DNA of 56,864 bases, taken from positions 1-56,864 of the forward strand of contig CALKGQ010000016.1 of assembly GCA_938085425.1 (NCBI GenBank). Reading direction: 5' to 3'. A program made the translations under genes and the position numbers. Position 1 is the first letter of the stretch, and every line of letters begins with the position of its first letter. The notes beneath the pieces were generated by a model that was not told the DNA's origin, made no database searches, and saw only the letters and a list, made by a program, of their open reading frames with translations. Below, piece after piece: positions 1 through 56,864 of the stretch. This DNA is from an uncultured Flavobacteriales bacterium. GTDB taxonomy: Bacteria > Bacteroidota > Bacteroidia > Flavobacteriales_D > Sanyastnellaceae.

Positions 1-1
1 C

Positions 2-3000
2 GTTGAGGCGACTTATAGCTTGACGAATGATTGTACTCTTTTGATTGATTTTGATGGGGACATATATGCCTTTGTTTTGGTGGACGATGAATGGGTAGAC
101 TCCTACTGTGTGCCAGATTTTTCATGCTTGAATTGTCTGCCTACAGGCTCAGCTGGTTCATGGAGCGAGAGAGTTGGTCATCCGTCAGCAGAGATGTCTC
201 AAGGCTTGTGCATTACTTTAACTCCTTCTGAATGTTCAGTTCCATGTGAAACCTGTGAAACCGCGTTGACTTGGAATCAAGAGCTCAGCGACGACACGGT
301 CGAGTGCGTTGAAGATTTGCCCATGACTTGCGAGGACTTCACAACTGGTCTCATGGCCATCAATGAGTGTGACGGTTCAGAATACGAAGCCGTGTGCACG
401 CCATTGCTTTCTTTGGACAACCAAGAAGTTTCCTCTGGCGTGGCCACGACGGCCAAGCGCGACGACAATCTTGGAGATGGTGAATACGACTACAACGATG
501 CAGCCATCCGCCTCTACGGTTTGTCTGCTTCCGGAATTGCAGACAGCGACTACTTCGTGGAAGACCCTTCTGCTCCTTTGTCTTGGAACTACTACCCTGA
601 GTCGGGCACAGCGACTTTGACCGGACGGGTTTACTGCCGTGAGAACAGTGCCCGGTGGTTTGATTTGAACGCGGCCTTTGAGGATGCGTTGAACGCGCAA
701 GACTGGATGGATCTTGATTCTGACAACACATTGCTCGTGAACACAGACCCCAACAATCCCGGGTCCACCTGCGACTACGACGCAGAGAACATGACGGTCT
801 TTCTCATGCAGCCTGGCAGCAGCTACTTGCTGGCAGATGGCGAATCGAATGAATTCAATGGTTTGATCGGACTCGATCACATGCCACTCTCTTTGAACAA
901 GCGTTTCCAATACGGTCCCCAAGCCAACAACCACAACTGCGGTTATGGATTGGGTGGGTGGTTCCGTTGGGACGGTGTCTTGAATGGAGAAGAAGTATCA
1001 GGTTTCTCTGGCGACATTGTCGTCGACATCGAAGAGAGCTCCAACGATGCTTCCTGCTCGGAGAGTGCGTGCTTCGATTACACGGCCCTAGATTTCGGTT
1101 GCGGCCGTGCCTTGACCGAGCGTTTTTGTGTGAACCGCGAGGACACAACGCCTCCTGTGATTTCCGATGGCCCAGCGGACGCCACCGTAGAGTGCGATGC
1201 AGTGCCTGAAATTGCGGGAACAGATGCCATCGTTGCGACGGACAATTGCTCTGGTGATTTGACCTATGAGGAAGGAACAGAGCTTCGCATCGACGGAGAT
1301 TGTCCCTCGAATTACGTTTTGATTCGGAAGTGGGATGTGACGGATGCGTGCGGTTTGACATCAACTTGGACGCAGAACATTCAAGTTCAGGACACGTCTT
1401 CGCCCACTTTCTTGTTGGAGGCGGCCGATTTGAGCATCGAGTGCAGTGCCTTGGGGGACAGCGACCAGCTCAATGCATGGCTGGCAAGCCATGGAGGCGC
1501 CTCCGCAAGCGACAACTGTGGAACTGTTTCCTGGAGCAACAACTACTCAGAATGCACGGATGATGAACGTTCATTCAACAGCTACAAGCAGGGCACATGG
1601 GGAGGCAGCAACAACGTAGCCTCGGAGCTGATGGACGACAATTTCGATTCTGTCTTCCCGGAGGGTGTCTCGGTCGGGTGCGATGAACTCAGTATTGATT
1701 TCACAACTTCCGAAGCTGTGGACATCTACTTGCCTTGTCAAGGCAATGCAGCCGATTTGGTGTTGACCCATGGAGGTCAAAACCCAACGGAGGCCGCCAC
1801 CGACCCTACATGCTGGAACAATGCCCTGGTCTCACACCTGCTCACGGCAAAGCTGAATGTTGCCTTTGACGCTGCATTCGACGAATTCAGTCTTTCCGAC
1901 ATTGCATTTGGAGACTTGCTCGTTGCCTCCGGCGCATTCGAAGGAAAGAGTGTGGATGAGGTGATTCAAATTTCAGATGAGGTTCTTGGAGACTGCAACA
2001 ATGACTTCACTCCCTCTCAGTGTCGATCAACCTTGAGGGACATCAACAAAAACTTCAGTCCAAGCGAGAACGACCGGGGTTATTTGATCGTTCCTGGCTG
2101 TTGGACTTCGGATTGCGGCCAAACAGGAATGGCCATTGTGACATTTACAGTAGAAGACGAATGTGGAAACAGCAGCAGCAGTACCGCAACATTCACCATC
2201 CAAGACACCACATTGCCTGAGATTGTTGCAGAGTCCAGCATCATGGTCGACTGCGAAGCATACAACGTGGAGGTAGGGTACGCGACGGCTTCAGACGCTT
2301 GTGGAAATGCCTCTTTGACATGGGTTGACGCCCAAGCAAGTGGCGGTTGCATTACGCCAATTGGCGCCTACATGCGTACCTACACGTCGGTGGACGATTG
2401 TGGCAACACAAGCATCTTTGAGCAGTCCATTGTTCTCACAGACGATGAGGCACCTCAGTTTGAGGACTCCGCCGAAGACTTGACTGTGGAGTGCGACGGG
2501 TTGGGCAACATGGATGATCTCAACACGTGGTTGGCGTCCAATGGTGGTGCAACTGCCATGGATCAATGCAGCAACTTCACTTGGAGCAATGACTATGATC
2601 CTGCCAACTTTGTGGCGGGTTGCAATTTGACAGGATCTGTGACTGTCACCTTCACGGCCACTGACGATTGCGGCAACCACGATGACACGATGGCCACCTT
2701 TGCCATCGCGGATGAAACGGCTCCAGAGTTCGACTTTGTTCCCGGGGATGCCATTTACGAGTGTGATGAGGACATCACCTACGAAGACGCAACTGCCACG
2801 GATGCCTGTTCTGAGCCTGTTGTGACTGTTGTCGCTGACACCACGACGGGTGCTTGCCCTCAAAGTTTTGTCATTCAAAGAACCTTCACGGCCACTGACG
2901 CTTGCGGGCTTCAAACCACGGCCGTCCAGAGCATCACAGTGCAAGACACAACCGACCCTGTTTTGACAGAGGGAGCGATGTCATCGACTGTCGAATGTGA

Positions 3001-6000
3001 TGGTGCAGGAAACGAGGAAGCCTTCAACGCTTGGCTTGAAGGCCATGGCGGTTCGACTGCAACAGACAACTGTGGCTCTTTGACATGGAGCAACGACTTT
3101 GGCGGTGAATTGCAGGACCCCTGTGGAGCTTCAGGCTATGCAGATGTCACTTTCACCGCGACAGACGATTGCGGAAACGATGTTTCCACATCGGCGCGCT
3201 TCACCATCGAAGACACCACTGACCCTGTATTTGAGCCGTTCATGTCCACCATCATGGTGGAATGCACAGACGGCGACTACAGCAGCCCTGACTACCAGCC
3301 TTTGACTGCCACGGACGATTGCAGTGGTGTGGAGTACGAGATTGAAAGCATTTGCATGTCAGGAGGATGCTTGTGGACGGTGATGCGGATGTGGACGGCA
3401 ACAGACGATTGTGGCAACTCAACGACGGTGGAGCAATTCATCATGTTGATCGACACAACTGCACCTGTGGTGACTGCTCCTGCCCCTTACAATGTTGATG
3501 CAGATGCAGACGACTGTTCAGCAGACATCTCAGCAACTGCAGACGTTGCTGGAGTGGCCACTGTCGAAGACAACTGCGGCAGCCAAGATTGCTGGGGCAT
3601 GGAGTCCATCACGGTTTGGAGTGAAGATGCTGACCTTGAAGTCATTTGCGGTTACGACATGGAGGACCAGGGTTCACGTAGCATTGTGCGGACATGGTAT
3701 GCCCAAGACCGTTGCGGCAACATTGGACAAGACACCCAGATCATCACGATTTCTGATGTCACCCCTCCAGTGGCGTCTGTGACGGATGCGTCTGTGGCTT
3801 GCGCCGATTACGATCCAACAGCGGAGTACGGAACGGCCATGAGCACTGACAACTGTGCGGCCCTGCCTAACTACACTTGGGTCAATACAGAAACCATTGC
3901 TGGTGATTGTGCTGGTGATTACACCGTGAAGCGCACGTACACCTTTGTGGACGACTGCATGAACACCGTCGATGTCATTCAAACCATTTCTGTGTTTGAC
4001 GATGTGGCACCAGTCATTTCTGGCGAAAATGAGGTGACGGTCGAATGTTCGGGAGATTATGCCACCACCAACTATGTCACGGCTGAAGATGCATGTGGCA
4101 GTGGAGTCAACATTTCTTTCGTGGACGTGCAGGTTTCGGGTGGATGTGTGCAGCCTGTAGGCAGGTACCAGCGCACCTACACGGTCACAGATGATTGCGG
4201 CAATTCGGACACCTTCGAGCAGTTCATTCTCCTCGAGGATTCCATGGCTCCTGAGCTCAACATCCCTGCTGATTACACGGTTGAGTGCCATGTACCAGTC
4301 ACATACGACGACGCTTCAGCAACGGACTTGTGTGATGGCGACGTGCATGTGGCTTATTCGCAGGATACAATTCCTGGGGATTGCGCTCAGGCTTTTGACA
4401 TCCAGCGGACTTGGACTGCCACGGACGACTGTGGAAATGCAGAGACGAAAACCCAAACCATTTCGGTGGTGGACACCACAGCTCCTGAGTTGACCATCCC
4501 CGACGATTACACTGCCGAGTGCAGTGAGGCACATCCTCTTGAGGACGCCTCCGCCACAGACAATTGCGGCATGGTCTCTTTGGACATGGTGGCTGATACG
4601 GTCTATGGTGACTGCGCTCAGTCCTACGTTGTCACGCGAACATTCACTGCAACAGATGAGTGCGGAAATGAAACAGAACGTGCTCAAGTCATCACCATTG
4701 TGGACACGACCGAACCAATGTTCAACGAGGCTTTGCCGCTGAACATGACTGTGGAGTGCGACGATGTGCCGGCTGCCTCAGTGTTGACGGCCACAGACAA
4801 CTGCCAAGATGTCGAGGTGATGTACAGCGCAGAGGAGACACCGGGCGACTGCACAGGCCGTTACACCATTGTTCGGACTTGGACGGTCGAAGACGACTGC
4901 GGCAATGCCAATGCGCATACCCAGACGCTGACAGTTCAAGACACCACAGCTCCAGAATTGACTGTCCCTGAGGATTACACCGCAGAGTGCAGCGACATGC
5001 ACCCTCTCGAGAACGCTTCCGCTACCGACAATTGTGGAACCTACGAGATTGTGGTGGTCGCGGACACACTGCAAGGGACATGCTCTTCCAACTATGTTGT
5101 AACACGGACCTTCACCGCCACAGACGACTGTGGCAACGCGGCGTCAGATGTCCAGGTCATCACCATCCAAGACACCACCGGTCCCGTGATTGTAGCTGAA
5201 GCTGAAGTCGAGATTGCATGCGGGGACTACGACCCCGAGCAGTCTTTTGCCTCGGCAATAGACAATTGTGGCGACGTTGATGTGACTTGGATTGACTCCG
5301 ATGGAAGCGGAGGATGCGTGCTCCCTGTGGGCCGCTACAGCCGTGTCTATACAGCAACCGACGAGTGCGGGAACATCACCACAGCCGGGCAGATTCTGAC
5401 GTTGACAGACGATGTCGATCCAGAATTCACCAGTGTACCAGCGGGTGCGACGTACGAGTGTTTTGAAGACATCGAGTACCTCGATGCCACCGCCACTGAC
5501 AACTGCTCAGGAGCGACCGTTGCAGTCGTAGCGGACACTGTGTTCTCAAGCGATTGCATGCAAACGTTCACCATCACACGGACCTTTACGGCAACTGACA
5601 ACTGTGGAAACAGTGCAACAGCGACTCAGGTGATTGAAGTTCAAGACACAGAAGGACCAGACTTCACCTTCGTGCCTGAGGACTACACGGCGGAGTGTTC
5701 AGATGAATTGAACCTTGCCGATGCGATGGCCACCGATCACTGTTCCATGGTGAACATCGAGGTGAACACCACAGAGATTCCAGGAACTTGTGAAGGCCAA
5801 TACACCATTCTTAGGGAGTTTGTCGCGACAGACGATTGTGGAAACCAGGCGTCACAGACCCAGGTCATCACGATCCAAGACACCACGGCTCCTGAATTGA
5901 GCATCCCGGAGGATTACACTGCAGAGTGCAGCGACGAGCACCCTCTAGAAGATGCTTCCGCCACGGACAACTGCAGTATGGTGTCGATTGTCATGGATGC

Positions 6001-7507
6001 CGATACGGCAGCCGGTGCCTGTGACCATTCCTATGTGGTGACACGCACGTTCACAGCCACCGATGCATGCGGCAACAACACGTCGCTGTCACAGGTCATT
6101 ACGATCCAAGACACGACGGCTCCTGAATTGACCATTCCTGCGGATTACACTGCAGAATGTGATGAGGAGCTTGTGTTTGACGATGCGTCTGCTTCAGACA
6201 ACTGCGGCATGGTGAGCATTGTGCTCGAGGAGACAACGAACAACACGGATTGTGCCCAAGAGTACAGCATCGTTCGTACGTTCACGGCCACCGACGAATG
6301 TGGCAACATCAGTGTGGCTGCACAAACCATCACGGTGGAAGACACCACTGATCCTGTGATTGCAAGTGCAGGTGGTTTGATGAATGGTCAAGTGATTGAA
6401 GTTTGTTGCGAGTCGCTTGAAGGAGGAATCACTGTGCCGGAGGCGGTGACGTTGAGCTTCACCGACAACTGTGATGACGCAGCCAACCTCGATTACAACG
6501 AAGAGTGCATTGGTGGCAACTGTCCGACAGCCGATGTAGAGAGCTGGTGCGAGGTGCTGAATCCTGCGGTCATGCCTGATGGAGAGACCTGTGACAACTA
6601 CTCTGTTCACAGTATGCGTCTCTTCAACTTCCCAGGTTCCGAGTTCTACACCACAATTGAAGGCCGCGTGGCCAACAATGTGGATGGGACGAAGACCTAC
6701 ACGATGACCGTCGTTTCTTCTGACAACGACGAGGCAGGTTGGGAAATCACCAACAACTATTCGGCACCGATGTCATGGGAGGATTGGATCGCTCAACCAG
6801 GAAGCCAGAGCTACAAGTCAGATTGTGGTTTGGGTGACCACACCGAGTGGATGTACACGATGCTGACCAGCGGAAGTGCCACAGGTTGGGGGGATTACGC
6901 AGGTTCAAGTTTGACCTTCAACCATCAGCCAGCTTCAGGATACTTCGGGTTCCAAATCGGGGAGGGCGCCAACAACAAGAACGGCAACTACGGATTCAGT
7001 GCTTGGATGTACTACAACGGAACCTTCGATGGTTCTCCCGTGAGTGGGTCTGGTGATGTGTTCGGCGATTTGGACTGTTGTTTGCCATACGATTTGTCAC
7101 GGAGCTATGTCGTGACGGATTGCGCAGGGAATGACACTGAGTTTGGATACACTGTTCGCATGACAGGTGAAGACTGTGCTTCCGGTGATGCTGGAGACAT
7201 CAGTGATCCTGAGGATTCCGATTTGACCTTCGTCAAGGACTTGGTGAAAATTGCAAGCTTGCAGCCGAACCCGACGTCTGACATGTCTACGCTCGTGTTG
7301 ACAACGGAGGAGCCTTCCTTGCAAGTGGAAGTGACCGTGATGACCATGACCGGTTCCACGGTGATGACACTCTACAATGGGCCTGTTGTGGCTGGATGGC
7401 CAACCACCATTGAGGTGCCAGCTTCCCAATTGGAATCAGGTATGTACCAAGTCAAGGCCCGTGCCAAGACCTATGTGACTACGAAGAAATTGTTGGTGGC
7501 CAACTAA
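2..7507 (+). CDS. Giant secreted HYR-like repeat protein with T9SS sorting domain (5' end cut by window)
   Basis: The frame is open from the first bases of the window. The first possible start is TTG at 20, with no signal peptide after it, so the true N-terminus lies upstream. Counting from that TTG (2495 residues), there is a Cys-rich N-terminal domain (about 85-345) and roughly 19 tandem units of about 72-90 residues (about 385-2110). Each unit carries a pattern like VEC ... TDNC ... GxC ... TDxCGN ... QDTTAPE, so three or four Cys per unit. A second unique domain (about 2130-2385) follows, then a type A T9SS C-terminal domain (about 2410-2495) starting LQPNP and ending KKLLVAN. Unit 2 is interrupted by an unrelated module of about 180 residues. 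The repeats resemble HYR/Ig-like adhesion repeats. A cell-surface or released adhesin or matrix protein is inferred; no enzymatic domain was recognised. It is paralogous to the next gene. Confidence 0.85.
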   Translation, partial: VEATYSLTNDCTLLIDFDGDIYAFVLVDDEWVDSYCVPDFSCLNCLPTGSAGSWSERVGHPSAEMSQGLCITLTPSECSVPCETCETALTWNQELSDDTVECVEDLPMTCEDFTTGLMAINECDGSEYEAVCTPLLSLDNQEVSSGVATTAKRDDNLGDGEYDYNDAAIRLYGLSASGIADSDYFVEDPSAPLSWNYYPESGTATLTGRVYCRENSARWFDLNAAFEDALNAQDWMDLDSDNTLLVNTDPNNPGSTCDYDAENMTVFLMQPGSSYLLADGESNEFNGLIGLDHMPLSLNKRFQYGPQANNHNCGYGLGGWFRWDGVLNGEEVSGFSGDIVVDIEESSNDASCSESACFDYTALDFGCGRALTERFCVNREDTTPPVISDGPADATVECDAVPEIAGTDAIVATDNCSGDLTYEEGTELRIDGDCPSNYVLIRKWDVTDACGLTSTWTQNIQVQDTSSPTFLLEAADLSIECSALGDSDQLNAWLASHGGASASDNCGTVSWSNNYSECTDDERSFNSYKQGTWGGSNNVASELMDDNFDSVFPEGVSVGCDELSIDFTTSEAVDIYLPCQGNAADLVLTHGGQNPTEAATDPTCWNNALVSHLLTAKLNVAFDAAFDEFSLSDIAFGDLLVASGAFEGKSVDEVIQISDEVLGDCNNDFTPSQCRSTLRDINKNFSPSENDRGYLIVPGCWTSDCGQTGMAIVTFTVEDECGNSSSSTATFTIQDTTLPEIVAESSIMVDCEAYNVEVGYATASDACGNASLTWVDAQASGGCITPIGAYMRTYTSVDDCGNTSIFEQSIVLTDDEAPQFEDSAEDLTVECDGLGNMDDLNTWLASNGGATAMDQCSNFTWSNDYDPANFVAGCNLTGSVTVTFTATDDCGNHDDTMATFAIADETAPEFDFVPGDAIYECDEDITYEDATATDACSEPVVTVVADTTTGACPQSFVIQRTFTATDACGLQTTAVQSITVQDTTDPVLTEGAMSSTVECDGAGNEEAFNAWLEGHGGSTATDNCGSLTWSNDFGGELQDPCGASGYADVTFTATDDCGNDVSTSARFTIEDTTDPVFEPFMSTIMVECTDGDYSSPDYQPLTATDDCSGVEYEIESICMSGGCLWTVMRMWTATDDCGNSTTVEQFIMLIDTTAPVVTAPAPYNVDADADDCSADISATADVAGVATVEDNCGSQDCWGMESITVWSEDADLEVICGYDMEDQGSRSIVRTWYAQDRCGNIGQDTQIITISDVTPPVASVTDASVACADYDPTAEYGTAMSTDNCAALPNYTWVNTETIAGDCAGDYTVKRTYTFVDDCMNTVDVIQTISVFDDVAPVISGENEVTVECSGDYATTNYVTAEDACGSGVNISFVDVQVSGGCVQPVGRYQRTYTVTDDCGNSDTFEQFILLEDSMAPELNIPADYTVECHVPVTYDDASATDLCDGDVHVAYSQDTIPGDCAQAFDIQRTWTATDDCGNAETKTQTISVVDTTAPELTIPDDYTAECSEAHPLEDASATDNCGMVSLDMVADTVYGDCAQSYVVTRTFTATDECGNETERAQVITIVDTTEPMFNEALPLNMTVECDDVPAASVLTATDNCQDVEVMYSAEETPGDCTGRYTIVRTWTVEDDCGNANAHTQTLTVQDTTAPELTVPEDYTAECSDMHPLENASATDNCGTYEIVVVADTLQGTCSSNYVVTRTFTATDDCGNAASDVQVITIQDTTGPVIVAEAEVEIACGDYDPEQSFASAIDNCGDVDVTWIDSDGSGGCVLPVGRYSRVYTATDECGNITTAGQILTLTDDVDPEFTSVPAGATYECFEDIEYLDATATDNCSGATVAVVADTVFSSDCMQTFTITRTFTATDNCGNSATATQVIEVQDTEGPDFTFVPEDYTAECSDELNLADAMATDHCSMVNIEVNTTEIPGTCEGQYTILREFVATDDCGNQASQTQVITIQDTTAPELSIPEDYTAECSDEHPLEDASATDNCSMVSIVMDADTAAGACDHSYVVTRTFTATDACGNNTSLSQVITIQDTTAPELTIPADYTAECDEELVFDDASASDNCGMVSIVLEETTNNTDCAQEYSIVRTFTATDECGNISVAAQTITVEDTTDPVIASAGGLMNGQVIEVCCESLEGGITVPEAVTLSFTDNCDDAANLDYNEECIGGNCPTADVESWCEVLNPAVMPDGETCDNYSVHSMRLFNFPGSEFYTTIEGRVANNVDGTKTYTMTVVSSDNDEAGWEITNNYSAPMSWEDWIAQPGSQSYKSDCGLGDHTEWMYTMLTSGSATGWGDYAGSSLTFNHQPASGYFGFQIGEGANNKNGNYGFSAWMYYNGTFDGSPVSGSGDVFGDLDCCLPYDLSRSYVVTDCAGNDTEFGYTVRMTGEDCASGDAGDISDPEDSDLTFVKDLVKIASLQPNPTSDMSTLVLTTEEPSLQVEVTVMTMTGSTVMTLYNGPVVAGWPTTIEVPASQLESGMYQVKARAKTYVTTKKLLVAN

Positions 7508-7531
7508 GGCAAGCCGGCAAGATTCATAAGG

Positions 7532-7562
7532 AAAGCCGCCCTTTGGGGCGGCTTTTTTTTTT
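7532..7562 (+). terminator. Rho-independent terminator after the first giant gene
   Basis: A perfect 10-bp stem AAAGCCGCCC / GGGCGGCTTT with a TTTG-side loop runs into a ten-T tract. It lies 24 nt after the stop codon and separates the two paralogous giant genes into independent transcripts. Confidence 0.93.
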
Positions 7563-7706
7563 GCCCTGATCAGTCGTTTCTCGGGACTTGGCAATGTTGG
7601 GGGTGATAACACATATAATCATTTGGACATAACGAGAGCTTGGTCGTTCTTTTGTTCCCTGACGTGTGTCAGAACTGTTGAATGTTTCTTAACCCATCCT
7701 TTTTCG

Positions 7707-10700
7707 ATGAAAAAGCTGTTATCTCTTGCGCTAGGGACAATGTTCCTTGTCGCTTCCTCCTTTGGAAATCTTGTCTTCGCCAATGGCATTGAAGACGCCT
7801 GTGACTCCACTTGTCCCTTGGTTTGGAACCAAGCCTTGGTGGACCAATCAGTGCAATGTGCTGAAGATTTGCCTACGTCGTGTGACGATTACTTGAATTT
7901 TTCAGGAATCGAGAATCTCAGTGCAATCAATGCATGTTCAAGTGAAGCGTTCCCGGTGTTCGCTTGTTTTCCTCTCGCCTCAGAGAGCGTTTCGGCACCA
8001 GTCACTTCATGTCTGGCGACCACAGCGAAGAGAGACAGTGAGTTGGCACCGGATGAGTATGCCGCTACCGATGGTGCCATCCGTCTTTACGGATTGAGTG
8101 CGATGGGCATGGCAGACAGCGATTACTTCGTTGAGGATCCTTCCAATCCGCTGCAGTTTCTTCACGCCCCTGACAGCCGCAGTGCGAGATTGACAGGGAC
8201 GGTTCATTGTGTGGCCAATGCAAATCAGATTTTCCACGTGGATGCCCGTTTTGTCAATGAGGACAATGCGATGGAGTGGCTTGCAGAGAGTGACGCGCAT
8301 ACGCTTCTCATTGGTGACGATCCTCAACAAACTGGCTACCAAACTTGTGACATTGATACCGCGGGAATCACGGTGTTTGATTTGCAGGCGTTGAGTCGCC
8401 TCGAAGGCGATGGCGAGTTGGAGGGCACGCTCTTCATTGACCACATGCCCATGTCCTACAGCAAGCGTTTCCAGCTTGGATTGGGCGCAAACAACCACAA
8501 CTGCAATGAAGGATTTGGTGGGTGGTTTCGTTGGGAAGGCATGTTGAATGGCGAAAGTGTCCAAGGATTGAGTGGTGACGTTGTTTTGGATTTGGCATGT
8601 TCAGCACCAGATTCAGAATGCAGCCAGTACGCCTCTTTCCTGTTTGAATCGATCGACGATTGTGGTCGAATCTTGTCGACTTCTGTCCTTGTGGACCGCC
8701 AAGACACTGAGGCTCCTGTGGTCATCTCAGGACCTGAGTCGTTGACTGTAGAATGCGACATGATTCCTGATATGGCCTCTGCTTCTTCAATTCATGCTGA
8801 GGACAATTGCGAAGGTGAACTGCACGTAAGCGAAGGGGTCGAAACGAGGTTCGATGGAGATTGTCCCAACCACTATGTCTTGAACCGTCGTTGGACGGTG
8901 ACCGATTTGTGCGGCAATGCCACGACACACGTGCAAAACGTGGAAGTACGAGACACCACCAATCCTGTGGTCAGTGGTGAGAATTTGGTGTTGGTGTCAT
9001 GTGAGGCTTTTGACCCTGACATGGCATTCGCCACAGCCACAGACAACTGTGGGATGGTGAGCCTGAGCTGGACAGATTTCGAGCAAAGTGGAGGCTGTGT
9101 GCTTCCGATTGGACAATTCAGCCGCACCTACACTGCGACCGACGACTGCGGCAATGCGTCGACGTTCGAGCAGATCATCACGCTCACGGACTCGCAGGCT
9201 CCAGAGTTTGACTCTGTTCCTGCCGATGCGAGTTACGAATGCGACGAAGAGATTGTGTATGAGATGGCGATGGCCTCGGACAATTGCTCAGGTGCCAGCG
9301 TCACTGTGGTCGCCGACACGGTTTTCTCAGAGCTGTGCATGCAGACCTTCACGATCACCAGAACCTTCACAGCCGTTGACAATTGCGACAATTCAGCGTC
9401 TGCTGTTCAAGTGATTGAGGTTGCGGACACCACGGCTCCTTCGCTGGAGATTCCAGCGGACTACGAGGCGGAATGCAGTGCCGCTCACCCCTTGGAGGCT
9501 GCGACAGCATCTGACAACTGTGGCCCCGTCACGATTGTCCTCACGGCGGACACGGTTGCAGGTGCTTGCGCCCAGTCTTACGTTGTGACCCGCACCTTTG
9601 TCGCCACCGACGCTTGTGGAAACAGCACTTCTGACGCACAAGTCATCACGATTGTGGACACCCAGGCTCCGATGTTTGTGGAGGAGCTTCCAGCCTCTTT
9701 GGAGGTGGAGTGTGACAATGTCCCCGCCGGGGCAGTGCTCACGGCAATGGACAACTGCCAGGATGTTTCTGTTTCCTACAGCGAAACACGTCTTGATGGC
9801 AGTTGCCCAAGCAACTACACCCTGACCCGCACCTGGACCAGCTCGGACGATTGCGGAAATGAGGTGACCCATGAGCAGATTGTGGGCGTTTCAGACACGA
9901 CTTCGCCTGAGTTCACATTTGTGCCTGCCGATTACACGGCCGAGTGCGACGAAGAGCACCCCATGGAAATGGCCACAGGCATGGACGTTTGCGGTGACTT
10001 TGAAATTGGGGTCACCGAGGTGGTCTCTTACGACTGTCCTCAGGGGTACACCATTGAGCGGACGTTTGAGGCTGTGGATGCATGTGGGAACAGCGCAAGT
10101 GCGATGCAGACCATCACCATTGTCGACTCTACCTCTCCAGTCATTGACGCCATTGAAGTGGTCATGATTCCCTGCGCGGAATACGACCCCTTGGCTGGCT
10201 TTGCGACGGCCACGGACAATTGCGGTGTGGTCTCATTGACTTGGGAGGACCAACAAACCAGTGGAGGCTGCGCCTTGCCCATTGGTCAATACGTTAGGGT
10301 TTACACTGCTGTCGATGAATGCGGCAATGCGAGCACTGTGGACCAAGTGTTGACCCTGGTGGACGATACGGCTCCGGAGTTCACCTTCGTTCCGGATGAC
10401 TACACGGCGGAATGCATTGATGCCCTCACGTATGAGGAGGCAGAGGCGACGGACAATTGTTCGGGCGTGACGATGACCCTCTCAGTGGACACCCTGTCCA
10501 CTGAGTGCGCGGGAACCTTCGACATCGTGCGCACCTGGGTGGCCACCGACAATTGCAACAATGCAGCCACAGCTGTTCAGGTGATTTCTGTTGTGGACGA
10601 AGAGGGACCTTACTTCACCTATGTTCCTGAAGACTACACTGCAGAATGCTCAGACGATTTGGTCCTTGAAATGGCAGAGGCAGTGGACCATTGCTCGTCA

Positions 10701-12464
10701 TTTGAAATTGTGGTCCAAACGGACACCCTTGAGGGGCCGTGTTCAGGTCAATACGTGATTTTGCGGGAATTCATTGCCACCGACGCTTGTGGCAATGCCT
10801 CCGAGACCACTCAAATCATCTTTGTGGAAGACACCACGGCTCCTGTGTTCACATTTGTCCCTGAGGATTACACGGCAGAGTGCAGCGACGACCAGCCGAT
10901 GCTGGACGCTGAGGCGATGGACGCATGCGGCATGGTCGACATTGTGCTCGATGAATCCACGGACTACAACGGCTGCTTGGCCTCGTACACCCTAACGAGG
11001 GTTTGGACCGCCACAGACGATTGCGGAAACAGCGCCAGCGCTTCACAAACCATCACCATTGAAGACACCACGGCTCCCGTCTTTGAGATGGTGCCAGAGT
11101 CTTACGCTCTGGAGTGCCTTTCGGATCCAGTGTACGATGAAGTCGTCGTCAGCGACAACTGCTCCGCTGTGGAATTGAGCCTTTTGGTGGACACCGTGTT
11201 CAGCGATTGTGAAAATGTGTACGACATCGTTCGCAGTTGGACAGCGTCCGATTTGTGTGGAAATGCCTCAGCGGTCAGTCAGACCATTTCAATAGTGGAC
11301 ACCACAGCGCCTCAACTCACCAGCACATGCGGGTTGATGAACCACGAAGTGGTGGAGGTGTGCTGTGAGACGTTGGATGGGACATTGACCATTCCAGCGG
11401 CGTGCGATGTGCAGTTCACAGACAATTGTGGTGGAGAGGCAAGTGTCGAACTTTTAGAAACGTACAGTGGGGCCTTTGCACCCACTTCTGAAATCGACCG
11501 CTATTGCGTCATCTCTGACCCACAGGCTCTGGCCAATGGTGAGACCTGCGATGGTGACGCACCGACGTCCATGGAGCTCCTCAATTTCCCAGGTTCCAAT
11601 GCCTACGTGACGCTGAATGGGGCCGTTGCCCACATGGTGGATGGCACCATGACCTACACGATGGAAGTGGTGGCAATCGACAACCCCAATGCGGGTTGGA
11701 CAGTGGAAGCACACTATTCAGCCCCCATGGACTGGGAGGCTTGGACCGATCAACCTGGAACCCACAGCTACAAGTCAGATTGTGGTCTTGGAGACCACAC
11801 TGCTTGGGACTACGCCATGATGACTTCTGGCTTCGCAGAAGGCTGGGGGGAATATGAGGGCGACAGCTTCCAAATGATGCATCAACCGGCCAATGGATAC
11901 TTTGGTTTCCAAATCGGAGAAGGTGCAAACAACAAGAACAGCAACTACGGGTTCAGCGGATGGTTCTACCTGTCGGGCACAGTGGGAGGTCAAAATGTGA
12001 TGGCCTCCGGCGACCTCTTCGGAGAGTTGGATTGTTGCCAGCCTTGGACTCTTGAGCGTCAATACACAGTCACCGATTGTGTGGGCAATGAAACAAGCTT
12101 CTCTTATGAGATTCAAGTGACTGGAGTCAGCTGCAATGCCACCGAGGAAGGCGGGATTGCAGAAGGAGAGGATGCCACTCCAGTGTCGTTCAAAGACTTG
12201 ATTGAAGTCGTGTCGTTGCAACCCAACCCTGCTTCCACACAAGTGAACTTGACCTTGCTCAGCGAGGAAGTTGGCACAGACGTGCGCGTGGAACTGCATG
12301 CTTCGACGGGAGCAGTGGTGATGACTTTGTTCAATGGCATGCTTGTGGAAGGTGCTGCCACTCCGATTGATTTCAACGTGGCGTCTCTGAATGCAGGGAT
12401 GTACCAATTGCGTGTGACAGCCAAAAACTTCGTCTCGACGAAAAAGCTCTTGGTCATCGATTGA
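7707..12464 (+). CDS. Secreted HYR-like repeat protein with T9SS sorting domain (complete paralogue)
   Basis: This is a 1585-residue protein. The ATG at 7707 is chosen because it begins a clean signal peptide (MKKLLSLALG..., cleavage near residue 26); an upstream in-frame extension to 7623 lacks signal-peptide character. The order is: N-terminal Cys-rich domain (about 30-320) matching that of the upstream gene, 11 HYR-like units (about 345-1205) with conserved EC, DNC, GxC and DxCGN cysteines, a second unique domain (about 1208-1480), and a type A T9SS C-terminal domain (about 1500-1585) with LQPNP and terminal KKLLVID. Export by Sec and then T9SS is established for this sorting domain; surface adhesion is inferred. 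It is the short paralogue of the preceding gene (11 versus about 19 units) and is flanked by terminators on both sides. Confidence 0.9.
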   Translation: MKKLLSLALGTMFLVASSFGNLVFANGIEDACDSTCPLVWNQALVDQSVQCAEDLPTSCDDYLNFSGIENLSAINACSSEAFPVFACFPLASESVSAPVTSCLATTAKRDSELAPDEYAATDGAIRLYGLSAMGMADSDYFVEDPSNPLQFLHAPDSRSARLTGTVHCVANANQIFHVDARFVNEDNAMEWLAESDAHTLLIGDDPQQTGYQTCDIDTAGITVFDLQALSRLEGDGELEGTLFIDHMPMSYSKRFQLGLGANNHNCNEGFGGWFRWEGMLNGESVQGLSGDVVLDLACSAPDSECSQYASFLFESIDDCGRILSTSVLVDRQDTEAPVVISGPESLTVECDMIPDMASASSIHAEDNCEGELHVSEGVETRFDGDCPNHYVLNRRWTVTDLCGNATTHVQNVEVRDTTNPVVSGENLVLVSCEAFDPDMAFATATDNCGMVSLSWTDFEQSGGCVLPIGQFSRTYTATDDCGNASTFEQIITLTDSQAPEFDSVPADASYECDEEIVYEMAMASDNCSGASVTVVADTVFSELCMQTFTITRTFTAVDNCDNSASAVQVIEVADTTAPSLEIPADYEAECSAAHPLEAATASDNCGPVTIVLTADTVAGACAQSYVVTRTFVATDACGNSTSDAQVITIVDTQAPMFVEELPASLEVECDNVPAGAVLTAMDNCQDVSVSYSETRLDGSCPSNYTLTRTWTSSDDCGNEVTHEQIVGVSDTTSPEFTFVPADYTAECDEEHPMEMATGMDVCGDFEIGVTEVVSYDCPQGYTIERTFEAVDACGNSASAMQTITIVDSTSPVIDAIEVVMIPCAEYDPLAGFATATDNCGVVSLTWEDQQTSGGCALPIGQYVRVYTAVDECGNASTVDQVLTLVDDTAPEFTFVPDDYTAECIDALTYEEAEATDNCSGVTMTLSVDTLSTECAGTFDIVRTWVATDNCNNAATAVQVISVVDEEGPYFTYVPEDYTAECSDDLVLEMAEAVDHCSSFEIVVQTDTLEGPCSGQYVILREFIATDACGNASETTQIIFVEDTTAPVFTFVPEDYTAECSDDQPMLDAEAMDACGMVDIVLDESTDYNGCLASYTLTRVWTATDDCGNSASASQTITIEDTTAPVFEMVPESYALECLSDPVYDEVVVSDNCSAVELSLLVDTVFSDCENVYDIVRSWTASDLCGNASAVSQTISIVDTTAPQLTSTCGLMNHEVVEVCCETLDGTLTIPAACDVQFTDNCGGEASVELLETYSGAFAPTSEIDRYCVISDPQALANGETCDGDAPTSMELLNFPGSNAYVTLNGAVAHMVDGTMTYTMEVVAIDNPNAGWTVEAHYSAPMDWEAWTDQPGTHSYKSDCGLGDHTAWDYAMMTSGFAEGWGEYEGDSFQMMHQPANGYFGFQIGEGANNKNSNYGFSGWFYLSGTVGGQNVMASGDLFGELDCCQPWTLERQYTVTDCVGNETSFSYEIQVTGVSCNATEEGGIAEGEDATPVSFKDLIEVVSLQPNPASTQVNLTLLSEEVGTDVRVELHASTGAVVMTLFNGMLVEGAATPIDFNVASLNAGMYQLRVTAKNFVSTKKLLVID

Positions 12465-12523
12465 TGGCCAAGTGAGTGGGGCGGTGCTCTTTTTTGCAAA
12501 GAAGCCGTCGCATTTGAAAAGGG

Positions 12524-12553
12524 AAAGGGGTGCCATTGTGGCACCCTTTTTTT
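12524..12553 (+). terminator. Rho-independent terminator
   Basis: The stem GGGTGCCA (12528-12535) / TGGCACCC (12539-12546) has a TTG loop, is extended by flanking A/T pairs and is followed by T residues. It ends transcription of the second giant gene before the thioesterase. Confidence 0.9.
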
Positions 12554-12569
12554 CTGTCCAAATTCAGAC

Positions 12570-12577
12570 GAACTTCG
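12570..12577 (+). promoter_or_regulatory. Candidate -7 box, 4 nt before start codon
   Basis: GAACTTCG resembles the Bacteroidota -7 consensus TAnnTTTG (6 of 8 counting the free positions) and is followed by TCCC and then ATG. It belongs to the recurrent family of boxes described in the findings; on its own it is weak. Confidence 0.4.
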
Positions 12578-12581
12578 TCCC

Positions 12582-13094
12582 ATGAAAGAAGTCCGTCAAC
12601 CTCAAGAAACCTTCAGTTCGACCGTTCGCATTGTTCTGCCCAACGACACCAACACCCTGGGCAATTTGATGGGAGGGAACCTCTTGCATTGGATGGATGT
12701 GGCGGCAGCCGTCAGTGCGAATCGCCATTGCCGAAGGGTGGTGGTCACAGCTGCTGTCAACAACGTTTCGTTCGACCGGCCCATTCGTTTGGGCGATGTG
12801 GTCATCATTGAATCTCAAGTCACCAGGGCTTTCAACAGTTCCATGGAGGTCTACCTCGAGGTGTTTGTGGAGAATGCCACCACTGGTGCCCGCAGCCGAT
12901 GCAACGAGGCGTACTACACTTTTGTGGCCGTCGACCAATTGGGAGGCCCCATCGCTGTGCCGGCCATCGAGCCACAAAATGAGCAGGAGCGAGGAAGGTT
13001 TGACAGTGCCTTGCGCAGAAGGCAACTGCGTTTGATTTTGGCAGGCAAGTTGAAGCCCGAGGAGGCCACAGAATTGAAGGCCCTCTTCAGCTAA
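12582..13094 (+). CDS. Acyl-CoA thioesterase, hotdog fold (YciA/BACH-like)
   Basis: A 170-residue single hotdog-domain protein. The segment NTLGNLMGGNLLHWMD (about residues 23-38) is the characteristic helix region of the YciA/ACOT acyl-CoA hydrolases, and the VNNVSFDRPIRLGDVV stretch is the following strand region. The family hydrolyses acyl-CoA thioesters to free acid and CoA in the cytosol; substrate length cannot be told from sequence. The gene stands alone after a terminator. Its last 8 bp overlap the end of the convergent glycosyltransferase gene. The charged C-terminal tail (about 130-170) is probably helical. Confidence 0.85.
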   Translation: MKEVRQPQETFSSTVRIVLPNDTNTLGNLMGGNLLHWMDVAAAVSANRHCRRVVVTAAVNNVSFDRPIRLGDVVIIESQVTRAFNSSMEVYLEVFVENATTGARSRCNEAYYTFVAVDQLGGPIAVPAIEPQNEQERGRFDSALRRRQLRLILAGKLKPEEATELKALFS

Positions 13095-14133
13095 GCACCT
13101 TTTCCAGCCAATTCAGGATGTGGCTGGGGTCCACCTTTTGGCTGCAACGGCCTGCGCTCTTGGGGTCTTGTCCGTTGGCATGGCGACATGTCGCCCCATG
13201 CTTGGAGCAGGGGCGGGGATCTTCTGAGGCCCGCTCAGGCAAGATGTCCTGACTCTCCGGATGGGGGCGCCAAGCTCGCAGACCCAAAGCGGGTCTGGTG
13301 CAGCCCCAAATGCTTGCCATGGGTCGCCCCGTCGCGGCACCGAGGTGCATGGTGACCGTGTCTCCTGTCACCAAGGCAGCGGCCCTTTGGAACACCCCAA
13401 CGGTCTCGAGAAGGGTGCAGGCACCTGTGAGGTCCACGGCATGTGGCCAGCCCTCTGCAAGCTCTTTTGCCCTGGGCCTCTCTGCAGACCCACCCAACAA
13501 AACAAGGGCATGGCCTTGGCGTTGGGTCCACTGCAAAACAGCGTGGACAACGTCTTCTGACAAGTGCTTGCCAGGCTGGGAGGAGCCCAAGCAAAGAGCG
13601 ACATGGTCTTTTGGGACGCGTTCTTCGAGGTGGGAAGACAATTCCTTAGCGGTCAGGCTTCCCCATGCATCAGGCCCCCAAAGCGACTCCGCCGGAGGCA
13701 CCATGCCAAAGGGTGCCACGACGTCAAAGCACCTCTCTACGAAGGAGGGAACTGGTTCTTTGCGCCATCCTCGGATGTGCATCCACCTTGCAACATTGGC
13801 CTTGTCCACCTTGAGCACCAGGCTGTCCATTTGTCCAGCCAAAGACCGAGACCTCACCGATTGATGAAGGTCCAACAGGTAATCGTAACGTCTTTCCTTG
13901 ATGGCCTCGATGCACTCCCCGGTGCCTTTTTCAACCAGGTGAATGTGGTCGAGTCCACCCAAAACCCGCGCGGCTTCTTCGCAACGCCGCAGGCAGATCA
14001 AGTCCACCTGCGCCGCGGGGCCATACGTATCGCGCAATGCGGTGATGACAGGCTGCATCAAGACGATGTCCCCCAGCGCACTGAACCGGGCGATGAGAAA
14101 ACGAGGGGAGGGAGCGTCAGTTTGGGCCATCAT
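13087..14133 (-). CDS. Glycosyltransferase family 9 (heptosyltransferase-like)
   Basis: A 348-residue protein with the GT9 hallmarks: RFSALGDIVLMQPVI near the N-terminus (about 15-29), and a C-terminal nucleotide-sugar site with TGDTVTMHLGAATGRP followed by WGCTRP. In this family (WaaC/WaaF/WaaQ) the enzyme transfers heptose from ADP-heptose to the LPS core at the inner face of the cytoplasmic membrane. The ADP-heptose epimerase gene hldD at the right edge supports heptose use here, but acceptor and position are inference. The start is MM at 14133, 10 nt downstream of an exact TAnnTTTG box. It is divergent from tatD with 41 bp between starts, and convergent with the thioesterase with an 8-bp overlap. 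The C-terminus is Cys/His-rich (CSKHGATCRH, about 309-318). Confidence 0.85.
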   Translation of the reverse strand: MMAQTDAPSPRFLIARFSALGDIVLMQPVITALRDTYGPAAQVDLICLRRCEEAARVLGGLDHIHLVEKGTGECIEAIKERRYDYLLDLHQSVRSRSLAGQMDSLVLKVDKANVARWMHIRGWRKEPVPSFVERCFDVVAPFGMVPPAESLWGPDAWGSLTAKELSSHLEERVPKDHVALCLGSSQPGKHLSEDVVHAVLQWTQRQGHALVLLGGSAERPRAKELAEGWPHAVDLTGACTLLETVGVFQRAAALVTGDTVTMHLGAATGRPMASIWGCTRPALGLRAWRPHPESQDILPERASEDPRPCSKHGATCRHANGQDPKSAGRCSQKVDPSHILNWLEKVLS

Positions 14134-14143
14134 AGAGAGGTGC

Positions 14144-14151
14144 CAAAGGTA
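14144..14151 (-). promoter_or_regulatory. -7 promoter box of the GT9 gene
   Basis: TACCTTTG on the minus strand is an exact match to the Bacteroidota -7 consensus TAnnTTTG. It ends 10 nt before the first ATG of the glycosyltransferase, which implies a leader of only a few nucleotides. No clear -33 TTG is seen. Confidence 0.6.
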
Positions 14152-14161
14152 ATCCTCCGCC

Positions 14162-14169
14162 TATCTTCG
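14162..14169 (+). promoter_or_regulatory. -7 promoter box of tatD
   Basis: TATCTTCG (7 of 8 to TAnnTTTG) ends 5 nt before the tatD ATG. It is placed back to back with the opposite-strand box at 14144-14151, only 10 bp away, so the two divergent promoters would share one polymerase-binding region. Confidence 0.55.
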
Positions 14170-14174
14170 CAGCC

Positions 14175-14975
14175 ATGCATTTGCTGGACACCCATACCCA
14201 TTTGTACCAACCGGCATTCGACGACGACCGCGATGAAGCGATGCAGCGGTGCAAAGAAGCCGGAGTGGACATGCTTTTGTTGCCCAACATCGATGTGGCC
14301 AGCATTCCAAGGGTCAAGCAAATGATGTACCAGTGGCCGGACCGATGCCGTGGCATGATGGGGCTCCACCCTTGCCATGTGCAAGAGGGATGGCAGGCAG
14401 AATTGGCGGCCATTGAACAAGCCTTGGACGATCCCGTGGAAGGCAGTCCTTGGGTGGCGATTGGGGAAGTGGGTTTGGACTTGCATTGGGACGCTTCCAC
14501 ATTGGAGGCACAGCGTGAGGCATTGAAGATCCAATTGGGTTGGGCCAAACAACGTCAACTTCCCGTGGTGATTCATGTCCGAAAAGCCTTTGAGGAGCTG
14601 TTTGAGGTGTTGGACGACGAGGTCTCCGATGGATTGACTGGCGTCATTCACTGTTTCACAGGAGGATGGAAGGAAGCGGAGCATGCGCTGCGCTACCCCG
14701 GATGGATGTTGGGCATCGGCGGGGTGTCCACTTACAAGAACGGAGGTTTGGATGCCGTATTGCCGAATGTGCCACTGGACCGTTTGGTGTTGGAAACGGA
14801 CAGCCCCTATTTGGCACCTGTGCCATTTCGGGGCAAGCGCAATGAATCGAGCCACGTGGCCATTGTGGCGCAACGTGTGTCGGAATTGATGAACCTCCCC
14901 TTGGAAACGGTGGCCCGCCAAACCACTGAAAATGCCCAGCGGTTGTTCCGTCTTTCAGAATGGGACAAGCCATGA
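14175..14975 (+). CDS. tatD: TatD family metal-dependent DNase
   Basis: A 266-residue TIM-barrel hydrolase of the TatD/YcfH/YjjV family. Metal ligands are visible in DTHTHL (5-10), the Glu in GEVGLD (about 97-102), IHVRKA (about 135), IHCFTGG (about 156-162) and ETDSPYLAP (about 208). The family has Mg2+-dependent 3'-5' exonuclease and DNA-repair-linked activity in the cytosol. Length is normal for the family. The stop overlaps the next ATG as ATGA, so asparaginase is translationally coupled. The start follows a -7-like box by 5 nt, implying a very short leader. Confidence 0.92.
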   Translation: MHLLDTHTHLYQPAFDDDRDEAMQRCKEAGVDMLLLPNIDVASIPRVKQMMYQWPDRCRGMMGLHPCHVQEGWQAELAAIEQALDDPVEGSPWVAIGEVGLDLHWDASTLEAQREALKIQLGWAKQRQLPVVIHVRKAFEELFEVLDDEVSDGLTGVIHCFTGGWKEAEHALRYPGWMLGIGGVSTYKNGGLDAVLPNVPLDRLVLETDSPYLAPVPFRGKRNESSHVAIVAQRVSELMNLPLETVARQTTENAQRLFRLSEWDKP

Positions 14976-16066
14976 GCCACTTGGAGACCATGCGGACGGT
15001 CCTCGTGATTTACACGGGCGGGACCATTGGCATGACCCGGGACAAGGTCAGTGGGGCATTGGTCCCTTTGGATTTTGGCCAGGTGGCCAAGCACGTTCCA
15101 GAATTGGCTCATGCAGGCATCCGTGTCGAAGCGGTGTCGTTCGACGTCCCAATGGACAGCAGCGACGTGTCGCCCAGACATTGGCGCAGCCTGGCCACCA
15201 CCGTGGCGGAATGCTACAATCGATTTGACGGATTTGTCATTCTGCATGGCACCGACACCATGGCGTACTCCGCCTCCGCCTTGAGCTTTATGCTGGAAGG
15301 CCTTCAAAAACCGGTGATTTTCACCGGGTCGCAGTTGCCCATTGGCATCCCGCGCACCGACGGCAGAGAGAACTTGCTCAGCGCCTTGATGCTTGCAGCA
15401 CACCAAACCGATGGCGCCTCGACCATCCAAGAGGTGGCCGTTTACTTTGGCAATCACTTGTTGAGGGGCAACCGAAGCCACAAGGAGAGCGCCCAAAGCC
15501 TTCAAGCGATTGTCAGCCCCAACTTCCCAGCGTTGGTGGAGGCAGGGGTGGACTTCATGATTGAAACGTCCACGTTGTGGAGGACGCCCCCAACGGCGGA
15601 TGGTTTGCAGCTTCACCCAGGCATGCGCCAGGAGGTGGCTTGGGTGTCACTCTATCCGGGCATGCCTTTGGATTTGTTGCGCCAAACCCTTGAGTGGCCA
15701 GATTTGCGGGGCGTCGTCTTGGCCACGTATGGCAGCGGGAATGCCCCCACTTCTCAAGTGTTGAAGGACCTCCTTCAAGAGGCCAACCAACGGGGGGTGA
15801 CCCTCTTGAATGTCACCCAATGCGGTCACGGCGGGGTGCACCCAGAGTTGTATGCCACCAGCCACATGCTCGCCGGTTGTGGGGTGATCCCAGGGCACGA
15901 CATGACCACAGAGGCGGCATTGACCAAACTCATGCATGTCTTGGCTTTGACCGATGACCAAGGACAAATTCGGGACATGATGACCGCCAATTTGAGGGGA
16001 GAATTGACCCCTCAAGATCGCTCTCGTGCAGAGGCGCATGGCCCTGCGGGGGCCGCTGGATTGTGA
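14972..16066 (+). CDS. ansA: Type I L-asparaginase
   Basis: A 364-residue enzyme that hydrolyses L-asparagine to aspartate and ammonia. The first catalytic Thr lies in YTGGTIGM (about residues 14-21), and the second Thr-Asp pair in LHGTDTMAYSA (about 92-102). GSQLPIG and the C-terminal CGHGGV region are also typical. No signal peptide is seen, so it is probably cytosolic, as for type I enzymes. I chose ATG 14972 because it forms an ATGA overlap with the tatD stop. ATG 14960 (4 residues longer) and ATG 14990, just before RTVLVIYTGGT, are alternatives. Operonic with tatD, as in many Bacteroidota. Confidence 0.9.
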   Translation: MSHLETMRTVLVIYTGGTIGMTRDKVSGALVPLDFGQVAKHVPELAHAGIRVEAVSFDVPMDSSDVSPRHWRSLATTVAECYNRFDGFVILHGTDTMAYSASALSFMLEGLQKPVIFTGSQLPIGIPRTDGRENLLSALMLAAHQTDGASTIQEVAVYFGNHLLRGNRSHKESAQSLQAIVSPNFPALVEAGVDFMIETSTLWRTPPTADGLQLHPGMRQEVAWVSLYPGMPLDLLRQTLEWPDLRGVVLATYGSGNAPTSQVLKDLLQEANQRGVTLLNVTQCGHGGVHPELYATSHMLAGCGVIPGHDMTTEAALTKLMHVLALTDDQGQIRDMMTANLRGELTPQDRSRAEAHGPAGAAGL

Positions 16067-16104
16067 GGGGGGAGCTTGGGCATCGCAACATGAGTGCATT
16101 TCTT

Positions 16105-16136
16105 TTGCGGGAGTCGCGGATTCTGCGGTAATTTGC
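16105..16136 (+). promoter_or_regulatory. Possible promoter for tRNA-Ser
   Basis: TTG at 16105-16107 is followed 21 nt later by GTAATTTG (16129-16136), an imperfect TAnnTTTG. The leader to the tRNA would be about 70 nt. The rest of the 16067-16210 stretch shows no gene. Confidence 0.35.
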
Positions 16137-16210
16137 GGCGCCGAAGGAGTTGGTGGCATTGGCGTCAGTCAATCCAAAAGCCCTGAGGTTTTCATCCCCA
16201 ACGGGGGAAG

Positions 16211-16295
16211 GGAGAGGTGGCCGAGTGGCTTAAGGCGCACGCTTGGAAAGCGTGTGGGCAGCAATGTCTCCAGGGTTCGAATCCCTGTCTCTCCG
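16211..16295 (+). tRNA. tRNA-Ser (anticodon GGA)
   Basis: An 85-nt cloverleaf: acceptor GGAGAGG pairs with TCTCTCC, discriminator G. The anticodon stem CACGC/GCGTG frames the loop TTGGAAA, giving GGA. A long variable arm is present, as expected for class II tRNA-Ser, and the T-arm is CAGGG-TTCGAAT-CCCTG. CCA is not encoded. It lies 36 nt upstream of the exbB start on the same strand. Confidence 0.96.
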
Positions 16296-16331
16296 CAAGT
16301 TTTACAATTCATCTATCAACTTCAATTCGTC

Positions 16332-17177
16332 ATGAAGAATTTGTTCGCCCTCCTCGCAATCGCAGGGCTCGTGATGTTCGCAGCACCTCAAGCTGCGATG
16401 GCACAAGAAGACACAACCATGGAAATGGTTGTCGACAGCACCTCGGCCGAGTCTGACTCTGCCGCCGTGGACTCCATGGCTGCCCCCGCAGCCATTGAAC
16501 CAGAAGCTCCTGCAGTTGAACCCGTGGAAACACGGGAAGTACTGAGCTTTCACCAAACCGTGAAGAAGTACTTCATCGAAGGTGGAGCGACCTTCATGGC
16601 CTTTGTACTGATTTGCTTGATTCTGGGCCTTGCCTTGAGCATCGAGCGCATCATTTACTTGAACATGGCGACGACCAACACCGGCAAGCTCCTCGAGGGC
16701 ATTGAAGGTGCATTGGGCAAGGGCGTTGACGCGGCAAAGGAAGTTTGTCGCAACACCCGCGGTCCCGTCGCGTCCATCTTCTACCAAGGATTGGACCGCA
16801 GCTCTGGCAGCTACGAAGAAGTGGCGAAGGCCATCGAAGACTACGGCAGCGTGGAAATGAGCAAGCTCGAGCGTGGCTTGAGCTGGATCAGCTTGTTCAT
16901 CGCCTTGGCACCCATGCTTGGTTTCATGGGAACGGTCATCGGGATGATCTCCGCATTTGACAAAATTGCAGAGGCCAACACCATCAACGCATCGATTGTT
17001 GCAGGCGGCATCAAGGTGGCCCTGATCACGACAGTATCTGGTTTGATTGTGGCCATCATCCTCCAAATCTTCTACAACTACATTCTGTCCAAGATCGACA
17101 GCATTGTCCTCGACATGGAAGAGGCGAGCATGGACTTGGTGGACTTGTTGTACAAGCGCAACCTCGAAGGCAAATAA
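16332..17177 (+). CDS. exbB: MotA/TolQ/ExbB proton channel family protein
   Basis: A 281-residue protein. ATG 16332 begins a signal peptide (MKNLFALLAI..., cleavage near AMA-Q at 23-24), followed by an acidic Ala/Pro/Glu-rich linker (about 25-65). Three membrane helices then follow: FMAFVLICLILGLAL (about 90-105), the SLFIALAPMLGFMGTVIGM segment (about 185-205), and VALITTVSGLIVAIILQIF (about 225-245). The APMLGFMGTV and TTVSGLIVAI segments are the conserved pore helices of ExbB/TolQ, which with ExbD converts proton motive force into work on envelope machines such as TonB. The N-terminal signal peptide plus linker is the form common in Bacteroidota. It heads a four-gene operon just after tRNA-Ser. 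Confidence 0.9.
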   Translation: MKNLFALLAIAGLVMFAAPQAAMAQEDTTMEMVVDSTSAESDSAAVDSMAAPAAIEPEAPAVEPVETREVLSFHQTVKKYFIEGGATFMAFVLICLILGLALSIERIIYLNMATTNTGKLLEGIEGALGKGVDAAKEVCRNTRGPVASIFYQGLDRSSGSYEEVAKAIEDYGSVEMSKLERGLSWISLFIALAPMLGFMGTVIGMISAFDKIAEANTINASIVAGGIKVALITTVSGLIVAIILQIFYNYILSKIDSIVLDMEEASMDLVDLLYKRNLEGK

Positions 17178-17185
17178 TCCACGCC

Positions 17186-17653
17186 ATGGAAGACAAGACC
17201 ATCAAATCGGTCCTGTCCGCTGTGCGGATGTTGGTCATCGTCGCCGGAGCCTTGCTCTGTGTGATGATCACCTCCAAAAGTGGTGCGGACGAAACCTTTG
17301 TGGAGGGACAAGAGCGCTATGGCCTCTTGCTGGACAACCTCTTTTACATCATCTACGCTGTAGGCATTGCCTGCGCAGCAGCGGCCTTGCTGTTTGGTCT
17401 CTACTTCTTTGGGGCCAACCTCAAAGAGCGCAGAGGCACCCTGATGGGTGTGGGCGCGTTTGCATTGCTTGGCTTGATCAGCTTTTATGGCCTTGCCGAC
17501 CGATCCGTCCTCCGGGCGTATGAAGTCAGCGGCATCACCGTGACGGAAGGTGAAAGCTGGTTTGCAGGTGGTGGCATGTACTTTGTGTACCTCCTTGGCT
17601 TGGCAGCGATTGCCGCCATCGTGGTGGCAGAGGTGAACAAAGCAATCAAGTAA
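17186..17653 (+). CDS. Small multi-pass membrane protein in the ExbB/ExbD operon
   Basis: A 155-residue protein with about four predicted membrane helices: MLVIVAGALLCVMIT (about 14-30), the LFYIIYAVGIACAAAALLFGL region (about 51-73), GVGAFALLGLISFYGLA (about 88-104) and MYFVYLLGLAAIAAIVVAE (about 129-148). No named family is recognised. It sits 8 nt after exbB and 5 nt before the first exbD, so it is almost certainly co-transcribed. An accessory or assembly subunit of the ExbB/ExbD motor is a reasonable inference from position only. Confidence 0.75.
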   Translation: MEDKTIKSVLSAVRMLVIVAGALLCVMITSKSGADETFVEGQERYGLLLDNLFYIIYAVGIACAAAALLFGLYFFGANLKERRGTLMGVGAFALLGLISFYGLADRSVLRAYEVSGITVTEGESWFAGGGMYFVYLLGLAAIAAIVVAEVNKAIK

Positions 17654-17658
17654 GTTCC

Positions 17659-18486
17659 ATGGCACGCCGCGAATTGCAAGAAATCAATGCAGGCTCGATG
17701 GCGGACATCGCGTTTTTGCTGCTCATTTTTTGGCTGGTCACCACCACCATTGATTCAGATGAGGGCATCAAACGTCAACTTCCGCCTCCTGTGCCTCCAG
17801 ACATTGACGTGCCCCAGGCCAAGGAGCAGAACGTCTTCAACGTGAAAGTGAACTTTCTCGACCAATTGTTGGTGGAGGGAGAGCCCTTGGATTTGGACCA
17901 AATGAAGGACAAGGCGAAGAACTTCTTGATTGCGACAGGAGATGGCGTCATGTCCCATCCTGTGGGTCCCCAAACGGTGGGCAGAAACCGAGAGGTTGTG
18001 ATGGTGACAGGTGCCAATGGCAAGACCAATGCGGCCTTTCCTGAGCGCCAATGGGTGAGAAAGGCCGACGTCCGACTCCGCATTGCCGAATACGAGCAAT
18101 TCGTGTATGCCGCGGACACCGACAAGAAGAAGAAAGCCTTTGGGAAAGTGCTCGACAACTGGAGGCAGAAACTGACCACCATTGAGTTGCTCGGGGGCGA
18201 TTACAAGGAGCTCCCTTCATCGGCGCTCATTTCCATGCAGAACGACAACAACACGACGTACAACACCTACTTGTCTGTGCAGAATGAACTTCAATCTGCC
18301 GTGAACGAGTTGCGTGATGAGTTGGCGTTGGAGAAGTTTGGGATGACGTACTCGCAGATGGAAGACATCTACGACCGCAACAAGGAAGACGCCAAGACGT
18401 TGGATCGGATCACTGCCGTCCGTGCGGTGTACCCCCAACGTATTTCGGAAGCAGAACCACGCGACGCAAGCGCCAACTACTACTGA
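17659..18486 (+). CDS. exbD: ExbD/TolR-type biopolymer transport protein (first copy, long form)
   Basis: A 275-residue protein with the ExbD signature: a short cytoplasmic N-terminus, INAGSMADIAFLLLIFWLVTTT (about 9-30) with the proton-carrying Asp at MAD, then a periplasmic region starting LPPPVPPDIDVPQ. It is about twice the usual ExbD length, with a long charged periplasmic part including a KKKKAFGK segment and a helical C-terminus (about 180-265). With ExbB it forms the proton-driven stator. It is the third gene of the operon; the next exbD begins 1 nt after its stop codon. Confidence 0.9.
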   Translation: MARRELQEINAGSMADIAFLLLIFWLVTTTIDSDEGIKRQLPPPVPPDIDVPQAKEQNVFNVKVNFLDQLLVEGEPLDLDQMKDKAKNFLIATGDGVMSHPVGPQTVGRNREVVMVTGANGKTNAAFPERQWVRKADVRLRIAEYEQFVYAADTDKKKKAFGKVLDNWRQKLTTIELLGGDYKELPSSALISMQNDNNTTYNTYLSVQNELQSAVNELRDELALEKFGMTYSQMEDIYDRNKEDAKTLDRITAVRAVYPQRISEAEPRDASANYY

Positions 18487-18487
18487 C

Positions 18488-18961
18488 ATGGGAAAGTTTC
18501 GCAAAGGAGGCAAACGACCAATGGGGGCCATTTCTACGGCTTCCTTGCCAGACATCGTGTTCATGCTGCTCTTCTTCTTCATGGTGGCCACGGTGCTGCG
18601 TACGGAGGATGAAAAGGTTCGCGTGATCCGTCCTGAAGCCTCCGAACTTTACAAAATCGAGAAGAAGCACCTCATCCGCTACGTCAACATCGGTCCCCCA
18701 ATGGACCGACGCTACGGCACGGAGCCGCTGGTGCAGTTGAACGATCAGTTCTCCAGCGCTGCGGTGATCCAGGACTGGATTGTCAAGGAGCGTACGACCC
18801 TCGCCGAGTCTGAGCAAAGCAAGATGTGGGTGTCCCTTAAGGTGGACAAAGACACCAAGATGGGCGTCGTGACATCGGTCAAGCAAGAACTTCGGAAGGC
18901 CTCGGCCCTGAAAGTGTTGTACTCGGCTTCGAGCAGAAAGCGGACTGGAAGCGAAGAGTGA
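18488..18961 (+). CDS. ExbD/TolR-type biopolymer transport protein (second copy)
   Basis: A 157-residue protein. ATG 18488, 1 nt after the preceding stop, is preferred over an in-frame start at 18422 inside the upstream gene. The N-terminus is basic (MGKFRKGGKR), then ISTASLPDIVFMLLFFFMVATV (about 15-36), with the conserved Asp in LPD acting as the proton site. The periplasmic domain (about 45-150) contains the typical paired strands and helices. Two non-identical ExbD proteins after one ExbB are common in Bacteroidota, and a heteromeric stator is inferred. A strong terminator follows. Confidence 0.9.
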   Translation: MGKFRKGGKRPMGAISTASLPDIVFMLLFFFMVATVLRTEDEKVRVIRPEASELYKIEKKHLIRYVNIGPPMDRRYGTEPLVQLNDQFSSAAVIQDWIVKERTTLAESEQSKMWVSLKVDKDTKMGVVTSVKQELRKASALKVLYSASSRKRTGSEE

Positions 18962-18981
18962 TTCCTTCCGCGAAAGCAATG

Positions 18982-19010
18982 AAAACCCTGGCCTTTTGGT
19001 CAGGGTTTTT
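18982..19010. terminator. Terminator between convergent genes (probably bidirectional)
   Basis: AAAACCCTGGCC and GGTCAGGGTTTT form a 12-bp stem (one G-T pair) around a TTTT loop, with A-rich left and T-rich right flanks. It ends the exbB-exbD operon and, read from the other strand, could also end the mgtE-dehydrogenase unit. Confidence 0.9.
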
Positions 19011-19033
19011 TCATGCACCCCATCTCTACTTCT

Positions 19034-20020
19034 TCAGGAGGCCAAAATCTTGTCCGCAAGCACTTCGCTCAATTGGCTCCAGCTCTCTTGCGTCCAGCCG
19101 GCCACATGGGGTGTCATCATGACGTTGGGATGTTTCAGAAGCGCCTCGAAGGCTTCCTTCTTCACGGGATCCTGAAGGCCTTCCAGCGTTTCTAGGGATC
19201 GCCCTTCAAACTCCAGTACATCGAGGCAAGCGTGTGTGACCCTCCCGTCGTCGAGGGCCCGGAGCAGGGCTTCTGTTTGGACAATGGCCCCTCGGGCAGT
19301 GTTCAGAAGCACAATCGGCTTGTCCCAGGACCCAAGCCAATCGTCGTTCACCATGCCCTTCGTTTCCGAGGTCCATGGCACGTGCAAGCTCACCACATCG
19401 GCCTCCTTCGCCAAGACATCGGAACCCACAGGCACAACGTGTGGCAAGGGGGCTTTCACTTGGGGTTGTTCTCCCCAACCTTCCTTGTACTTGTCGAAGG
19501 CAAGCACTCGGCATCCAAAGCCAGCAAGCCTTTGGGCAAAAGCTGACCCCATGTGGCCGTACCCGATGATGCCCACCGTAAGGTGCTTCAATTCTCTTCC
19601 TCTGTGCCCTTCGCGGTCCCACGCTCTTGCGCGCACACTGGCATCCCCTGAAGACAAGCGATGCAACGTGTTCAGGAGCATGCCCAAGGTGTGTTCGCCC
19701 ACAGCGTCTCGGTTGCCTTCTGGACTGGAATGCAGCGCGATGCCCTTTTGATGGGCTGCCTCCACGTCGATGTTGTCCAAACCCGATCCACTGCGCGCGA
19801 TCCATTGGAGATCGGGGAGTTGGTCCAAGAGCTCTCGGTCGAGGGAAAGTCGGCTGCGCAACACCAAACCATGGATGGGTGTTTTGGCGGCCTGTTCCTT
19901 CAAGGCTTCTCGTCCCAGGGCAGTCCCGTCAAAACAAGACATGCCCGCGGCCTCCAGCCGGACTTGCAAACCGGCATGCACCGAGTCCAAAAACCACACT
20001 TGGGTGTCCTCTGGCTTCAT
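19034..20020 (-). CDS. D-isomer-specific 2-hydroxyacid dehydrogenase (phosphoglycerate dehydrogenase-like)
   Basis: A 328-residue NAD-dependent oxidoreductase. The start ATG at 20020 (MKPEDTQVWFL) lies 10 nt after the mgtE stop. ARSGSGLDNID (about 80-90) begins the substrate/NAD interface, HLTVGIIGYGHMGSAFA (about 145-161) is the GxGxxG Rossmann motif, NTARGAIV (about 240) carries the catalytic Arg, and TPHVAG (about 308) the catalytic His. The relay Glu would be within the LDVLEFEG stretch. The length is that of a SerA catalytic core without an ACT domain. Oxidation of D-3-phosphoglycerate is possible; glyoxylate/hydroxypyruvate or another 2-oxoacid reductase cannot be excluded. Confidence 0.85.
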   Translation of the reverse strand: MKPEDTQVWFLDSVHAGLQVRLEAAGMSCFDGTALGREALKEQAAKTPIHGLVLRSRLSLDRELLDQLPDLQWIARSGSGLDNIDVEAAHQKGIALHSSPEGNRDAVGEHTLGMLLNTLHRLSSGDASVRARAWDREGHRGRELKHLTVGIIGYGHMGSAFAQRLAGFGCRVLAFDKYKEGWGEQPQVKAPLPHVVPVGSDVLAKEADVVSLHVPWTSETKGMVNDDWLGSWDKPIVLLNTARGAIVQTEALLRALDDGRVTHACLDVLEFEGRSLETLEGLQDPVKKEAFEALLKHPNVMMTPHVAGWTQESWSQLSEVLADKILAS

Positions 20021-20030
20021 GGTCAGGGCG

Positions 20031-21392
20031 TCAGGGCATCCACGTGGCCACCAAGGAGCCGATGCTGAAGTAAATGATGAGCCCCATGATGTCGTTGGCC
20101 GTCGTGATGAACGGACCGGTGGCAAGGGCTGGATCGATGTTCCGCTTGTCCAACATGAGGGGCACAAAGGCCCCAAACAAGGCAGCAAAGACGATGACAC
20201 ACAACAGGGAGGCGCTGACCGTGGTGCTCAAGTTCCAGCCAAAGCCCAAAAGAAGGCTGGTCAGGAAAATGACTGCCGAACAAATGAGTCCATTGAGCAT
20301 GCCCACGCTCAGTTCCTTCAACAAACGTCCGGCGAGGTTGCCCATGTTCATGGAAGCAGAGGCCAAGCCTTGCACCACAATGGCCGAAGATTGCACGCCC
20401 ACATTCCCACCCATCGCAGCAATCAATGGGATGAAGAGGGCCATTTCAGGGTTGTTTTCGATGTCAAAAGCACCAATCACATAGGCACCCCCGACCCCAC
20501 CCCCAAGGCCAATGAGCAACCACGGAAGGCGGGCACGGGTGAGCGTCCAAACGCTGTCCTTGCCTTCGACATCTTCCGAAATTCCAGAAGCCAATTGGTA
20601 ATCGCGCTCGGCATCCTCGATCATGACATCCACCGCATCGTCGATGGTGATTCGGCCGAGGAGGATGCCAGAGGCGTCCACGACAGGCAGGGCCACGAGG
20701 TCGTAACGCTCCATCATCTTCACCACCACCTCTTCGCTCTCATGGGCTTCAACGGAAACCATTTCCACATCGTCTTTCAAGTCGCGCAAGATGCTTCGGG
20801 CGCTTGAAGCGTTCAACAGCAGGCTCTTCAGCGACAACCGGCCGTTGAGCCGGCCAGATTCATCCACCACGTAGATGGTGTAGATGTTGGCGACGTCTGA
20901 CGCTTGTGACCGGATTTCTCGGATGGCACTGGCCACGGTCCAATCTTCCTGTACCTTGACCAATTCCACGGCCATCATCGCACCAGCGGATCCTTCCTCG
21001 TAGTTCAGGAGCTCGAGGACTTCCGAAGCAGAGGCTTGGTCGTCCACCAACCTGACGGCCTCTTCCACTTTGGCTTCAGGCAAATCGGCCAACGCGTCAG
21101 CGGCATCGTCCGAATCCAAACCTTCGATGACATCCTCTGCAATTTCTTTGGAGCTCAGTGAGCTCAGGAGCTCTTCCCGGATGTCCTCCTCCATTTCAGA
21201 GATGACCTCAGACCTCGAGTCCGAGTCCAGCAAGCGGTAGATGTACAGCACCTCTTCCCGCTTGAGCGCATCGAAAACATCGGCCACGTCCTTCGGATGA
21301 AGTTCGCCCACGACGGCGGCGAGCTCCACATCACGACCGTCTTCAATCTGCAAGCGCAGCTGGTCGAGGAATTCTTTGGTCAACTCAAGCAT
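20031..21392 (-). CDS. mgtE: Magnesium transporter MgtE
   Basis: A 453-residue protein. ATG 21392 (MLELTKEFLDQ) is preferred to an upstream extension with no family similarity. The order is: superhelical N domain rich in Asp/Glu (about 1-125), paired CBS domains (about 128-250, with YVVDESGRLNGRLSL and DASGILLGRITIDD), the plug helix, and five membrane helices (about 280-450) including PLIAAMGGNVGVQSSA, a conserved pore segment. The family is a Mg2+ channel whose N and CBS domains sense cytosolic Mg2+ and gate the pore. An exact TACCTTTG box ends 4 nt before the ATG, so the mRNA is probably leaderless. It is co-transcribed with the following dehydrogenase. Confidence 0.93.
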   Translation of the reverse strand: MLELTKEFLDQLRLQIEDGRDVELAAVVGELHPKDVADVFDALKREEVLYIYRLLDSDSRSEVISEMEEDIREELLSSLSSKEIAEDVIEGLDSDDAADALADLPEAKVEEAVRLVDDQASASEVLELLNYEEGSAGAMMAVELVKVQEDWTVASAIREIRSQASDVANIYTIYVVDESGRLNGRLSLKSLLLNASSARSILRDLKDDVEMVSVEAHESEEVVVKMMERYDLVALPVVDASGILLGRITIDDAVDVMIEDAERDYQLASGISEDVEGKDSVWTLTRARLPWLLIGLGGGVGGAYVIGAFDIENNPEMALFIPLIAAMGGNVGVQSSAIVVQGLASASMNMGNLAGRLLKELSVGMLNGLICSAVIFLTSLLLGFGWNLSTTVSASLLCVIVFAALFGAFVPLMLDKRNIDPALATGPFITTANDIMGLIIYFSIGSLVATWMP

Positions 21393-21396
21393 GGCG

Positions 21397-21404
21397 CAAA
21401 GGTA
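21397..21404 (-). promoter_or_regulatory. -7 promoter box, leaderless mgtE
   Basis: TACCTTTG on the minus strand is an exact TAnnTTTG, with CGCC and then ATG following. If the box is centred at -7, transcription would begin at or next to the A of the start codon. Confidence 0.6.
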
Positions 21405-21427
21405 CACGCCACCGGGACAAAGGAGGC

Positions 21428-21892
21428 TTATCGCTTGGCGCGGAAGAACTTGGTGAGCAGTTGAGCAGACTCTTCGGCCAAGAGCCCGCCTTCGCATTTG
21501 GTCTTGGGATGAAGCATGGTCAGCTCACCATCGAACTTGGAATGTCCACGTTTCTCGTCCTTGGCTCCGTACACCACCCGGCCAATGCGCGTCCAAAAGG
21601 CAGCTCCTGCGCACATGGGACAGGGTTCCAGAGTGACGTACAAGGTGCATTTGTCCAGGAACTTTCCTCCCAGGTACTCGGATGCGGAAGTGAAGGCCTG
21701 CATCTCTGCATGGGCGGTGAAATCGCGCAGCCTCTCGCACAAATTGTGTGCCCGTGCAATCACACGACCCTCGGCCACGACCACCGCCCCAACCGGCACT
21801 TCGTCCATGGCGGCGGCGGTCTCTGCTTCTTGGAGGGCCATGGTCATGAACCGGATGTCTTCTTGGCTGAAATTGGAGGGAGAGGTGTCCAT
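21428..21892 (-). CDS. tadA: tRNA-specific adenosine deaminase TadA-like nucleoside deaminase
   Basis: A 154-residue cytidine/deoxycytidylate deaminase-fold protein. HAEMQAF (about 59-65) provides the zinc-binding His and the proton-shuttle Glu, and LEPCPMCAGA (about 87-96) the two zinc-binding Cys. Length and order match TadA, which converts A34 to inosine in the tRNA-Arg(ACG) anticodon. Guanine deaminases share the fold, so specificity is probable rather than certain. ATG 21892 overlaps the stop of the upstream glycosyltransferase as TGATG, indicating translational coupling; an upstream extension would lie inside that gene. Confidence 0.85.
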   Translation of the reverse strand: MDTSPSNFSQEDIRFMTMALQEAETAAAMDEVPVGAVVVAEGRVIARAHNLCERLRDFTAHAEMQAFTSASEYLGGKFLDKCTLYVTLEPCPMCAGAAFWTRIGRVVYGAKDEKRGHSKFDGELTMLHPKTKCEGGLLAEESAQLLTKFFRAKR

Positions 21893-22989
21893 CAGGAGGG
21901 CGTGGTTTGAAGGGGGGTGAGCCAGGATGTCATGTGTGCAAAGGCCTTGGCATTGGCCTCTGCGTTTGGCAAATGTCCGGTGGCAAGCGCGGGGATGTCG
22001 CCTTGTTGGAGCTTTTTTTGGCCCAAACTGACAAAACCAAACCGCTCGGCCCACAGCCGGCCCAAAAATTCCTGTTCAGGTTGTCCCGGCGTGGGCACGA
22101 GGATGGCCTTGACTTGCAAGGCAGCAAGGTCGAGCTGGGAGCTGTACCCACTTCGGCAAACCACCACGCGGCCTTCCTGCAGGGCGCCGGCCAAGTCCTC
22201 ATCTGTGGGGTCGTTCCAAGTGGTGATGTTGCCGTCGACGCGCACCCCGCCCCCTGGCTTTCCTGCCACGATCAAGCACGGCTCTTCGTCGTGGGCCATC
22301 CACTGGCGCAGGGCCTTTTCCATCAATCCACGGTGGGGTTCCAACCCACTCACCATCCCCACCTTGGACCAACGCGCGGAAGGGGAGGCCTGGCGGTGCT
22401 TGGCCAGTCGACTCAACACGCCGAGGTATACGGTTTGGGGATGCACCATGGCGGAAGAGAGCCCTCCGCTCATGGCCATGGGGCCGGGTGGGTGGTCTGG
22501 CACCCACACCGCGTCGAATTGCATGGCCCAACGACGGACCATGGCACGGGCCATCCCTTCCAAAAGTTTGGGCACGGGAATCTGCAGTTGGTGGGACATG
22601 AGCACGCTGGACAGACCGGGGACTTGGCAACCATAGCAGTTGTCTGAAAAAACGGCCCGGATGCCCTGTTCTTCGGCGAACCTCGCCACCCAAAGCCGCT
22701 CCGAGCGCACGTGGACGAGGAACTTGGGCATTTGGGCGGCAATGCGAAAGAAATTGCCGCGCTTTGCATACTTCATCTCGGGTCCAGGCTTGACGTGGAA
22801 GGCCAAACGGTCCGACTCTGGCAAGTGATGCTTCAGCCAGGCGAGGGCAGTCCCTTTGGAGGCCACGTGCACATGCCAGCCAAGGTCCAATGCACATTCA
22901 ATCAGAGGAAGGGTGCGGGTCGCATGGCCCATGCCCCAATCCAGGACAGTCACCAACATCGATGGATGGGTTGCTTGGGCGTGGTTCAT
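21892..22989 (-). CDS. Glycosyltransferase of the Glyco_trans_1_3 / MurG-like type
   Basis: A 365-residue protein with a GT-B fold. VTVLDWGMGHATRTLPLIECAL (about 13-34) matches the N-terminal loop of this family, VFSDNCYG (about 106) follows, and the C-terminal half has VVVCRSGYSSQLDLAAL and PTPGQPEQEFLGRLW (about 283-330), the nucleotide-sugar-binding region typical of GT28/GT1 enzymes. The sugar and acceptor are not predictable. The N-terminus could be ATG 22989 or ATG 22959, directly before LVTVLDWG. Coupled to tadA by a 1-nt overlap (TGATG), divergent from trmB. Confidence 0.8.
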   Translation of the reverse strand: MNHAQATHPSMLVTVLDWGMGHATRTLPLIECALDLGWHVHVASKGTALAWLKHHLPESDRLAFHVKPGPEMKYAKRGNFFRIAAQMPKFLVHVRSERLWVARFAEEQGIRAVFSDNCYGCQVPGLSSVLMSHQLQIPVPKLLEGMARAMVRRWAMQFDAVWVPDHPPGPMAMSGGLSSAMVHPQTVYLGVLSRLAKHRQASPSARWSKVGMVSGLEPHRGLMEKALRQWMAHDEEPCLIVAGKPGGGVRVDGNITTWNDPTDEDLAGALQEGRVVVCRSGYSSQLDLAALQVKAILVPTPGQPEQEFLGRLWAERFGFVSLGQKKLQQGDIPALATGHLPNAEANAKAFAHMTSWLTPLQTTPS

Positions 22990-23006
22990 CGTCGGGTTGA
23001 AGTTCC

Positions 23007-23014
23007 TAATTTCG
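23007..23014 (+). promoter_or_regulatory. Candidate -7 box of trmB
   Basis: TAATTTCG (7 of 8 to TAnnTTTG) ends 16 nt before the trmB ATG, giving a short leader of about 10 nt. An AAGGAG stretch at 23024-23029 is only 1 nt from the ATG, too close to act as a ribosome-binding site. Confidence 0.45.
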
Positions 23015-23030
23015 CATCAATTCAAGGAGC

Positions 23031-23735
23031 ATGGGAAAGGGAAAACTTTGGAAATGGGAGGAAAATGCGGAGATGAAGAACGTCTTCGAGCCCGACTTGC
23101 AAGAGGCGGTGCGGGGGGCGCAGCATCCGCACAAGGGCCAATGGCACAAGGAGGTGTTTGGGAACGACCACCCCATCACCTTGGAGTTGGGCTGTGGCAA
23201 GGGGGAATACACTGTGGAACTCGCCCGCCAATGGCCCCAACGGAATTTTGTGGGTGTGGACATCAAGGGCCACCGTTTTTGGCGTGGTGCGAAGACGGCG
23301 ACCCAAGAATCTTTGTCCAACGTCGCCTTCTTACGCACGCGCATCGAGTTCATCGACCAGTTCTTTGCACCTGGAGAGGTGGAGCGCATTTGGCTGACCT
23401 TCAGTGACCCTCAGCCCAAAGATGAGAAGGGAACCAAGCGCATCACTTCGGGAAAATTCATCGAGCGCTACCGCAAGTTTTTGGCGCCAGGGGGGACCAT
23501 CCGGGTCAAGTCTGACAGCAAGCTCCTCTATGCCCTCTCCAAGGAAGATTACCTCGAGGCCGGCTATCCCTTCTTGCACGATTCTGACGATGTGTACGGG
23601 GGGTTTCTCGAAGAGGTCGAACCCGACTTGCGCGCTGCATTGGAGATCAAAACTTTCTACGAGCAGCGTTGGTTGGAGGAAGGAAAGAACATCCATTTCA
23701 TGGAAATCCAGCCCCCTTCGACCCCAAAGGGATGA
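23031..23735 (+). CDS. trmB: tRNA (guanine-N7-)-methyltransferase
   Basis: A 234-residue class I SAM methyltransferase. LELGCGKGEYTVELAR (about 51-66) is the SAM-binding motif I, FVGVDIKGHRFWRGAK (about 73-88) follows, and WLTFSDPQPKDEK (about 122-134) corresponds to the conserved PDPWxKxxH region of TrmB, here in the variant seen in Bacteroidota (no His). It forms m7G46 in the tRNA variable loop. The stop overlaps the next ATG (ATGA), so the MGMT-like gene is coupled. Confidence 0.9.
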   Translation: MGKGKLWKWEENAEMKNVFEPDLQEAVRGAQHPHKGQWHKEVFGNDHPITLELGCGKGEYTVELARQWPQRNFVGVDIKGHRFWRGAKTATQESLSNVAFLRTRIEFIDQFFAPGEVERIWLTFSDPQPKDEKGTKRITSGKFIERYRKFLAPGGTIRVKSDSKLLYALSKEDYLEAGYPFLHDSDDVYGGFLEEVEPDLRAALEIKTFYEQRWLEEGKNIHFMEIQPPSTPKG

Positions 23736-24082
23736 GCCCTGTGTCCGATCCACTCCGTCCCGCAGATTTTGCCAGTGACGTCTTTGAGGTGGTCCGTGTG
23801 GTGCCCAAAGGCAGGGTGACGACATACGGGGCCGTGGCCAATTGCCTTGGGGCGAAGAAGGCAAGCAGAAGGGTGGGGTGGGTCCTCAACAAGTCATTTT
23901 CAGTTGCTCCTGCCGTCCCGGCCCACCGTGTGGTGAACCGATTGGGGCAGTTGACGGGGGCCATGCATTTCCCCAAGGACCGTCCCATGGCGTCGATGCT
24001 GGAAGCGGAGGGCGTTCAGGTGCAGGATGCGACCGTCGTGGATTTCAAAGCGTTGTTTTGGGACCCCATGACCGAACTTTGA
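23732..24082 (+). CDS. Alkyltransferase-like (ATL) MGMT-family DNA-binding protein
   Basis: A 116-residue protein covering only the MGMT C-terminal DNA-binding domain. VFEVVRVVPKGRVTTYGAVA (about 14-33) and ASRRVGWVLNKS (about 40-51) are the helix-turn-helix region. The active-site motif PCHRV of O6-alkylguanine transferases reads PAHRVV here (about 60-65), so the alkyl-accepting Cys is replaced by Ala. This is the hallmark of ATL proteins, which bind O6-alkylguanine without repairing it and hand it to nucleotide excision repair. The ATG at 23732 overlaps the trmB stop. Confidence 0.85.
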   Translation: MSPVSDPLRPADFASDVFEVVRVVPKGRVTTYGAVANCLGAKKASRRVGWVLNKSFSVAPAVPAHRVVNRLGQLTGAMHFPKDRPMASMLEAEGVQVQDATVVDFKALFWDPMTEL

Positions 24083-24085
24083 CAC

Positions 24086-25171
24086 ATGAGCAACTGGACC
24101 AAAGACGCCGTATTGGAATCCTTGAAGGGAGTGGTGGAGCCCGAATTGGGCAAGGACATTGTCTCCCTCGAATTGGTGGAGCTTTCGGGCCCTTTGGAAG
24201 GCCAAAATGCCACGGGCCAAGGCGTCACGGTTCAAGTGAAGTCCAGCAATCCTGCGATGCATGCCAGGAAGCGCATGCAAGAAGCGGTGGAATTTGCCTT
24301 GGAGCGCGGCATGGGCACCCCTGTCGAGTGCGAAGTCGAAGTCATTCCATTGCAAAAGGAAGAGCGTACGCTTGAGACCCGCAAGGTGTTGCCGGGCGTC
24401 CAGCATGTCATTGCAGTGGCTTCCGGCAAAGGGGGGGTGGGCAAGAGCACGGTCTCCTCCAACGTCGCCGTGGCTTTGGCCCAGCTGGGGTACCGTGTGG
24501 GTCTGGTGGATGCAGACATTCACGGCCCAAGTGTGCCGACCATGTTCGATGTGGCAGGCGCCAAGCCCCAGCCCGTCGAAGTGGAGGGGGGCACAAAGAT
24601 TCTGCCCATTGAGCAGTACGGCGTCAAGGTGTTGTCCATAGGTTTCTTTGCCGATCCAGACCAAGCCATTGTGTGGCGAGGTCCGATGGCGAGCCGTGCC
24701 TTGAACCAATTGTTCACCGATGCCGATTGGGGCGAATTGGATTTCATGGTCGTGGACTTGCCTCCCGGCACTGGAGACATCCACCTTTCTCTTGTGCAGC
24801 AAATCCCCTTGTCGGGCGCCGTCATTGTCAGCACCCCGCAGGATGTGGCCTTGGCCGATGCGAGAAAAGGGGTGGGGATGTTTCGGTTGGAGGACTTGAA
24901 GGTGCCTGTTTTGGGACTCATTGAGAACATGGCTTACTTCGTGCCGCCCGATCTTCCGGAGAAGAAGTACCACATTTTTGGCCGGGACGGCGTCAAGCGT
25001 TTGGCCGACAGTTTGAACGCCCCATTCTTGGGAGAGCTTCCCCTGCTGCAAACCATCCGTGAAGCTGGAGACGCAGGCCGACCTGCGGTCTTGCAAACCA
25101 GTGGAGAGGCGGCAGCTGCATTTAGGGCTGTCGTCGCTAAATTGCTGCAACAATTGGGCAAAGACGTCTGA
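24086..25171 (+). CDS. mrp: Mrp/ApbC/NBP35-family Fe-S carrier ATPase
   Basis: A 361-residue protein. The N-terminal MIP18/DUF59-like domain (about 1-85, VVEPELGKDIVSLELV) is followed by a P-loop ATPase (about 105-360) with the deviant Walker A SGKGGVGKSTVSSN (about 111-124), DADIHGPSVP (about 139-148) and DLPPGTGDIHLSL (about 222-234). The family carries and inserts Fe-S clusters. The usual C-terminal CxxC is absent: ENMAYFVPPDLPEKKYHIFG stands in its place, as I recall for Bacteroidota Mrp proteins. An Nfu domain with CxxC is encoded 2 nt downstream, supporting an Fe-S role. Confidence 0.9.
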   Translation: MSNWTKDAVLESLKGVVEPELGKDIVSLELVELSGPLEGQNATGQGVTVQVKSSNPAMHARKRMQEAVEFALERGMGTPVECEVEVIPLQKEERTLETRKVLPGVQHVIAVASGKGGVGKSTVSSNVAVALAQLGYRVGLVDADIHGPSVPTMFDVAGAKPQPVEVEGGTKILPIEQYGVKVLSIGFFADPDQAIVWRGPMASRALNQLFTDADWGELDFMVVDLPPGTGDIHLSLVQQIPLSGAVIVSTPQDVALADARKGVGMFRLEDLKVPVLGLIENMAYFVPPDLPEKKYHIFGRDGVKRLADSLNAPFLGELPLLQTIREAGDAGRPAVLQTSGEAAAAFRAVVAKLLQQLGKDV

Positions 25172-25173
25172 CC

Positions 25174-25419
25174 ATGACCCCCCACGACCTCCTTCACCGC
25201 GTAGAGTCCACCTTGGCGGAATTGCGCCCCTATCTCAAGGCAGATGGCGGCGACATACGTTTGGTCGAAATCACCTCGGAATTGGTGGCGCGCATTGAAT
25301 TGCTCGGGGCTTGCGCGGATTGCTCCATGATCAACATGACCTTGAAGGGAGGCGTCGAATCGGCCTTGAAAAAGGCGGCCCCAGAATTGACGGCCATCGA
25401 GGCCATCAACCTCCAGTAA
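25174..25419 (+). CDS. NifU-like (Nfu) Fe-S scaffold domain protein
   Basis: An 81-residue protein consisting of one NifU C-terminal domain: LRPYLKADGGDIRLVEI (about 17-33) and GACADCSMINMTLKGGVE (about 45-62) with the cluster-binding CxxC. It transfers [4Fe-4S] clusters to client proteins in the cytosol. It follows mrp by 2 nt, so the two Fe-S carriers are very probably made together. Confidence 0.92.
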   Translation: MTPHDLLHRVESTLAELRPYLKADGGDIRLVEITSELVARIELLGACADCSMINMTLKGGVESALKKAAPELTAIEAINLQ

Positions 25420-25494
25420 AGTTCTCCTCGATTTCTTTGTGCCAAAGGTGAAAAAGCCGAAGTGAACACGTCCCCCGTTGCGTTGTTGGGTGAG

Positions 25495-25502
25495 TACTTT
25501 TG
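25495..25502 (+). promoter_or_regulatory. -7 promoter box of the ferredoxin reductase
   Basis: TACTTTTG, an exact TAnnTTTG, ends 8 nt before the ATG at 25511. It lies in the 91-bp gap after the Nfu gene, giving the reductase-ferredoxin pair its own promoter. TTG trinucleotides occur upstream, but at 14 nt or less rather than 17-23. Confidence 0.55.
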
Positions 25503-25510
25503 TCCCCGAC

Positions 25511-26518
25511 ATGATTCAAACAGACATCCTGATCATTGGTGCCGGTCCATGCGGACTCTTCACCGTCTTCGAAGCGGGCCTTCTGAAGCTTCGCTGCCAC
25601 CTCATTGATGCACTGCCCCAAGCCGGCGGACAGTGCTCTGAGATTTACCCCAAAAAGCCCATCTACGACATCCCCGCCTACCCATCGATTTTGGCTGGCG
25701 ACCTGGTGGACAAATTGATGGAACAAGCCGAGCCATTCAAGCCGGGGTTCACCTTGGGGGAAAGGGCGGAACGCATCGAGAAAGACGATGAGGATCAATT
25801 CGTCTTGACGACCAACCGAGGAACGGTCCACCGAGCGCCCGTCATTGCCATTGCTGGTGGTTTGGGGTGTTTTGAACCCCGAAAGCCACCCATTCACAAC
25901 TTGGCCCAATTCGAGGACCATGGAGTAGAGTACATCATCAAGGATCCGGAATTCTACCGCGACAAGAAGGTGGTGATCAGTGGTGGGGGGGACAGTGCCC
26001 TCGATTGGACCATTTTCTTGGCCGATGGGGTCGCGAGTGAGGTCACCTTGGTGCACCGTCGGACGGGGTTCCGTGGCCACTTGGACAGCGTCCAAAAGGT
26101 GATGGACTTGGCGGAGCAGGGCAAGGTCAAATTGTTGACCAACGCGGAGGTGGTGGGCACTGAAGGCCAAGGATCCTTGGAGACCTTGACCGTGAACCAC
26201 AAGGAACAAGGCGAGATGGTGCTGGAAACCGACCACTGGGTGCCCTTGTTTGGCTTGAGCCCCAAACTCGGTCCCATCGCCGACTGGAATCTGAACATCG
26301 GCAAAAACTCCATCGAGGTGGACACCTTCGACTACAGCACCAATGTTCCGGGCATCTATGCGATAGGGGACATCAACACCTATCCTGGCAAGCTCAAGTT
26401 GATTTTGTGCGGGTTCCACGAAGCCACCTTGATGGTGCAGAGTGCCTTCAAGCGGATTTACCCGGACAAGAATTTGGTCCTCAAATACACCACGGTGAAT
26501 GGCGTCGCTGGTTTTTAA
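25511..26518 (+). CDS. Ferredoxin--NADP(+) reductase, thioredoxin reductase-like type
   Basis: A 335-residue flavoprotein. ATG 25511 begins MIQTDILIIGAGPCGLFTVFEAG, the FAD-binding GxGxxG (about 8-13). A second dinucleotide site is KKVVISGGGDSALDWTIFL (about 154-172), and GIYAIGDINTYPGKLKLILCGFHEA (about 281-305) is the C-terminal FAD motif. The redox-active CxxC of thioredoxin reductase is absent, as in the YumC/TrxR-like FNR family. It passes electrons between NADPH and ferredoxin; the adjacent ferredoxin gene 9 nt downstream is the likely partner. Confidence 0.9.
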   Translation: MIQTDILIIGAGPCGLFTVFEAGLLKLRCHLIDALPQAGGQCSEIYPKKPIYDIPAYPSILAGDLVDKLMEQAEPFKPGFTLGERAERIEKDDEDQFVLTTNRGTVHRAPVIAIAGGLGCFEPRKPPIHNLAQFEDHGVEYIIKDPEFYRDKKVVISGGGDSALDWTIFLADGVASEVTLVHRRTGFRGHLDSVQKVMDLAEQGKVKLLTNAEVVGTEGQGSLETLTVNHKEQGEMVLETDHWVPLFGLSPKLGPIADWNLNIGKNSIEVDTFDYSTNVPGIYAIGDINTYPGKLKLILCGFHEATLMVQSAFKRIYPDKNLVLKYTTVNGVAGF

Positions 26519-26527
26519 CTTCGCCTC

Positions 26528-26848
26528 ATGAGCATGATCAAAGTCACCGTGGTCGACCGCGAAGGCGTGGCCCACGAATTGGATGCCCCCACCGACATGG
26601 GGATGAACATGATGGAGCTTTGCAAGAGCGCCGAACTCCCAGTAGAAGGCACTTGCGGAGGCATGGCCATGTGCGCTTCCTGCCACATGTACGTCACGAG
26701 TGACCATGTGTTGCCAGAGAAATCGGACGACGAAGAAGACATGCTGGACGAAGCGTTCCACGTCAACGACGAAAGCCGACTGGGTTGCCAAATCCATTTG
26801 GCCGATGCCCTTGAAGGCTTGGTGGTGAAGCTTGCCCCGGTAGGCTGA
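26528..26848 (+). CDS. 2Fe-2S ferredoxin, adrenodoxin type
   Basis: A 106-residue beta-grasp ferredoxin. The cluster ligands are in GTCGGMAMCASCHMYV (C-x5-C-x2-C, about 42-57) and a fourth Cys in RLGCQIH (about 88). The acidic stretch KSDDEEDMLDEAF matches the partner-binding helix of adrenodoxin-like ferredoxins. Electron carrier for Fe-S assembly or a monooxygenase; the reductase gene upstream is the probable donor. It converges with the PHP-type phosphatase gene, with 21 bp between stops and no obvious terminator. Confidence 0.92.
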   Translation: MSMIKVTVVDREGVAHELDAPTDMGMNMMELCKSAELPVEGTCGGMAMCASCHMYVTSDHVLPEKSDDEEDMLDEAFHVNDESRLGCQIHLADALEGLVVKLAPVG

Positions 26849-26869
26849 GCGCCTAGAATTCAGCTGGGG

Positions 26870-27652
26870 TCAATGGGCACCCAAGCCCAAATGCTGTGGG
26901 GCATCCGACTCCGCCCATTTGGCCAAGGTTCTCGAAGAGGTCAATGTGCCGAGGGCTTGGACATGGCGCATCCCATGGGCGTCAGAACACACGAAGGACA
27001 CCCAGCCTCGTTTCATGCAACGTGCGGCCATTTCCCTGGTTTCAGGCCCATAGGCGCCAGCAAGGGATGCAGCATTCACAGACATCCAACCTCCTCGTTC
27101 CCGCCAAAGTGTGAGCAATTCCTCGTCCTTGTGCAGGTAGGGATAACGCTCGCAATGTGCCAATAGAGGGGTGTATCCTTGGGTTTGTGCGACAAACATG
27201 GCTTCTTTCACGAGGTCTTTGGGAGGGGCTTGGTGGAACCCAAATTCCATCAAGACCAGGCGATGAGGCTTGCCATCCGGAATGCTGGTGCAGGGGAAGT
27301 CGAGGATGGGACCTTTGCGCAGGAGTTCCAACAAGTGGGGGTCCATCATGTATTCTGCGGCCAGCTTCAATTCCACTTGGATGCCGGAGGCTTTGGCTTC
27401 AGACTGGAAGGCGTCAAAGGCGGGCTGCAGGGTGCCGGGGGTGTTGGGATAGAGGTCGCTCATGACGTGGGGAGTCACCACCATGCCAGTGTAACCGAGG
27501 GCCTCCATCCCACGAAGCATGTCCAAGGCGTCTTCCATCGTCGCAGCCCCATCGTCCACGCCCGGTACGAGATGGCTGTGGACGTCCCACTTCCATTGTC
27601 CGAAGTCCACCAAGGCTCCGGAGGAAGGTTGCCATGGCCATTTCCAAGCCAT
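26870..27652 (-). CDS. CpsB/CapC-family (PHP domain) tyrosine-protein phosphatase
   Basis: A 260-residue PHP-fold metallophosphatase. Metal-binding motifs: WDVHSHLVPGVDDGA (about 21-35), TPHVMSDLYPNTP (about 60-72), LAHCERYP (about 165-172) and VCSDAHG (about 221-227). In this family (CpsB, YwqE) the enzyme dephosphorylates the tyrosine kinase that controls capsule polymerisation. No Wzc-like kinase is in the window. ATG 27652 overlaps the rmlB stop as TGATG and was chosen for that coupling; a 22-residue extension would start inside rmlB. Last gene of the nucleotide-sugar operon, fitting a control role in polysaccharide export. Confidence 0.85.
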   Translation of the reverse strand: MAWKWPWQPSSGALVDFGQWKWDVHSHLVPGVDDGAATMEDALDMLRGMEALGYTGMVVTPHVMSDLYPNTPGTLQPAFDAFQSEAKASGIQVELKLAAEYMMDPHLLELLRKGPILDFPCTSIPDGKPHRLVLMEFGFHQAPPKDLVKEAMFVAQTQGYTPLLAHCERYPYLHKDEELLTLWRERGGWMSVNAASLAGAYGPETREMAARCMKRGWVSFVCSDAHGMRHVQALGTLTSSRTLAKWAESDAPQHLGLGAH

Positions 27653-28749
27653 CAGCGCTTGTCGTAATGTTTTGCGTAGTACTGTTGGTAGTCCCCAGAG
27701 GTGACCTCCTCCATCCACGAAGCGTTCTCCAAGTACCAGTCCACCGTATGCGACAACCCCTCCTCAAAGGTGACAGAAGGCTTCCATCCCAATCGGGATG
27801 CCAAATGCGAGGCGTCGATGGCGTAACGCATGTCGTGTCCCGCCCGGTCCTTCACAAAGGTGATGAGTCCAAGCGAATGGCCCTTGGTCCTGCCCAATCG
27901 GCTGTCCACCAAGTCGATGAGCTTGTGCACAAGGTCAATGTTCCGCCATTCGTTGAGGCCTCCAATGTTGTAGGTGTCGCCCACCCAACCTCTTTGCAGG
28001 ATGACGTCCATGGCCGCAGCATGGTCTTCCACCCACAGCCAATCTCGGATGTTGATGCCTTCTCCATAGATGGGCAGGGGGCGACCATCCACAATGTTCC
28101 GGATCATCAACGGGATCAGTTTCTCAGGAAATTGATGCGACCCGTAGTTGTTGGAACAGTTGGAAATGACCGTTGGCAGGCCATAAGTGTGATGGTACGC
28201 CCGCACCACGTGGTCGCTCGATGCCTTGGAAGCACTGTACGGCGACCGTGGGTCGTAGGCGGTGGTTTCGGAAAAAAGGCCTTCCTGTCCCAAGGATCCA
28301 TACACTTCGTCGGTGCTGACATGGTAGAACAAGGCCGTCTCCATGCAGCCACGGCGCGTCCATGACTCTTTGGCGGCATGCAACAAAGCCGCAGTCCCCA
28401 AGATGTTCGTTTCCAGAAAGGCCAGTGGTTCGTCGATGCTTCTGTCCACATGGCTTTCTGCCGCCAAGTGCAGGACCGCGTCAAATCCATGGGCTTCGAA
28501 CAATTTGTCGAGCAATGCCCGGTCTTGGATGTCCCCCTTGACAAAATGAAGATGGGCGTGGTCTTCCACGTCCTTCAAATTGGCGAGGTTGCCGGCATAG
28601 GTCAGGGCGTCCAAGTTCACCACCTTCGTGTTGGGGTGGGTCCGAAGCAGACGCCGGATCACATGGGACCCGATGAACCCCGCTCCTCCCGTGACGAGGA
28701 TGGACTGGAAGGAGCGCGTCTCCTTGGGGGGCTGTGGTGCAGTGGTCAT
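27652..28749 (-). CDS. rmlB: dTDP-glucose 4,6-dehydratase
   Basis: A 365-residue extended SDR. ILVTGGAGFIGSHVIRRLL (about 17-35) binds NAD, LAAESHVDRSID (about 94-105) is typical of RmlB, STDEVYGSLG (about 147) holds the catalytic Thr-Asp-Glu, and YSASKASSD (about 171) the Tyr/Lys pair. DWLWVEDHAAAMDVILQRG is the substrate loop. It converts dTDP-glucose to dTDP-4-keto-6-deoxyglucose. ATG 28749 is preferred over a TTG at 28776. rmlA, rmlC and rmlD are not in this window, so the product may feed other deoxysugars or use genes elsewhere. Confidence 0.9.
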   Translation of the reverse strand: MTTAPQPPKETRSFQSILVTGGAGFIGSHVIRRLLRTHPNTKVVNLDALTYAGNLANLKDVEDHAHLHFVKGDIQDRALLDKLFEAHGFDAVLHLAAESHVDRSIDEPLAFLETNILGTAALLHAAKESWTRRGCMETALFYHVSTDEVYGSLGQEGLFSETTAYDPRSPYSASKASSDHVVRAYHHTYGLPTVISNCSNNYGSHQFPEKLIPLMIRNIVDGRPLPIYGEGINIRDWLWVEDHAAAMDVILQRGWVGDTYNIGGLNEWRNIDLVHKLIDLVDSRLGRTKGHSLGLITFVKDRAGHDMRYAIDASHLASRLGWKPSVTFEEGLSHTVDWYLENASWMEEVTSGDYQQYYAKHYDKR

Positions 28750-28763
28750 GTTGGGAAGGTCGT

Positions 28764-30068
28764 TCAGAGGCTCCAATAGTCCAAGTCTCCGGTTTTGCCC
28801 CGAAAGACCCCTTTGACATCGACCACGGTGCCTTGTCCATTTTTCAATAGGTGCTTGAAATCATGGGCTTCGAATCCCGCGTATTCAGCGTGGTTCACCG
28901 CAGCGATGATGGCATCGTAGCCCCCAGGTTTTGCTTCTGCCGACATGGTGAGGCCGTATTCTTCTTGCACTTCAGCGGGGTTGGCTTGGGGGTCGACAAT
29001 GTCGATTTGGACGTGGAAGGACTCCAATTCGCGAATCACATCGATGACCTTGGTGTTCCGGATGTCGGAAACGTTTTCCTTGAAGGTCAACCCCATCACC
29101 AACACCCGGGCCTCCAGTGGATTGATGTCCCGGGCCAAGAGCCTTTTGACGGTTTGCTTGCCCACATAAAAGCCCATGCTGTCGTTGACGTAGCGGCCAC
29201 TGTTGATGACGCGGGCATGGTACCCCAATTTGTTGGCTTTCCAAGTCAAGTAGTAGGGGTCGATGCCGATGCAATGCCCACCCACAAGCCCTGGCTGGAA
29301 CTTCAAGAAGTTCCATTTCGTGCCCGCCGCTTCGAGCACTTCAAAGGTGTTGATGCCCACCTTGTTGAAAATGATGCTCAGTTCATTGACAAGGGCGATG
29401 TTGACATCGCGCTGGGTGTTTTCGATGATTTTGGACGCCTCCGCCACGCGGATGCTGCTCGCCCTGTGGATGCCTGCAGCGACGACCATGTCATAGGTTT
29501 GGGCCACGGTGTCCAATGTGCGCTCGTCGCTCGCGCCCACCACCTTGACGATGGTCTCGATGGTGTTGACTTTGTCTCCTGGATTGATGCGCTCAGGACT
29601 GTAGCCCACAAAGAAATCGACCCCCATTTGGAGCCCGCTTTCTTGCTCAAGCACTGGCACACAGTCCTCCTCTGTGCATCCGGGGTACACCGTGCTTTCG
29701 TACACCACAATGTCCCCGGGCTTGAGGGCCTTGCCCACCGTGCGCGAAGCGGCCAGCAACGGCCCAAGATCTGGGGCATGGCTGGCGTGGATGGGGGTGG
29801 GCACCGCCACGATGTGGAATTGCGCGGCTTTCAGGTCTTCGGCGTCGTGGGTGAAGGTGATGTCCCTGTCGAGGAAGCCTTCAGCCGGAACCTCTTCAGA
29901 GGGATCTTCCCCCTGCTTCATCATGTCCACACGTCCCTTGTGGATGTCAAACCCCACGACCCTCAAGTGTTTGGCAAAGGCCAATGCAATGGGCAATCCG
30001 ACATAGCCCAATCCCACCACAGACATGGTGGCTTCTTTGGATTTCAAACGATCGAGCAATGGGGTCAT
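28764..30068 (-). CDS. UDP-N-acetylhexosamine 6-dehydrogenase (WbpA/TviB-like nucleotide sugar dehydrogenase)
   Basis: A 434-residue UDP-glucose/GDP-mannose dehydrogenase-family enzyme. MSVVGLGYVGLPIALAFAK (about 15-33) is the NAD site, VVYESTVYPGCTEE (about 120-133) the middle motif, and PGLVGGHCIGIDPYYL (about 256-271) contains the catalytic Cys. The GGHCIGxDPYYL form and MGLTFKENVSDIRNTK are typical of the WbpA/WbpO/TviB branch, which oxidises UDP-GlcNAc or UDP-GalNAc to the uronic acid, rather than Ugd. It overlaps the acetyltransferase gene by ATGA. Together with the WbpD- and WbpE-like neighbours it points to an acetamido-amino uronic acid. Confidence 0.85.
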   Translation of the reverse strand: MTPLLDRLKSKEATMSVVGLGYVGLPIALAFAKHLRVVGFDIHKGRVDMMKQGEDPSEEVPAEGFLDRDITFTHDAEDLKAAQFHIVAVPTPIHASHAPDLGPLLAASRTVGKALKPGDIVVYESTVYPGCTEEDCVPVLEQESGLQMGVDFFVGYSPERINPGDKVNTIETIVKVVGASDERTLDTVAQTYDMVVAAGIHRASSIRVAEASKIIENTQRDVNIALVNELSIIFNKVGINTFEVLEAAGTKWNFLKFQPGLVGGHCIGIDPYYLTWKANKLGYHARVINSGRYVNDSMGFYVGKQTVKRLLARDINPLEARVLVMGLTFKENVSDIRNTKVIDVIRELESFHVQIDIVDPQANPAEVQEEYGLTMSAEAKPGGYDAIIAAVNHAEYAGFEAHDFKHLLKNGQGTVVDVKGVFRGKTGDLDYWSL

Positions 30069-30655
30069 AGCAAAGTCAATTGATGGTCAATGAGTCGATA
30101 GGATTGTCCGGATGTGGGGCATGTGGCCATTCCTTTGGGGTCCAATAGGAGCTTTTCTCCATGGGCAGACATCCATCCGGCTGGGACGGCAGGCACGCCG
30201 GCGACGATGCCGAATTGGGGGACGTCCTTGGTCACCACAGCCCCTGCAGCCACGAAGCAATGCTCCCCGAGGGTCACGCCACATCGAATGGTGGCATTGG
30301 CCCCAACGGTGGCTCCTTTCCTCACAAGGGTGGTTTCGTAGGCATGGCTTCGGTCCACGGCGCTGCGTGGGTTGCGCACATTGGTGAACACACAAGAGGG
30401 GCCCAGAAAGACATCGTCTTCGAGGATCAATCCTTCGTAAAGGCTCACATTGTTTTGGATTTTCACCCGCTGACCGATGCGTACCCCCTTCGCGACAAAG
30501 GTGTTTTGTCCTAGGCTCGAATTGGCCCCCACCGTGGCGCCCGGCATGATGTGGCTGAAGTGCCACACTTTGCTTCCTGCCTCAAGCACAGCGCCAGCGT
30601 CCACCACTGCCGTAGGGTGGACAAAAGCAGAAGGATGGACGTTGTCAGGTGTCAT
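30065..30655 (-). CDS. Left-handed beta-helix N-acetyltransferase (WbpD/WlbB-like)
   Basis: A 196-residue hexapeptide-repeat acyltransferase: repeated turns such as [20 protein letters not shown], the loop [13 protein letters not shown] (about 90-102) and the terminal [21 protein letters not shown] (about 142-162). This arrangement matches WbpD/WlbB, which acetylates the 3-amino group of UDP-2-acetamido-3-amino-uronate using acetyl-CoA. It overlaps the genes on both sides by ATGA. The neighbourhood supports this role; a related sugar acetyltransferase (QdtC/FdtC-like) is the alternative. Confidence 0.82.
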
Positions 30656-31674
30656 CGGGTCGTGAAGGATTCGAAGTCTTTGTGTTCACTGCGGTGAAGG
30701 TCCTCTTCACTCAAGCCCTTGAAGTACGCATAGGTCAGTTGAAGACCTTCGGCCCTGGAGACTTTGGGCGTCCAGCCAAGCACTTCTTTCGCACGTCCGA
30801 TGTCCGGGCGCCTTTGCTTGGGGTCGTTTTCCGGCAATGCCCTTGCAACGACTTCGACGGTCGCACCAGTCAGGTCAAGAATCTCTTGGGCGAATTCACC
30901 AATGGTGATTTCATCTGGATTGCCAATGTTGACGGGCCGCGTTTCCTCACTGAAGTGAAGCCGCACGATGCCTTCGACCAAATCATCCACATAGCAAAAG
31001 CTTCTGGTTTGGGACCCATCCCCAAAAACAGTGAGGGGTTCCCCACGAAGGGCTTGGCCGATGAAGGCGGGCAAGACCCGCCCGTCGTTCAAGCGCATCC
31101 TGGGGCCGTACGTGTTGAAGATGCGCACAATGCGCGTTTCCAGCCCGTGAAAGGTGTGGTACGCCATGGTGATGGCCTCTTGGAACCTTTTGGCCTCATC
31201 GTACACTCCTCTTGGCCCCACAGTGTTGACATGGCCCCAATAGTCTTCGTGTTGGGGATGGACTTCGGGGTCGCCATAAATTTCACTTGTGGAGGCGATG
31301 GTGATTCGGGCCCCTTTCGCCTTGGCCAAACCCAAGCACCGGTGCACCCCAATCGACCCGACTTTGAGGGTTTGGATTGGGATTTTCAGGTAATCGATAG
31401 GGCTGGCTGGCGAGGCAAAATGGAGGATGTGGTCGAGTGGACCACTGACGTGGATGAACTCCGTGACGTCTTGGTGCACAAAGGTGAAATTGGGCAAGGA
31501 CAACAGGTGCTCAATGTTGCGCATGTCGCCTGTGATCAGGTTGTCCATGGCGATGACATCCAACCCATCTTTTGTGAATCGGTCGCACAAATGGGATCCC
31601 AAGAATCCCGCTGCACCCGTGATCAAAACCCGCTCTGCGCGTCCCTCATGTGTGGAAGCCTGATTTGTGCTCAT
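30652..31674 (-). CDS. UDP-glucuronate decarboxylase (UDP-xylose synthase) family SDR
   Basis: A 340-residue extended [21 protein letters not shown] (about 16-33) is the NAD site. [24 protein letters not shown] (about 84-107) is the hallmark stretch of UXS enzymes, [15 protein letters not shown] (about 127) and YDEAKR (about 158-163) hold the catalytic residues, and [10 protein letters not shown] follows. It converts UDP-glucuronate to UDP-xylose (or 4-keto-xylose). The ugd gene immediately upstream supplies UDP-glucuronate, and the two overlap by ATGA, so both steps are made together. Confidence 0.9.
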
Positions 31675-32990
31675 GACGACATGTCTTGTGCGGAACGTCC
31701 AATGCTCCGGTACGTCCAGCCCATTCGGGCAAGTTTGGAAGGTTCGTACAGGTTCCTGCCGTCAAAGATGACTTTCCCCTTCATGCGCGCCTCCATGTCG
31801 TCAAAGTCGGGGGTGCGGAATGCAGCCCACTCGGTGCAAATCAAGAGGCAGTCCGCGTCGACGATGGCGTCCATGGCCCTGTCGGCGTATTGGATGCGGT
31901 CGCCCACCCGTTCGCGGACGTTGTCCATGGCTTCCGGGTCGAAGGCCACCACCTCAGCGCCTGCTGCCGTCAAAGCTTCCACCATGTAGAGGGCAGGAGC
32001 CTCCCGAATGTCGTCGGTTTCAGGTTTGAAGGCCAACCCCCAAAGGGCCACTTTGATGCCGTTCAAGTCGCCTCCAAAATGTTCCTGCATGGGATGGAAG
32101 AGCCTTGTTTTTTGCGCTTCATTGACAGCCATCACACTCTCAAGAATTTGGAAGGAATGCCCAGCATCGGCCCCACTTTTGTGCAGGGCCTGCACGTCCT
32201 TCGGAAAGCAGCTTCCCCCGTACCCCATGCCAGGGAAGAGGAAGCGTGGCCCAATCCGTGTGTCCGTGCCCATGCCGCGTCGCACCATGTCGACATCAGC
32301 GCCCACCAATTCGCAGAAATTGGCCACCTCGTTCATGAAGGTGATTTTGGTGGCAAGGAAAGAGTTGGCGGCGTATTTGGTGAGTTCAGCACTGCGTTCA
32401 TCCATGAAGATCAATGGATTGCCCTGACGCACAAATGGCTTGTAGAGTTCTTCCATCAATTGACGGCCTCGCTCGCTGGAACCACCTACCACGATGCGGT
32501 CGGGTTTCATGAAGTCGTCGATGGCAAACCCTTCACGCAAGAATTCTGGATTGGAAACAACGTCAAAATCGACAGAGGCATGGGCCGAGATGGCCTCCCT
32601 GACTTTGTCGGCGGTGCCAACGGGGACGGTACTCTTGTCCACCACGACCTTGTAGGACTCCATGATATGACCAAGTTCTTGGGCCACGCCAAGCACGTAG
32701 CGAAGGTCGGCAGAGCCATCTTCGTCGGGCGGGGTTGGAAGGGCCAAGAAAACGATGTCTGCATGGTCCACGGCTTCCTTGAGGTGGGTGGTGAAATGCA
32801 GTCGTCCTGCGCCGATGTTCCTGTGGAACAAGGTGTCCAAATTGGGCTCGTAGATTGGCACTTGGCCCTGTTTCATGGCCTCGACCTTCGCCTCATCGAT
32901 GTCCACACAGATGACGTGGTTGCCCGTCTCTGCGAGACAAGTTCCGGTGACGAGGCCGACATATCCGGTGCCTACAACTGCAATGTTCAT
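31671..32990 (-). CDS. ugd: UDP-glucose 6-dehydrogenase
   Basis: A 439-residue enzyme converting UDP-glucose to UDP-glucuronate with two NAD+. [20 protein letters not shown] (1-20) is the NAD motif, [13 protein letters not shown] (about 117-129) and [14 protein letters not shown] (about 147-160) are conserved, and [17 protein letters not shown] (about 253-269) holds the catalytic Cys. [18 protein letters not shown] is the C-terminal domain motif. It lies 36 nt after the aminotransferase stop and overlaps the UDP-xylose synthase by ATGA. Confidence 0.95.
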
Positions 32991-33026
32991 GAATCGTGTC
33001 GTGTTGTGAATGCGCCACAGCGCGGG

Positions 33027-34208
33027 TCAAGTGGACCGCAAAAGTCCGAAAAGTTTGTCAACCACGCGCGTTTGCATGGCATCGGTCAATTCTGTGTGCA
33101 TGGGCAAGGCCAAAATGCGCTCCGCTGCGTCATGGGCATGGGGCGTGCCATGCTCTACCACTTTCGCTTCCGAGCCAAAGGCGGGCTGCGCAGAGAGGGG
33201 CGTGGGGTAGTAGACCGCGGTGGGGATGCCAGCCTCCAGAAGTTGGGCCTGGAGCCTCTTTCGGTCCGTGCCAGTGGGCAGCCGCAGGCAATACTGATGA
33301 AAGGTGTGGCTGCTTTTGGGGTCACGCATCGGAAGGGCCATGGGCATCGGCTGAATGTTCAACTGCGCTTCGATCAAACGGTCGTAGCCGTCGGCGGCAC
33401 TGCGTCTGCGTGCAATCAGGTCCGACCAATGCTTGAGTTTGACCCGAAGGAAGGCGGCTTGAAGGCCATCCAGCCTTGAATTCACGCCCAGTTCGAGGTG
33501 GTGGTATTTCTTCACAGCCCCGTGGTTGGCGAGGCGACGTACGCGCTCCGCAAGTTGGTCATCCTTGGTCAAGACCGCTCCTCCATCGCCCAATGCCCCG
33601 AGGTTTTTGCTGGGGAAAAAGCTCGTGGTCCCGACAATGCCCATCATGCCGGCATCGCCTTGGTGCCGTTCCCCGCACCATTGGGCGCCGAGGCTCTGCG
33701 CGTTGTCTTCGACCAAGTGCAGCCCATGCTCTTCCGCCCAAGGCAGGAGTTCATCCATTGGGGCACATTGGCCAAACAAATGCACCACCATGACCGCTTT
33801 GGTTCTGCTGGAACGCGCGGCTTCAGCTGAGATGGGGTCCAATTGAAAGGTCTCGGGATGGATGTCGGCAAACACAGGGGTGGCGCCGACTTCCATCACC
33901 ACCTCCGCCGTGGAGATGAAAGAGAAATCGGGGACGATCACCTCATCTCCTGGCCCCACGTCAAGCGCACGAAGCGCAAGCGCCAGCGCATCGGTCCCGT
34001 TGCCGCAACCCACGGCTTGACCCGACAATTTCAAGGTTGCGCAGAGTTCCTTCTCAAAGGCCTCGACCTGCTGGCCGCGGATGAAGCCCGAGGTGGCCAG
34101 CACCTCGTCCATGGCCCGGTCCAATTCGGGGCGCAGGCGGGCATGAAGGCCGCCGAGGTCGACCATGTGGATGGTGTCTTGGGTTGGATGGGACGGGGTC
34201 TGGTGCAT
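33027..34208 (-). CDS. DegT/DnrJ/EryC1/StrS sugar aminotransferase (WbpE-like)
   Basis: A 393-residue PLP enzyme and first gene of the minus-strand operon. GCGNGTDALALAL (about 67-79) binds PLP phosphate, EDNAQSLGA (about 168-176) has the PLP-contacting Asp, and SFFPSKNLGALGDGGAV (about 196-212) contains the Schiff-base Lys. The sequence around MVDLGG, SGFIRGQQVEAFEKEL and ATPVFADIHPETFQLDP resembles WbpE, which transfers an amino group to C3 of a UDP-keto-uronate. I chose the ATG at 34208 because a TATCTTCG box ends 9 nt upstream; an internal ATG at 34166 is possible. A partner WbpB-like dehydrogenase was not found here. Confidence 0.87.
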   Translation of the reverse strand: MHQTPSHPTQDTIHMVDLGGLHARLRPELDRAMDEVLATSGFIRGQQVEAFEKELCATLKLSGQAVGCGNGTDALALALRALDVGPGDEVIVPDFSFISTAEVVMEVGATPVFADIHPETFQLDPISAEAARSSRTKAVMVVHLFGQCAPMDELLPWAEEHGLHLVEDNAQSLGAQWCGERHQGDAGMMGIVGTTSFFPSKNLGALGDGGAVLTKDDQLAERVRRLANHGAVKKYHHLELGVNSRLDGLQAAFLRVKLKHWSDLIARRRSAADGYDRLIEAQLNIQPMPMALPMRDPKSSHTFHQYCLRLPTGTDRKRLQAQLLEAGIPTAVYYPTPLSAQPAFGSEAKVVEHGTPHAHDAAERILALPMHTELTDAMQTRVVDKLFGLLRST

Positions 34209-34217
34209 CGCAGAAGG

Positions 34218-34225
34218 CGAAGATA
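34218..34225 (-). promoter_or_regulatory. -7 promoter box of the nucleotide-sugar operon
   Basis: TATCTTCG on the minus strand, identical to the tatD box, ends 9 nt before the aminotransferase ATG. It is 5 bp from the opposite-strand box at 34231-34238, a second back-to-back pair. Confidence 0.5.
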
Positions 34226-34230
34226 GCCCT

Positions 34231-34238
34231 TACCTTGG
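34231..34238 (+). promoter_or_regulatory. -7 promoter box, 4 nt before the OMP-like gene
   Basis: TACCTTGG (7 of 8 to TAnnTTTG) is followed by CCGG and then ATG at 34243. Probable leaderless transcript. Confidence 0.5.
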
Positions 34239-34242
34239 CCGG

Positions 34243-34998
34243 ATGAAAAGGCTGCTCCTGTTGTGTGCTTGGCTGACCGTTGCTGTCATGGCCCAGGGTC
34301 AAACCGACCGGGACATCGGCAACGTTTCTGTCCGGGCCCCCCATGTGGGGTTGGTGTTGGGCACCATGGCCCCACAAGGAGACTGGGGCTCGAGGTATGC
34401 GAGGTTTGGTGAAATCGGCGTGATGGCGGGCCTCAAGACAGAGTCCAATGGCTATGTCTATGTCAAGGCGACGTCTTGGAGCGGCGCGGATGTCAAGCTG
34501 ATCGGTTTGCTCAGCAACTTGACCACGGACCAAGGCTTCATCATCGACAACGAGGGGGATGTGGCCCAAATCACGGTGACGGGAAGGGGAGGACAGTTTG
34601 GCGCGGGCGTCGGCAAGATCTTCCCCACTGCGAATGGCAACCCCAACAGCGGATGGATGGTCAAGTTGGGTGTGGGTTCACTGCACCACAACGTGCACTT
34701 TGACTATACAGAAAACCGAATTGGTCCCCTGGAAGGCGACCTTGTCAAGGGCTACGACAGGATGAGGTGGGGCGCTTACGGAGAGTTTTGGGTGGGCTAC
34801 TGGCTCATGAGCGACGACCAGCGCATCAATGCCTTTGCTGGGTTGCACACTGGACTTGCAAGGACCCACGCCCTAAGGGCCGTGAACTTCGACACGTTGG
34901 AGCCCAATGCAGACCTGGTGTGGGACGGCTGGCTGGGCTTTGAAGCGGGTTGGGTGTTTCAGATCTACCGACGGGCCCAAAAAGAATATTGGTACTGA
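34243..34998 (+). CDS. Exported outer-membrane-like protein of unknown function
   Basis: A 251-residue protein. ATG 34243 begins a signal peptide (MKRLLLLCAWLTVAVMAQGQ, cleavage near residue 18-20). The mature part has alternating hydrophobic/aromatic stretches (GYVYVKATSW, GWMVKLGVGSLHHNVHFDY, WGAYGEFWVGYWLM, WLGFEAGWVFQIY) and a terminal aromatic residue, consistent with a beta-barrel. No named family is recognised. It lies 34 bp from the divergent aminotransferase start, and its stop overlaps the Kdo transferase ATG as TGATG. This close coupling suggests an LPS- or envelope-related role. Confidence 0.75.
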   Translation: MKRLLLLCAWLTVAVMAQGQTDRDIGNVSVRAPHVGLVLGTMAPQGDWGSRYARFGEIGVMAGLKTESNGYVYVKATSWSGADVKLIGLLSNLTTDQGFIIDNEGDVAQITVTGRGGQFGAGVGKIFPTANGNPNSGWMVKLGVGSLHHNVHFDYTENRIGPLEGDLVKGYDRMRWGAYGEFWVGYWLMSDDQRINAFAGLHTGLARTHALRAVNFDTLEPNADLVWDGWLGFEAGWVFQIYRRAQKEYWY

Positions 34999-36209
34999 TG
35001 GCATGGGTGGCCCTGCGCATGGGGAGTTCGCTTTGGGTGTGGCTCCTGCGTTTTCTGGCCCTTTTGGGCCATTCAAGGGCCAAGTCGAGGGTGGCCATCC
35101 GCAAAGAGGGCCATCACAACGTCATGACTTGCCAGAGTGAAGCCGTGATGTGGTTTCACGTGTCGAGTTTGGGCGAATTCGAGCAAGCCCTTCCAGTGAT
35201 GCAGGCTTATCGGGAGCGCCATCCTAGAACAGCCTGGCTGCTGACGGTGTATTCTCCCTCCGCTTGGCACCCCCTCCAAGAGAAGCTTCCGGAAGGTTGG
35301 CGCGAGGGCGATGTCATGGCCGTGCTGCCCGACGATCAACGACGGACGTGGGCCCAATGGCTGGCCCACTTGCCATTGGAAGGCTTGGCGTTGGCCAAAT
35401 ACGATTTGTGGCCGCACCTGTTGACGGCGTGCAAGCGGGCAGGGGTGCCCATCCACGCATTCGCCGTGTCGCCATCCGGGGGAAGGGTCACCACCCCTTC
35501 GCTGTGGAGGGCTTTGGCCACCGTCAGCGTGCAGGACCAAGAGGCTGCTGCGGCATTCAATGGTTTGGGCATGGAAGGCACCGTCCATGTGGACGGGGAC
35601 CCGAGGGTGGAACGCGTGCTTTCTCGTGCGACGCAACTCTCCTCGGCATGGCGGACGTGGGCTGAAGCTGCTGAGGCGGTGGTGGTCGCTGGCAGCACGT
35701 GGCAGGAGGAGGAACGGTTGCTCAGGTCGATGGAATGGCATGCCCAGCGCCGACTTGTTTTGGTGCCCCACGACGTGTCTCCTGCCCACCTCGAGGCATT
35801 GGATGTCCAGTGGGACGGCATGGCCGTGCGCTGGAGCCAATGGTCCCAGATGTCATCGGAAGAACAACTTTGTTGGCACGTCGTGGTGGTCGATGCGACG
35901 GGGCTGTTGTTTGACTTGTACAGAATGGCGGATGTGGCAGCCATTGGCGGAGGGCATGGCGCCAATGGATTGCACAATGTCTTGGAGCCGGCGTCTGCGG
36001 GTTTGCCCATTGTGACGGGCCCCCGATTGGGGGACTTCCGCGAAGCGGTTGCATTGAAATCGATGGGTGTCCTCCGTTCGGGATCCTTCGTCCACGACCT
36101 GGAGACCGCCTTGTCCCAGCCCCAAGAGAGCAAGGCCTCGGGCGAAAAGGGGCGGCGCTGGCTGGAAGATCAAGAGGGAGCCTCTGCAGGGATTGTGGCC
36201 CGTTGGTGA
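34998..36209 (+). CDS. waaA: 3-deoxy-D-manno-octulosonic acid (Kdo) transferase, GT30
   Basis: A 403-residue protein. The N-terminus has a hydrophobic segment (SLWVWLLRFLALLG, about 11-24) that anchors it to the inner membrane. MWFHVSSLGEFEQALPVM (about 52-69) is the GT30 motif with the catalytic Glu, and AKYDLWPHLL (about 133-142) corresponds to the conserved KxExWP-type segment, here with Asp. The C-terminal half has VAGSTWQEEE (about 232) and AIGGGHGANGLHNVLEPASAGLPIVTGP (about 315-342), which binds CMP-Kdo. It adds Kdo to lipid A precursor. The start overlaps the upstream stop (TGATG). Confidence 0.9.
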   Translation: MAWVALRMGSSLWVWLLRFLALLGHSRAKSRVAIRKEGHHNVMTCQSEAVMWFHVSSLGEFEQALPVMQAYRERHPRTAWLLTVYSPSAWHPLQEKLPEGWREGDVMAVLPDDQRRTWAQWLAHLPLEGLALAKYDLWPHLLTACKRAGVPIHAFAVSPSGGRVTTPSLWRALATVSVQDQEAAAAFNGLGMEGTVHVDGDPRVERVLSRATQLSSAWRTWAEAAEAVVVAGSTWQEEERLLRSMEWHAQRRLVLVPHDVSPAHLEALDVQWDGMAVRWSQWSQMSSEEQLCWHVVVVDATGLLFDLYRMADVAAIGGGHGANGLHNVLEPASAGLPIVTGPRLGDFREAVALKSMGVLRSGSFVHDLETALSQPQESKASGEKGRRWLEDQEGASAGIVARW

Positions 36210-36236
36210 GGTGGGTTCCTCCTCTTGCTACTTTTG
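36203..36236 (+). promoter_or_regulatory. Promoter of tRNA-Leu: -33 TTG and -7 TACTTTTG
   Basis: TTG at 36203-36205, a 23-nt spacer, and TACTTTTG at 36229-36236 fit the Bacteroidota pattern TTG-N17-23-TAnnTTTG. The -7 box ends 18 nt before the tRNA; the -33 element lies in the end of the Kdo transferase gene. Confidence 0.6.
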
Positions 36237-36254
36237 TCCTGCTTCGAACCATCT

Positions 36255-36339
36255 GCCCGGATGGTGGAATTGGTAGACACGACAGACTTAAAATCTGTTG
36301 ACCCGAAGGGTCGTGCGGGTTCAAGTCCCGCTCCGGGTA
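36255..36339 (+). tRNA. tRNA-Leu (anticodon TAA)
   Basis: An 85-nt class II cloverleaf: acceptor GCCCGGA with TCCGGGT (G1-T72 wobble), discriminator A. Anticodon stem ACAGA/TCTGT has loop CTTAAAA, giving TAA. A long variable arm (GACCCGAAGGGTC) and T-arm GCGGG-TTCAAGT-CCCGC are present. CCA is not encoded. Confidence 0.96.
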
Positions 36340-36346
36340 CATTCAA

Positions 36347-36384
36347 AAAGAAGCCCTGTGACACGCATGTCGCGGGGCTTTTTG
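36347..36384 (+). terminator. Terminator after tRNA-Leu
   Basis: AAGCCC (36351-36356) pairs with GGGCTT (36375-36380), with an inner GACA/TGTC pairing, then TTTTT. It lies directly downstream of the tRNA and ends a monocistronic transcript. Confidence 0.75.
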
Positions 36385-36445
36385 ATTCGACTCTGTCCCG
36401 AAATGGTGGGGCAAAACAGTCATCTGCGGGCACCGACAAATTCCC

Positions 36446-36453
36446 GACCTTGC
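36446..36453 (+). promoter_or_regulatory. Candidate -7 box, 4 nt before the lipoprotein gene
   Basis: GACCTTGC, close to the TAACTTGC boxes of the next two genes, is followed by CGTC and then ATG. It is supported mainly by its shared 4-nt spacing. Confidence 0.35.
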
Positions 36454-36457
36454 CGTC

Positions 36458-36862
36458 ATGTTCCAAAGGTTACTGCTTCTCCTGATCAGCCTGTCCATTT
36501 GGGGTTGCAAGCCCATCCAGGAAAACGTTCTGGGTACGTATGACCTCGATGAGGAGCGCGGGTGTGGGGACTGTGAAGAAGACGGACCCAAGGTCATGGT
36601 GTTCCAAGACGACGACATCTCCGATGGGGTGCCAGGCCACTACCGGTTTGAATTCTCGAATGGCGATGCGCATTCGGGCGAGTATGATTTTTTGTGGGTG
36701 GACACCGTGGCGAAGTTGATGCTCTACCCGGACAGTGCGTCGTTTGAACTGTATGCCCTGATTGGCACCACGCAGCAAACCGATTACCGCGTGCAGCGCG
36801 ACAAGATCAAGGAGACCTGTGATGGGTTTCTGCGCAATTGCATTTGGCGACGCCGGGATTGA
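36458..36862 (+). CDS. Hypothetical lipoprotein
   Basis: A 134-residue protein. A hydrophobic leader (MFQRLLLLLISLSIWGC) ends in a lipobox-like SIWGC, so Cys17 is probably lipidated; Trp at -2 is unusual. The mature part is acidic, with a CGDC motif (about 36-39) and two further Cys near the C-terminus. It has no recognised family. It precedes two DUF6090-like genes and, like them, seems specific to this lineage. Confidence 0.7.
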   Translation: MFQRLLLLLISLSIWGCKPIQENVLGTYDLDEERGCGDCEEDGPKVMVFQDDDISDGVPGHYRFEFSNGDAHSGEYDFLWVDTVAKLMLYPDSASFELYALIGTTQQTDYRVQRDKIKETCDGFLRNCIWRRRD

Positions 36863-36917
36863 TGGTTCACCGTGGAGTGGTCCCTTCATCGTCAAGAAAC
36901 GCATGAAAGGTTTGGGT

Positions 36918-36925
36918 TAACTTGC
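36918..36925 (+). promoter_or_regulatory. -7-like box, first DUF6090-like gene
   Basis: TAACTTGC is followed by CTTC and then ATG at 36930. The same octamer with the same spacing occurs before the paralogue at 38012. Confidence 0.5.
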
Positions 36926-36929
36926 CTTC

Positions 36930-37964
36930 ATGCAACAGTTGTTTCGTCAAATGACAAGGCCATCCGCTGGTCAACCCAATTCAATGGCCATGATGGCTTT
37001 TGCACTGGTGGAAGTGGTGATGATTGTGGTGGGCATTGTGATGGCCAACCAGCTCGAGGAGCAAAAGGAGCTTCGGGAAGTCACAGAAGTGGCAGAGGTG
37101 CTTTTTCGCGAAGTTTTGGACGATTTGGAGGAAGATTGTTGGGCGGCATTTGGCCCGATTTGGCGAAACAGAAGCGACAATGGCCTTGCAGACATCTTGT
37201 ACAATCTTGAGCGTACAAATCAGGATGTTGTTGAAAATGCATTCAGCATCTACTACATGTTGCGTTTTCCAGCCGAATTTGATGTCAATACAGAGGGTTA
37301 CGATGCGCTTGTGAAGCTGCATGAGAGACTGCCGCAGGACTTGCTTGAACTCTACCAGAAGTTGAATTCGCTGATGGCCAAGAATGAGGAGATTTTGGAA
37401 TGCAACCGGAGGTACAAGGACATCATCTATGCCAACATGGAGCACAACATCAAGACGTTGCCATGGTGGAATCGAAGCACCCATACAGGCAAGCCGGAGC
37501 CAGAGGCCATTCCTTGGATGATGTCAGAGGAGTGTTTGGCCCAAACCCATTTGGTGGTGGATGTGAGTTCGCAACTTGCAGGAGCAACCGAGAGGTTTCG
37601 GGTGGGGGCCATCGACCTGTACGATGACATCAAAGAGGTCATTGGTGACACTTCCGAATCTCCAGGATACATGGATTATGGGTTCCTTTATGACTCTTTG
37701 TCCTTGTCCATGCTTGGGAGTTATCGTTTGTCGGATACGACAATTTTTGACTCGAAAGGGAAATGGGACTTGACCTTGTTCGAAGATGACGGGTTGTTGT
37801 TTGCGTCATACGAAGGCGGCGACACCTTGCGCCTGACCCGGTCCGGTTACAGACAGTATGCCTTCCCCGGTCCACTCATTGAGTTGTACTTTCCTGAAGA
37901 GGAGCACATCAAAGTCGCCAAGTGGACCATCCAAAAAGATTGGGTCTACCTCAAATCGGATTGA
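36930..37964 (+). CDS. DUF6090-like membrane-anchored protein (copy 1)
   Basis: A 344-residue protein with one N-terminal membrane helix, FALVEVVMIVVGIVMANQL (about 27-45), followed by a charged coiled-coil-like EEQKELREVTE. This layout resembles the DUF6090 family of Bacteroidota, whose helix also has an E-x-x-x-V-V-x-G-I-x-x-A-x-Q pattern. The rest (about 60-344) is an extracytoplasmic or cytosolic domain without a known motif; NMEHN and TERFRVGAIDLYDDI are shared with the neighbour. It is about 45 percent identical overall to the next gene but identical over 34 residues at the helix. Function unknown. Confidence 0.75.
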   Translation: MQQLFRQMTRPSAGQPNSMAMMAFALVEVVMIVVGIVMANQLEEQKELREVTEVAEVLFREVLDDLEEDCWAAFGPIWRNRSDNGLADILYNLERTNQDVVENAFSIYYMLRFPAEFDVNTEGYDALVKLHERLPQDLLELYQKLNSLMAKNEEILECNRRYKDIIYANMEHNIKTLPWWNRSTHTGKPEPEAIPWMMSEECLAQTHLVVDVSSQLAGATERFRVGAIDLYDDIKEVIGDTSESPGYMDYGFLYDSLSLSMLGSYRLSDTTIFDSKGKWDLTLFEDDGLLFASYEGGDTLRLTRSGYRQYAFPGPLIELYFPEEEHIKVAKWTIQKDWVYLKSD

Positions 37965-37999
37965 ATGTTTTCGCTTTCAGCGCATTGCCTCGGTCGAGC

Positions 38000-38007
38000 T
38001 AACTTGC
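38000..38007 (+). promoter_or_regulatory. -7-like box, second DUF6090-like gene
   Basis: TAACTTGC is followed by GTCA and then ATG at 38012, the same octamer and 4-nt spacing as its paralogue. The two copies therefore appear to have separate promoters. Confidence 0.5.
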
Positions 38008-38011
38008 GTCA

Positions 38012-39064
38012 ATGCAGCAAATGTTTCGTCGGGTGATGGGAGTGAATCAAAAGCAGCAATCGAATTTGGCCATGATGGCTTTTGCGCTGGTGGAAGTGGT
38101 GATGATTGTGGTGGGCATTGTAATGGCCAACCAGCTTGAGGAGCAAAAGGAGCTTAGGGAAGTCACCGAATCGGCCGAGGTGTTGTTCGAAGAAGTCATG
38201 AGCAACTTGGAGGCAGAGGTCTTGTCGGCCCATGCGGTCATCCAAAAGAACCGCACCAACAACAGAGTCTCTGATGTGGTTTACAATCCTGAAACCACCC
38301 CCCAGGAGGCCTTTCAAAATGCCATGGGTGTGTATTTCATGGTTCGGTTTTACGACCAGCTTGAACTGAATTCAAGAGGTTACAACGCCCTGGAGAAAAT
38401 CCATGATCGGCTTCCCCCTCATTTGCTTGATCTCTATGTGGACTTGGATCTTCTGATGACCCGAAAGCCGGAGATTGAAGAGAACAACAAACGTTTCAAG
38501 GAGGTCGTCTATGCCAACATGGAGCACAACGTGCACAACTATGTATGGTGGAACAAGAGCAATTACATTGGCCGACCAGGAATTGAATTCGTTGAGTGGA
38601 TGAAGACGCCGGAATGTCTGGCCCAGATCCACTTGGCGGTGAATTCCAGTGCCCATTTGGCGAGCAATTCCGAGAGGTACCGTGTGGCAGCGATCGATCT
38701 TTACAACGAGATCAGAAGCGTTTTGGCAGATACTTCTGCGGCTCCGCCCTGGATGAACTACGGATTCAGAGGCGATCTCCCGATGGAGCAATTGGGGACG
38801 TATGTGCTCGAGGACAAAGGGTTTTTGAATACGTGGGGTGCCGAAGAAATCACATTGGACTTGATGGGTGACCAATTGGTTGCCATCCGAAGCAACGGCG
38901 ACACCATGGACCTTTGTTCCATGGGCAATGGACTGTACAATTTTCCAGGCCCCACCTACAGTTTGTATGAATTCCCAACGGATTCGACCCTCGCTGTTCA
39001 ACAATTTGGGGTGTTGCGGGACTGGACCTACCGGAAAAAGCTCCCCACTGACCTCGCAGACTGA
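38012..39064 (+). CDS. DUF6090-like membrane-anchored protein (copy 2)
   Basis: A 350-residue tandem paralogue of the preceding gene. The N-terminal helix and following coil (AMMAFALVEVVM... to ...ELREVTE, about 19-52) are identical in protein sequence, while the remainder has diverged. YANMEHN, CLAQIHLAV and SERYRVAAIDLYNEI align with copy 1. No catalytic motif was recognised. The pair looks like an ancient duplication with one recently homogenised or strongly constrained block. Confidence 0.75.
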   Translation: MQQMFRRVMGVNQKQQSNLAMMAFALVEVVMIVVGIVMANQLEEQKELREVTESAEVLFEEVMSNLEAEVLSAHAVIQKNRTNNRVSDVVYNPETTPQEAFQNAMGVYFMVRFYDQLELNSRGYNALEKIHDRLPPHLLDLYVDLDLLMTRKPEIEENNKRFKEVVYANMEHNVHNYVWWNKSNYIGRPGIEFVEWMKTPECLAQIHLAVNSSAHLASNSERYRVAAIDLYNEIRSVLADTSAAPPWMNYGFRGDLPMEQLGTYVLEDKGFLNTWGAEEITLDLMGDQLVAIRSNGDTMDLCSMGNGLYNFPGPTYSLYEFPTDSTLAVQQFGVLRDWTYRKKLPTDLAD

Positions 39065-39120
39065 TCTTTTGAATGGAAAATCGACCAGAGACCGTTGGGG
39101 CATCTTGTTCCGTCGCTACT

Positions 39121-39128
39121 TACCTTCG
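39121..39128 (+). promoter_or_regulatory. -7-like box of the pentapeptide-repeat gene
   Basis: TACCTTCG (7 of 8 to TAnnTTTG) ends 18 nt before the ATG at 39147, giving a leader of about 12 nt. Confidence 0.45.
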
Positions 39129-39146
39129 TCACGAATACACTTCACC

Positions 39147-40283
39147 ATGATGTTCCAAAGAACCCTTTGCCCTCACGTGTTGCTGTTGGTCGGCTTGATG
39201 CTTGCCGGCAGCAGTTTGATGGCCCAGTCCTACCGAGGCAAACGCGCAGGGCGCGCCAATGCCTCTGGATTTGTGCGAGACTGCAACATGGCCGGAACCG
39301 TCTTCATGGAGGTCAACCGTTCCTTTGGCGAGGTCAATGGTGGACGCTGCGTGCTCAATGGTTCTCGGTTTGAGTTGAGCGAGCCATCTGGTCCCATGGG
39401 GCCTTACGTTCCTTTGGAGGGTCTTGATTTGCGGTCTTCCTCTTGGGTGGCGGTCGACTTTTTGACCCCGCCTCTGTTGCGTTACACCAATGCAGCCCAA
39501 GCGAACTTTTCAGCCATTCACATGGACGGAGAACCGGTGGAGATGGTGGATGCCACTGGGTTCATCGCGACGAAAGCGAAGTTCCATGGGGCGCAAATGG
39601 CGTCCTGGTACGTGCAAGGCGCCTCCTTTGACGAAGCCTCGTTCAGTTCCGCGGTGTTGACCGAATGGACCACCGATGCCCTGTCCTATGAGGGCTTGTT
39701 TGAGCCAGCGCCCGAAAGCATGCGCGCCATTTCCGCGGAAGGTGCACGGTTTGAGAACTGCCTTCTCGAAGAGTGCAACCTTTCAGGAGGCAACTTCGAA
39801 GACGCCACCTTTTTGCTGACCAAGGCCACCGACGATTGCATCTTCAACGGGGCGGATTTCACCAATGCGATGTTGGACCAGTCCGACTTCCTCGAGGCGA
39901 ACCTCAGTGGCACGAATTTGCGCAGGTCAAGGATCGACCAAGCTTCCTTCGAGTCATGCAACATGACAGGGGCAGATTTCAACGATGCGATGATCCGCAA
40001 AACCTCCTTCAAAGGGGCCAACATGCGTGGGGTTTCCTTCGTGGGAGCGATGGTGGATGGGGTCGATTTCACCGGCACCGATTTGAGCACCAGCAATTTG
40101 ACCAATGCTTCGATGAAGAAGCTCACGGGAACCCCTCCGGCATTGCCTCAGGACTTTGTGGTCAAAAGCTACCAAGACGAGACGGTCGATGCCAAGGGCG
40201 ACACCTTGCGGACGCAGGTGTACGACATTGTGATCAGTGAGAACCGCTACAACGATGGACTCCGGGAGAAAAAAGACCAGTGA
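39147..40283 (+). CDS. Exported pentapeptide-repeat protein
   Basis: A 378-residue protein. ATG 39147 (or 39150) starts a signal peptide (MFQRTLCPHVLLLVGLMLAGSSLMAQ). Residues about 125-340 hold pentapeptide-like A(N/D)(L/F)xx runs such as GADFTNAMLDQSDFLEANLSGTNL and KGANMRGVSFVGAMVDGVDFTG, which fold as a right-handed quadrilateral beta-helix. A short charged C-terminal tail follows. Pentapeptide proteins have varied roles; the signal peptide makes a cytosolic DNA-gyrase-protection role unlikely. It ends at a strong bidirectional terminator. Confidence 0.85.
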   Translation: MMFQRTLCPHVLLLVGLMLAGSSLMAQSYRGKRAGRANASGFVRDCNMAGTVFMEVNRSFGEVNGGRCVLNGSRFELSEPSGPMGPYVPLEGLDLRSSSWVAVDFLTPPLLRYTNAAQANFSAIHMDGEPVEMVDATGFIATKAKFHGAQMASWYVQGASFDEASFSSAVLTEWTTDALSYEGLFEPAPESMRAISAEGARFENCLLEECNLSGGNFEDATFLLTKATDDCIFNGADFTNAMLDQSDFLEANLSGTNLRRSRIDQASFESCNMTGADFNDAMIRKTSFKGANMRGVSFVGAMVDGVDFTGTDLSTSNLTNASMKKLTGTPPALPQDFVVKSYQDETVDAKGDTLRTQVYDIVISENRYNDGLREKKDQ

Positions 40284-40300
40284 TGTTCCCGATGTGGGGA

Positions 40301-40339
40301 CATGAAAAAGGGCTGCCAACTGGGCAGCCCTTTTTCATG
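40301..40339. terminator. Bidirectional terminator between pentapeptide gene and cyclophilin
   Basis: AAAAAGGGCTGCC and GGCAGCCCTTTTT form a perfect 13-bp stem around AACTG, extended by palindromic CATG on each side. A-tract and T-tract allow function on both strands for the convergent genes. Confidence 0.95.
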
Positions 40340-40353
40340 CACAAGCTTTTGCC

Positions 40354-40785
40354 TTAGCCCTCGATGACCTCGACGCGAAAGGTATCGCCTTGCTTGATTT
40401 GGTCCACGATGTCAAGCCCCTCGGTGACCTTGCCAAAACACGTGTGGTTGCGGTCGAGGTGGGCGGTGTTTTCGCGGCCATGCACAATGAAAAACTGTGA
40501 ACCTCCCGTGTTGCGTCCGGCATGTGCCATGCTGAGGACCCCCTTGTCGTGGTACTGGTTCTCTCCATCCAACTCACATTCGATGGTGTAGCCAGGTCCG
40601 CCGCTTCCGATGCCCTGCGGACAACCTCCTTGGGCGACAAACCCGGGGATGACCCGGTGAAATTTCAAGCCTTCGTAGAAGCCCTCTTGAGCCAGTTTGA
40701 CAAAGTTGGCCACCGTCTTGGGGGCGTCTTTCTCGAAAAACTCCACGGTCATGGAGCCTTGGTCGGTGTGAATTTTCGCGTTCAT
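40354..40785 (-). CDS. Cyclophilin-type peptidyl-prolyl cis-trans isomerase
   Basis: A 143-residue small bacterial cyclophilin. ATG 40785 ([12 protein letters not shown]) is chosen because a -7-like box ends 4 nt upstream. [13 protein letters not shown] (about 43-55) has the catalytic Arg, then [22 protein letters not shown] (about 82-103) and [22 protein letters not shown] (about 109-130). No signal peptide is seen, so a cytosolic protein-folding helper is expected. Confidence 0.92.
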
Positions 40786-40789
40786 GGCA

Positions 40790-40797
40790 CAAAGATG
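40790..40797 (-). promoter_or_regulatory. -7 box, leaderless cyclophilin gene
   Basis: CATCTTTG on the minus strand (7 of 8 to TAnnTTTG), then TGCC and ATG: the same 4-nt spacing as mgtE. Confidence 0.5.
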
Positions 40798-40928
40798 CAC
40801 CACAGTTCCAACATGGGGAAATGCCTAAAGGTCTCGTCCATACCAATGGGTCGACACGATTTGGGTGTTCCATTTGGGTGCCCCGCCCCCATCGAAATGA
40901 AGCTTCAAGTGAAAGATTCGAGGACCTC

Positions 40929-41204
40929 TCAACTACCGGTGACAATTGTGGTGCGCTTTTGACGCAACAAACGGTACGACACTTCAACGTCCACCGTTGA
41001 AATTTTTGTGATCCCTCCATTCTTGGCCGCTGCCTGAATGCTGGCATCCGTTTTTACAGGAAAGATGCCAAACCAAGTAACAATCGACGATCTCCCTACT
41101 TTGTCTCCAATGGGGTTGCTTGTAGCCGCAAGTGGCATCGTGAAGGAGCAGCTAGAAACAAATACGGCCATCGCCAGGATCGCGGGGTAAAATGTATATT
41201 TCAT
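40929..41204 (-). CDS. TRL-like family lipoprotein
   Basis: A 91-residue protein. ATG 41204 begins a lipoprotein signal peptide (MKYTFYPAILAMAVFVSSC) with lipobox VSSC, Cys19 lipidated. The mature part contains KVGRSSIVTWFGIFPVK, DASIQAAAKNGGITKISTVD (about 53-72) and the terminal TTIVTGS, which match the TRL-like family. The family is named after a tRNA-associated locus, and this copy lies just downstream of tRNA-Gly on the same strand. Function unknown. The gene and its upstream region are visibly more A/T-rich than neighbours. Confidence 0.82.
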   Translation of the reverse strand: MKYTFYPAILAMAVFVSSCSFTMPLAATSNPIGDKVGRSSIVTWFGIFPVKTDASIQAAAKNGGITKISTVDVEVSYRLLRQKRTTIVTGS

Positions 41205-41227
41205 CAAAACAGTTTTTTTTGTTGCTC

Positions 41228-41235
41228 CCAAAATA
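41228..41235 (-). promoter_or_regulatory. Candidate -7 box of the TRL-like gene
   Basis: TATTTTGG on the minus strand, 23 nt before the ATG. The 41236-41420 stretch upstream holds no gene that I can support. Confidence 0.35.
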
Positions 41236-41421
41236 GGGAAGTTCGTGAGCCGAGTGGATTCGTGAAGAGGTTGTGGATTTGATGTTGCAGCCGATGGGCG
41301 AAAGTGTGGCAGCAAAACTGGCAGTAGTGGCAGCTGGTAGAGTACATTTAGGGAAGTCAACCGCTGTTTCACCAGCCAGACTTCCCACGTTTCCGCCCCT
41401 CGGAACCCCTTGCCCCACAAC

Positions 41422-41451
41422 GAAAAAAGCCCCCCGAAACGGGAGGCTTTT
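41422..41451 (-). terminator. Terminator after tRNA-Gly
   Basis: On the minus strand, AAAAGCCTCCCG and CGGGGGGCTTTT pair (one T-G) around TTT, followed by T residues. It starts 5 nt beyond the tRNA 3' end and would separate tRNA-Gly from the TRL-like gene. Confidence 0.85.
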
Positions 41452-41455
41452 GATG

Positions 41456-41528
41456 AGCGAGAAACGAGATTCGAACTCGCGACCCCAACCTTGGCAAGGT
41501 TGTGCTCTACCAGCTGAGCTATTCTCGC
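41456..41528 (-). tRNA. tRNA-Gly (anticodon GCC)
   Basis: A 73-nt cloverleaf: acceptor GCGAGAA/TTCTCGC, discriminator T. D-arm GCTCAGCTGGTAGAGC, anticodon stem CAACC/GGTTG with loop TTGCCAA giving GCC, T-arm GCGAG-TTCGAAT-CTCGT. CCA is not encoded. Confidence 0.96.
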
Positions 41529-41573
41529 ATGATGTCTGTCCGAAGACCTACACCCCGCGCGTTTGCGGGACGA

Positions 41574-41603
41574 CAAAATTAGCACAACCTCCCCGTTCTT
41601 CAA
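41574..41603 (-). promoter_or_regulatory. Promoter of tRNA-Gly: -33 TTG, -7 TAATTTTG
   Basis: On the minus strand, TTG (41601-41603), a 19-nt spacer and TAATTTTG (41574-41581) match TTG-N17-23-TAnnTTTG exactly. The leader to the tRNA is about 40 nt. Confidence 0.7.
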
Positions 41604-41667
41604 ACACTTCCTACAATTTTCTTCACCTGGGTGCGGCCGTTTGTGCGATTTGTCGCAGTCTTGCGGC

Positions 41668-42291
41668 GTGAACTATTTGGCACACATGGTCGCAGGGGAG
41701 TGGGCAGGGTTGAGCGAGAAAGCTCGACTTGGCAACTTCATAGGGGATGCGGTGAAGGGACGGAGCGTGGAAGACCATTGGGAACGGGACGTGGCGCTAG
41801 GCATCCGTTTCCACAGGGCCATCGACGACACGAGCGACAGGCATCCCGCGAGCAAAGAAGCCAGGGCCTTGATTCGTCCGTGGTGCGGGAAGTGGAGCGG
41901 TGTGGTGTGGGATGTGCTGACAGATCATGTTTTGGCGCGTCAGTTTCCAAAATTGGCGTCCGATTGCGGGCCTTTGGAGTCGTTTGTTCAGGGCCAAGAG
42001 TCTGCCTTGGGCCTTCGCGTGGAGGCGATGCCGGTCCGAAGCCAACATTTCTTTGAGGCCATGGTCCACCATGGTTGGCTGGTGGGGTACCGCGACCCGG
42101 TGGTGGTGGCGGATGTGTTGCAGGCGATGTCTCAAAGAAGGGAGACTGCGGGGCCTGTTGCACGTGGGCTGGAGGCCTTTCAAGCCCATGAAGGACAACT
42201 CACATCGTTGGGGGAAGCCTTGCTGCACGACATGGAGTTGTGGGGAAAGGCGATGAACCTTGTATCTTTGGTGCCACAGCCTGGTGGCTGA
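41668..42291 (+). CDS. ACP phosphodiesterase (AcpH)-like protein
   Basis: A 207-residue protein. The start is taken as GTG 41668 because the family characteristically begins MNYLAH and the next in-frame ATG would lose this. NYLAHMVAG (2-10), GNFIGDAVKGR (about 25-35) and GIRFHRAIDDTSDRHPASKEAR (about 47-68) are the conserved HD-like segments of AcpH/DUF479, which in Escherichia coli removes 4'-phosphopantetheine from acyl carrier protein. CTTGCGGC directly precedes the GTG, suggesting a very short leader. Confidence 0.82.
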   Translation: MNYLAHMVAGEWAGLSEKARLGNFIGDAVKGRSVEDHWERDVALGIRFHRAIDDTSDRHPASKEARALIRPWCGKWSGVVWDVLTDHVLARQFPKLASDCGPLESFVQGQESALGLRVEAMPVRSQHFFEAMVHHGWLVGYRDPVVVADVLQAMSQRRETAGPVARGLEAFQAHEGQLTSLGEALLHDMELWGKAMNLVSLVPQPGG

Positions 42292-42365
42292 ATGCGGGTC
42301 GTCCCATCGCGGGACTTGAGCCGAAGACAAAACAGCATTGATTGCAACTTTAGAAGACGAGACCT

Positions 42366-43013
42366 ATGGCGGACGCTTCCATCAACTTTGACGCGCTGAG
42401 CTACAACAGCATGCGCGATGACTTGGTCATCCCAGAATACGGACGCAGCATCCACGAGATGGTGCAGCATTGTTTGTCCATCGCCGACAAGGCCGAGCGC
42501 AGCAAATGTGCCGCCGCCATTGTCAGTGTCATGGGCAGCGTCGTGTCCCAAGAGGGCGAGAAAGAACGTGCAGAGCAAAAACTTTGGAACCAACTCCACG
42601 TGATGGCCAGGTACGAACTGGACGTGGACGCTCCATTCCCCAAGCCCGAGCCTGCGGAGAAGGAGAGTGCCCCTGCGGAGATGGACTACCCGAACGCGCA
42701 GTCCAGAGTGGGCCATTTTGGCAAGACGACCCTCGACTTGATCGAGGCGGCCAAGGCCATGGAAGAGGGAGAGGAAAAGAACATCTTGGTGGTCAAGGTG
42801 GCGAACTTGATGAAGCGGCACTTCTTGACTTGGAACCGCAACACGGTGGAAGACGCCGTCATTGCAGCGGAACTCAAGGCCAAATCCGATGGCGCATTGG
42901 TGCTTCCTGAGGGGGTGGAATTGGAGGGCCAAGCAGACATCTTGCGCAGCGTGCGCAAAACGAGCGATGCGTTGGCCCGGCCGCACAAAAAGAACAAGAA
43001 AAAGCGGCGCTGA
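42366..43013 (+). CDS. DUF4290 domain-containing protein
   Basis: A 215-residue protein. LSYNSMRDDLVIPEYGRSIHEMV (about 11-33), WNQLHVMARYELDVDAPFP (about 74-92) and a long helical middle match DUF4290, a family almost confined to Bacteroidota. The C-terminus is strongly basic (KKNKKKRR), suggesting nucleic-acid or ribosome contact. It is commonly adjacent to murA in this phylum, as here (85 bp upstream). Function unknown. Confidence 0.85.
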   Translation: MADASINFDALSYNSMRDDLVIPEYGRSIHEMVQHCLSIADKAERSKCAAAIVSVMGSVVSQEGEKERAEQKLWNQLHVMARYELDVDAPFPKPEPAEKESAPAEMDYPNAQSRVGHFGKTTLDLIEAAKAMEEGEEKNILVVKVANLMKRHFLTWNRNTVEDAVIAAELKAKSDGALVLPEGVELEGQADILRSVRKTSDALARPHKKNKKKRR

Positions 43014-43081
43014 GCAGCGCAAGGTTTCCCCCGTGTTGGGTTGATAACCCCTTGAGCCTTGTCTGAAAGGCACACTGCGTC

Positions 43082-43096
43082 CCCCGAAATTCGGGG
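43082..43096 (+). promoter_or_regulatory. Palindrome directly before murA, containing a -7-like box
   Basis: CCCCGAA-A-TTCGGGG is a perfect 7-bp inverted repeat ending 2 nt before the murA ATG. The octamer GAAATTCG (43086-43093) within it resembles the -7 boxes of other genes and ends 5 nt from the ATG. It may be an operator overlapping the promoter, or an mRNA hairpin. Confidence 0.45.
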
Positions 43097-43098
43097 AC

Positions 43099-44406
43099 AT
43101 GGGAAGTTTCATCATAGAAGGCGGCCACAGGCTGCAGGGAGAGGTCATTCCTCAAGGCGCCAAGAACGAGGCGCTTCAAATTTTGTGCGCGGTGATGCTG
43201 ACGGCAGAGCCTGTGACGATTCACAATTTGCCAGACATCGTCGACGTCAACAAGCTGATCCATTTGTTGGGGGATTTGGGGGTGAAGACGCAACACCTTG
43301 GCCCAGGTTCATGGCGGTTCGAGGCGGACGACGTCCATTTGGAACATCTGCAAACGGAAGCCTTTCAAACCAAGGGCAGTGCGCTGCGGGGTTCGGTGAT
43401 GATCCTGGGGCCCATGTTGGGCAGATTTGGTGTGGGGGCGATCCCACGTCCTGGGGGCGACAAGATTGGCCGCCGCCGTTTGGACACCCACTTCATCGGG
43501 TTCCAAAAATTGGGGGCCACTTTTTCCTACGACGCGTCCACGGGGTTCTTCAATGCAAGTGCGGAAGGCGGACTGAAGGGAACCCACATGCTCTTGGACG
43601 AGGCTTCGGTCACGGGAACGGCCAATGTGGTCATGGCTGCCGCCCTCGCGGAAGGCACCACGACCATCTACAATGCGGCATGTGAGCCCTACCTCCAGCA
43701 GTTGTGCAAAATGATCAACCGCATGGGTGGCAAGATCACAGGTGTGGGCTCCAACCTCTTGACCATCGAAGGGGTTCCTTCGCTGGGAGGCACGGAGCAC
43801 CGATGCTTGCCCGACATGATTGAAATCGGCAGTTTCATTGGCATGGCAGCCATGACGCAGAGTGAAATCACCATCAAGGATTGTGCGTACGACGAACTTG
43901 GGGTCATCCCCGGCGTCTTCCAGCGCTTGGGCATCCAGATGGAACGGCGCGGCGAGGATCTGTACATCCCTGCCCAAGAGTCCTATGAAATCGACACCTT
44001 CATCGACGGCTCCATCTTGACGGTGGCCGATGCACCATGGCCGGGTTTCACCCCCGACTTGTTGTCCATCGTCCTGGTCACAGCGACCCAGGCCAGGGGC
44101 AGTGCCCTGATCCACCAAAAGATGTTTGAGAGCCGGCTGTTCTTCGTGGACAAACTCATTGACATGGGGGCCCAAATCATCCTTTGCGATCCCCACCGGG
44201 CCACGGTCATTGGATTGGACCGAAAGGCAAGTTTGCGCGGTGTGACCATGAGCTCCCCCGACATCCGTGCGGGCGTCAGCTTGCTCATCGCCGCATTGAG
44301 TGCAGAGGGCAAAAGCACCATCCACAACATCGATCAAATCGACCGTGGGTACCAAAACATCGACGACCGACTGCGCGCTTTGGGCGCCAACATTGTCCGA
44401 GTTTGA
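43099..44406 (+). CDS. murA: UDP-N-acetylglucosamine 1-carboxyvinyltransferase
   Basis: A 435-residue enzyme for the first committed step of peptidoglycan synthesis, transferring enolpyruvate from PEP to UDP-GlcNAc. QGAKNEALQILCAVML (about 19-34) has the conserved Lys-Asn pair, and ALRGSVMILGPMLGRFG the next motif. The catalytic loop reads PRPGGDKIGRRRLDTH (about 116-131): Asp121 replaces the Cys found in Escherichia coli MurA (Cys115). Asp at this position is active in other bacteria and is known to give fosfomycin insensitivity. Length is normal. Confidence 0.95.
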   Translation: MGSFIIEGGHRLQGEVIPQGAKNEALQILCAVMLTAEPVTIHNLPDIVDVNKLIHLLGDLGVKTQHLGPGSWRFEADDVHLEHLQTEAFQTKGSALRGSVMILGPMLGRFGVGAIPRPGGDKIGRRRLDTHFIGFQKLGATFSYDASTGFFNASAEGGLKGTHMLLDEASVTGTANVVMAAALAEGTTTIYNAACEPYLQQLCKMINRMGGKITGVGSNLLTIEGVPSLGGTEHRCLPDMIEIGSFIGMAAMTQSEITIKDCAYDELGVIPGVFQRLGIQMERRGEDLYIPAQESYEIDTFIDGSILTVADAPWPGFTPDLLSIVLVTATQARGSALIHQKMFESRLFFVDKLIDMGAQIILCDPHRATVIGLDRKASLRGVTMSSPDIRAGVSLLIAALSAEGKSTIHNIDQIDRGYQNIDDRLRALGANIVRV

Positions 44407-44426
44407 ACCGAATCAACCTATCTTCC

Positions 44427-45026
44427 ATGTTCAATCCCCCCCCCAAGAAAACCCCCAATGCCATGTGGAAAGTAGGAGCAATGTTGGCCATGACGGCCAT
44501 GGTATGGTCAGGATGGAGCAGAAGTGAAGAGCCCACAGTGGTGGTGCCTTTTTCCGTGGAGGCCACCGGCAAAGTGGGCCATGGCATTGGCGACCAGGCA
44601 CCGGACATCGCCATGAACAACCCCAAGGGCAAGGAGATGAAACTTAGTGACCTCAAGGGCAGCTATGTCCTTCTAGATTTTTGGGCGTCTTGGTGCGGAC
44701 CTTGTCGTCGCGAAAACCCCAATGTGGTGCGTGCCTATGACAAGTACAGAAAGGCCAAATTCCGCGATGGCGAAGGCTTTGAGGTGTTCAGTGTGTCCCT
44801 CGACAGCGACATTCCTCGTTGGGAGGCAGCCATCAAGAAGGACGGTTTGGATTGGAAGCACCACGTGAGCGATTTGAAAAAGTGGAACAACGAAGCTGCG
44901 GCCATGTACGGGGTGAGCTCCATCCCCATGAGTTTCCTCATCGACCCCAACGGCATCATTGTGGCGAAGAACCTTCGCGGCATTGAACTTCACCGCCAGC
45001 TCGACAAATACGTCACCAGTTTCTGA
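44427..45026 (+). CDS. TlpA/ResA-like thioredoxin-fold protein, membrane-anchored or exported
   Basis: A 199-residue protein. The N-terminus has a hydrophobic segment (MWKVGAMLAMTAMVWSGW, about 13-30), a signal anchor or signal peptide. The thioredoxin fold (about 55-195) has LLDFWASWCGPCRRENP (about 87-103) with redox-active CGPC, and the cis-Pro in SSIPMSFLIDPNG (about 165). It reduces or isomerises envelope disulfides, which fits a genome making Cys-rich secreted proteins. ATG 44427 is used; ATG 44463 is a plausible alternative. It follows murA by 20 nt. Confidence 0.85.
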   Translation: MFNPPPKKTPNAMWKVGAMLAMTAMVWSGWSRSEEPTVVVPFSVEATGKVGHGIGDQAPDIAMNNPKGKEMKLSDLKGSYVLLDFWASWCGPCRRENPNVVRAYDKYRKAKFRDGEGFEVFSVSLDSDIPRWEAAIKKDGLDWKHHVSDLKKWNNEAAAMYGVSSIPMSFLIDPNGIIVAKNLRGIELHRQLDKYVTSF

Positions 45027-45035
45027 GGTCTGGCG

Positions 45036-45093
45036 TGACAGAATCCGCAGGGGCTTGACAGTCGTGTCAGGCCCTTGTCATATTGGCCTGACA
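45036..45093. promoter_or_regulatory. Cluster of TGACA/TGTCA inverted repeats upstream of grpE
   Basis: TGACA occurs at 45036, 45056 and 45089, and TGTCA at 45065 and 45076. These form TGACA-N4-TGTCA (45056-45069) and a perfect 9-bp inverted repeat TGTCAGGCC-N11-GGCCTGACA (45065-45093). The location 83 bp before grpE suggests a heat-shock operator. It is not a CIRCE element. Confidence 0.6.
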
Positions 45094-45151
45094 GCCTGTC
45101 GCATCTTTGGGTTTTCCTCTTTGGTGGCACGGGGTTTGACCTAGGAGAAAC

Positions 45152-45159
45152 CACATTTG
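45152..45159 (+). promoter_or_regulatory. Candidate -7 box of grpE
   Basis: CACATTTG (7 of 8 to TAnnTTTG) ends 16 nt before the grpE ATG; TTG at 45136-45138 lies 13 nt upstream of it. Confidence 0.4.
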
Positions 45160-45175
45160 ATCCACAGAACAAGTC

Positions 45176-45733
45176 ATGCAAGAAAACAATCCTTCACCTG
45201 AAGACCCGACCACAGAACCCGTCTCTCAGGAACCGACCGAACCCCAAGGGGCGGACAACGTTCAGGAGACGGACGAGGGTGGCGCAGAAGCCACCTCGGA
45301 GGAGAACCCTGCCACAGCGGATTGGCACGACAAATACCTACGTCTTTACGCGGAGTTTGACAATTTTCGAAAGCGGACCATGAGGGAGCGCGGAGATTTG
45401 ATCCGCAACGCGGGCATGGATGTCTTGGAAAAGTTGCTCCCTGTGTTGGACGACTTCGACAGGGCGGCAGCCGACCCCAGTGAAGATGTGGAAGCGGTGC
45501 GCGAAGGCCGCCAATTGATCCACAACAAGCTGCGTCAATTGCTGGAAGCCCAAGGGTTGACCCGGATGGAGGTGGCCGCAGGAGATGCCTTCGATGTCGA
45601 CTTGCACGAGGCCATCACCAACATCCCAGCCCCCAGTCCTGAATTGGCGGGCAAGGTGGTGGATGTGGTGGAACCAGGGTACATGTTGAACGACAAAATC
45701 ATGCGCTACGCCAAGGTGGTGGTAGGGCAATAA
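45176..45733 (+). CDS. grpE: GrpE, DnaK nucleotide exchange factor
   Basis: A 185-residue protein. The acidic, Pro/Thr/Glu-rich N-terminus (about 1-45) is disordered, then comes the long dimerisation helix with DKYLRLYAEFDNFRKRTMRER (about 53-73), and a C-terminal beta domain ending in EVVEPGYMLNDKIMRYAKVVV-type sequence. It releases ADP from DnaK. dnaJ begins 6 nt downstream; dnaK is not in the window. Confidence 0.95.
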   Translation: MQENNPSPEDPTTEPVSQEPTEPQGADNVQETDEGGAEATSEENPATADWHDKYLRLYAEFDNFRKRTMRERGDLIRNAGMDVLEKLLPVLDDFDRAAADPSEDVEAVREGRQLIHNKLRQLLEAQGLTRMEVAAGDAFDVDLHEAITNIPAPSPELAGKVVDVVEPGYMLNDKIMRYAKVVVGQ

Positions 45734-45739
45734 GGCACC

Positions 45740-46846
45740 ATGGCCAAACGCGATTACTACGAAACACTGGGCATCTCAAAAGGTGCCTCGGCCTCTGACA
45801 TCAAGAAGGCCTACCGGAAGCTTGCCCTGAAATTCCATCCGGACAAGAACCCAGACGACGCTTCGGCGGAGGAGCGGTTCAAGGAAGCGGCGGAAGCGTA
45901 CGAGGTGCTGAGCGACGACACAAAGCGCCAGCAATACGACCGGTTTGGCCACGACGGCATGCGCGGCGGTGCCGGTGGATTTGGCGGCGGTGGGATGAAC
46001 ATGGACGACATCTTCTCCCAATTCGGCGACATCTTCGGCGGCGGCTTTGGTGGCGGCGGTGGTGGCGGCCGAAAGCGCCGGATGAAGGGGGCCAACCTGC
46101 GCATCAAGGTGAAGCTGACCCTCGAAGAAGTGGCCGAAGGAGTCTCCAAGAAGGTCAAGGTCTTCAAGCAGATGCAAGCGAAGGGTGTCGAGTACACCGA
46201 CTGCGCCACCTGCCATGGGACGGGCCAAGTCCGCAGGGTGACCAACACGATTTTGGGCCAAATGCAGACGGCCGCCACGTGCAATGTCTGTCATGGAACT
46301 GGCCAAAGCATCACGCGAAAGCCGAGTGGAACAGATGAAATGGGCATGGTCCGTGAAGAGGCCGTGGTGAGCTTGGACATCCCAGGAGGGGTGGAAGACG
46401 GCATGCAGCTCAGTGTGCGCGGCGAAGGCAATGGCGCCCCAATGGGTGGTGTGGCAGGTGACCTCATCGTGATGGTCGAAGTCCTGCCCCACGACACGTT
46501 CCAGCGCAACGGCAAGAACTTGCACCACGACCACTACATCACCTTTGTGGACGCGGCTTTGGGGTCCACGTCCGAGGTGCCCCTTTTGGGCGGCAAGGCC
46601 AAGATCAAAATCGATGCAGGCACACAGAGCGGCAAAATTGTGCGGCTGCGCGGCAAGGGCATGCCCTCCGTGGACAGCTACGGCAATGGCGACCTCTTGA
46701 TCAACCTCAATGTTTGGACCCCCAAGAAATTGAGCAAGGAAGAATCCAAGATGTTGGAGACGCTCCAAGATTCCCCGAACTTTCAGCCTGAACCGGACCA
46801 CGGCGAACGCGGTTTCTTTGACAAGGTCCGCGACATGTTCACCTGA
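45740..46846 (+). CDS. dnaJ: DnaJ co-chaperone with reduced zinc-finger domain
   Basis: A 368-residue protein. J-domain (1-70, with HPD in KFHPDKNPD), Gly-rich linker (about 75-115, [10 protein letters not shown]...), zinc-finger region, then two substrate-binding beta domains and a C-terminal dimerisation segment. Canonical DnaJ has four CxxCxGxG motifs. Here only CATCHGTG (about 154) and CNVCHGTG (about 178) remain, separated as are motifs 2 and 3, so zinc centre II is kept and centre I is lost. It stimulates DnaK ATPase and delivers substrates. Followed 8 nt later by an ABC transporter gene. Confidence 0.93.
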
Positions 46847-46854
46847 CACCCACC

Positions 46855-47796
46855 ATGTCCCACCCCATCATCCATACCACAGGCATTTGCAAGTCTTTTG
46901 GCGACCATCAAGCGTTGGCGCCTTTGGACTTGGAGGTAGGGTCAGGCCAAATCGTGGGGTTGCTCGGGCCCAACGGTGCCGGCAAAACCACGTTGTTGAG
47001 GATGCTCACTGGCATCACCAAACCCGATGAAGGCACGCTCCGAATGTGGGGACAACCCCACCACAGGGACTTGCTGTCCCGCATGGGGTACCTCCCGGAA
47101 GAGCGTGGACTTTACAAGAGCATGCGCGTGGCGGAGCAGGTCCTCTACTTCGCGGCCTTGCGTGGCATGGAGCGGAGGGATGCCGAGCATGAACTCCGCG
47201 GTTGGTTGGAACGGTTGGAAGTCGAGGGATGGTGGAACCGAGAAGTGGCCGATTTGAGCAAGGGGATGGCCCAAAAAATCCAATTCATTGCCACCGTGCT
47301 GCACCGGCCGGAACTGTTGATCTTGGACGAGCCCTTCAGTGGGTTGGACCCCATCAACGCAGCTTTGGTGCGAGGCGAAATGTTGAGACTCGTCCAAAAG
47401 GAGGGCACAACCTTGTTGCTGTCCACCCATGACATGGGTTCTGTGGAGGCGCTGTGCGACGATGTGGTGATGCTTCATCAAGGGAACAAAGTGCTGGCAG
47501 GGGCCACCGACGAGGTGCGTGAGTCCGCCAGAAAAGGCCGCATTTTCCTTCGTCTGAGGGGCAACATGATGGCCTTTGCGGCGGAATTGGGGGCAAGGGC
47601 AGAGCTTTTGAGCAAGGTGACCGAGGGCGAAGGTTCTGCGGCGGTGCATGAAGTGGAGCTTGCCCTTCCCGACGCTTGGCCCATGCCTGGTTTCTTGCAA
47701 TGGGCTGTGGGCCATGTGGAGGTCTTGGAAGCCAGACCCGTGAAGTTGTCCATGGAAGATGTGTTTGTCCAAACCGTAGCCTCTGCATCGTCATGA
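46855..47796 (+). CDS. ABC transporter ATP-binding protein (NatA/DUF4162 type)
   Basis: A 313-residue ATPase. Walker A GPNGAGKTTLLRM (about 38-50), signature LSKGMAQKIQ (about 134-143, in place of LSGGQ, typical of this branch), Walker B LLILDEPFSGLDP (about 152-164), and switch His in LSTHD (about 187). The C-terminal extension (about 215-310) corresponds to DUF4162. It overlaps the permease gene by ATGA. Energises the ABC-2 exporter below; the substrate is unknown, with Na+ export or envelope stress as the usual guesses. Confidence 0.9.
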   Translation: MSHPIIHTTGICKSFGDHQALAPLDLEVGSGQIVGLLGPNGAGKTTLLRMLTGITKPDEGTLRMWGQPHHRDLLSRMGYLPEERGLYKSMRVAEQVLYFAALRGMERRDAEHELRGWLERLEVEGWWNREVADLSKGMAQKIQFIATVLHRPELLILDEPFSGLDPINAALVRGEMLRLVQKEGTTLLLSTHDMGSVEALCDDVVMLHQGNKVLAGATDEVRESARKGRIFLRLRGNMMAFAAELGARAELLSKVTEGEGSAAVHEVELALPDAWPMPGFLQWAVGHVEVLEARPVKLSMEDVFVQTVASASS

Positions 47797-49145
47797 CGCC
47801 TTGGCTACATCCATTGGGCACGATTGTCCGCAGAGAATTTGTCACCCGCGTCAGGCGACGTGCCTTTTTGGTGGCCACACTGCTGATGCCCTTGCTGATG
47901 GTTGGGTTTGTGGCGGCCGTGGTCCTCTTGACCCAAAGCGCGGAAGAGGAAGCCAAGGTTTGGGTGGTGGACCACGATGGGCTGCTCACGGTGCCCACCG
48001 ACGTGGGCCCCTTCGTGCCCCGTTGCCCATCTTGCTACCCCGAACGTTCCATGTTGTCTTACCGCTTTGGACGGGAGGTCAAGTCGAAGGAGGAGCTGGA
48101 GCGCGATGGCTTCACCTGCATGTTGGAATTCGACGAGGGCGTCGTGCAAAGCGAGAAAATGCAACTCTTGCAATTGACCCCACCCAGCGGCCGCAGCAGA
48201 CGCGCCATGGAGCGGGACATGGGCCAAGCCTTGGAGCGGTTGAAGGTCCGCGAGCAGCCTGAATTGGACTACGACGTCTACTTGTCTTTGAAGACAGACG
48301 TCAGCATTGTGGTCATGGATTACGAGACAGGAGAAAAGCAAGGGGACGCCAAAGCCATGGTGGGTTTCTTCATGGGCATTTTCATGTGCCTGTTTGTGCT
48401 GGTGTATGGGATGCACATCATGCGAGGTGTCATCGAGGAGAAGTCCAACCGCATTGTCGAGGTGGTGCTCAGCACGGTCAGGCCCCGTCAACTGTTGGCG
48501 GGCAAAATCGTGGGCATTGGCTTGGTGGGCATGGCCCAAATGCTGGCCTGGGTGTTGCTGAGTTGGGTGCTGTTTCTTTTGTTGGGCCTTGGCGTGGAGC
48601 AAAGCGATTGGATGGAGAGTTGGGCCCAAACCCAAGGTCTTTCCGCAGACGCAGTGGACTTCCAAACCGTGCTGTCCTCTCAGGAGGATCTGGCCTTTCT
48701 TCTCGACATCCAATGGCCCGTCATGCTTGGGTGCGGTGTGTTGTACTTCGTGTTGGGCTTTGGGTTGTACGGGGCATTTTTTGCCACCATCGGTGCCATG
48801 GTGGAGCAAGAGTCTGACGCCCAATACCTCATGATTCCTGTCATGTTGCCCCTCACCTTTTCCTACATCTTGGCGATCCAAAGCATCGATGCACCTGAGA
48901 GTTGGCTTTCAGTGGTCAGTTCATTCATCCCCTTCTCCGCCCCGATTTCCATGATGGTGCGGCTGCCCATGGGGGTGCCGTGGTGGCATGTGGCGGTGAG
49001 CTTGGGGATTTTGGCAGCCACCACTTGGTGCTTGGTCCTTCTGGCCGGCCGGGTGTACCGCGTGGCCATCTTGATGTATGGCAAAAAGCCAGGGTGGCGA
49101 GAGGTTTGGCGCTGGATGGTGCGCCCTGATGCGGGTGCCTTATGA
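47793..49145 (+). CDS. ABC-2 type permease (NatB-like)
   Basis: A 450-residue membrane protein. One N-terminal helix (AFLVATLLMPLLMVGFVAAVVLL, about 24-46), a large extracytoplasmic domain (about 50-185), then about five helices (FFMGIFMCLFVLVYGMHIM, MAQMLAWVLLSWVLFLLLGLGV, VMLGCGVLYFVLGFGLYGAFF and others). GVIEEKSNRIVEVVLSTVRPRQLLAGKI (about 212-240) is the family signature. ATG 47793 overlaps the ATPase stop, and its own stop overlaps the Ppx/GppA start. Confidence 0.9.
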   Translation: MTPWLHPLGTIVRREFVTRVRRRAFLVATLLMPLLMVGFVAAVVLLTQSAEEEAKVWVVDHDGLLTVPTDVGPFVPRCPSCYPERSMLSYRFGREVKSKEELERDGFTCMLEFDEGVVQSEKMQLLQLTPPSGRSRRAMERDMGQALERLKVREQPELDYDVYLSLKTDVSIVVMDYETGEKQGDAKAMVGFFMGIFMCLFVLVYGMHIMRGVIEEKSNRIVEVVLSTVRPRQLLAGKIVGIGLVGMAQMLAWVLLSWVLFLLLGLGVEQSDWMESWAQTQGLSADAVDFQTVLSSQEDLAFLLDIQWPVMLGCGVLYFVLGFGLYGAFFATIGAMVEQESDAQYLMIPVMLPLTFSYILAIQSIDAPESWLSVVSSFIPFSAPISMMVRLPMGVPWWHVAVSLGILAATTWCLVLLAGRVYRVAILMYGKKPGWREVWRWMVRPDAGAL

Positions 49146-50131
49146 GCGCCTTGCGCCGGGTGGCCGTCATCGACTGCGGCACCAATACGTTCAATTTGCG
49201 CATTGTGGATGTGGGTGCAGCGGCCGGTTGGATTCCTGTTTTTGGGCAGCGCATCCCAGTTCGTTTGGGACAAGGTGGTGTGGCCAAAGGTGTCATTCGT
49301 CCTGACCGCATGGCACGGGGCTTGGATGCCTTGGTGTCCATGCGCGAGATCCTGAGAAACTACAAGGCAGACGAGGTTCATGTTTTGGCCACAAGTGCCT
49401 TGAGGGGAGCCAAAAACGGTCCCGAGTTCGTCGACGAAGCGCGTCGGTTGTCGGGATTGGAGGTGCAAATCATCTCAGGTCCGCACGAGGCGCGTCTGAT
49501 CCAGGAGGGCATTGCCTTGAATGTGAAGGCACCTACTCAGGAAATGCAGATGACCATGGACATCGGAGGTGGCAGCGTGGAATTCATCGTTTGGAACCAC
49601 GAGGGGATCAAGTGGTCCCAAAGCTTTGACACGGGTGTGGCCCGTTTGCAAATGCTCATGGCCTTGCCCGACCCCATGGGAAGGGAAGGGTTGGAGAAGA
49701 TGTCGCCATTCTTTGACGATGTCATGGCACCGTTGGCAGCCGCAGTGGGGGCATTGTCTCCGTCGTCGCTCGTCGGGGCCAGTGGGTCGTTTGACACGCT
49801 TGCGGCCATGGCCGGAACGCGCACGAAGAAAGAACGCCCCGACCACGCCCAAACCCCTGAGCCCCATCCCGGATTGGACCCCATCCCCTTGGGGGACTGG
49901 ACCCGACTGTCCCAGGAACTGCTGACGTTGGATGTGCACGGCAGAACATCGATGCCTGGCATGGACCCCGCGCGGGTGGATTTGATGCCGTACAGTGCAG
50001 CTTTGATCGAGTGGGTGTTGGCCCAAGGCACGTTCACTTCGATGTGGAGGGCGCCCTATGCCCTGCGTGAAGGTGTCTTGTCGCAGTTGGAAAGGGGATT
50101 GCCCCTCCTCCCGTCGTTGGACCCAAGGTGA
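49142..50131 (+). CDS. Ppx/GppA family exopolyphosphatase / pppGpp phosphatase
   Basis: A 329-residue ASKHA-fold protein. AVIDCGTNTFNLRIVDV (about 8-24) is phosphate loop 1, ATSALRGAKN (about 82-91) the second, and MTMDIGGGSVEFIVW (about 138-152) the third. VGASGSFDTLAAM (about 217) closes the site. It is the short single-module form. It hydrolyses polyphosphate or pppGpp; which one is not clear from sequence. ATGA overlap with the permease. Confidence 0.9.
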   Translation: MSALRRVAVIDCGTNTFNLRIVDVGAAAGWIPVFGQRIPVRLGQGGVAKGVIRPDRMARGLDALVSMREILRNYKADEVHVLATSALRGAKNGPEFVDEARRLSGLEVQIISGPHEARLIQEGIALNVKAPTQEMQMTMDIGGGSVEFIVWNHEGIKWSQSFDTGVARLQMLMALPDPMGREGLEKMSPFFDDVMAPLAAAVGALSPSSLVGASGSFDTLAAMAGTRTKKERPDHAQTPEPHPGLDPIPLGDWTRLSQELLTLDVHGRTSMPGMDPARVDLMPYSAALIEWVLAQGTFTSMWRAPYALREGVLSQLERGLPLLPSLDPR

Positions 50132-50195
50132 GGTCCGCGGTTTGGCACCATCTTTGGACCGCATACGTCTCCATTCATTCTTTCATCCACGCAAC

Positions 50196-51371
50196 ATGGC
50201 GCATCTACTTTTGATCGACGACGAAGCCCCCATCCGGAAGAGCCTTCGCGAAATTCTGGAATACGAAGGGCATGAGGTGGCCGAAGCGTCCACGGGCATG
50301 GAGGGTGTCGTGTTGGCCACCAAAAAACCCTTTGACGGCATTTTTTGCGACGTCAAGATGCCGCAGATGGATGGCTTGGATGTCTTGGACATGTTGGCCA
50401 AAAAGAAGGTCGCTGCACCTGTGGTCATGATTTCCGGCCACGGCACCGTGGAGACGGCGGTGTCCGCCTTGAAAAAAGGAGCGTACGACTTCATCCAAAA
50501 ACCCCTTGACCTCAACAGGGTGCTTGTCACCTTGAGGAACATGCTGGAAAGAGAGGCGCTTGTGGAGACCACCAAGGTGCTCAAGAAAAAGGTCCACGTG
50601 GCGCAGTCCCATGCGATGGTGGGCGATTCTGAAGGCATTCGAGAGATCCTGTCCATGGTGGATACCGTGGCGCCGACCGATGCCCGGGTGTTGGTCACCG
50701 GGGCCAACGGATCTGGCAAGGAACTCGTGGCGAGGCAAATCCACAACGGGTCTGGCCGTGCAGACGGACCATTTGTGGAGGTCAATTGTGCAGCAATCCC
50801 CTCGGAATTGATCGAGAGTGAATTGTTTGGCCATGAGAAAGGGGCATTCACCAGCGCAATCTCACAGCGTCGGGGGAAGTTCGAGCAGGCCCAAGGAGGC
50901 ACCTTGTTTTTGGACGAGGTGGGCGACATGAGTGCCGGGGCCCAAGCCAAGGTCCTTCGCGCCCTTCAGGAACAAAAAATCTCACGTGTGGGATCCGACA
51001 AGGACATCTCGGTCGATGTTCGCGTGGTGGCGGCCACCAACAAAGACCTGCGCAAGGCCATCGCCGAGGGCGATTTCCGAGAGGACTTGTACCACCGCCT
51101 TGCCGTGGTCCCCATCCACGTCCCGTCCCTTGCCGATCGATCGTCTGACGTGCCATTGCTTGTCGACCATTTCCTCCAGGTGTTTTGCGGGCAGTCCGGC
51201 CGCGCGGTGCCTGTCGTCACCCAAGGCGCCATGAAGTTGCTGCGTTCAGCACCTTGGACTGGGAATGTGCGCGAATTGCGCAATGCGGTGGAACGGCTGC
51301 TCATCTTTTGTCCCGCCGGTGAAAAAGTGGACGAGAAGTTGTTGGCCAAACACGGCCATCTCGGGACTTGA
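50196..51371 (+). CDS. Sigma-54-type response regulator (REC-AAA+) lacking a DNA-binding domain
   Basis: A 391-residue protein. ATG 50196 starts the receiver domain (1-120): acidic pair DDE, phospho-acceptor Asp in CDVKMPQMDG (about 49-58), and conserved Lys in QKPLD (about 103). The AAA+ domain (about 140-375) has Walker A GANGSGKELVA, FGHEKGAFTSA (sigma-54 contact loop, GAFTSA not GAFTGA), Walker B GGTLFLDEVGDM, and the arginine region VRELRNAVERLL. The chain ends about 20 residues after that, with no Fis-type helix-turn-helix. No histidine kinase is adjacent. It probably acts without specific DNA binding or with a partner. Confidence 0.9.
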   Translation: MAHLLLIDDEAPIRKSLREILEYEGHEVAEASTGMEGVVLATKKPFDGIFCDVKMPQMDGLDVLDMLAKKKVAAPVVMISGHGTVETAVSALKKGAYDFIQKPLDLNRVLVTLRNMLEREALVETTKVLKKKVHVAQSHAMVGDSEGIREILSMVDTVAPTDARVLVTGANGSGKELVARQIHNGSGRADGPFVEVNCAAIPSELIESELFGHEKGAFTSAISQRRGKFEQAQGGTLFLDEVGDMSAGAQAKVLRALQEQKISRVGSDKDISVDVRVVAATNKDLRKAIAEGDFREDLYHRLAVVPIHVPSLADRSSDVPLLVDHFLQVFCGQSGRAVPVVTQGAMKLLRSAPWTGNVRELRNAVERLLIFCPAGEKVDEKLLAKHGHLGT

Positions 51372-51447
51372 TGCCCACATGAATATGTGTTGAATGATTG
51401 GTTGTCAGACAGATGGAGGCAACCCAGGCGAGAACGCTCCGTCTTCT

Positions 51448-51885
51448 ATGAGGATCAAACACAACCTCATGGACCTTCTCAATGCTTTGAATCTGGACGG
51501 TGGCATGGCCCTTGGGGCCCTCTTTGTCGCCTTGGTTGCACTTGCTGGCAATTGGCGTTTGTACGTCAAATGTGGCCAACCTGGTTGGTCCGTGGTGGTG
51601 CCAGGCTACAACGTGGTGGTTGCCATGCGCATCATTGGACGTCCCGCCACACATGCCTTGCGGTTTTTGATCCCTGGGTACAACATCTATTTTTTCTTTC
51701 GCACCATGATGGAGGTGGCGTCAACGTTTGGGAAGCGTTCCACCCTTGACCACGTTTTGGTCTGTGTCTTTCACATGTTCTACGTCCTCAACTTGGGGCT
51801 GAGCGAAGAAGAAGAATACCAAGGCCCCGTGCACGGGAAGCTCTCCAGGAGCGACGCCGATGACACGGCACTGTCGATGGCCTAA
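51448..51885 (+). CDS. Small membrane protein, DUF5684-like
   Basis: A 145-residue protein. Hydrophobic segments: GMALGALFVALVALAGNWRLY (about 19-39), a region around SVVVPGYNVVVAMRIIG (about 47-63) and FLIPGYNIYFFFRTMM (about 72-87), then VLVCVFHMFYVLNLGL. The repeated VPGYN/IPGYN motif and layout resemble the DUF5684 proteins found with Bacteroidota signal peptidase genes. The start could be ATG 51448 or ATG 51469. Its stop is 9 bp from the convergent alaS stop. Confidence 0.65.
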   Translation: MRIKHNLMDLLNALNLDGGMALGALFVALVALAGNWRLYVKCGQPGWSVVVPGYNVVVAMRIIGRPATHALRFLIPGYNIYFFFRTMMEVASTFGKRSTLDHVLVCVFHMFYVLNLGLSEEEEYQGPVHGKLSRSDADDTALSMA

Positions 51886-51894
51886 ATCCCCAAT

Positions 51895-54516
51895 TCAGCC
51901 TTGCAGCTTCTCCAAGGCTGCATCAACGGCCGCTTGCAGGCCACCCGCATTGCTTCCTCCTGCTGTGGCGAAGAACGCCTGGCCTCCACCGCCTCCACCG
52001 ATGTGGCTGGCCAATTCACGGACCAAATTGCCCGCGTGCAAACCACGTTGTTCCACGACATCGTCGCTGACGGCGATGGACAGGGTCACTTTGCCTCCCT
52101 TTTCGCTGCCAAACACCCCAAAAAATGGGGCACACTCCGCCTTGAGCTGGAAGGCCAAATCTTTGATGTTCTTGCTGTCCAAATCCACAATGGCACCAAT
52201 GGCTTGGACGCCATGGATGGTTTGAAGTTGGCCGAGCAACTCTTGTTTGATGTTCCCGGCTGCGGCCCTCTGGAAGCCTTCGATTTCTTTGCCCAATTGG
52301 GCGTTGGCTTGAAGCAGGTCGCCAATGGCTTGTGCAGGGTCCGCCGCACCTTTGAGCATGGCTTTGATGGCCCCCAATTGCTGACGTTCATCTTGCTGTG
52401 CTTCCATGGCGGCGCTGCCTGTGCGGGCTTCGATGCGTCGGATGCCAGCCGCCACGGCACTTTCGCTTTCAATGCGGAAGGGACCAATGGCCCCTGTGGC
52501 GGGCACATGGATGCCGCCGCAAAGCTCTTTGGAAGATCCAAACTCAATCATGCGAACGGTCTCCCCGTACTTTTCTCCAAAGAGCATCATCGCTCCTGCT
52601 TTTTGGGCATCGGCCAAGGCCATGTCCCTGTGTTCTGTGCAAGCCAGGTTCTCGAGGATGCGAGATTGCACCAGCGTTTCGACGCGGGCCAATTCCTCGT
52701 CGGTGACCTTTTGGAAATGCGCAAAGTCAAAGCGGAGGGACCGCGGCTTCACCAACGAGCCCTTTTGCTCGACATGCGTGCCCAATACTTCGCGCAGGGC
52801 TTCGTGAAGAAGGTGGGTGGCACTGTGATTTCGGGCGGAATCTCCACGACGGGCCACATCGACGATGGCTTCAAACTTCCCTGTCGACGAGACAGGCACT
52901 TGGTCCATGACGTGGACGATCAGGTTGTTTTCTTTTTTCGTGTCGGTCACGCGAAAGCTGCTTCCCTCTGGCGACTTGAGCACTCCTTGGTCTCCTACTT
53001 GTCCACCTCCTTCAGGGTAGAAAGGCGAGCGGTCAAACACAGCTTGAACGAACTTTTTCTTCTTCGCCTCGACTTCGCGGTACCGGAGCAAAGTGACCTC
53101 GGCCTCGACTTGGTCGTAGCCAATGAACGACGTTGCACCCTGATGTTCTGTCACCACTTGCCAATCGTCCGCGGTGATTTTCCCGGCCTCCCGTGAGCGG
53201 TTCTTTTGGGCTTGCAGAAGCCCTTCGAACCCTTGGTGGTCGATTTTCAATTGCTGTTCACCGGCGATGAGGGCGGTCAAATCCACGGGGAACCCAAAGG
53301 TGTCGTAGAGCTCAAACACCAATTTTCCAGCCAGCTCCTCCCCAGGTGTCATGCCTTGGGTGGCCACCGAGAGGCGATCCATGCCAGAGGCCAGGGTCCG
53401 CAAAAAAGACTGTTCTTCCTGTTCAATGACCTGTTGGATCAGCGCTTTCTGGGATTTCAATTCTGGGAAGGTCCCTGACATTTGGCTATCCAAGACTTCC
53501 ACGAGGGTGTGGATGAAGGGCTCATTCATGCCCAAAAAGGAGGATCCATACCGGACCGCCCGTCGCAAAATCCTGCGAATGACGTACCCCGCTCCCGTGT
53601 TGGAAGGGAGTTGGCCGTCGGCAATGGAAAAGGCCACGGCACGCACGTGGTCGGCAATGACCCGGAAGGCCACTGCCTCGGAACTGTCGTCCCCGGGGTA
53701 GTCTCGACCGCTTTGGGTGGCGATGGCGTCGAGAAGCGGCGTGAAAATGTCGGTGTCGTAGTTGGATTGCTTGCCTTGGAGGGCCATGGCCAACCGCTCA
53801 AAGCCCATCCCCGTGTCGATGTGCTTGTGGGGCAGAGGCACAAGGGACCCATCGGACATGCGGTTGAATTCCATGAACACGAGGTTCCAAATCTCGACGA
53901 CTTGGGGATGGTCTTCATTCACAAGACCTCGCCCATCGACTTTGGCGCGTTCCTCCGCGTTGCGGAGGTCAACATGGATTTCCGAACAGGGACCGCAAGG
54001 CCCGGTTTCGCCCATTTCCCAGAAGTTGTCTTTTTTGTCAGCGGCCAGAATCCGGTCGTTGGCCACGTGCTTTTGCCATTGGGTGCGCGCCTCGATGTCT
54101 TCTGGCAACCCATCGCCGGCATCCCCTCCGAAGACGGTGATGTAGAGGCATTCGGGGTCCAAGCCATAACGGTCGGTCAAGAGTTCCCATGCCCAGTCGA
54201 TGGCCTCGGCTTTGAAATAGTCGCCAAACGACCAATTCCCCAACATCTCAAACAGCGTGTGGTGGTAAGTGTCGACCCCCACTTCTTCCAGGTCGTTGTG
54301 CTTGCCGCTGACGCGCAAGCACTTTTGGGTGTCCGCGATGCGTGGGTGGGTGATGGGCTGGTTGCCGAGGAACAAATCCTTGAAGGGATTCATCCCAGCA
54401 TTGATGAACATCAGGGTGGGATCGTCCTTCACGACCATGGGTGCGGAGGGCACAATGGTGTGTTGTTTCTCTTTGAAAAAATCCAAAAATGTCTGGCGAA
54501 TGAGACGTGATTCCAT
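51895..54516 (-). CDS. alaS: Alanyl-tRNA synthetase
   Basis: An 873-residue enzyme charging tRNA-Ala. ATG 54516 (MESRLIRQTFLDFFKEKQHTIV) is the family N-terminus. Catalytic core (about 1-440) with DDPTLMFINAGMNPFK (about 34), GEMGETGPCGPCSEIHVD-type region near 170-187, and DTGMGFERLA (about 235). The editing domain has SATHLLHEALREV (HxxxH, about 570) and the C-terminal zinc/editing Cys-His (ELCGGIHVPATG, about 668-679). The C-Ala region ends with the Gly-rich SHIGGGGGGQAFFATAGG segment. Full length. Confidence 0.95.
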   Translation of the reverse strand: MESRLIRQTFLDFFKEKQHTIVPSAPMVVKDDPTLMFINAGMNPFKDLFLGNQPITHPRIADTQKCLRVSGKHNDLEEVGVDTYHHTLFEMLGNWSFGDYFKAEAIDWAWELLTDRYGLDPECLYITVFGGDAGDGLPEDIEARTQWQKHVANDRILAADKKDNFWEMGETGPCGPCSEIHVDLRNAEERAKVDGRGLVNEDHPQVVEIWNLVFMEFNRMSDGSLVPLPHKHIDTGMGFERLAMALQGKQSNYDTDIFTPLLDAIATQSGRDYPGDDSSEAVAFRVIADHVRAVAFSIADGQLPSNTGAGYVIRRILRRAVRYGSSFLGMNEPFIHTLVEVLDSQMSGTFPELKSQKALIQQVIEQEEQSFLRTLASGMDRLSVATQGMTPGEELAGKLVFELYDTFGFPVDLTALIAGEQQLKIDHQGFEGLLQAQKNRSREAGKITADDWQVVTEHQGATSFIGYDQVEAEVTLLRYREVEAKKKKFVQAVFDRSPFYPEGGGQVGDQGVLKSPEGSSFRVTDTKKENNLIVHVMDQVPVSSTGKFEAIVDVARRGDSARNHSATHLLHEALREVLGTHVEQKGSLVKPRSLRFDFAHFQKVTDEELARVETLVQSRILENLACTEHRDMALADAQKAGAMMLFGEKYGETVRMIEFGSSKELCGGIHVPATGAIGPFRIESESAVAAGIRRIEARTGSAAMEAQQDERQQLGAIKAMLKGAADPAQAIGDLLQANAQLGKEIEGFQRAAAGNIKQELLGQLQTIHGVQAIGAIVDLDSKNIKDLAFQLKAECAPFFGVFGSEKGGKVTLSIAVSDDVVEQRGLHAGNLVRELASHIGGGGGGQAFFATAGGSNAGGLQAAVDAALEKLQG

Positions 54517-54522
54517 GGGGCT

Positions 54523-54530
54523 CAAAATTG
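54523..54530 (-). promoter_or_regulatory. Candidate -7 box of alaS
   Basis: CAATTTTG on the minus strand (7 of 8 to TAnnTTTG) ends 6 nt before the alaS ATG. Confidence 0.45.
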
Positions 54531-54570
54531 CACCGTGAAAGTACGGAACACACATCCACGAAAGAATCAC

Positions 54571-54578
54571 GACCTTTG
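54571..54578 (+). promoter_or_regulatory. Candidate -7 box of the M23 peptidase gene
   Basis: GACCTTTG (7 of 8 to TAnnTTTG) ends 7 nt before the ATG at 54586. Confidence 0.45.
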
Positions 54579-54585
54579 TGCTTCC

Positions 54586-55557
54586 ATGAAGTGGACCCAA
54601 CGGCGATTCAACCCCGACACCCTAAGGGTGGAGCAGGTGCCTTTGTCACGAAGAGAAATCTTGCGTGGCGTGGCCTTGCGTGGCCTGTTGGTTCTGGGCA
54701 TTGGGGCGTCGAGCGTGTGGCTCGTGGACCAACTTTTCCAGAGCCCTGCCGACCGCGCGAGGGACCGTGAAATCGCCTTTTTGGAGGGTCAGCTTGGGGA
54801 CATTCGGGAGGAAATGACTTTGATGGAGGCCGCGATGGAGGACATCTCAGAGCGCGACGATGCCGTGTACAGGACCATTTTGGGCGTTCCACCTGTTCCG
54901 GAGCATCTCCGTCATCCGGGCATTGGAGGGGTGGACCGGCATGCCGAAGTCAGGGGACATGTGCATTCGGAAGAGGTGTCCGCCTTGAGGGCCCGGGTGG
55001 CGGGTCTGCAACGGTCGCTTGTGGCCCAATCGAAATCGTTGGACGAGGTGACGGACATGGCGCTGGAATTTGAGAAACGATTGGAATCCATTCCCGCCAT
55101 TCAACCTGTGCGCAACGAGGATTTGGGGCGCATGGCCAGCGGGTGGGGATACCGGATCCATCCGATTTACAAGGTCCGAAAATTCCACTACGGCATGGAT
55201 TTCAGTGCGCCCCAGGGCACGGAGGTGTTCGCGACAGGCGATGGTGTGGTGGTGAAGGTGAAGCGGCTGTACAACGGCTATGGCAGGCACATCGTTATCC
55301 GCCACGGATTTGGCTACGAGACGCTGTATGCCCACATGAGCAAGTCGTTGGTGCGGCGTGGCGACAAGGTCCAGCGAGGCCAGGTCATTGGCCACGTGGG
55401 CAGCACGGGGACGTCCACCTCTTCGCACCTGCATTATGAAGTCCACAAGGATGGAGTCAAGGTGAACCCCGCACATTACTATTTCAACGACTTGAGTCCG
55501 CTGGAATATGAGGCGATGCTGGAGGCGTCGGAAGTGGAGAACCAAAGTTTGGACTGA
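54586..55557 (+). CDS. M23 family murein endopeptidase, membrane-anchored
   Basis: A 323-residue protein. ATG 54586 (MKWTQRRFNPDTLRVEQVP) gives the usual Bacteroidota form: a short cytoplasmic tail, one helix (LRGLLVLGIGASSVWLV, about 31-47), a coiled-coil region (about 60-185), then the LytM/M23 domain (about 195-300). Zinc ligands: GYRIHPIYKVRKFHYGMDFSA (about 187-207, His and Asp) and SSHLHYEVHKDG (about 284-295, HxH). It cleaves peptidoglycan cross-bridges or acts in cell division or envelope shape. Confidence 0.92.
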   Translation: MKWTQRRFNPDTLRVEQVPLSRREILRGVALRGLLVLGIGASSVWLVDQLFQSPADRARDREIAFLEGQLGDIREEMTLMEAAMEDISERDDAVYRTILGVPPVPEHLRHPGIGGVDRHAEVRGHVHSEEVSALRARVAGLQRSLVAQSKSLDEVTDMALEFEKRLESIPAIQPVRNEDLGRMASGWGYRIHPIYKVRKFHYGMDFSAPQGTEVFATGDGVVVKVKRLYNGYGRHIVIRHGFGYETLYAHMSKSLVRRGDKVQRGQVIGHVGSTGTSTSSHLHYEVHKDGVKVNPAHYYFNDLSPLEYEAMLEASEVENQSLD

Positions 55558-55563
55558 GCGACT

Positions 55564-55571
55564 TATCTTGC
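55564..55571 (+). promoter_or_regulatory. Candidate -7 box of the MerR-type gene
   Basis: TATCTTGC, close to the TAACTTGC boxes at 36918 and 38000, ends 8 nt before the ATG at 55580. It lies just past the peptidase stop. Confidence 0.4.
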
Positions 55572-55579
55572 TGCCTGTC

Positions 55580-55993
55580 ATGCCATTGAACCAACCCGTC
55601 CAAAAGCGATACTTCAGCATCTCTGAGGTGGCCAAAATGTTGGAGGTGAAGCCGTCGTTGCTTCGCTTTTGGGAAAAGCAGTTCAAACAAATCGCCCCCA
55701 AAACCAACGCCCGCGGAAAGCGCGCCTACAAGCAGGAGGACATTGACATCATCCGACGGATTTACGATTTGGTCAAGGTGCAGGGATTGACCCTGGAAGG
55801 TGCACGAAAGTCATTGGTGGCGAGGAAAGGGGAGGCCAAGGAGAGAGGGGTTCAGGCGAGGATGGCGACGCAGCCCGCCGCACCCGCGGCAAGTGCCCAG
55901 GCGCAGGCAAACGCAGCTTCTCACGAGGAGGCTGTGGCCAAGCTCAAGAAGATCCGGCAGACGCTGCTTGAGGCACGCGCCGCGCTTGGTTGA
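55580..55993 (+). CDS. MerR family transcriptional regulator
   Basis: A 137-residue protein. The winged helix-turn-helix (about 11-80) has RYFSISEVAKMLEVKPSLLRFWEKQF (about 10-35) and the wing RGKRAYKQEDIDIIRRIYDLV. An Ala/Gln-rich linker (about 98-117) leads to a short helix (VAKLKKIRQTLLEARAAL). No effector-binding domain or metal-binding Cys is present, so it is probably a simple DNA-binding regulator. The last 50 bp overlap the convergent hldD gene. Confidence 0.87.
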   Translation: MPLNQPVQKRYFSISEVAKMLEVKPSLLRFWEKQFKQIAPKTNARGKRAYKQEDIDIIRRIYDLVKVQGLTLEGARKSLVARKGEAKERGVQARMATQPAAPAASAQAQANAASHEEAVAKLKKIRQTLLEARAALG

Positions 55994-56864
55994 TCAAATG
56001 GTGCTTCACGTAGTCCTCAATGCCCGACTCGAGCGATCGGAAGGGATTCGTGTACCCTGCGGCCCGCAATTTGGACAAGTCGGCTTCTGTGAAGTATTGG
56101 TACGTGTCACGGATGTCCTCAGGGGTGTCGATGAATGAAATGCGGGGGGGCTTCTTCATGGCTTTGAAGGTGGCGTGGACCAAATCGAGGAATGTGCGGC
56201 CCTTGCCGCTTCCCAAATTGTACAGCCCCGAATGGGCAGGAATGCGGTGGTGCATGAAGTGAAGCAACACCTCGCAGACATCTTCGACATGCACAAAGTC
56301 GCGGGTTTGGTGCCCATCCATGAAATCGGGATTGTGGCTTCGGAAGAGCTTCATGGCGCCTGTCGCTTCCACCTGACGAAAGGTGTGCAACACCACAGAC
56401 GCCATCCTTCCTTTGTGGAATTCATTGGGGCCGTAGACGTTGAAAAACTTGAAGCCCGCCCAGAAGTAGGGCTTTCTTTCTTGGGCCAAAGCCCAAGCAT
56501 CGAAGTCGTTCTTGGAACGGCCGTAGGGGTTGAGTGGCCGGAGTTGTGACACCAAGTCGTGACGGTCTGAGTACCCCAAAGCGCCATCGCCGTAGGTGGC
56601 AGCAGAGCTTGCGTAGAGCAGGGGCAGCCCATGTTTCACACACAGGTGCCACACGGTTTGGCTGTACGTGAAATTCAATGCGTTCAGGACCTCCTCGTCC
56701 TGCTCTGTGGTGTCCGTTCTCGCCCCCAAGTGGAACACGAACTGGACTTGATTCTCGTGCTCCTCCAGCCATTGCGGGAAGGCCTCTCTTTCCACCCGCT
56801 CGGTCACGGGAAGGTGGATGTGGTTGGGGCGTTTGGCCTCCACTTGAAAGTCATCGACCAAGAC
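55944..56864 (-). CDS. hldD: ADP-L-glycero-D-manno-heptose 6-epimerase (5' end beyond window)
   Basis: The frame runs off the right edge, so about 30-40 N-terminal residues with the NADP GxGxxG motif are missing. Visible: FHLGARTDTTE (HldD-specific), YASSAATYGDGALGYSD (catalytic Ser/Thr), PLNPYGRSKNDFD (YxxxK), KFFNVYGPNEFHKGRMASVV and RDFVHVEDVC. It interconverts ADP-D- and ADP-L-glycero-D-manno-heptose for LPS core. The C-terminus has a short extra tail (RRVPQAASAGSS), and the last 50 bp overlap the MerR gene on the other strand. Confidence 0.93.
   Translation of the reverse strand, partial: VLVDDFQVEAKRPNHIHLPVTERVEREAFPQWLEEHENQVQFVFHLGARTDTTEQDEEVLNALNFTYSQTVWHLCVKHGLPLLYASSAATYGDGALGYSDRHDLVSQLRPLNPYGRSKNDFDAWALAQERKPYFWAGFKFFNVYGPNEFHKGRMASVVLHTFRQVEATGAMKLFRSHNPDFMDGHQTRDFVHVEDVCEVLLHFMHHRIPAHSGLYNLGSGKGRTFLDLVHATFKAMKKPPRISFIDTPEDIRDTYQYFTEADLSKLRAAGYTNPFRSLESGIEDYVKHHLINQARRVPQAASAGSS

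Follow-up and report, generated by a model that had tools for sequence, protein, structure and literature searches.

The closest described counterparts of the proteins reported here are RTX adhesins such as AhLap from Aeromonas hydrophila, FrhA from Vibrio cholerae and MpIBP. According to two papers (PMC12077191, PMC10865825), ligand-binding domains emerge in these adhesins from split Ig-like domains, a globular domain budding from an interrupted repeat near the end of a rod made up of a row of Ig-like units. They are type I secreted proteins with a retention domain, which is N-terminal in AhLap, and with heads that lie towards the C-terminus.

We describe two giant proteins of an uncultured marine flavobacterium, encoded by neighbouring surface-protein genes on the same (+) strand of a 56,864-nucleotide stretch of DNA, which is referred to below as the window. 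The two proteins share with RTX adhesins the row of Ig-like repeats and the globular domain that buds from an interrupted repeat near the rod end, but they differ in having a type IX sorting tail, in using the HYR repeat as the host, in a candidate head domain that is unlisted and in carrying the same type of head at both ends. Up to E = 1, neither the Pfam nor the NCBIfam matches of the two proteins include an RTX family, and the FrhA split-domain structure 9y9w gave a weak Foldseek match (E = 0.014, TM 0.17). Since the secretion signal differs, being a type IX tail of family TIGR04183, we do not regard these HYR proteins as RTX adhesins.

Neither domains nested in HYR repeats nor the present architecture turned up in the open literature searched, which leaves subscription papers mostly outside; this agrees with the original prediction, in which the architecture was not recognized as a described one. 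We note that a table of PMC9957290 places HYR repeats beside pfam11999. The proteins add an unlisted, predicted all-beta domain family that is nested and usually paired, and the same socket also takes other inserts. The display of heads from split domains, known from type I secreted adhesins, is suggested also for type IX fibres of uncultured marine Bacteroidota.

Two proteins with homologous end domains

The first HYR protein (positions 2–7507) is encoded by an open frame that extends from base 2 to a stop codon at 7507, and 2501 residues of it can be read; the contig and the window start at the same base, so that the 5' end of the frame is cut and the N-terminus of the protein is missing. 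An N copy of the end domain (437–1027) and a C copy (6545–7081), both placed by BLASTP, profile comparison and AlphaFold models, lie on either side of an HYR array (1142–6337; HYR_4C, PF23237, E = 4.9e-44) in which we count 18 repeats plus one that is split by another domain. The second protein (about 7707–12464) is apparently complete and begins MKKLL; its first residues, MKKLLSLALGTMFLVASSFGNLVFA, resemble a signal peptide by eye. It carries its N copy at 8010–8591, an array of 11 repeats at 8703–11294 and its C copy at 11502–12038, with HYR halves before and after the latter. Tandem HYR paralogues corresponding to window 2–12464 are also found in three other genomes of the genus (L031, L032 and L033); one copy is broken in L032, and one is cut by a contig end in L031 and L033.

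The repeat family itself is well defined, with HYR_4C scores of 148.8 and 143.2 bits in the two proteins against a cut-off of 27. HYR repeats are matched by the array repeats and, for most C inserts, by the two flanks once joined, and the HYR_4C model comprises 73 positions, thus leaving no room for an inserted domain. The LapB repeat NF033932 is also matched over its cut-off by part of the array of the first protein (76.3 bits against 45, residues 1703–1754). The second protein stays under that cut-off at 36.1 bits, and the match lies in the repeats and not in the end domains.

Each protein ends in a type IX sorting tail (7265–7498 and 12222–12455). With TIGR04183 the tails scored 29.5 bits in the first protein and 33.3 bits in the second against a cut-off of 23, and 23.3 and 27.5 bits in another run; with Pfam PF18962 (cut-off 27) the first falls just under at 26.2 bits and the second is over at 29.3 bits. 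A piece of SprA is present in the genome of the window, at a contig end, with a match over cut-off (E = 3.1e-168, positions 3–543 of 2319). Type IX export of these proteins is well supported by the tails over the TIGR04183 cut-off taken together with this SprA piece. Type IX substrates in general lose their sorting tail by cleavage and are attached to lipopolysaccharide through the C-terminus, which in these proteins would make the C copy the one proximal to the cell.

The original prediction was that the two end domains are homologous, and this is confirmed by both pairwise and profile comparisons. The motifs on which it rested were found in the N copy of the first protein (KRFQYGPQANNHN at 899–937 and GLGGWFRWDGVLNG at 947–988) and in its C copy (FGFQIGEGANNKN at 6944–6982 and GFSAWMYYNGTFDG at 6992–7033), and the second paralogue has the same two copies (KRFQLGLGANNHN at 8463–8501 and FGFQIGEGANNKN at 11901–11939). 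BLASTP aligned the N and C copies of the first protein over 56 residues (41.6 bits, E = 2e-9); in a second run the score was 41.2 bits, compared with a maximum of 23.9 bits for 500 shuffles of the C copy and of 15.0 bits for 39 pieces of the repeat array of the same protein. An alignment of 25 C copies (A1) compared with one of 24 N copies (A2) gave a profile–profile probability of 100% and E = 4.7e-45 over 155 columns. None of nine control profile comparisons gave a match, the best E value being 0.07; three of them used N profiles with shuffled columns, two used HYR, and the remaining four were made within the set of the two alignments and two further inserted domains. An upstream pairing of TLTGRVYC with TIEGRVANN that had been proposed along with the motifs is in the wrong register: alignment A3 pairs TLTGRVYC with TYTMTVVS, and the partner of TIEGRVANN is PSAPSWNYY, some dozen residues before that match.

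Residues that are invariant in all 31 rows of a mixed alignment (16 C and 15 N copies) include, in C numbering, W81, H127, P129, Q137, G139, N146, W154 and D171. Divergence is equal in the two copies, N being the less identical in 15 of 27 disjoint pairs. As both keep the same invariant residues and diverge equally, neither copy is decaying; the same 15 of 27 gives no support to a faster-evolving copy at the tip.

The domain itself has no counterpart in the family databases that were searched. The two window copies matched no Pfam or NCBIfam family up to E = 1 and nothing in PHROGs below E = 0.075. When 31 members were compared with Pfam, the best stray match was to an Egh16-like family (E = 6e-4, one member of the 31), and the Pfam and NCBIfam matches of the relatives fall in tails, repeats or neighbours only. 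Searches of the PDB gave no phmmer match to the C copy up to E = 10 and no profile match below E = 0.5. The avidin family is absent from the Pfam matches of the 31 members (up to E = 1) and from the PDB profile search (up to E = 10). Judged by these sequence comparisons, the inserted domain is an undescribed family, predicted to be all beta, that has no Pfam, NCBIfam or PDB sequence match.

Nesting of the end domain within an HYR repeat

In our interpretation the end domain is a unit of about 170 residues, all beta and probably a barrel, which is nested in a loop of an HYR repeat. The evidence for nesting is strong for the C copies; for the N copies of the window the models point the same way. 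On either side of the C copy in the first protein lie the two halves of the host repeat (6338–6544 and 7082–7168), identified by HYR model matches and by the joined-flank test described below. With an HYR model built from the repeats of the window, these flanks match HYR positions 25–49 and then 47–71 (E = 0.009 and 0.0009), and the flanks of the C copy in the second protein match positions 24–57 and then 47–76 (E = 0.05 and 7e-6). Around the N copies the same model finds faint pieces only (E = 0.16 to 0.64). The putative first half of the N host repeat in the first protein (257–436, start approximate) is placed by a weak match of HYR positions 12–37 to residues 97–128 (E = 0.64) and by alignments of cadherin and Ig chains to the model, and its second half (1028–1141) by alignment by eye and model comparison.

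A broader HYR model, built from 989 repeats, was compared with the joined flanks of 156 inserts, near-copies included. A single alignment of at least 10 bits spanned the junction for 85 of the 92 C modules and for 27 of the 64 N modules. The junction was still crossed in 48 C and eight N modules when the left flank was shuffled, a high count because the right HYR half scores well alone, and in three C and five N modules when the right flank was shuffled. The joined flanks of the window's own N modules scored 3.6 and 7.9 bits, and the sequence evidence for nesting of the N copy is weak in many members. A version of this test based on whole-sequence scores was dropped, since at 15 bits the reversed-order control reached 82 of the 156 inserts compared with 101.

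AlphaFold predicted both modules with high confidence: the C module with a mean pLDDT of 92.8 and a pTM of 0.85 (64 sequences) and the N module with a mean pLDDT of 91.7 and a pTM of 0.90 (36 sequences). The two predictions are not fully independent, as nine rows from N modules are common to both alignments. Both inserts are almost all beta in these models. The models were compared by strand strings and not by coordinate superposition; the three-state strings of the N and C inserts agree at 85% of 172 aligned residues, compared with at most 55% after circular shifting. The N model is matched by six solved chains of Ig or cadherin type over 76–81 residues, with the first aligned residue at 8–12 and the last at 306–308 (Z = 4.4–5.0). 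These end points, the only positions given for the alignments, indicate that residues from both flanks join in one domain, and the small number of aligned residues between them suggests that the barrel is skipped. In the C model the outer domain lies outside the rows spanned by most VIA matches (71–249).

The best matches of the models to solved structures are barrels of the porin, OmpA, streptavidin, PsbO and lipocalin types, with VIA Z scores of 5–9. The top match of all was a porin (N model, Z = 8.9). Streptavidin matched the C model with Z = 7.3 (r.m.s.d. 3.0, 107 residues aligned), tied with many unrelated barrels, and PsbO (Photosystem II chain O) matched the N model with Z = 6.9 (r.m.s.d. 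3.6, 122 residues aligned). The resemblance to avidin-, lipocalin- and PsbO-like barrels lies in all-beta models that match barrels; the differences are that there is no sequence match, that Z is under 8 and that Foldseek found nothing at E = 1e-3 or better with either model. A viral structure library likewise gave nothing at E = 1e-3. The VIA lists mix many unrelated barrels and Ig domains, and the absence of a family from them says nothing against it. The barrel likeness may reflect a common arrangement only, and we infer a closed barrel from the folds that were matched rather than from coordinates.

The end domain is not the only one inserted at this place. In the first protein a different domain of about 180 residues (1565–2104) is inserted in the same loop of another HYR repeat, with HYR positions 1–48 and then 46–77 on either side. 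Split HYR repeats in the same ORFs number 60 when the list is limited to splits between HYR positions 33 and 60, and comprise 46 with the nested barrel domain and 14 with other inserts. An unrestricted count also has 60 members, 54 of them shared with the limited list, and 53 of these 60 are split at HYR positions 42–53. By eye, the 14 other inserts fall into one type found nine times, one found four times (including that at 1565–2104) and a third found once. Four of these inserts, with every type represented, were scanned and none reached a Pfam or NCBIfam cut-off, and two inserts of the type found at 1565–2104 gave no match in either database up to E = 0.1. Profiles of two of the other types (eight and four members) matched neither the barrel domain nor each other in four comparisons. 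On profile comparison, then, the same HYR loop is host to at least three kinds of domain without detectable similarity, and nested inserts could for this reason be used to find binding heads in huge unannotated surface proteins.

We also note some details of these other inserts. The insert at 1565–2104 begins ERSFNSYKQGTWGGS, and relatives of it are seen by eye in HYR repeats of L055, L056 and L149. A nested insert of about 190 residues occurs at 9035–9682 of L126, with similar ones in L119, L124, L128, L130, L133, L142, L147 and L151; its motifs include GMSTYRIY, TSFYQ and YDSYVTIG. A domain that resembles it by eye opens the N-terminal parts of L035, L040 and L062.

Paired copies and their possible role

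Of the stretches that carry the domain, 40 were fetched first from the same family, and most large ORFs with one copy were found to have both an N-like and a C-like copy. A census of the loci fetched up to that point lists 145 ORFs with the domain, or 117 after the removal of repeats of the same ORF, with close relatives kept. Complete ORFs make up 56 of the 117; 46 of these have at least four HYR repeats, and the other ten are short or have no HYR repeats, none of them with two copies. Among the 46, two copies are present in 40 and one copy in six. Every one of the 55 two-copy ORFs, whether complete or cut, has 8–26 HYR repeats between the copies, 0–2 before them and none after. The second copy directly precedes the type IX sorting tail, with 135–152 residues following it in the 53 ORFs that are uncut at the 3' end. 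As most loci were found through the C copy, the census is biased towards proteins that have one.

Whole genomes allow a less biased count. In two near-complete genomes, G047 (one contig) and G048 (two contigs), matches grouped by open frame yield 13 barrel proteins, consisting of eight wide pairs with copies 4.2–6.2 kb apart, two adjacent pairs and three singles. Four of the eight wide pairs were fetched (L048, L049, L065 and L066), and all four have HYR repeats between the copies. The adjacent pairs, which do not bracket repeats, are at G047:C1:1897922-1899643 (protein of 5806 residues) and G048:C2:1661752-1663470 (4966 residues). The same survey took in four draft genomes (G000, G045, G039 and G107), and in G039 it shows several frames with a single copy, in some cases perhaps because of contig breaks.

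The six single-copy proteins of the census are of two sorts. In L032, L056 and L123 pieces of an N copy lie in a neighbouring ORF, which suggests that these genes are broken or misassembled. In L038, L055 and L058 the C copy is combined with other N-terminal parts, including choice-of-anchor L (L055) and FG-GAP repeats (L058). Two further paired proteins (L158 and L161) came from a second fetch, along with six in which a single copy is clear (L159, L160, L162, L163, L164 and L165), the single matches in L163, L164 and L165 being seen with the HMMER filters off. One of these, L160 (1581–8300, on contig C54 of the genome of the window), is an HYR protein of 2240 residues whose one copy is distant and N-like, a C copy being absent, and its C-terminal tail is of a different kind, type B-like by eye. 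Since adjacent pairs and singles exist, bracketing is usual and not obligatory. The view that one domain was duplicated to bracket the repeats is supported as regards homology and bracketing. The repeated unit is, however, nested in an HYR repeat (according to the model in the case of the window's own N copies) rather than being a free-standing end domain, and bracketing is not exclusive, given the singles, the adjacent pairs and the stand-alone relatives.

In our view, both proteins are probably rods exported by the type IX system that display two matched ligand-binding heads, the binding function being the conjectural part of this reading. The HYR repeats would build the rod of a secreted cell-surface fibre. 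The end repeats would be split domains, in which the chain leaves the Ig-like fold near HYR positions 46–53, folds into a barrel of about 170 residues and returns to complete the repeat; from this split arrangement the barrels would be expected to stick out sideways. One barrel would lie towards the far end of the fibre and the other next to the anchored end. The assignment of the nested domains as heads is made by analogy, and the barrels are candidates for a ligand-binding pair, with a glycan, a small molecule or another surface protein as the possible ligand, which might serve in attachment or cell–cell contact. A more speculative and rather doubtful extension is a matched two-ended device, in which the barrel at the far end of one fibre would recognize, on the fibre base of a neighbouring cell, either the barrel family or the same ligand, and in which the HYR loop would be a general socket open to unrelated heads. 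If so, these marine bacteria would be able to change what their surfaces bind by exchanging the domains nested in their giant type IX fibres.

Several other readings of the paired copies were considered. That the N and C barrels bind each other, either as an intramolecular clasp or as an antiparallel zipper between cells, would account for the presence of one family at opposite ends of the rod in 40 of the 46 complete HYR-rich ORFs, and it is in keeping with the equal divergence of the copies and with the correlation of N and C distances (r = 0.87 over 1485 pairs). Such a correlation is, however, expected from shared descent alone, and single-copy proteins exist, so that we think mutual binding unlikely. 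It is a little less likely again that the C copy serves type IX export or anchoring while the N copy is a leftover or a structural cap. In two-copy ORFs the second copy adjoins the sorting tail and is followed by no HYR repeat, a position that would suit such a role, as would the three proteins that keep a C copy behind other N-terminal parts. Nevertheless, the genome of the window has 49 sorting-tail matches (46 over cut-off) and only six matches to the domain, the N copies are as constrained as the C copies, and L160 has an N-like copy in the absence of a C copy.

The location of the barrels at both ends, with a variable number of repeats between them, could also mean that they are inert caps which protect or stiffen the ends of the array. 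This we consider improbable, as a domain nested in a loop leaves the repeat's own ends free, and the relatives in Alphaproteobacteria stand alone with a signal stretch and an anchor motif and have no array to cap. Lastly, the short span of the pairwise match (56 residues) might be put down to chance or to convergence of aromatic- and glycine-rich stretches, a reading given negligible weight in view of the profile match compared with its controls, the matching strand order and the far lower scores of the shuffles.

Descent and distribution of the domain

A quick tree was calculated from 87 inserts, taken from two-copy proteins and chosen outgroups after 119 rows had been thinned for similarity. 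All 39 C rows, together with a phage copy, fall on one starred branch, and the N rows form two sets, one of 28 and one of 11, that are separated by outgroups with weak branch support. An early duplication, with both copies inherited since, is the likely explanation of this pattern.

The search for other proteins that carry the domain, which the original prediction had put forward as a check, was made with the C domain of the first protein as the query, and 89 of the 114 genomes from the window's family had a match. Across the order 86 of 249 genomes have the domain, and across the phylum eight of 395, two of which belong to the family of the window. Named genomes were scanned with one peptide pattern, by which relatives lacking this motif would be missed, and 65 loci were found. 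The assemblies of 62 of them are titled Bacteroidetes, Flavobacteriales or Crocinitomicaceae, and the remaining three are from Marinicaulis, Roseobacter and a planctomycete. By sequence profile, distant relatives of the inserted domain are present in other phyla: the stand-alone proteins of Marinicaulis (L152) and Roseobacter (L155) belong to the same domain family, with profile E values of 1e-21 and 4e-15, but they differ from the HYR proteins in being small, at about 250–270 residues, in containing a single copy and no HYR repeats, and in ending with a VPLPA-CTERM tail.

Mobile elements were also searched. A first viral scan with a single-sequence query found no match. On a 175-kb IMG/VR contig, a protein (L156, 4185–5888) has HYR repeats (three Pfam stretches), a copy of the domain and a sorting tail over the TIGR04183 cut-off, and the contig has a match to the T4-type major capsid protein (PF07068, E = 2.3e-39). 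It seems that a phage carries a host-exported surface protein. The same IMG/VR record has a match to phrog_2, presumably a terminase family, at 124425–125717 (L167, E = 2.2e-42), which reads through four TGA codons and one TAA codon; perhaps the gene is broken or interrupted, or the match contains a gap. With the phage copy as the query no match was found in GenBank phages, and the Roseobacter copy gave one weak match among plasmids, in Aureispira (25% identity).

A paired protein from another family of the class, L158 (2378–11032, genome G432, 2885 residues), has two copies that bracket HYR repeats with no clear nesting. The first of these copies is close to the N-terminus and next to repeats in which a likeness to the DUF7467 repeats of L075 can be seen by eye.
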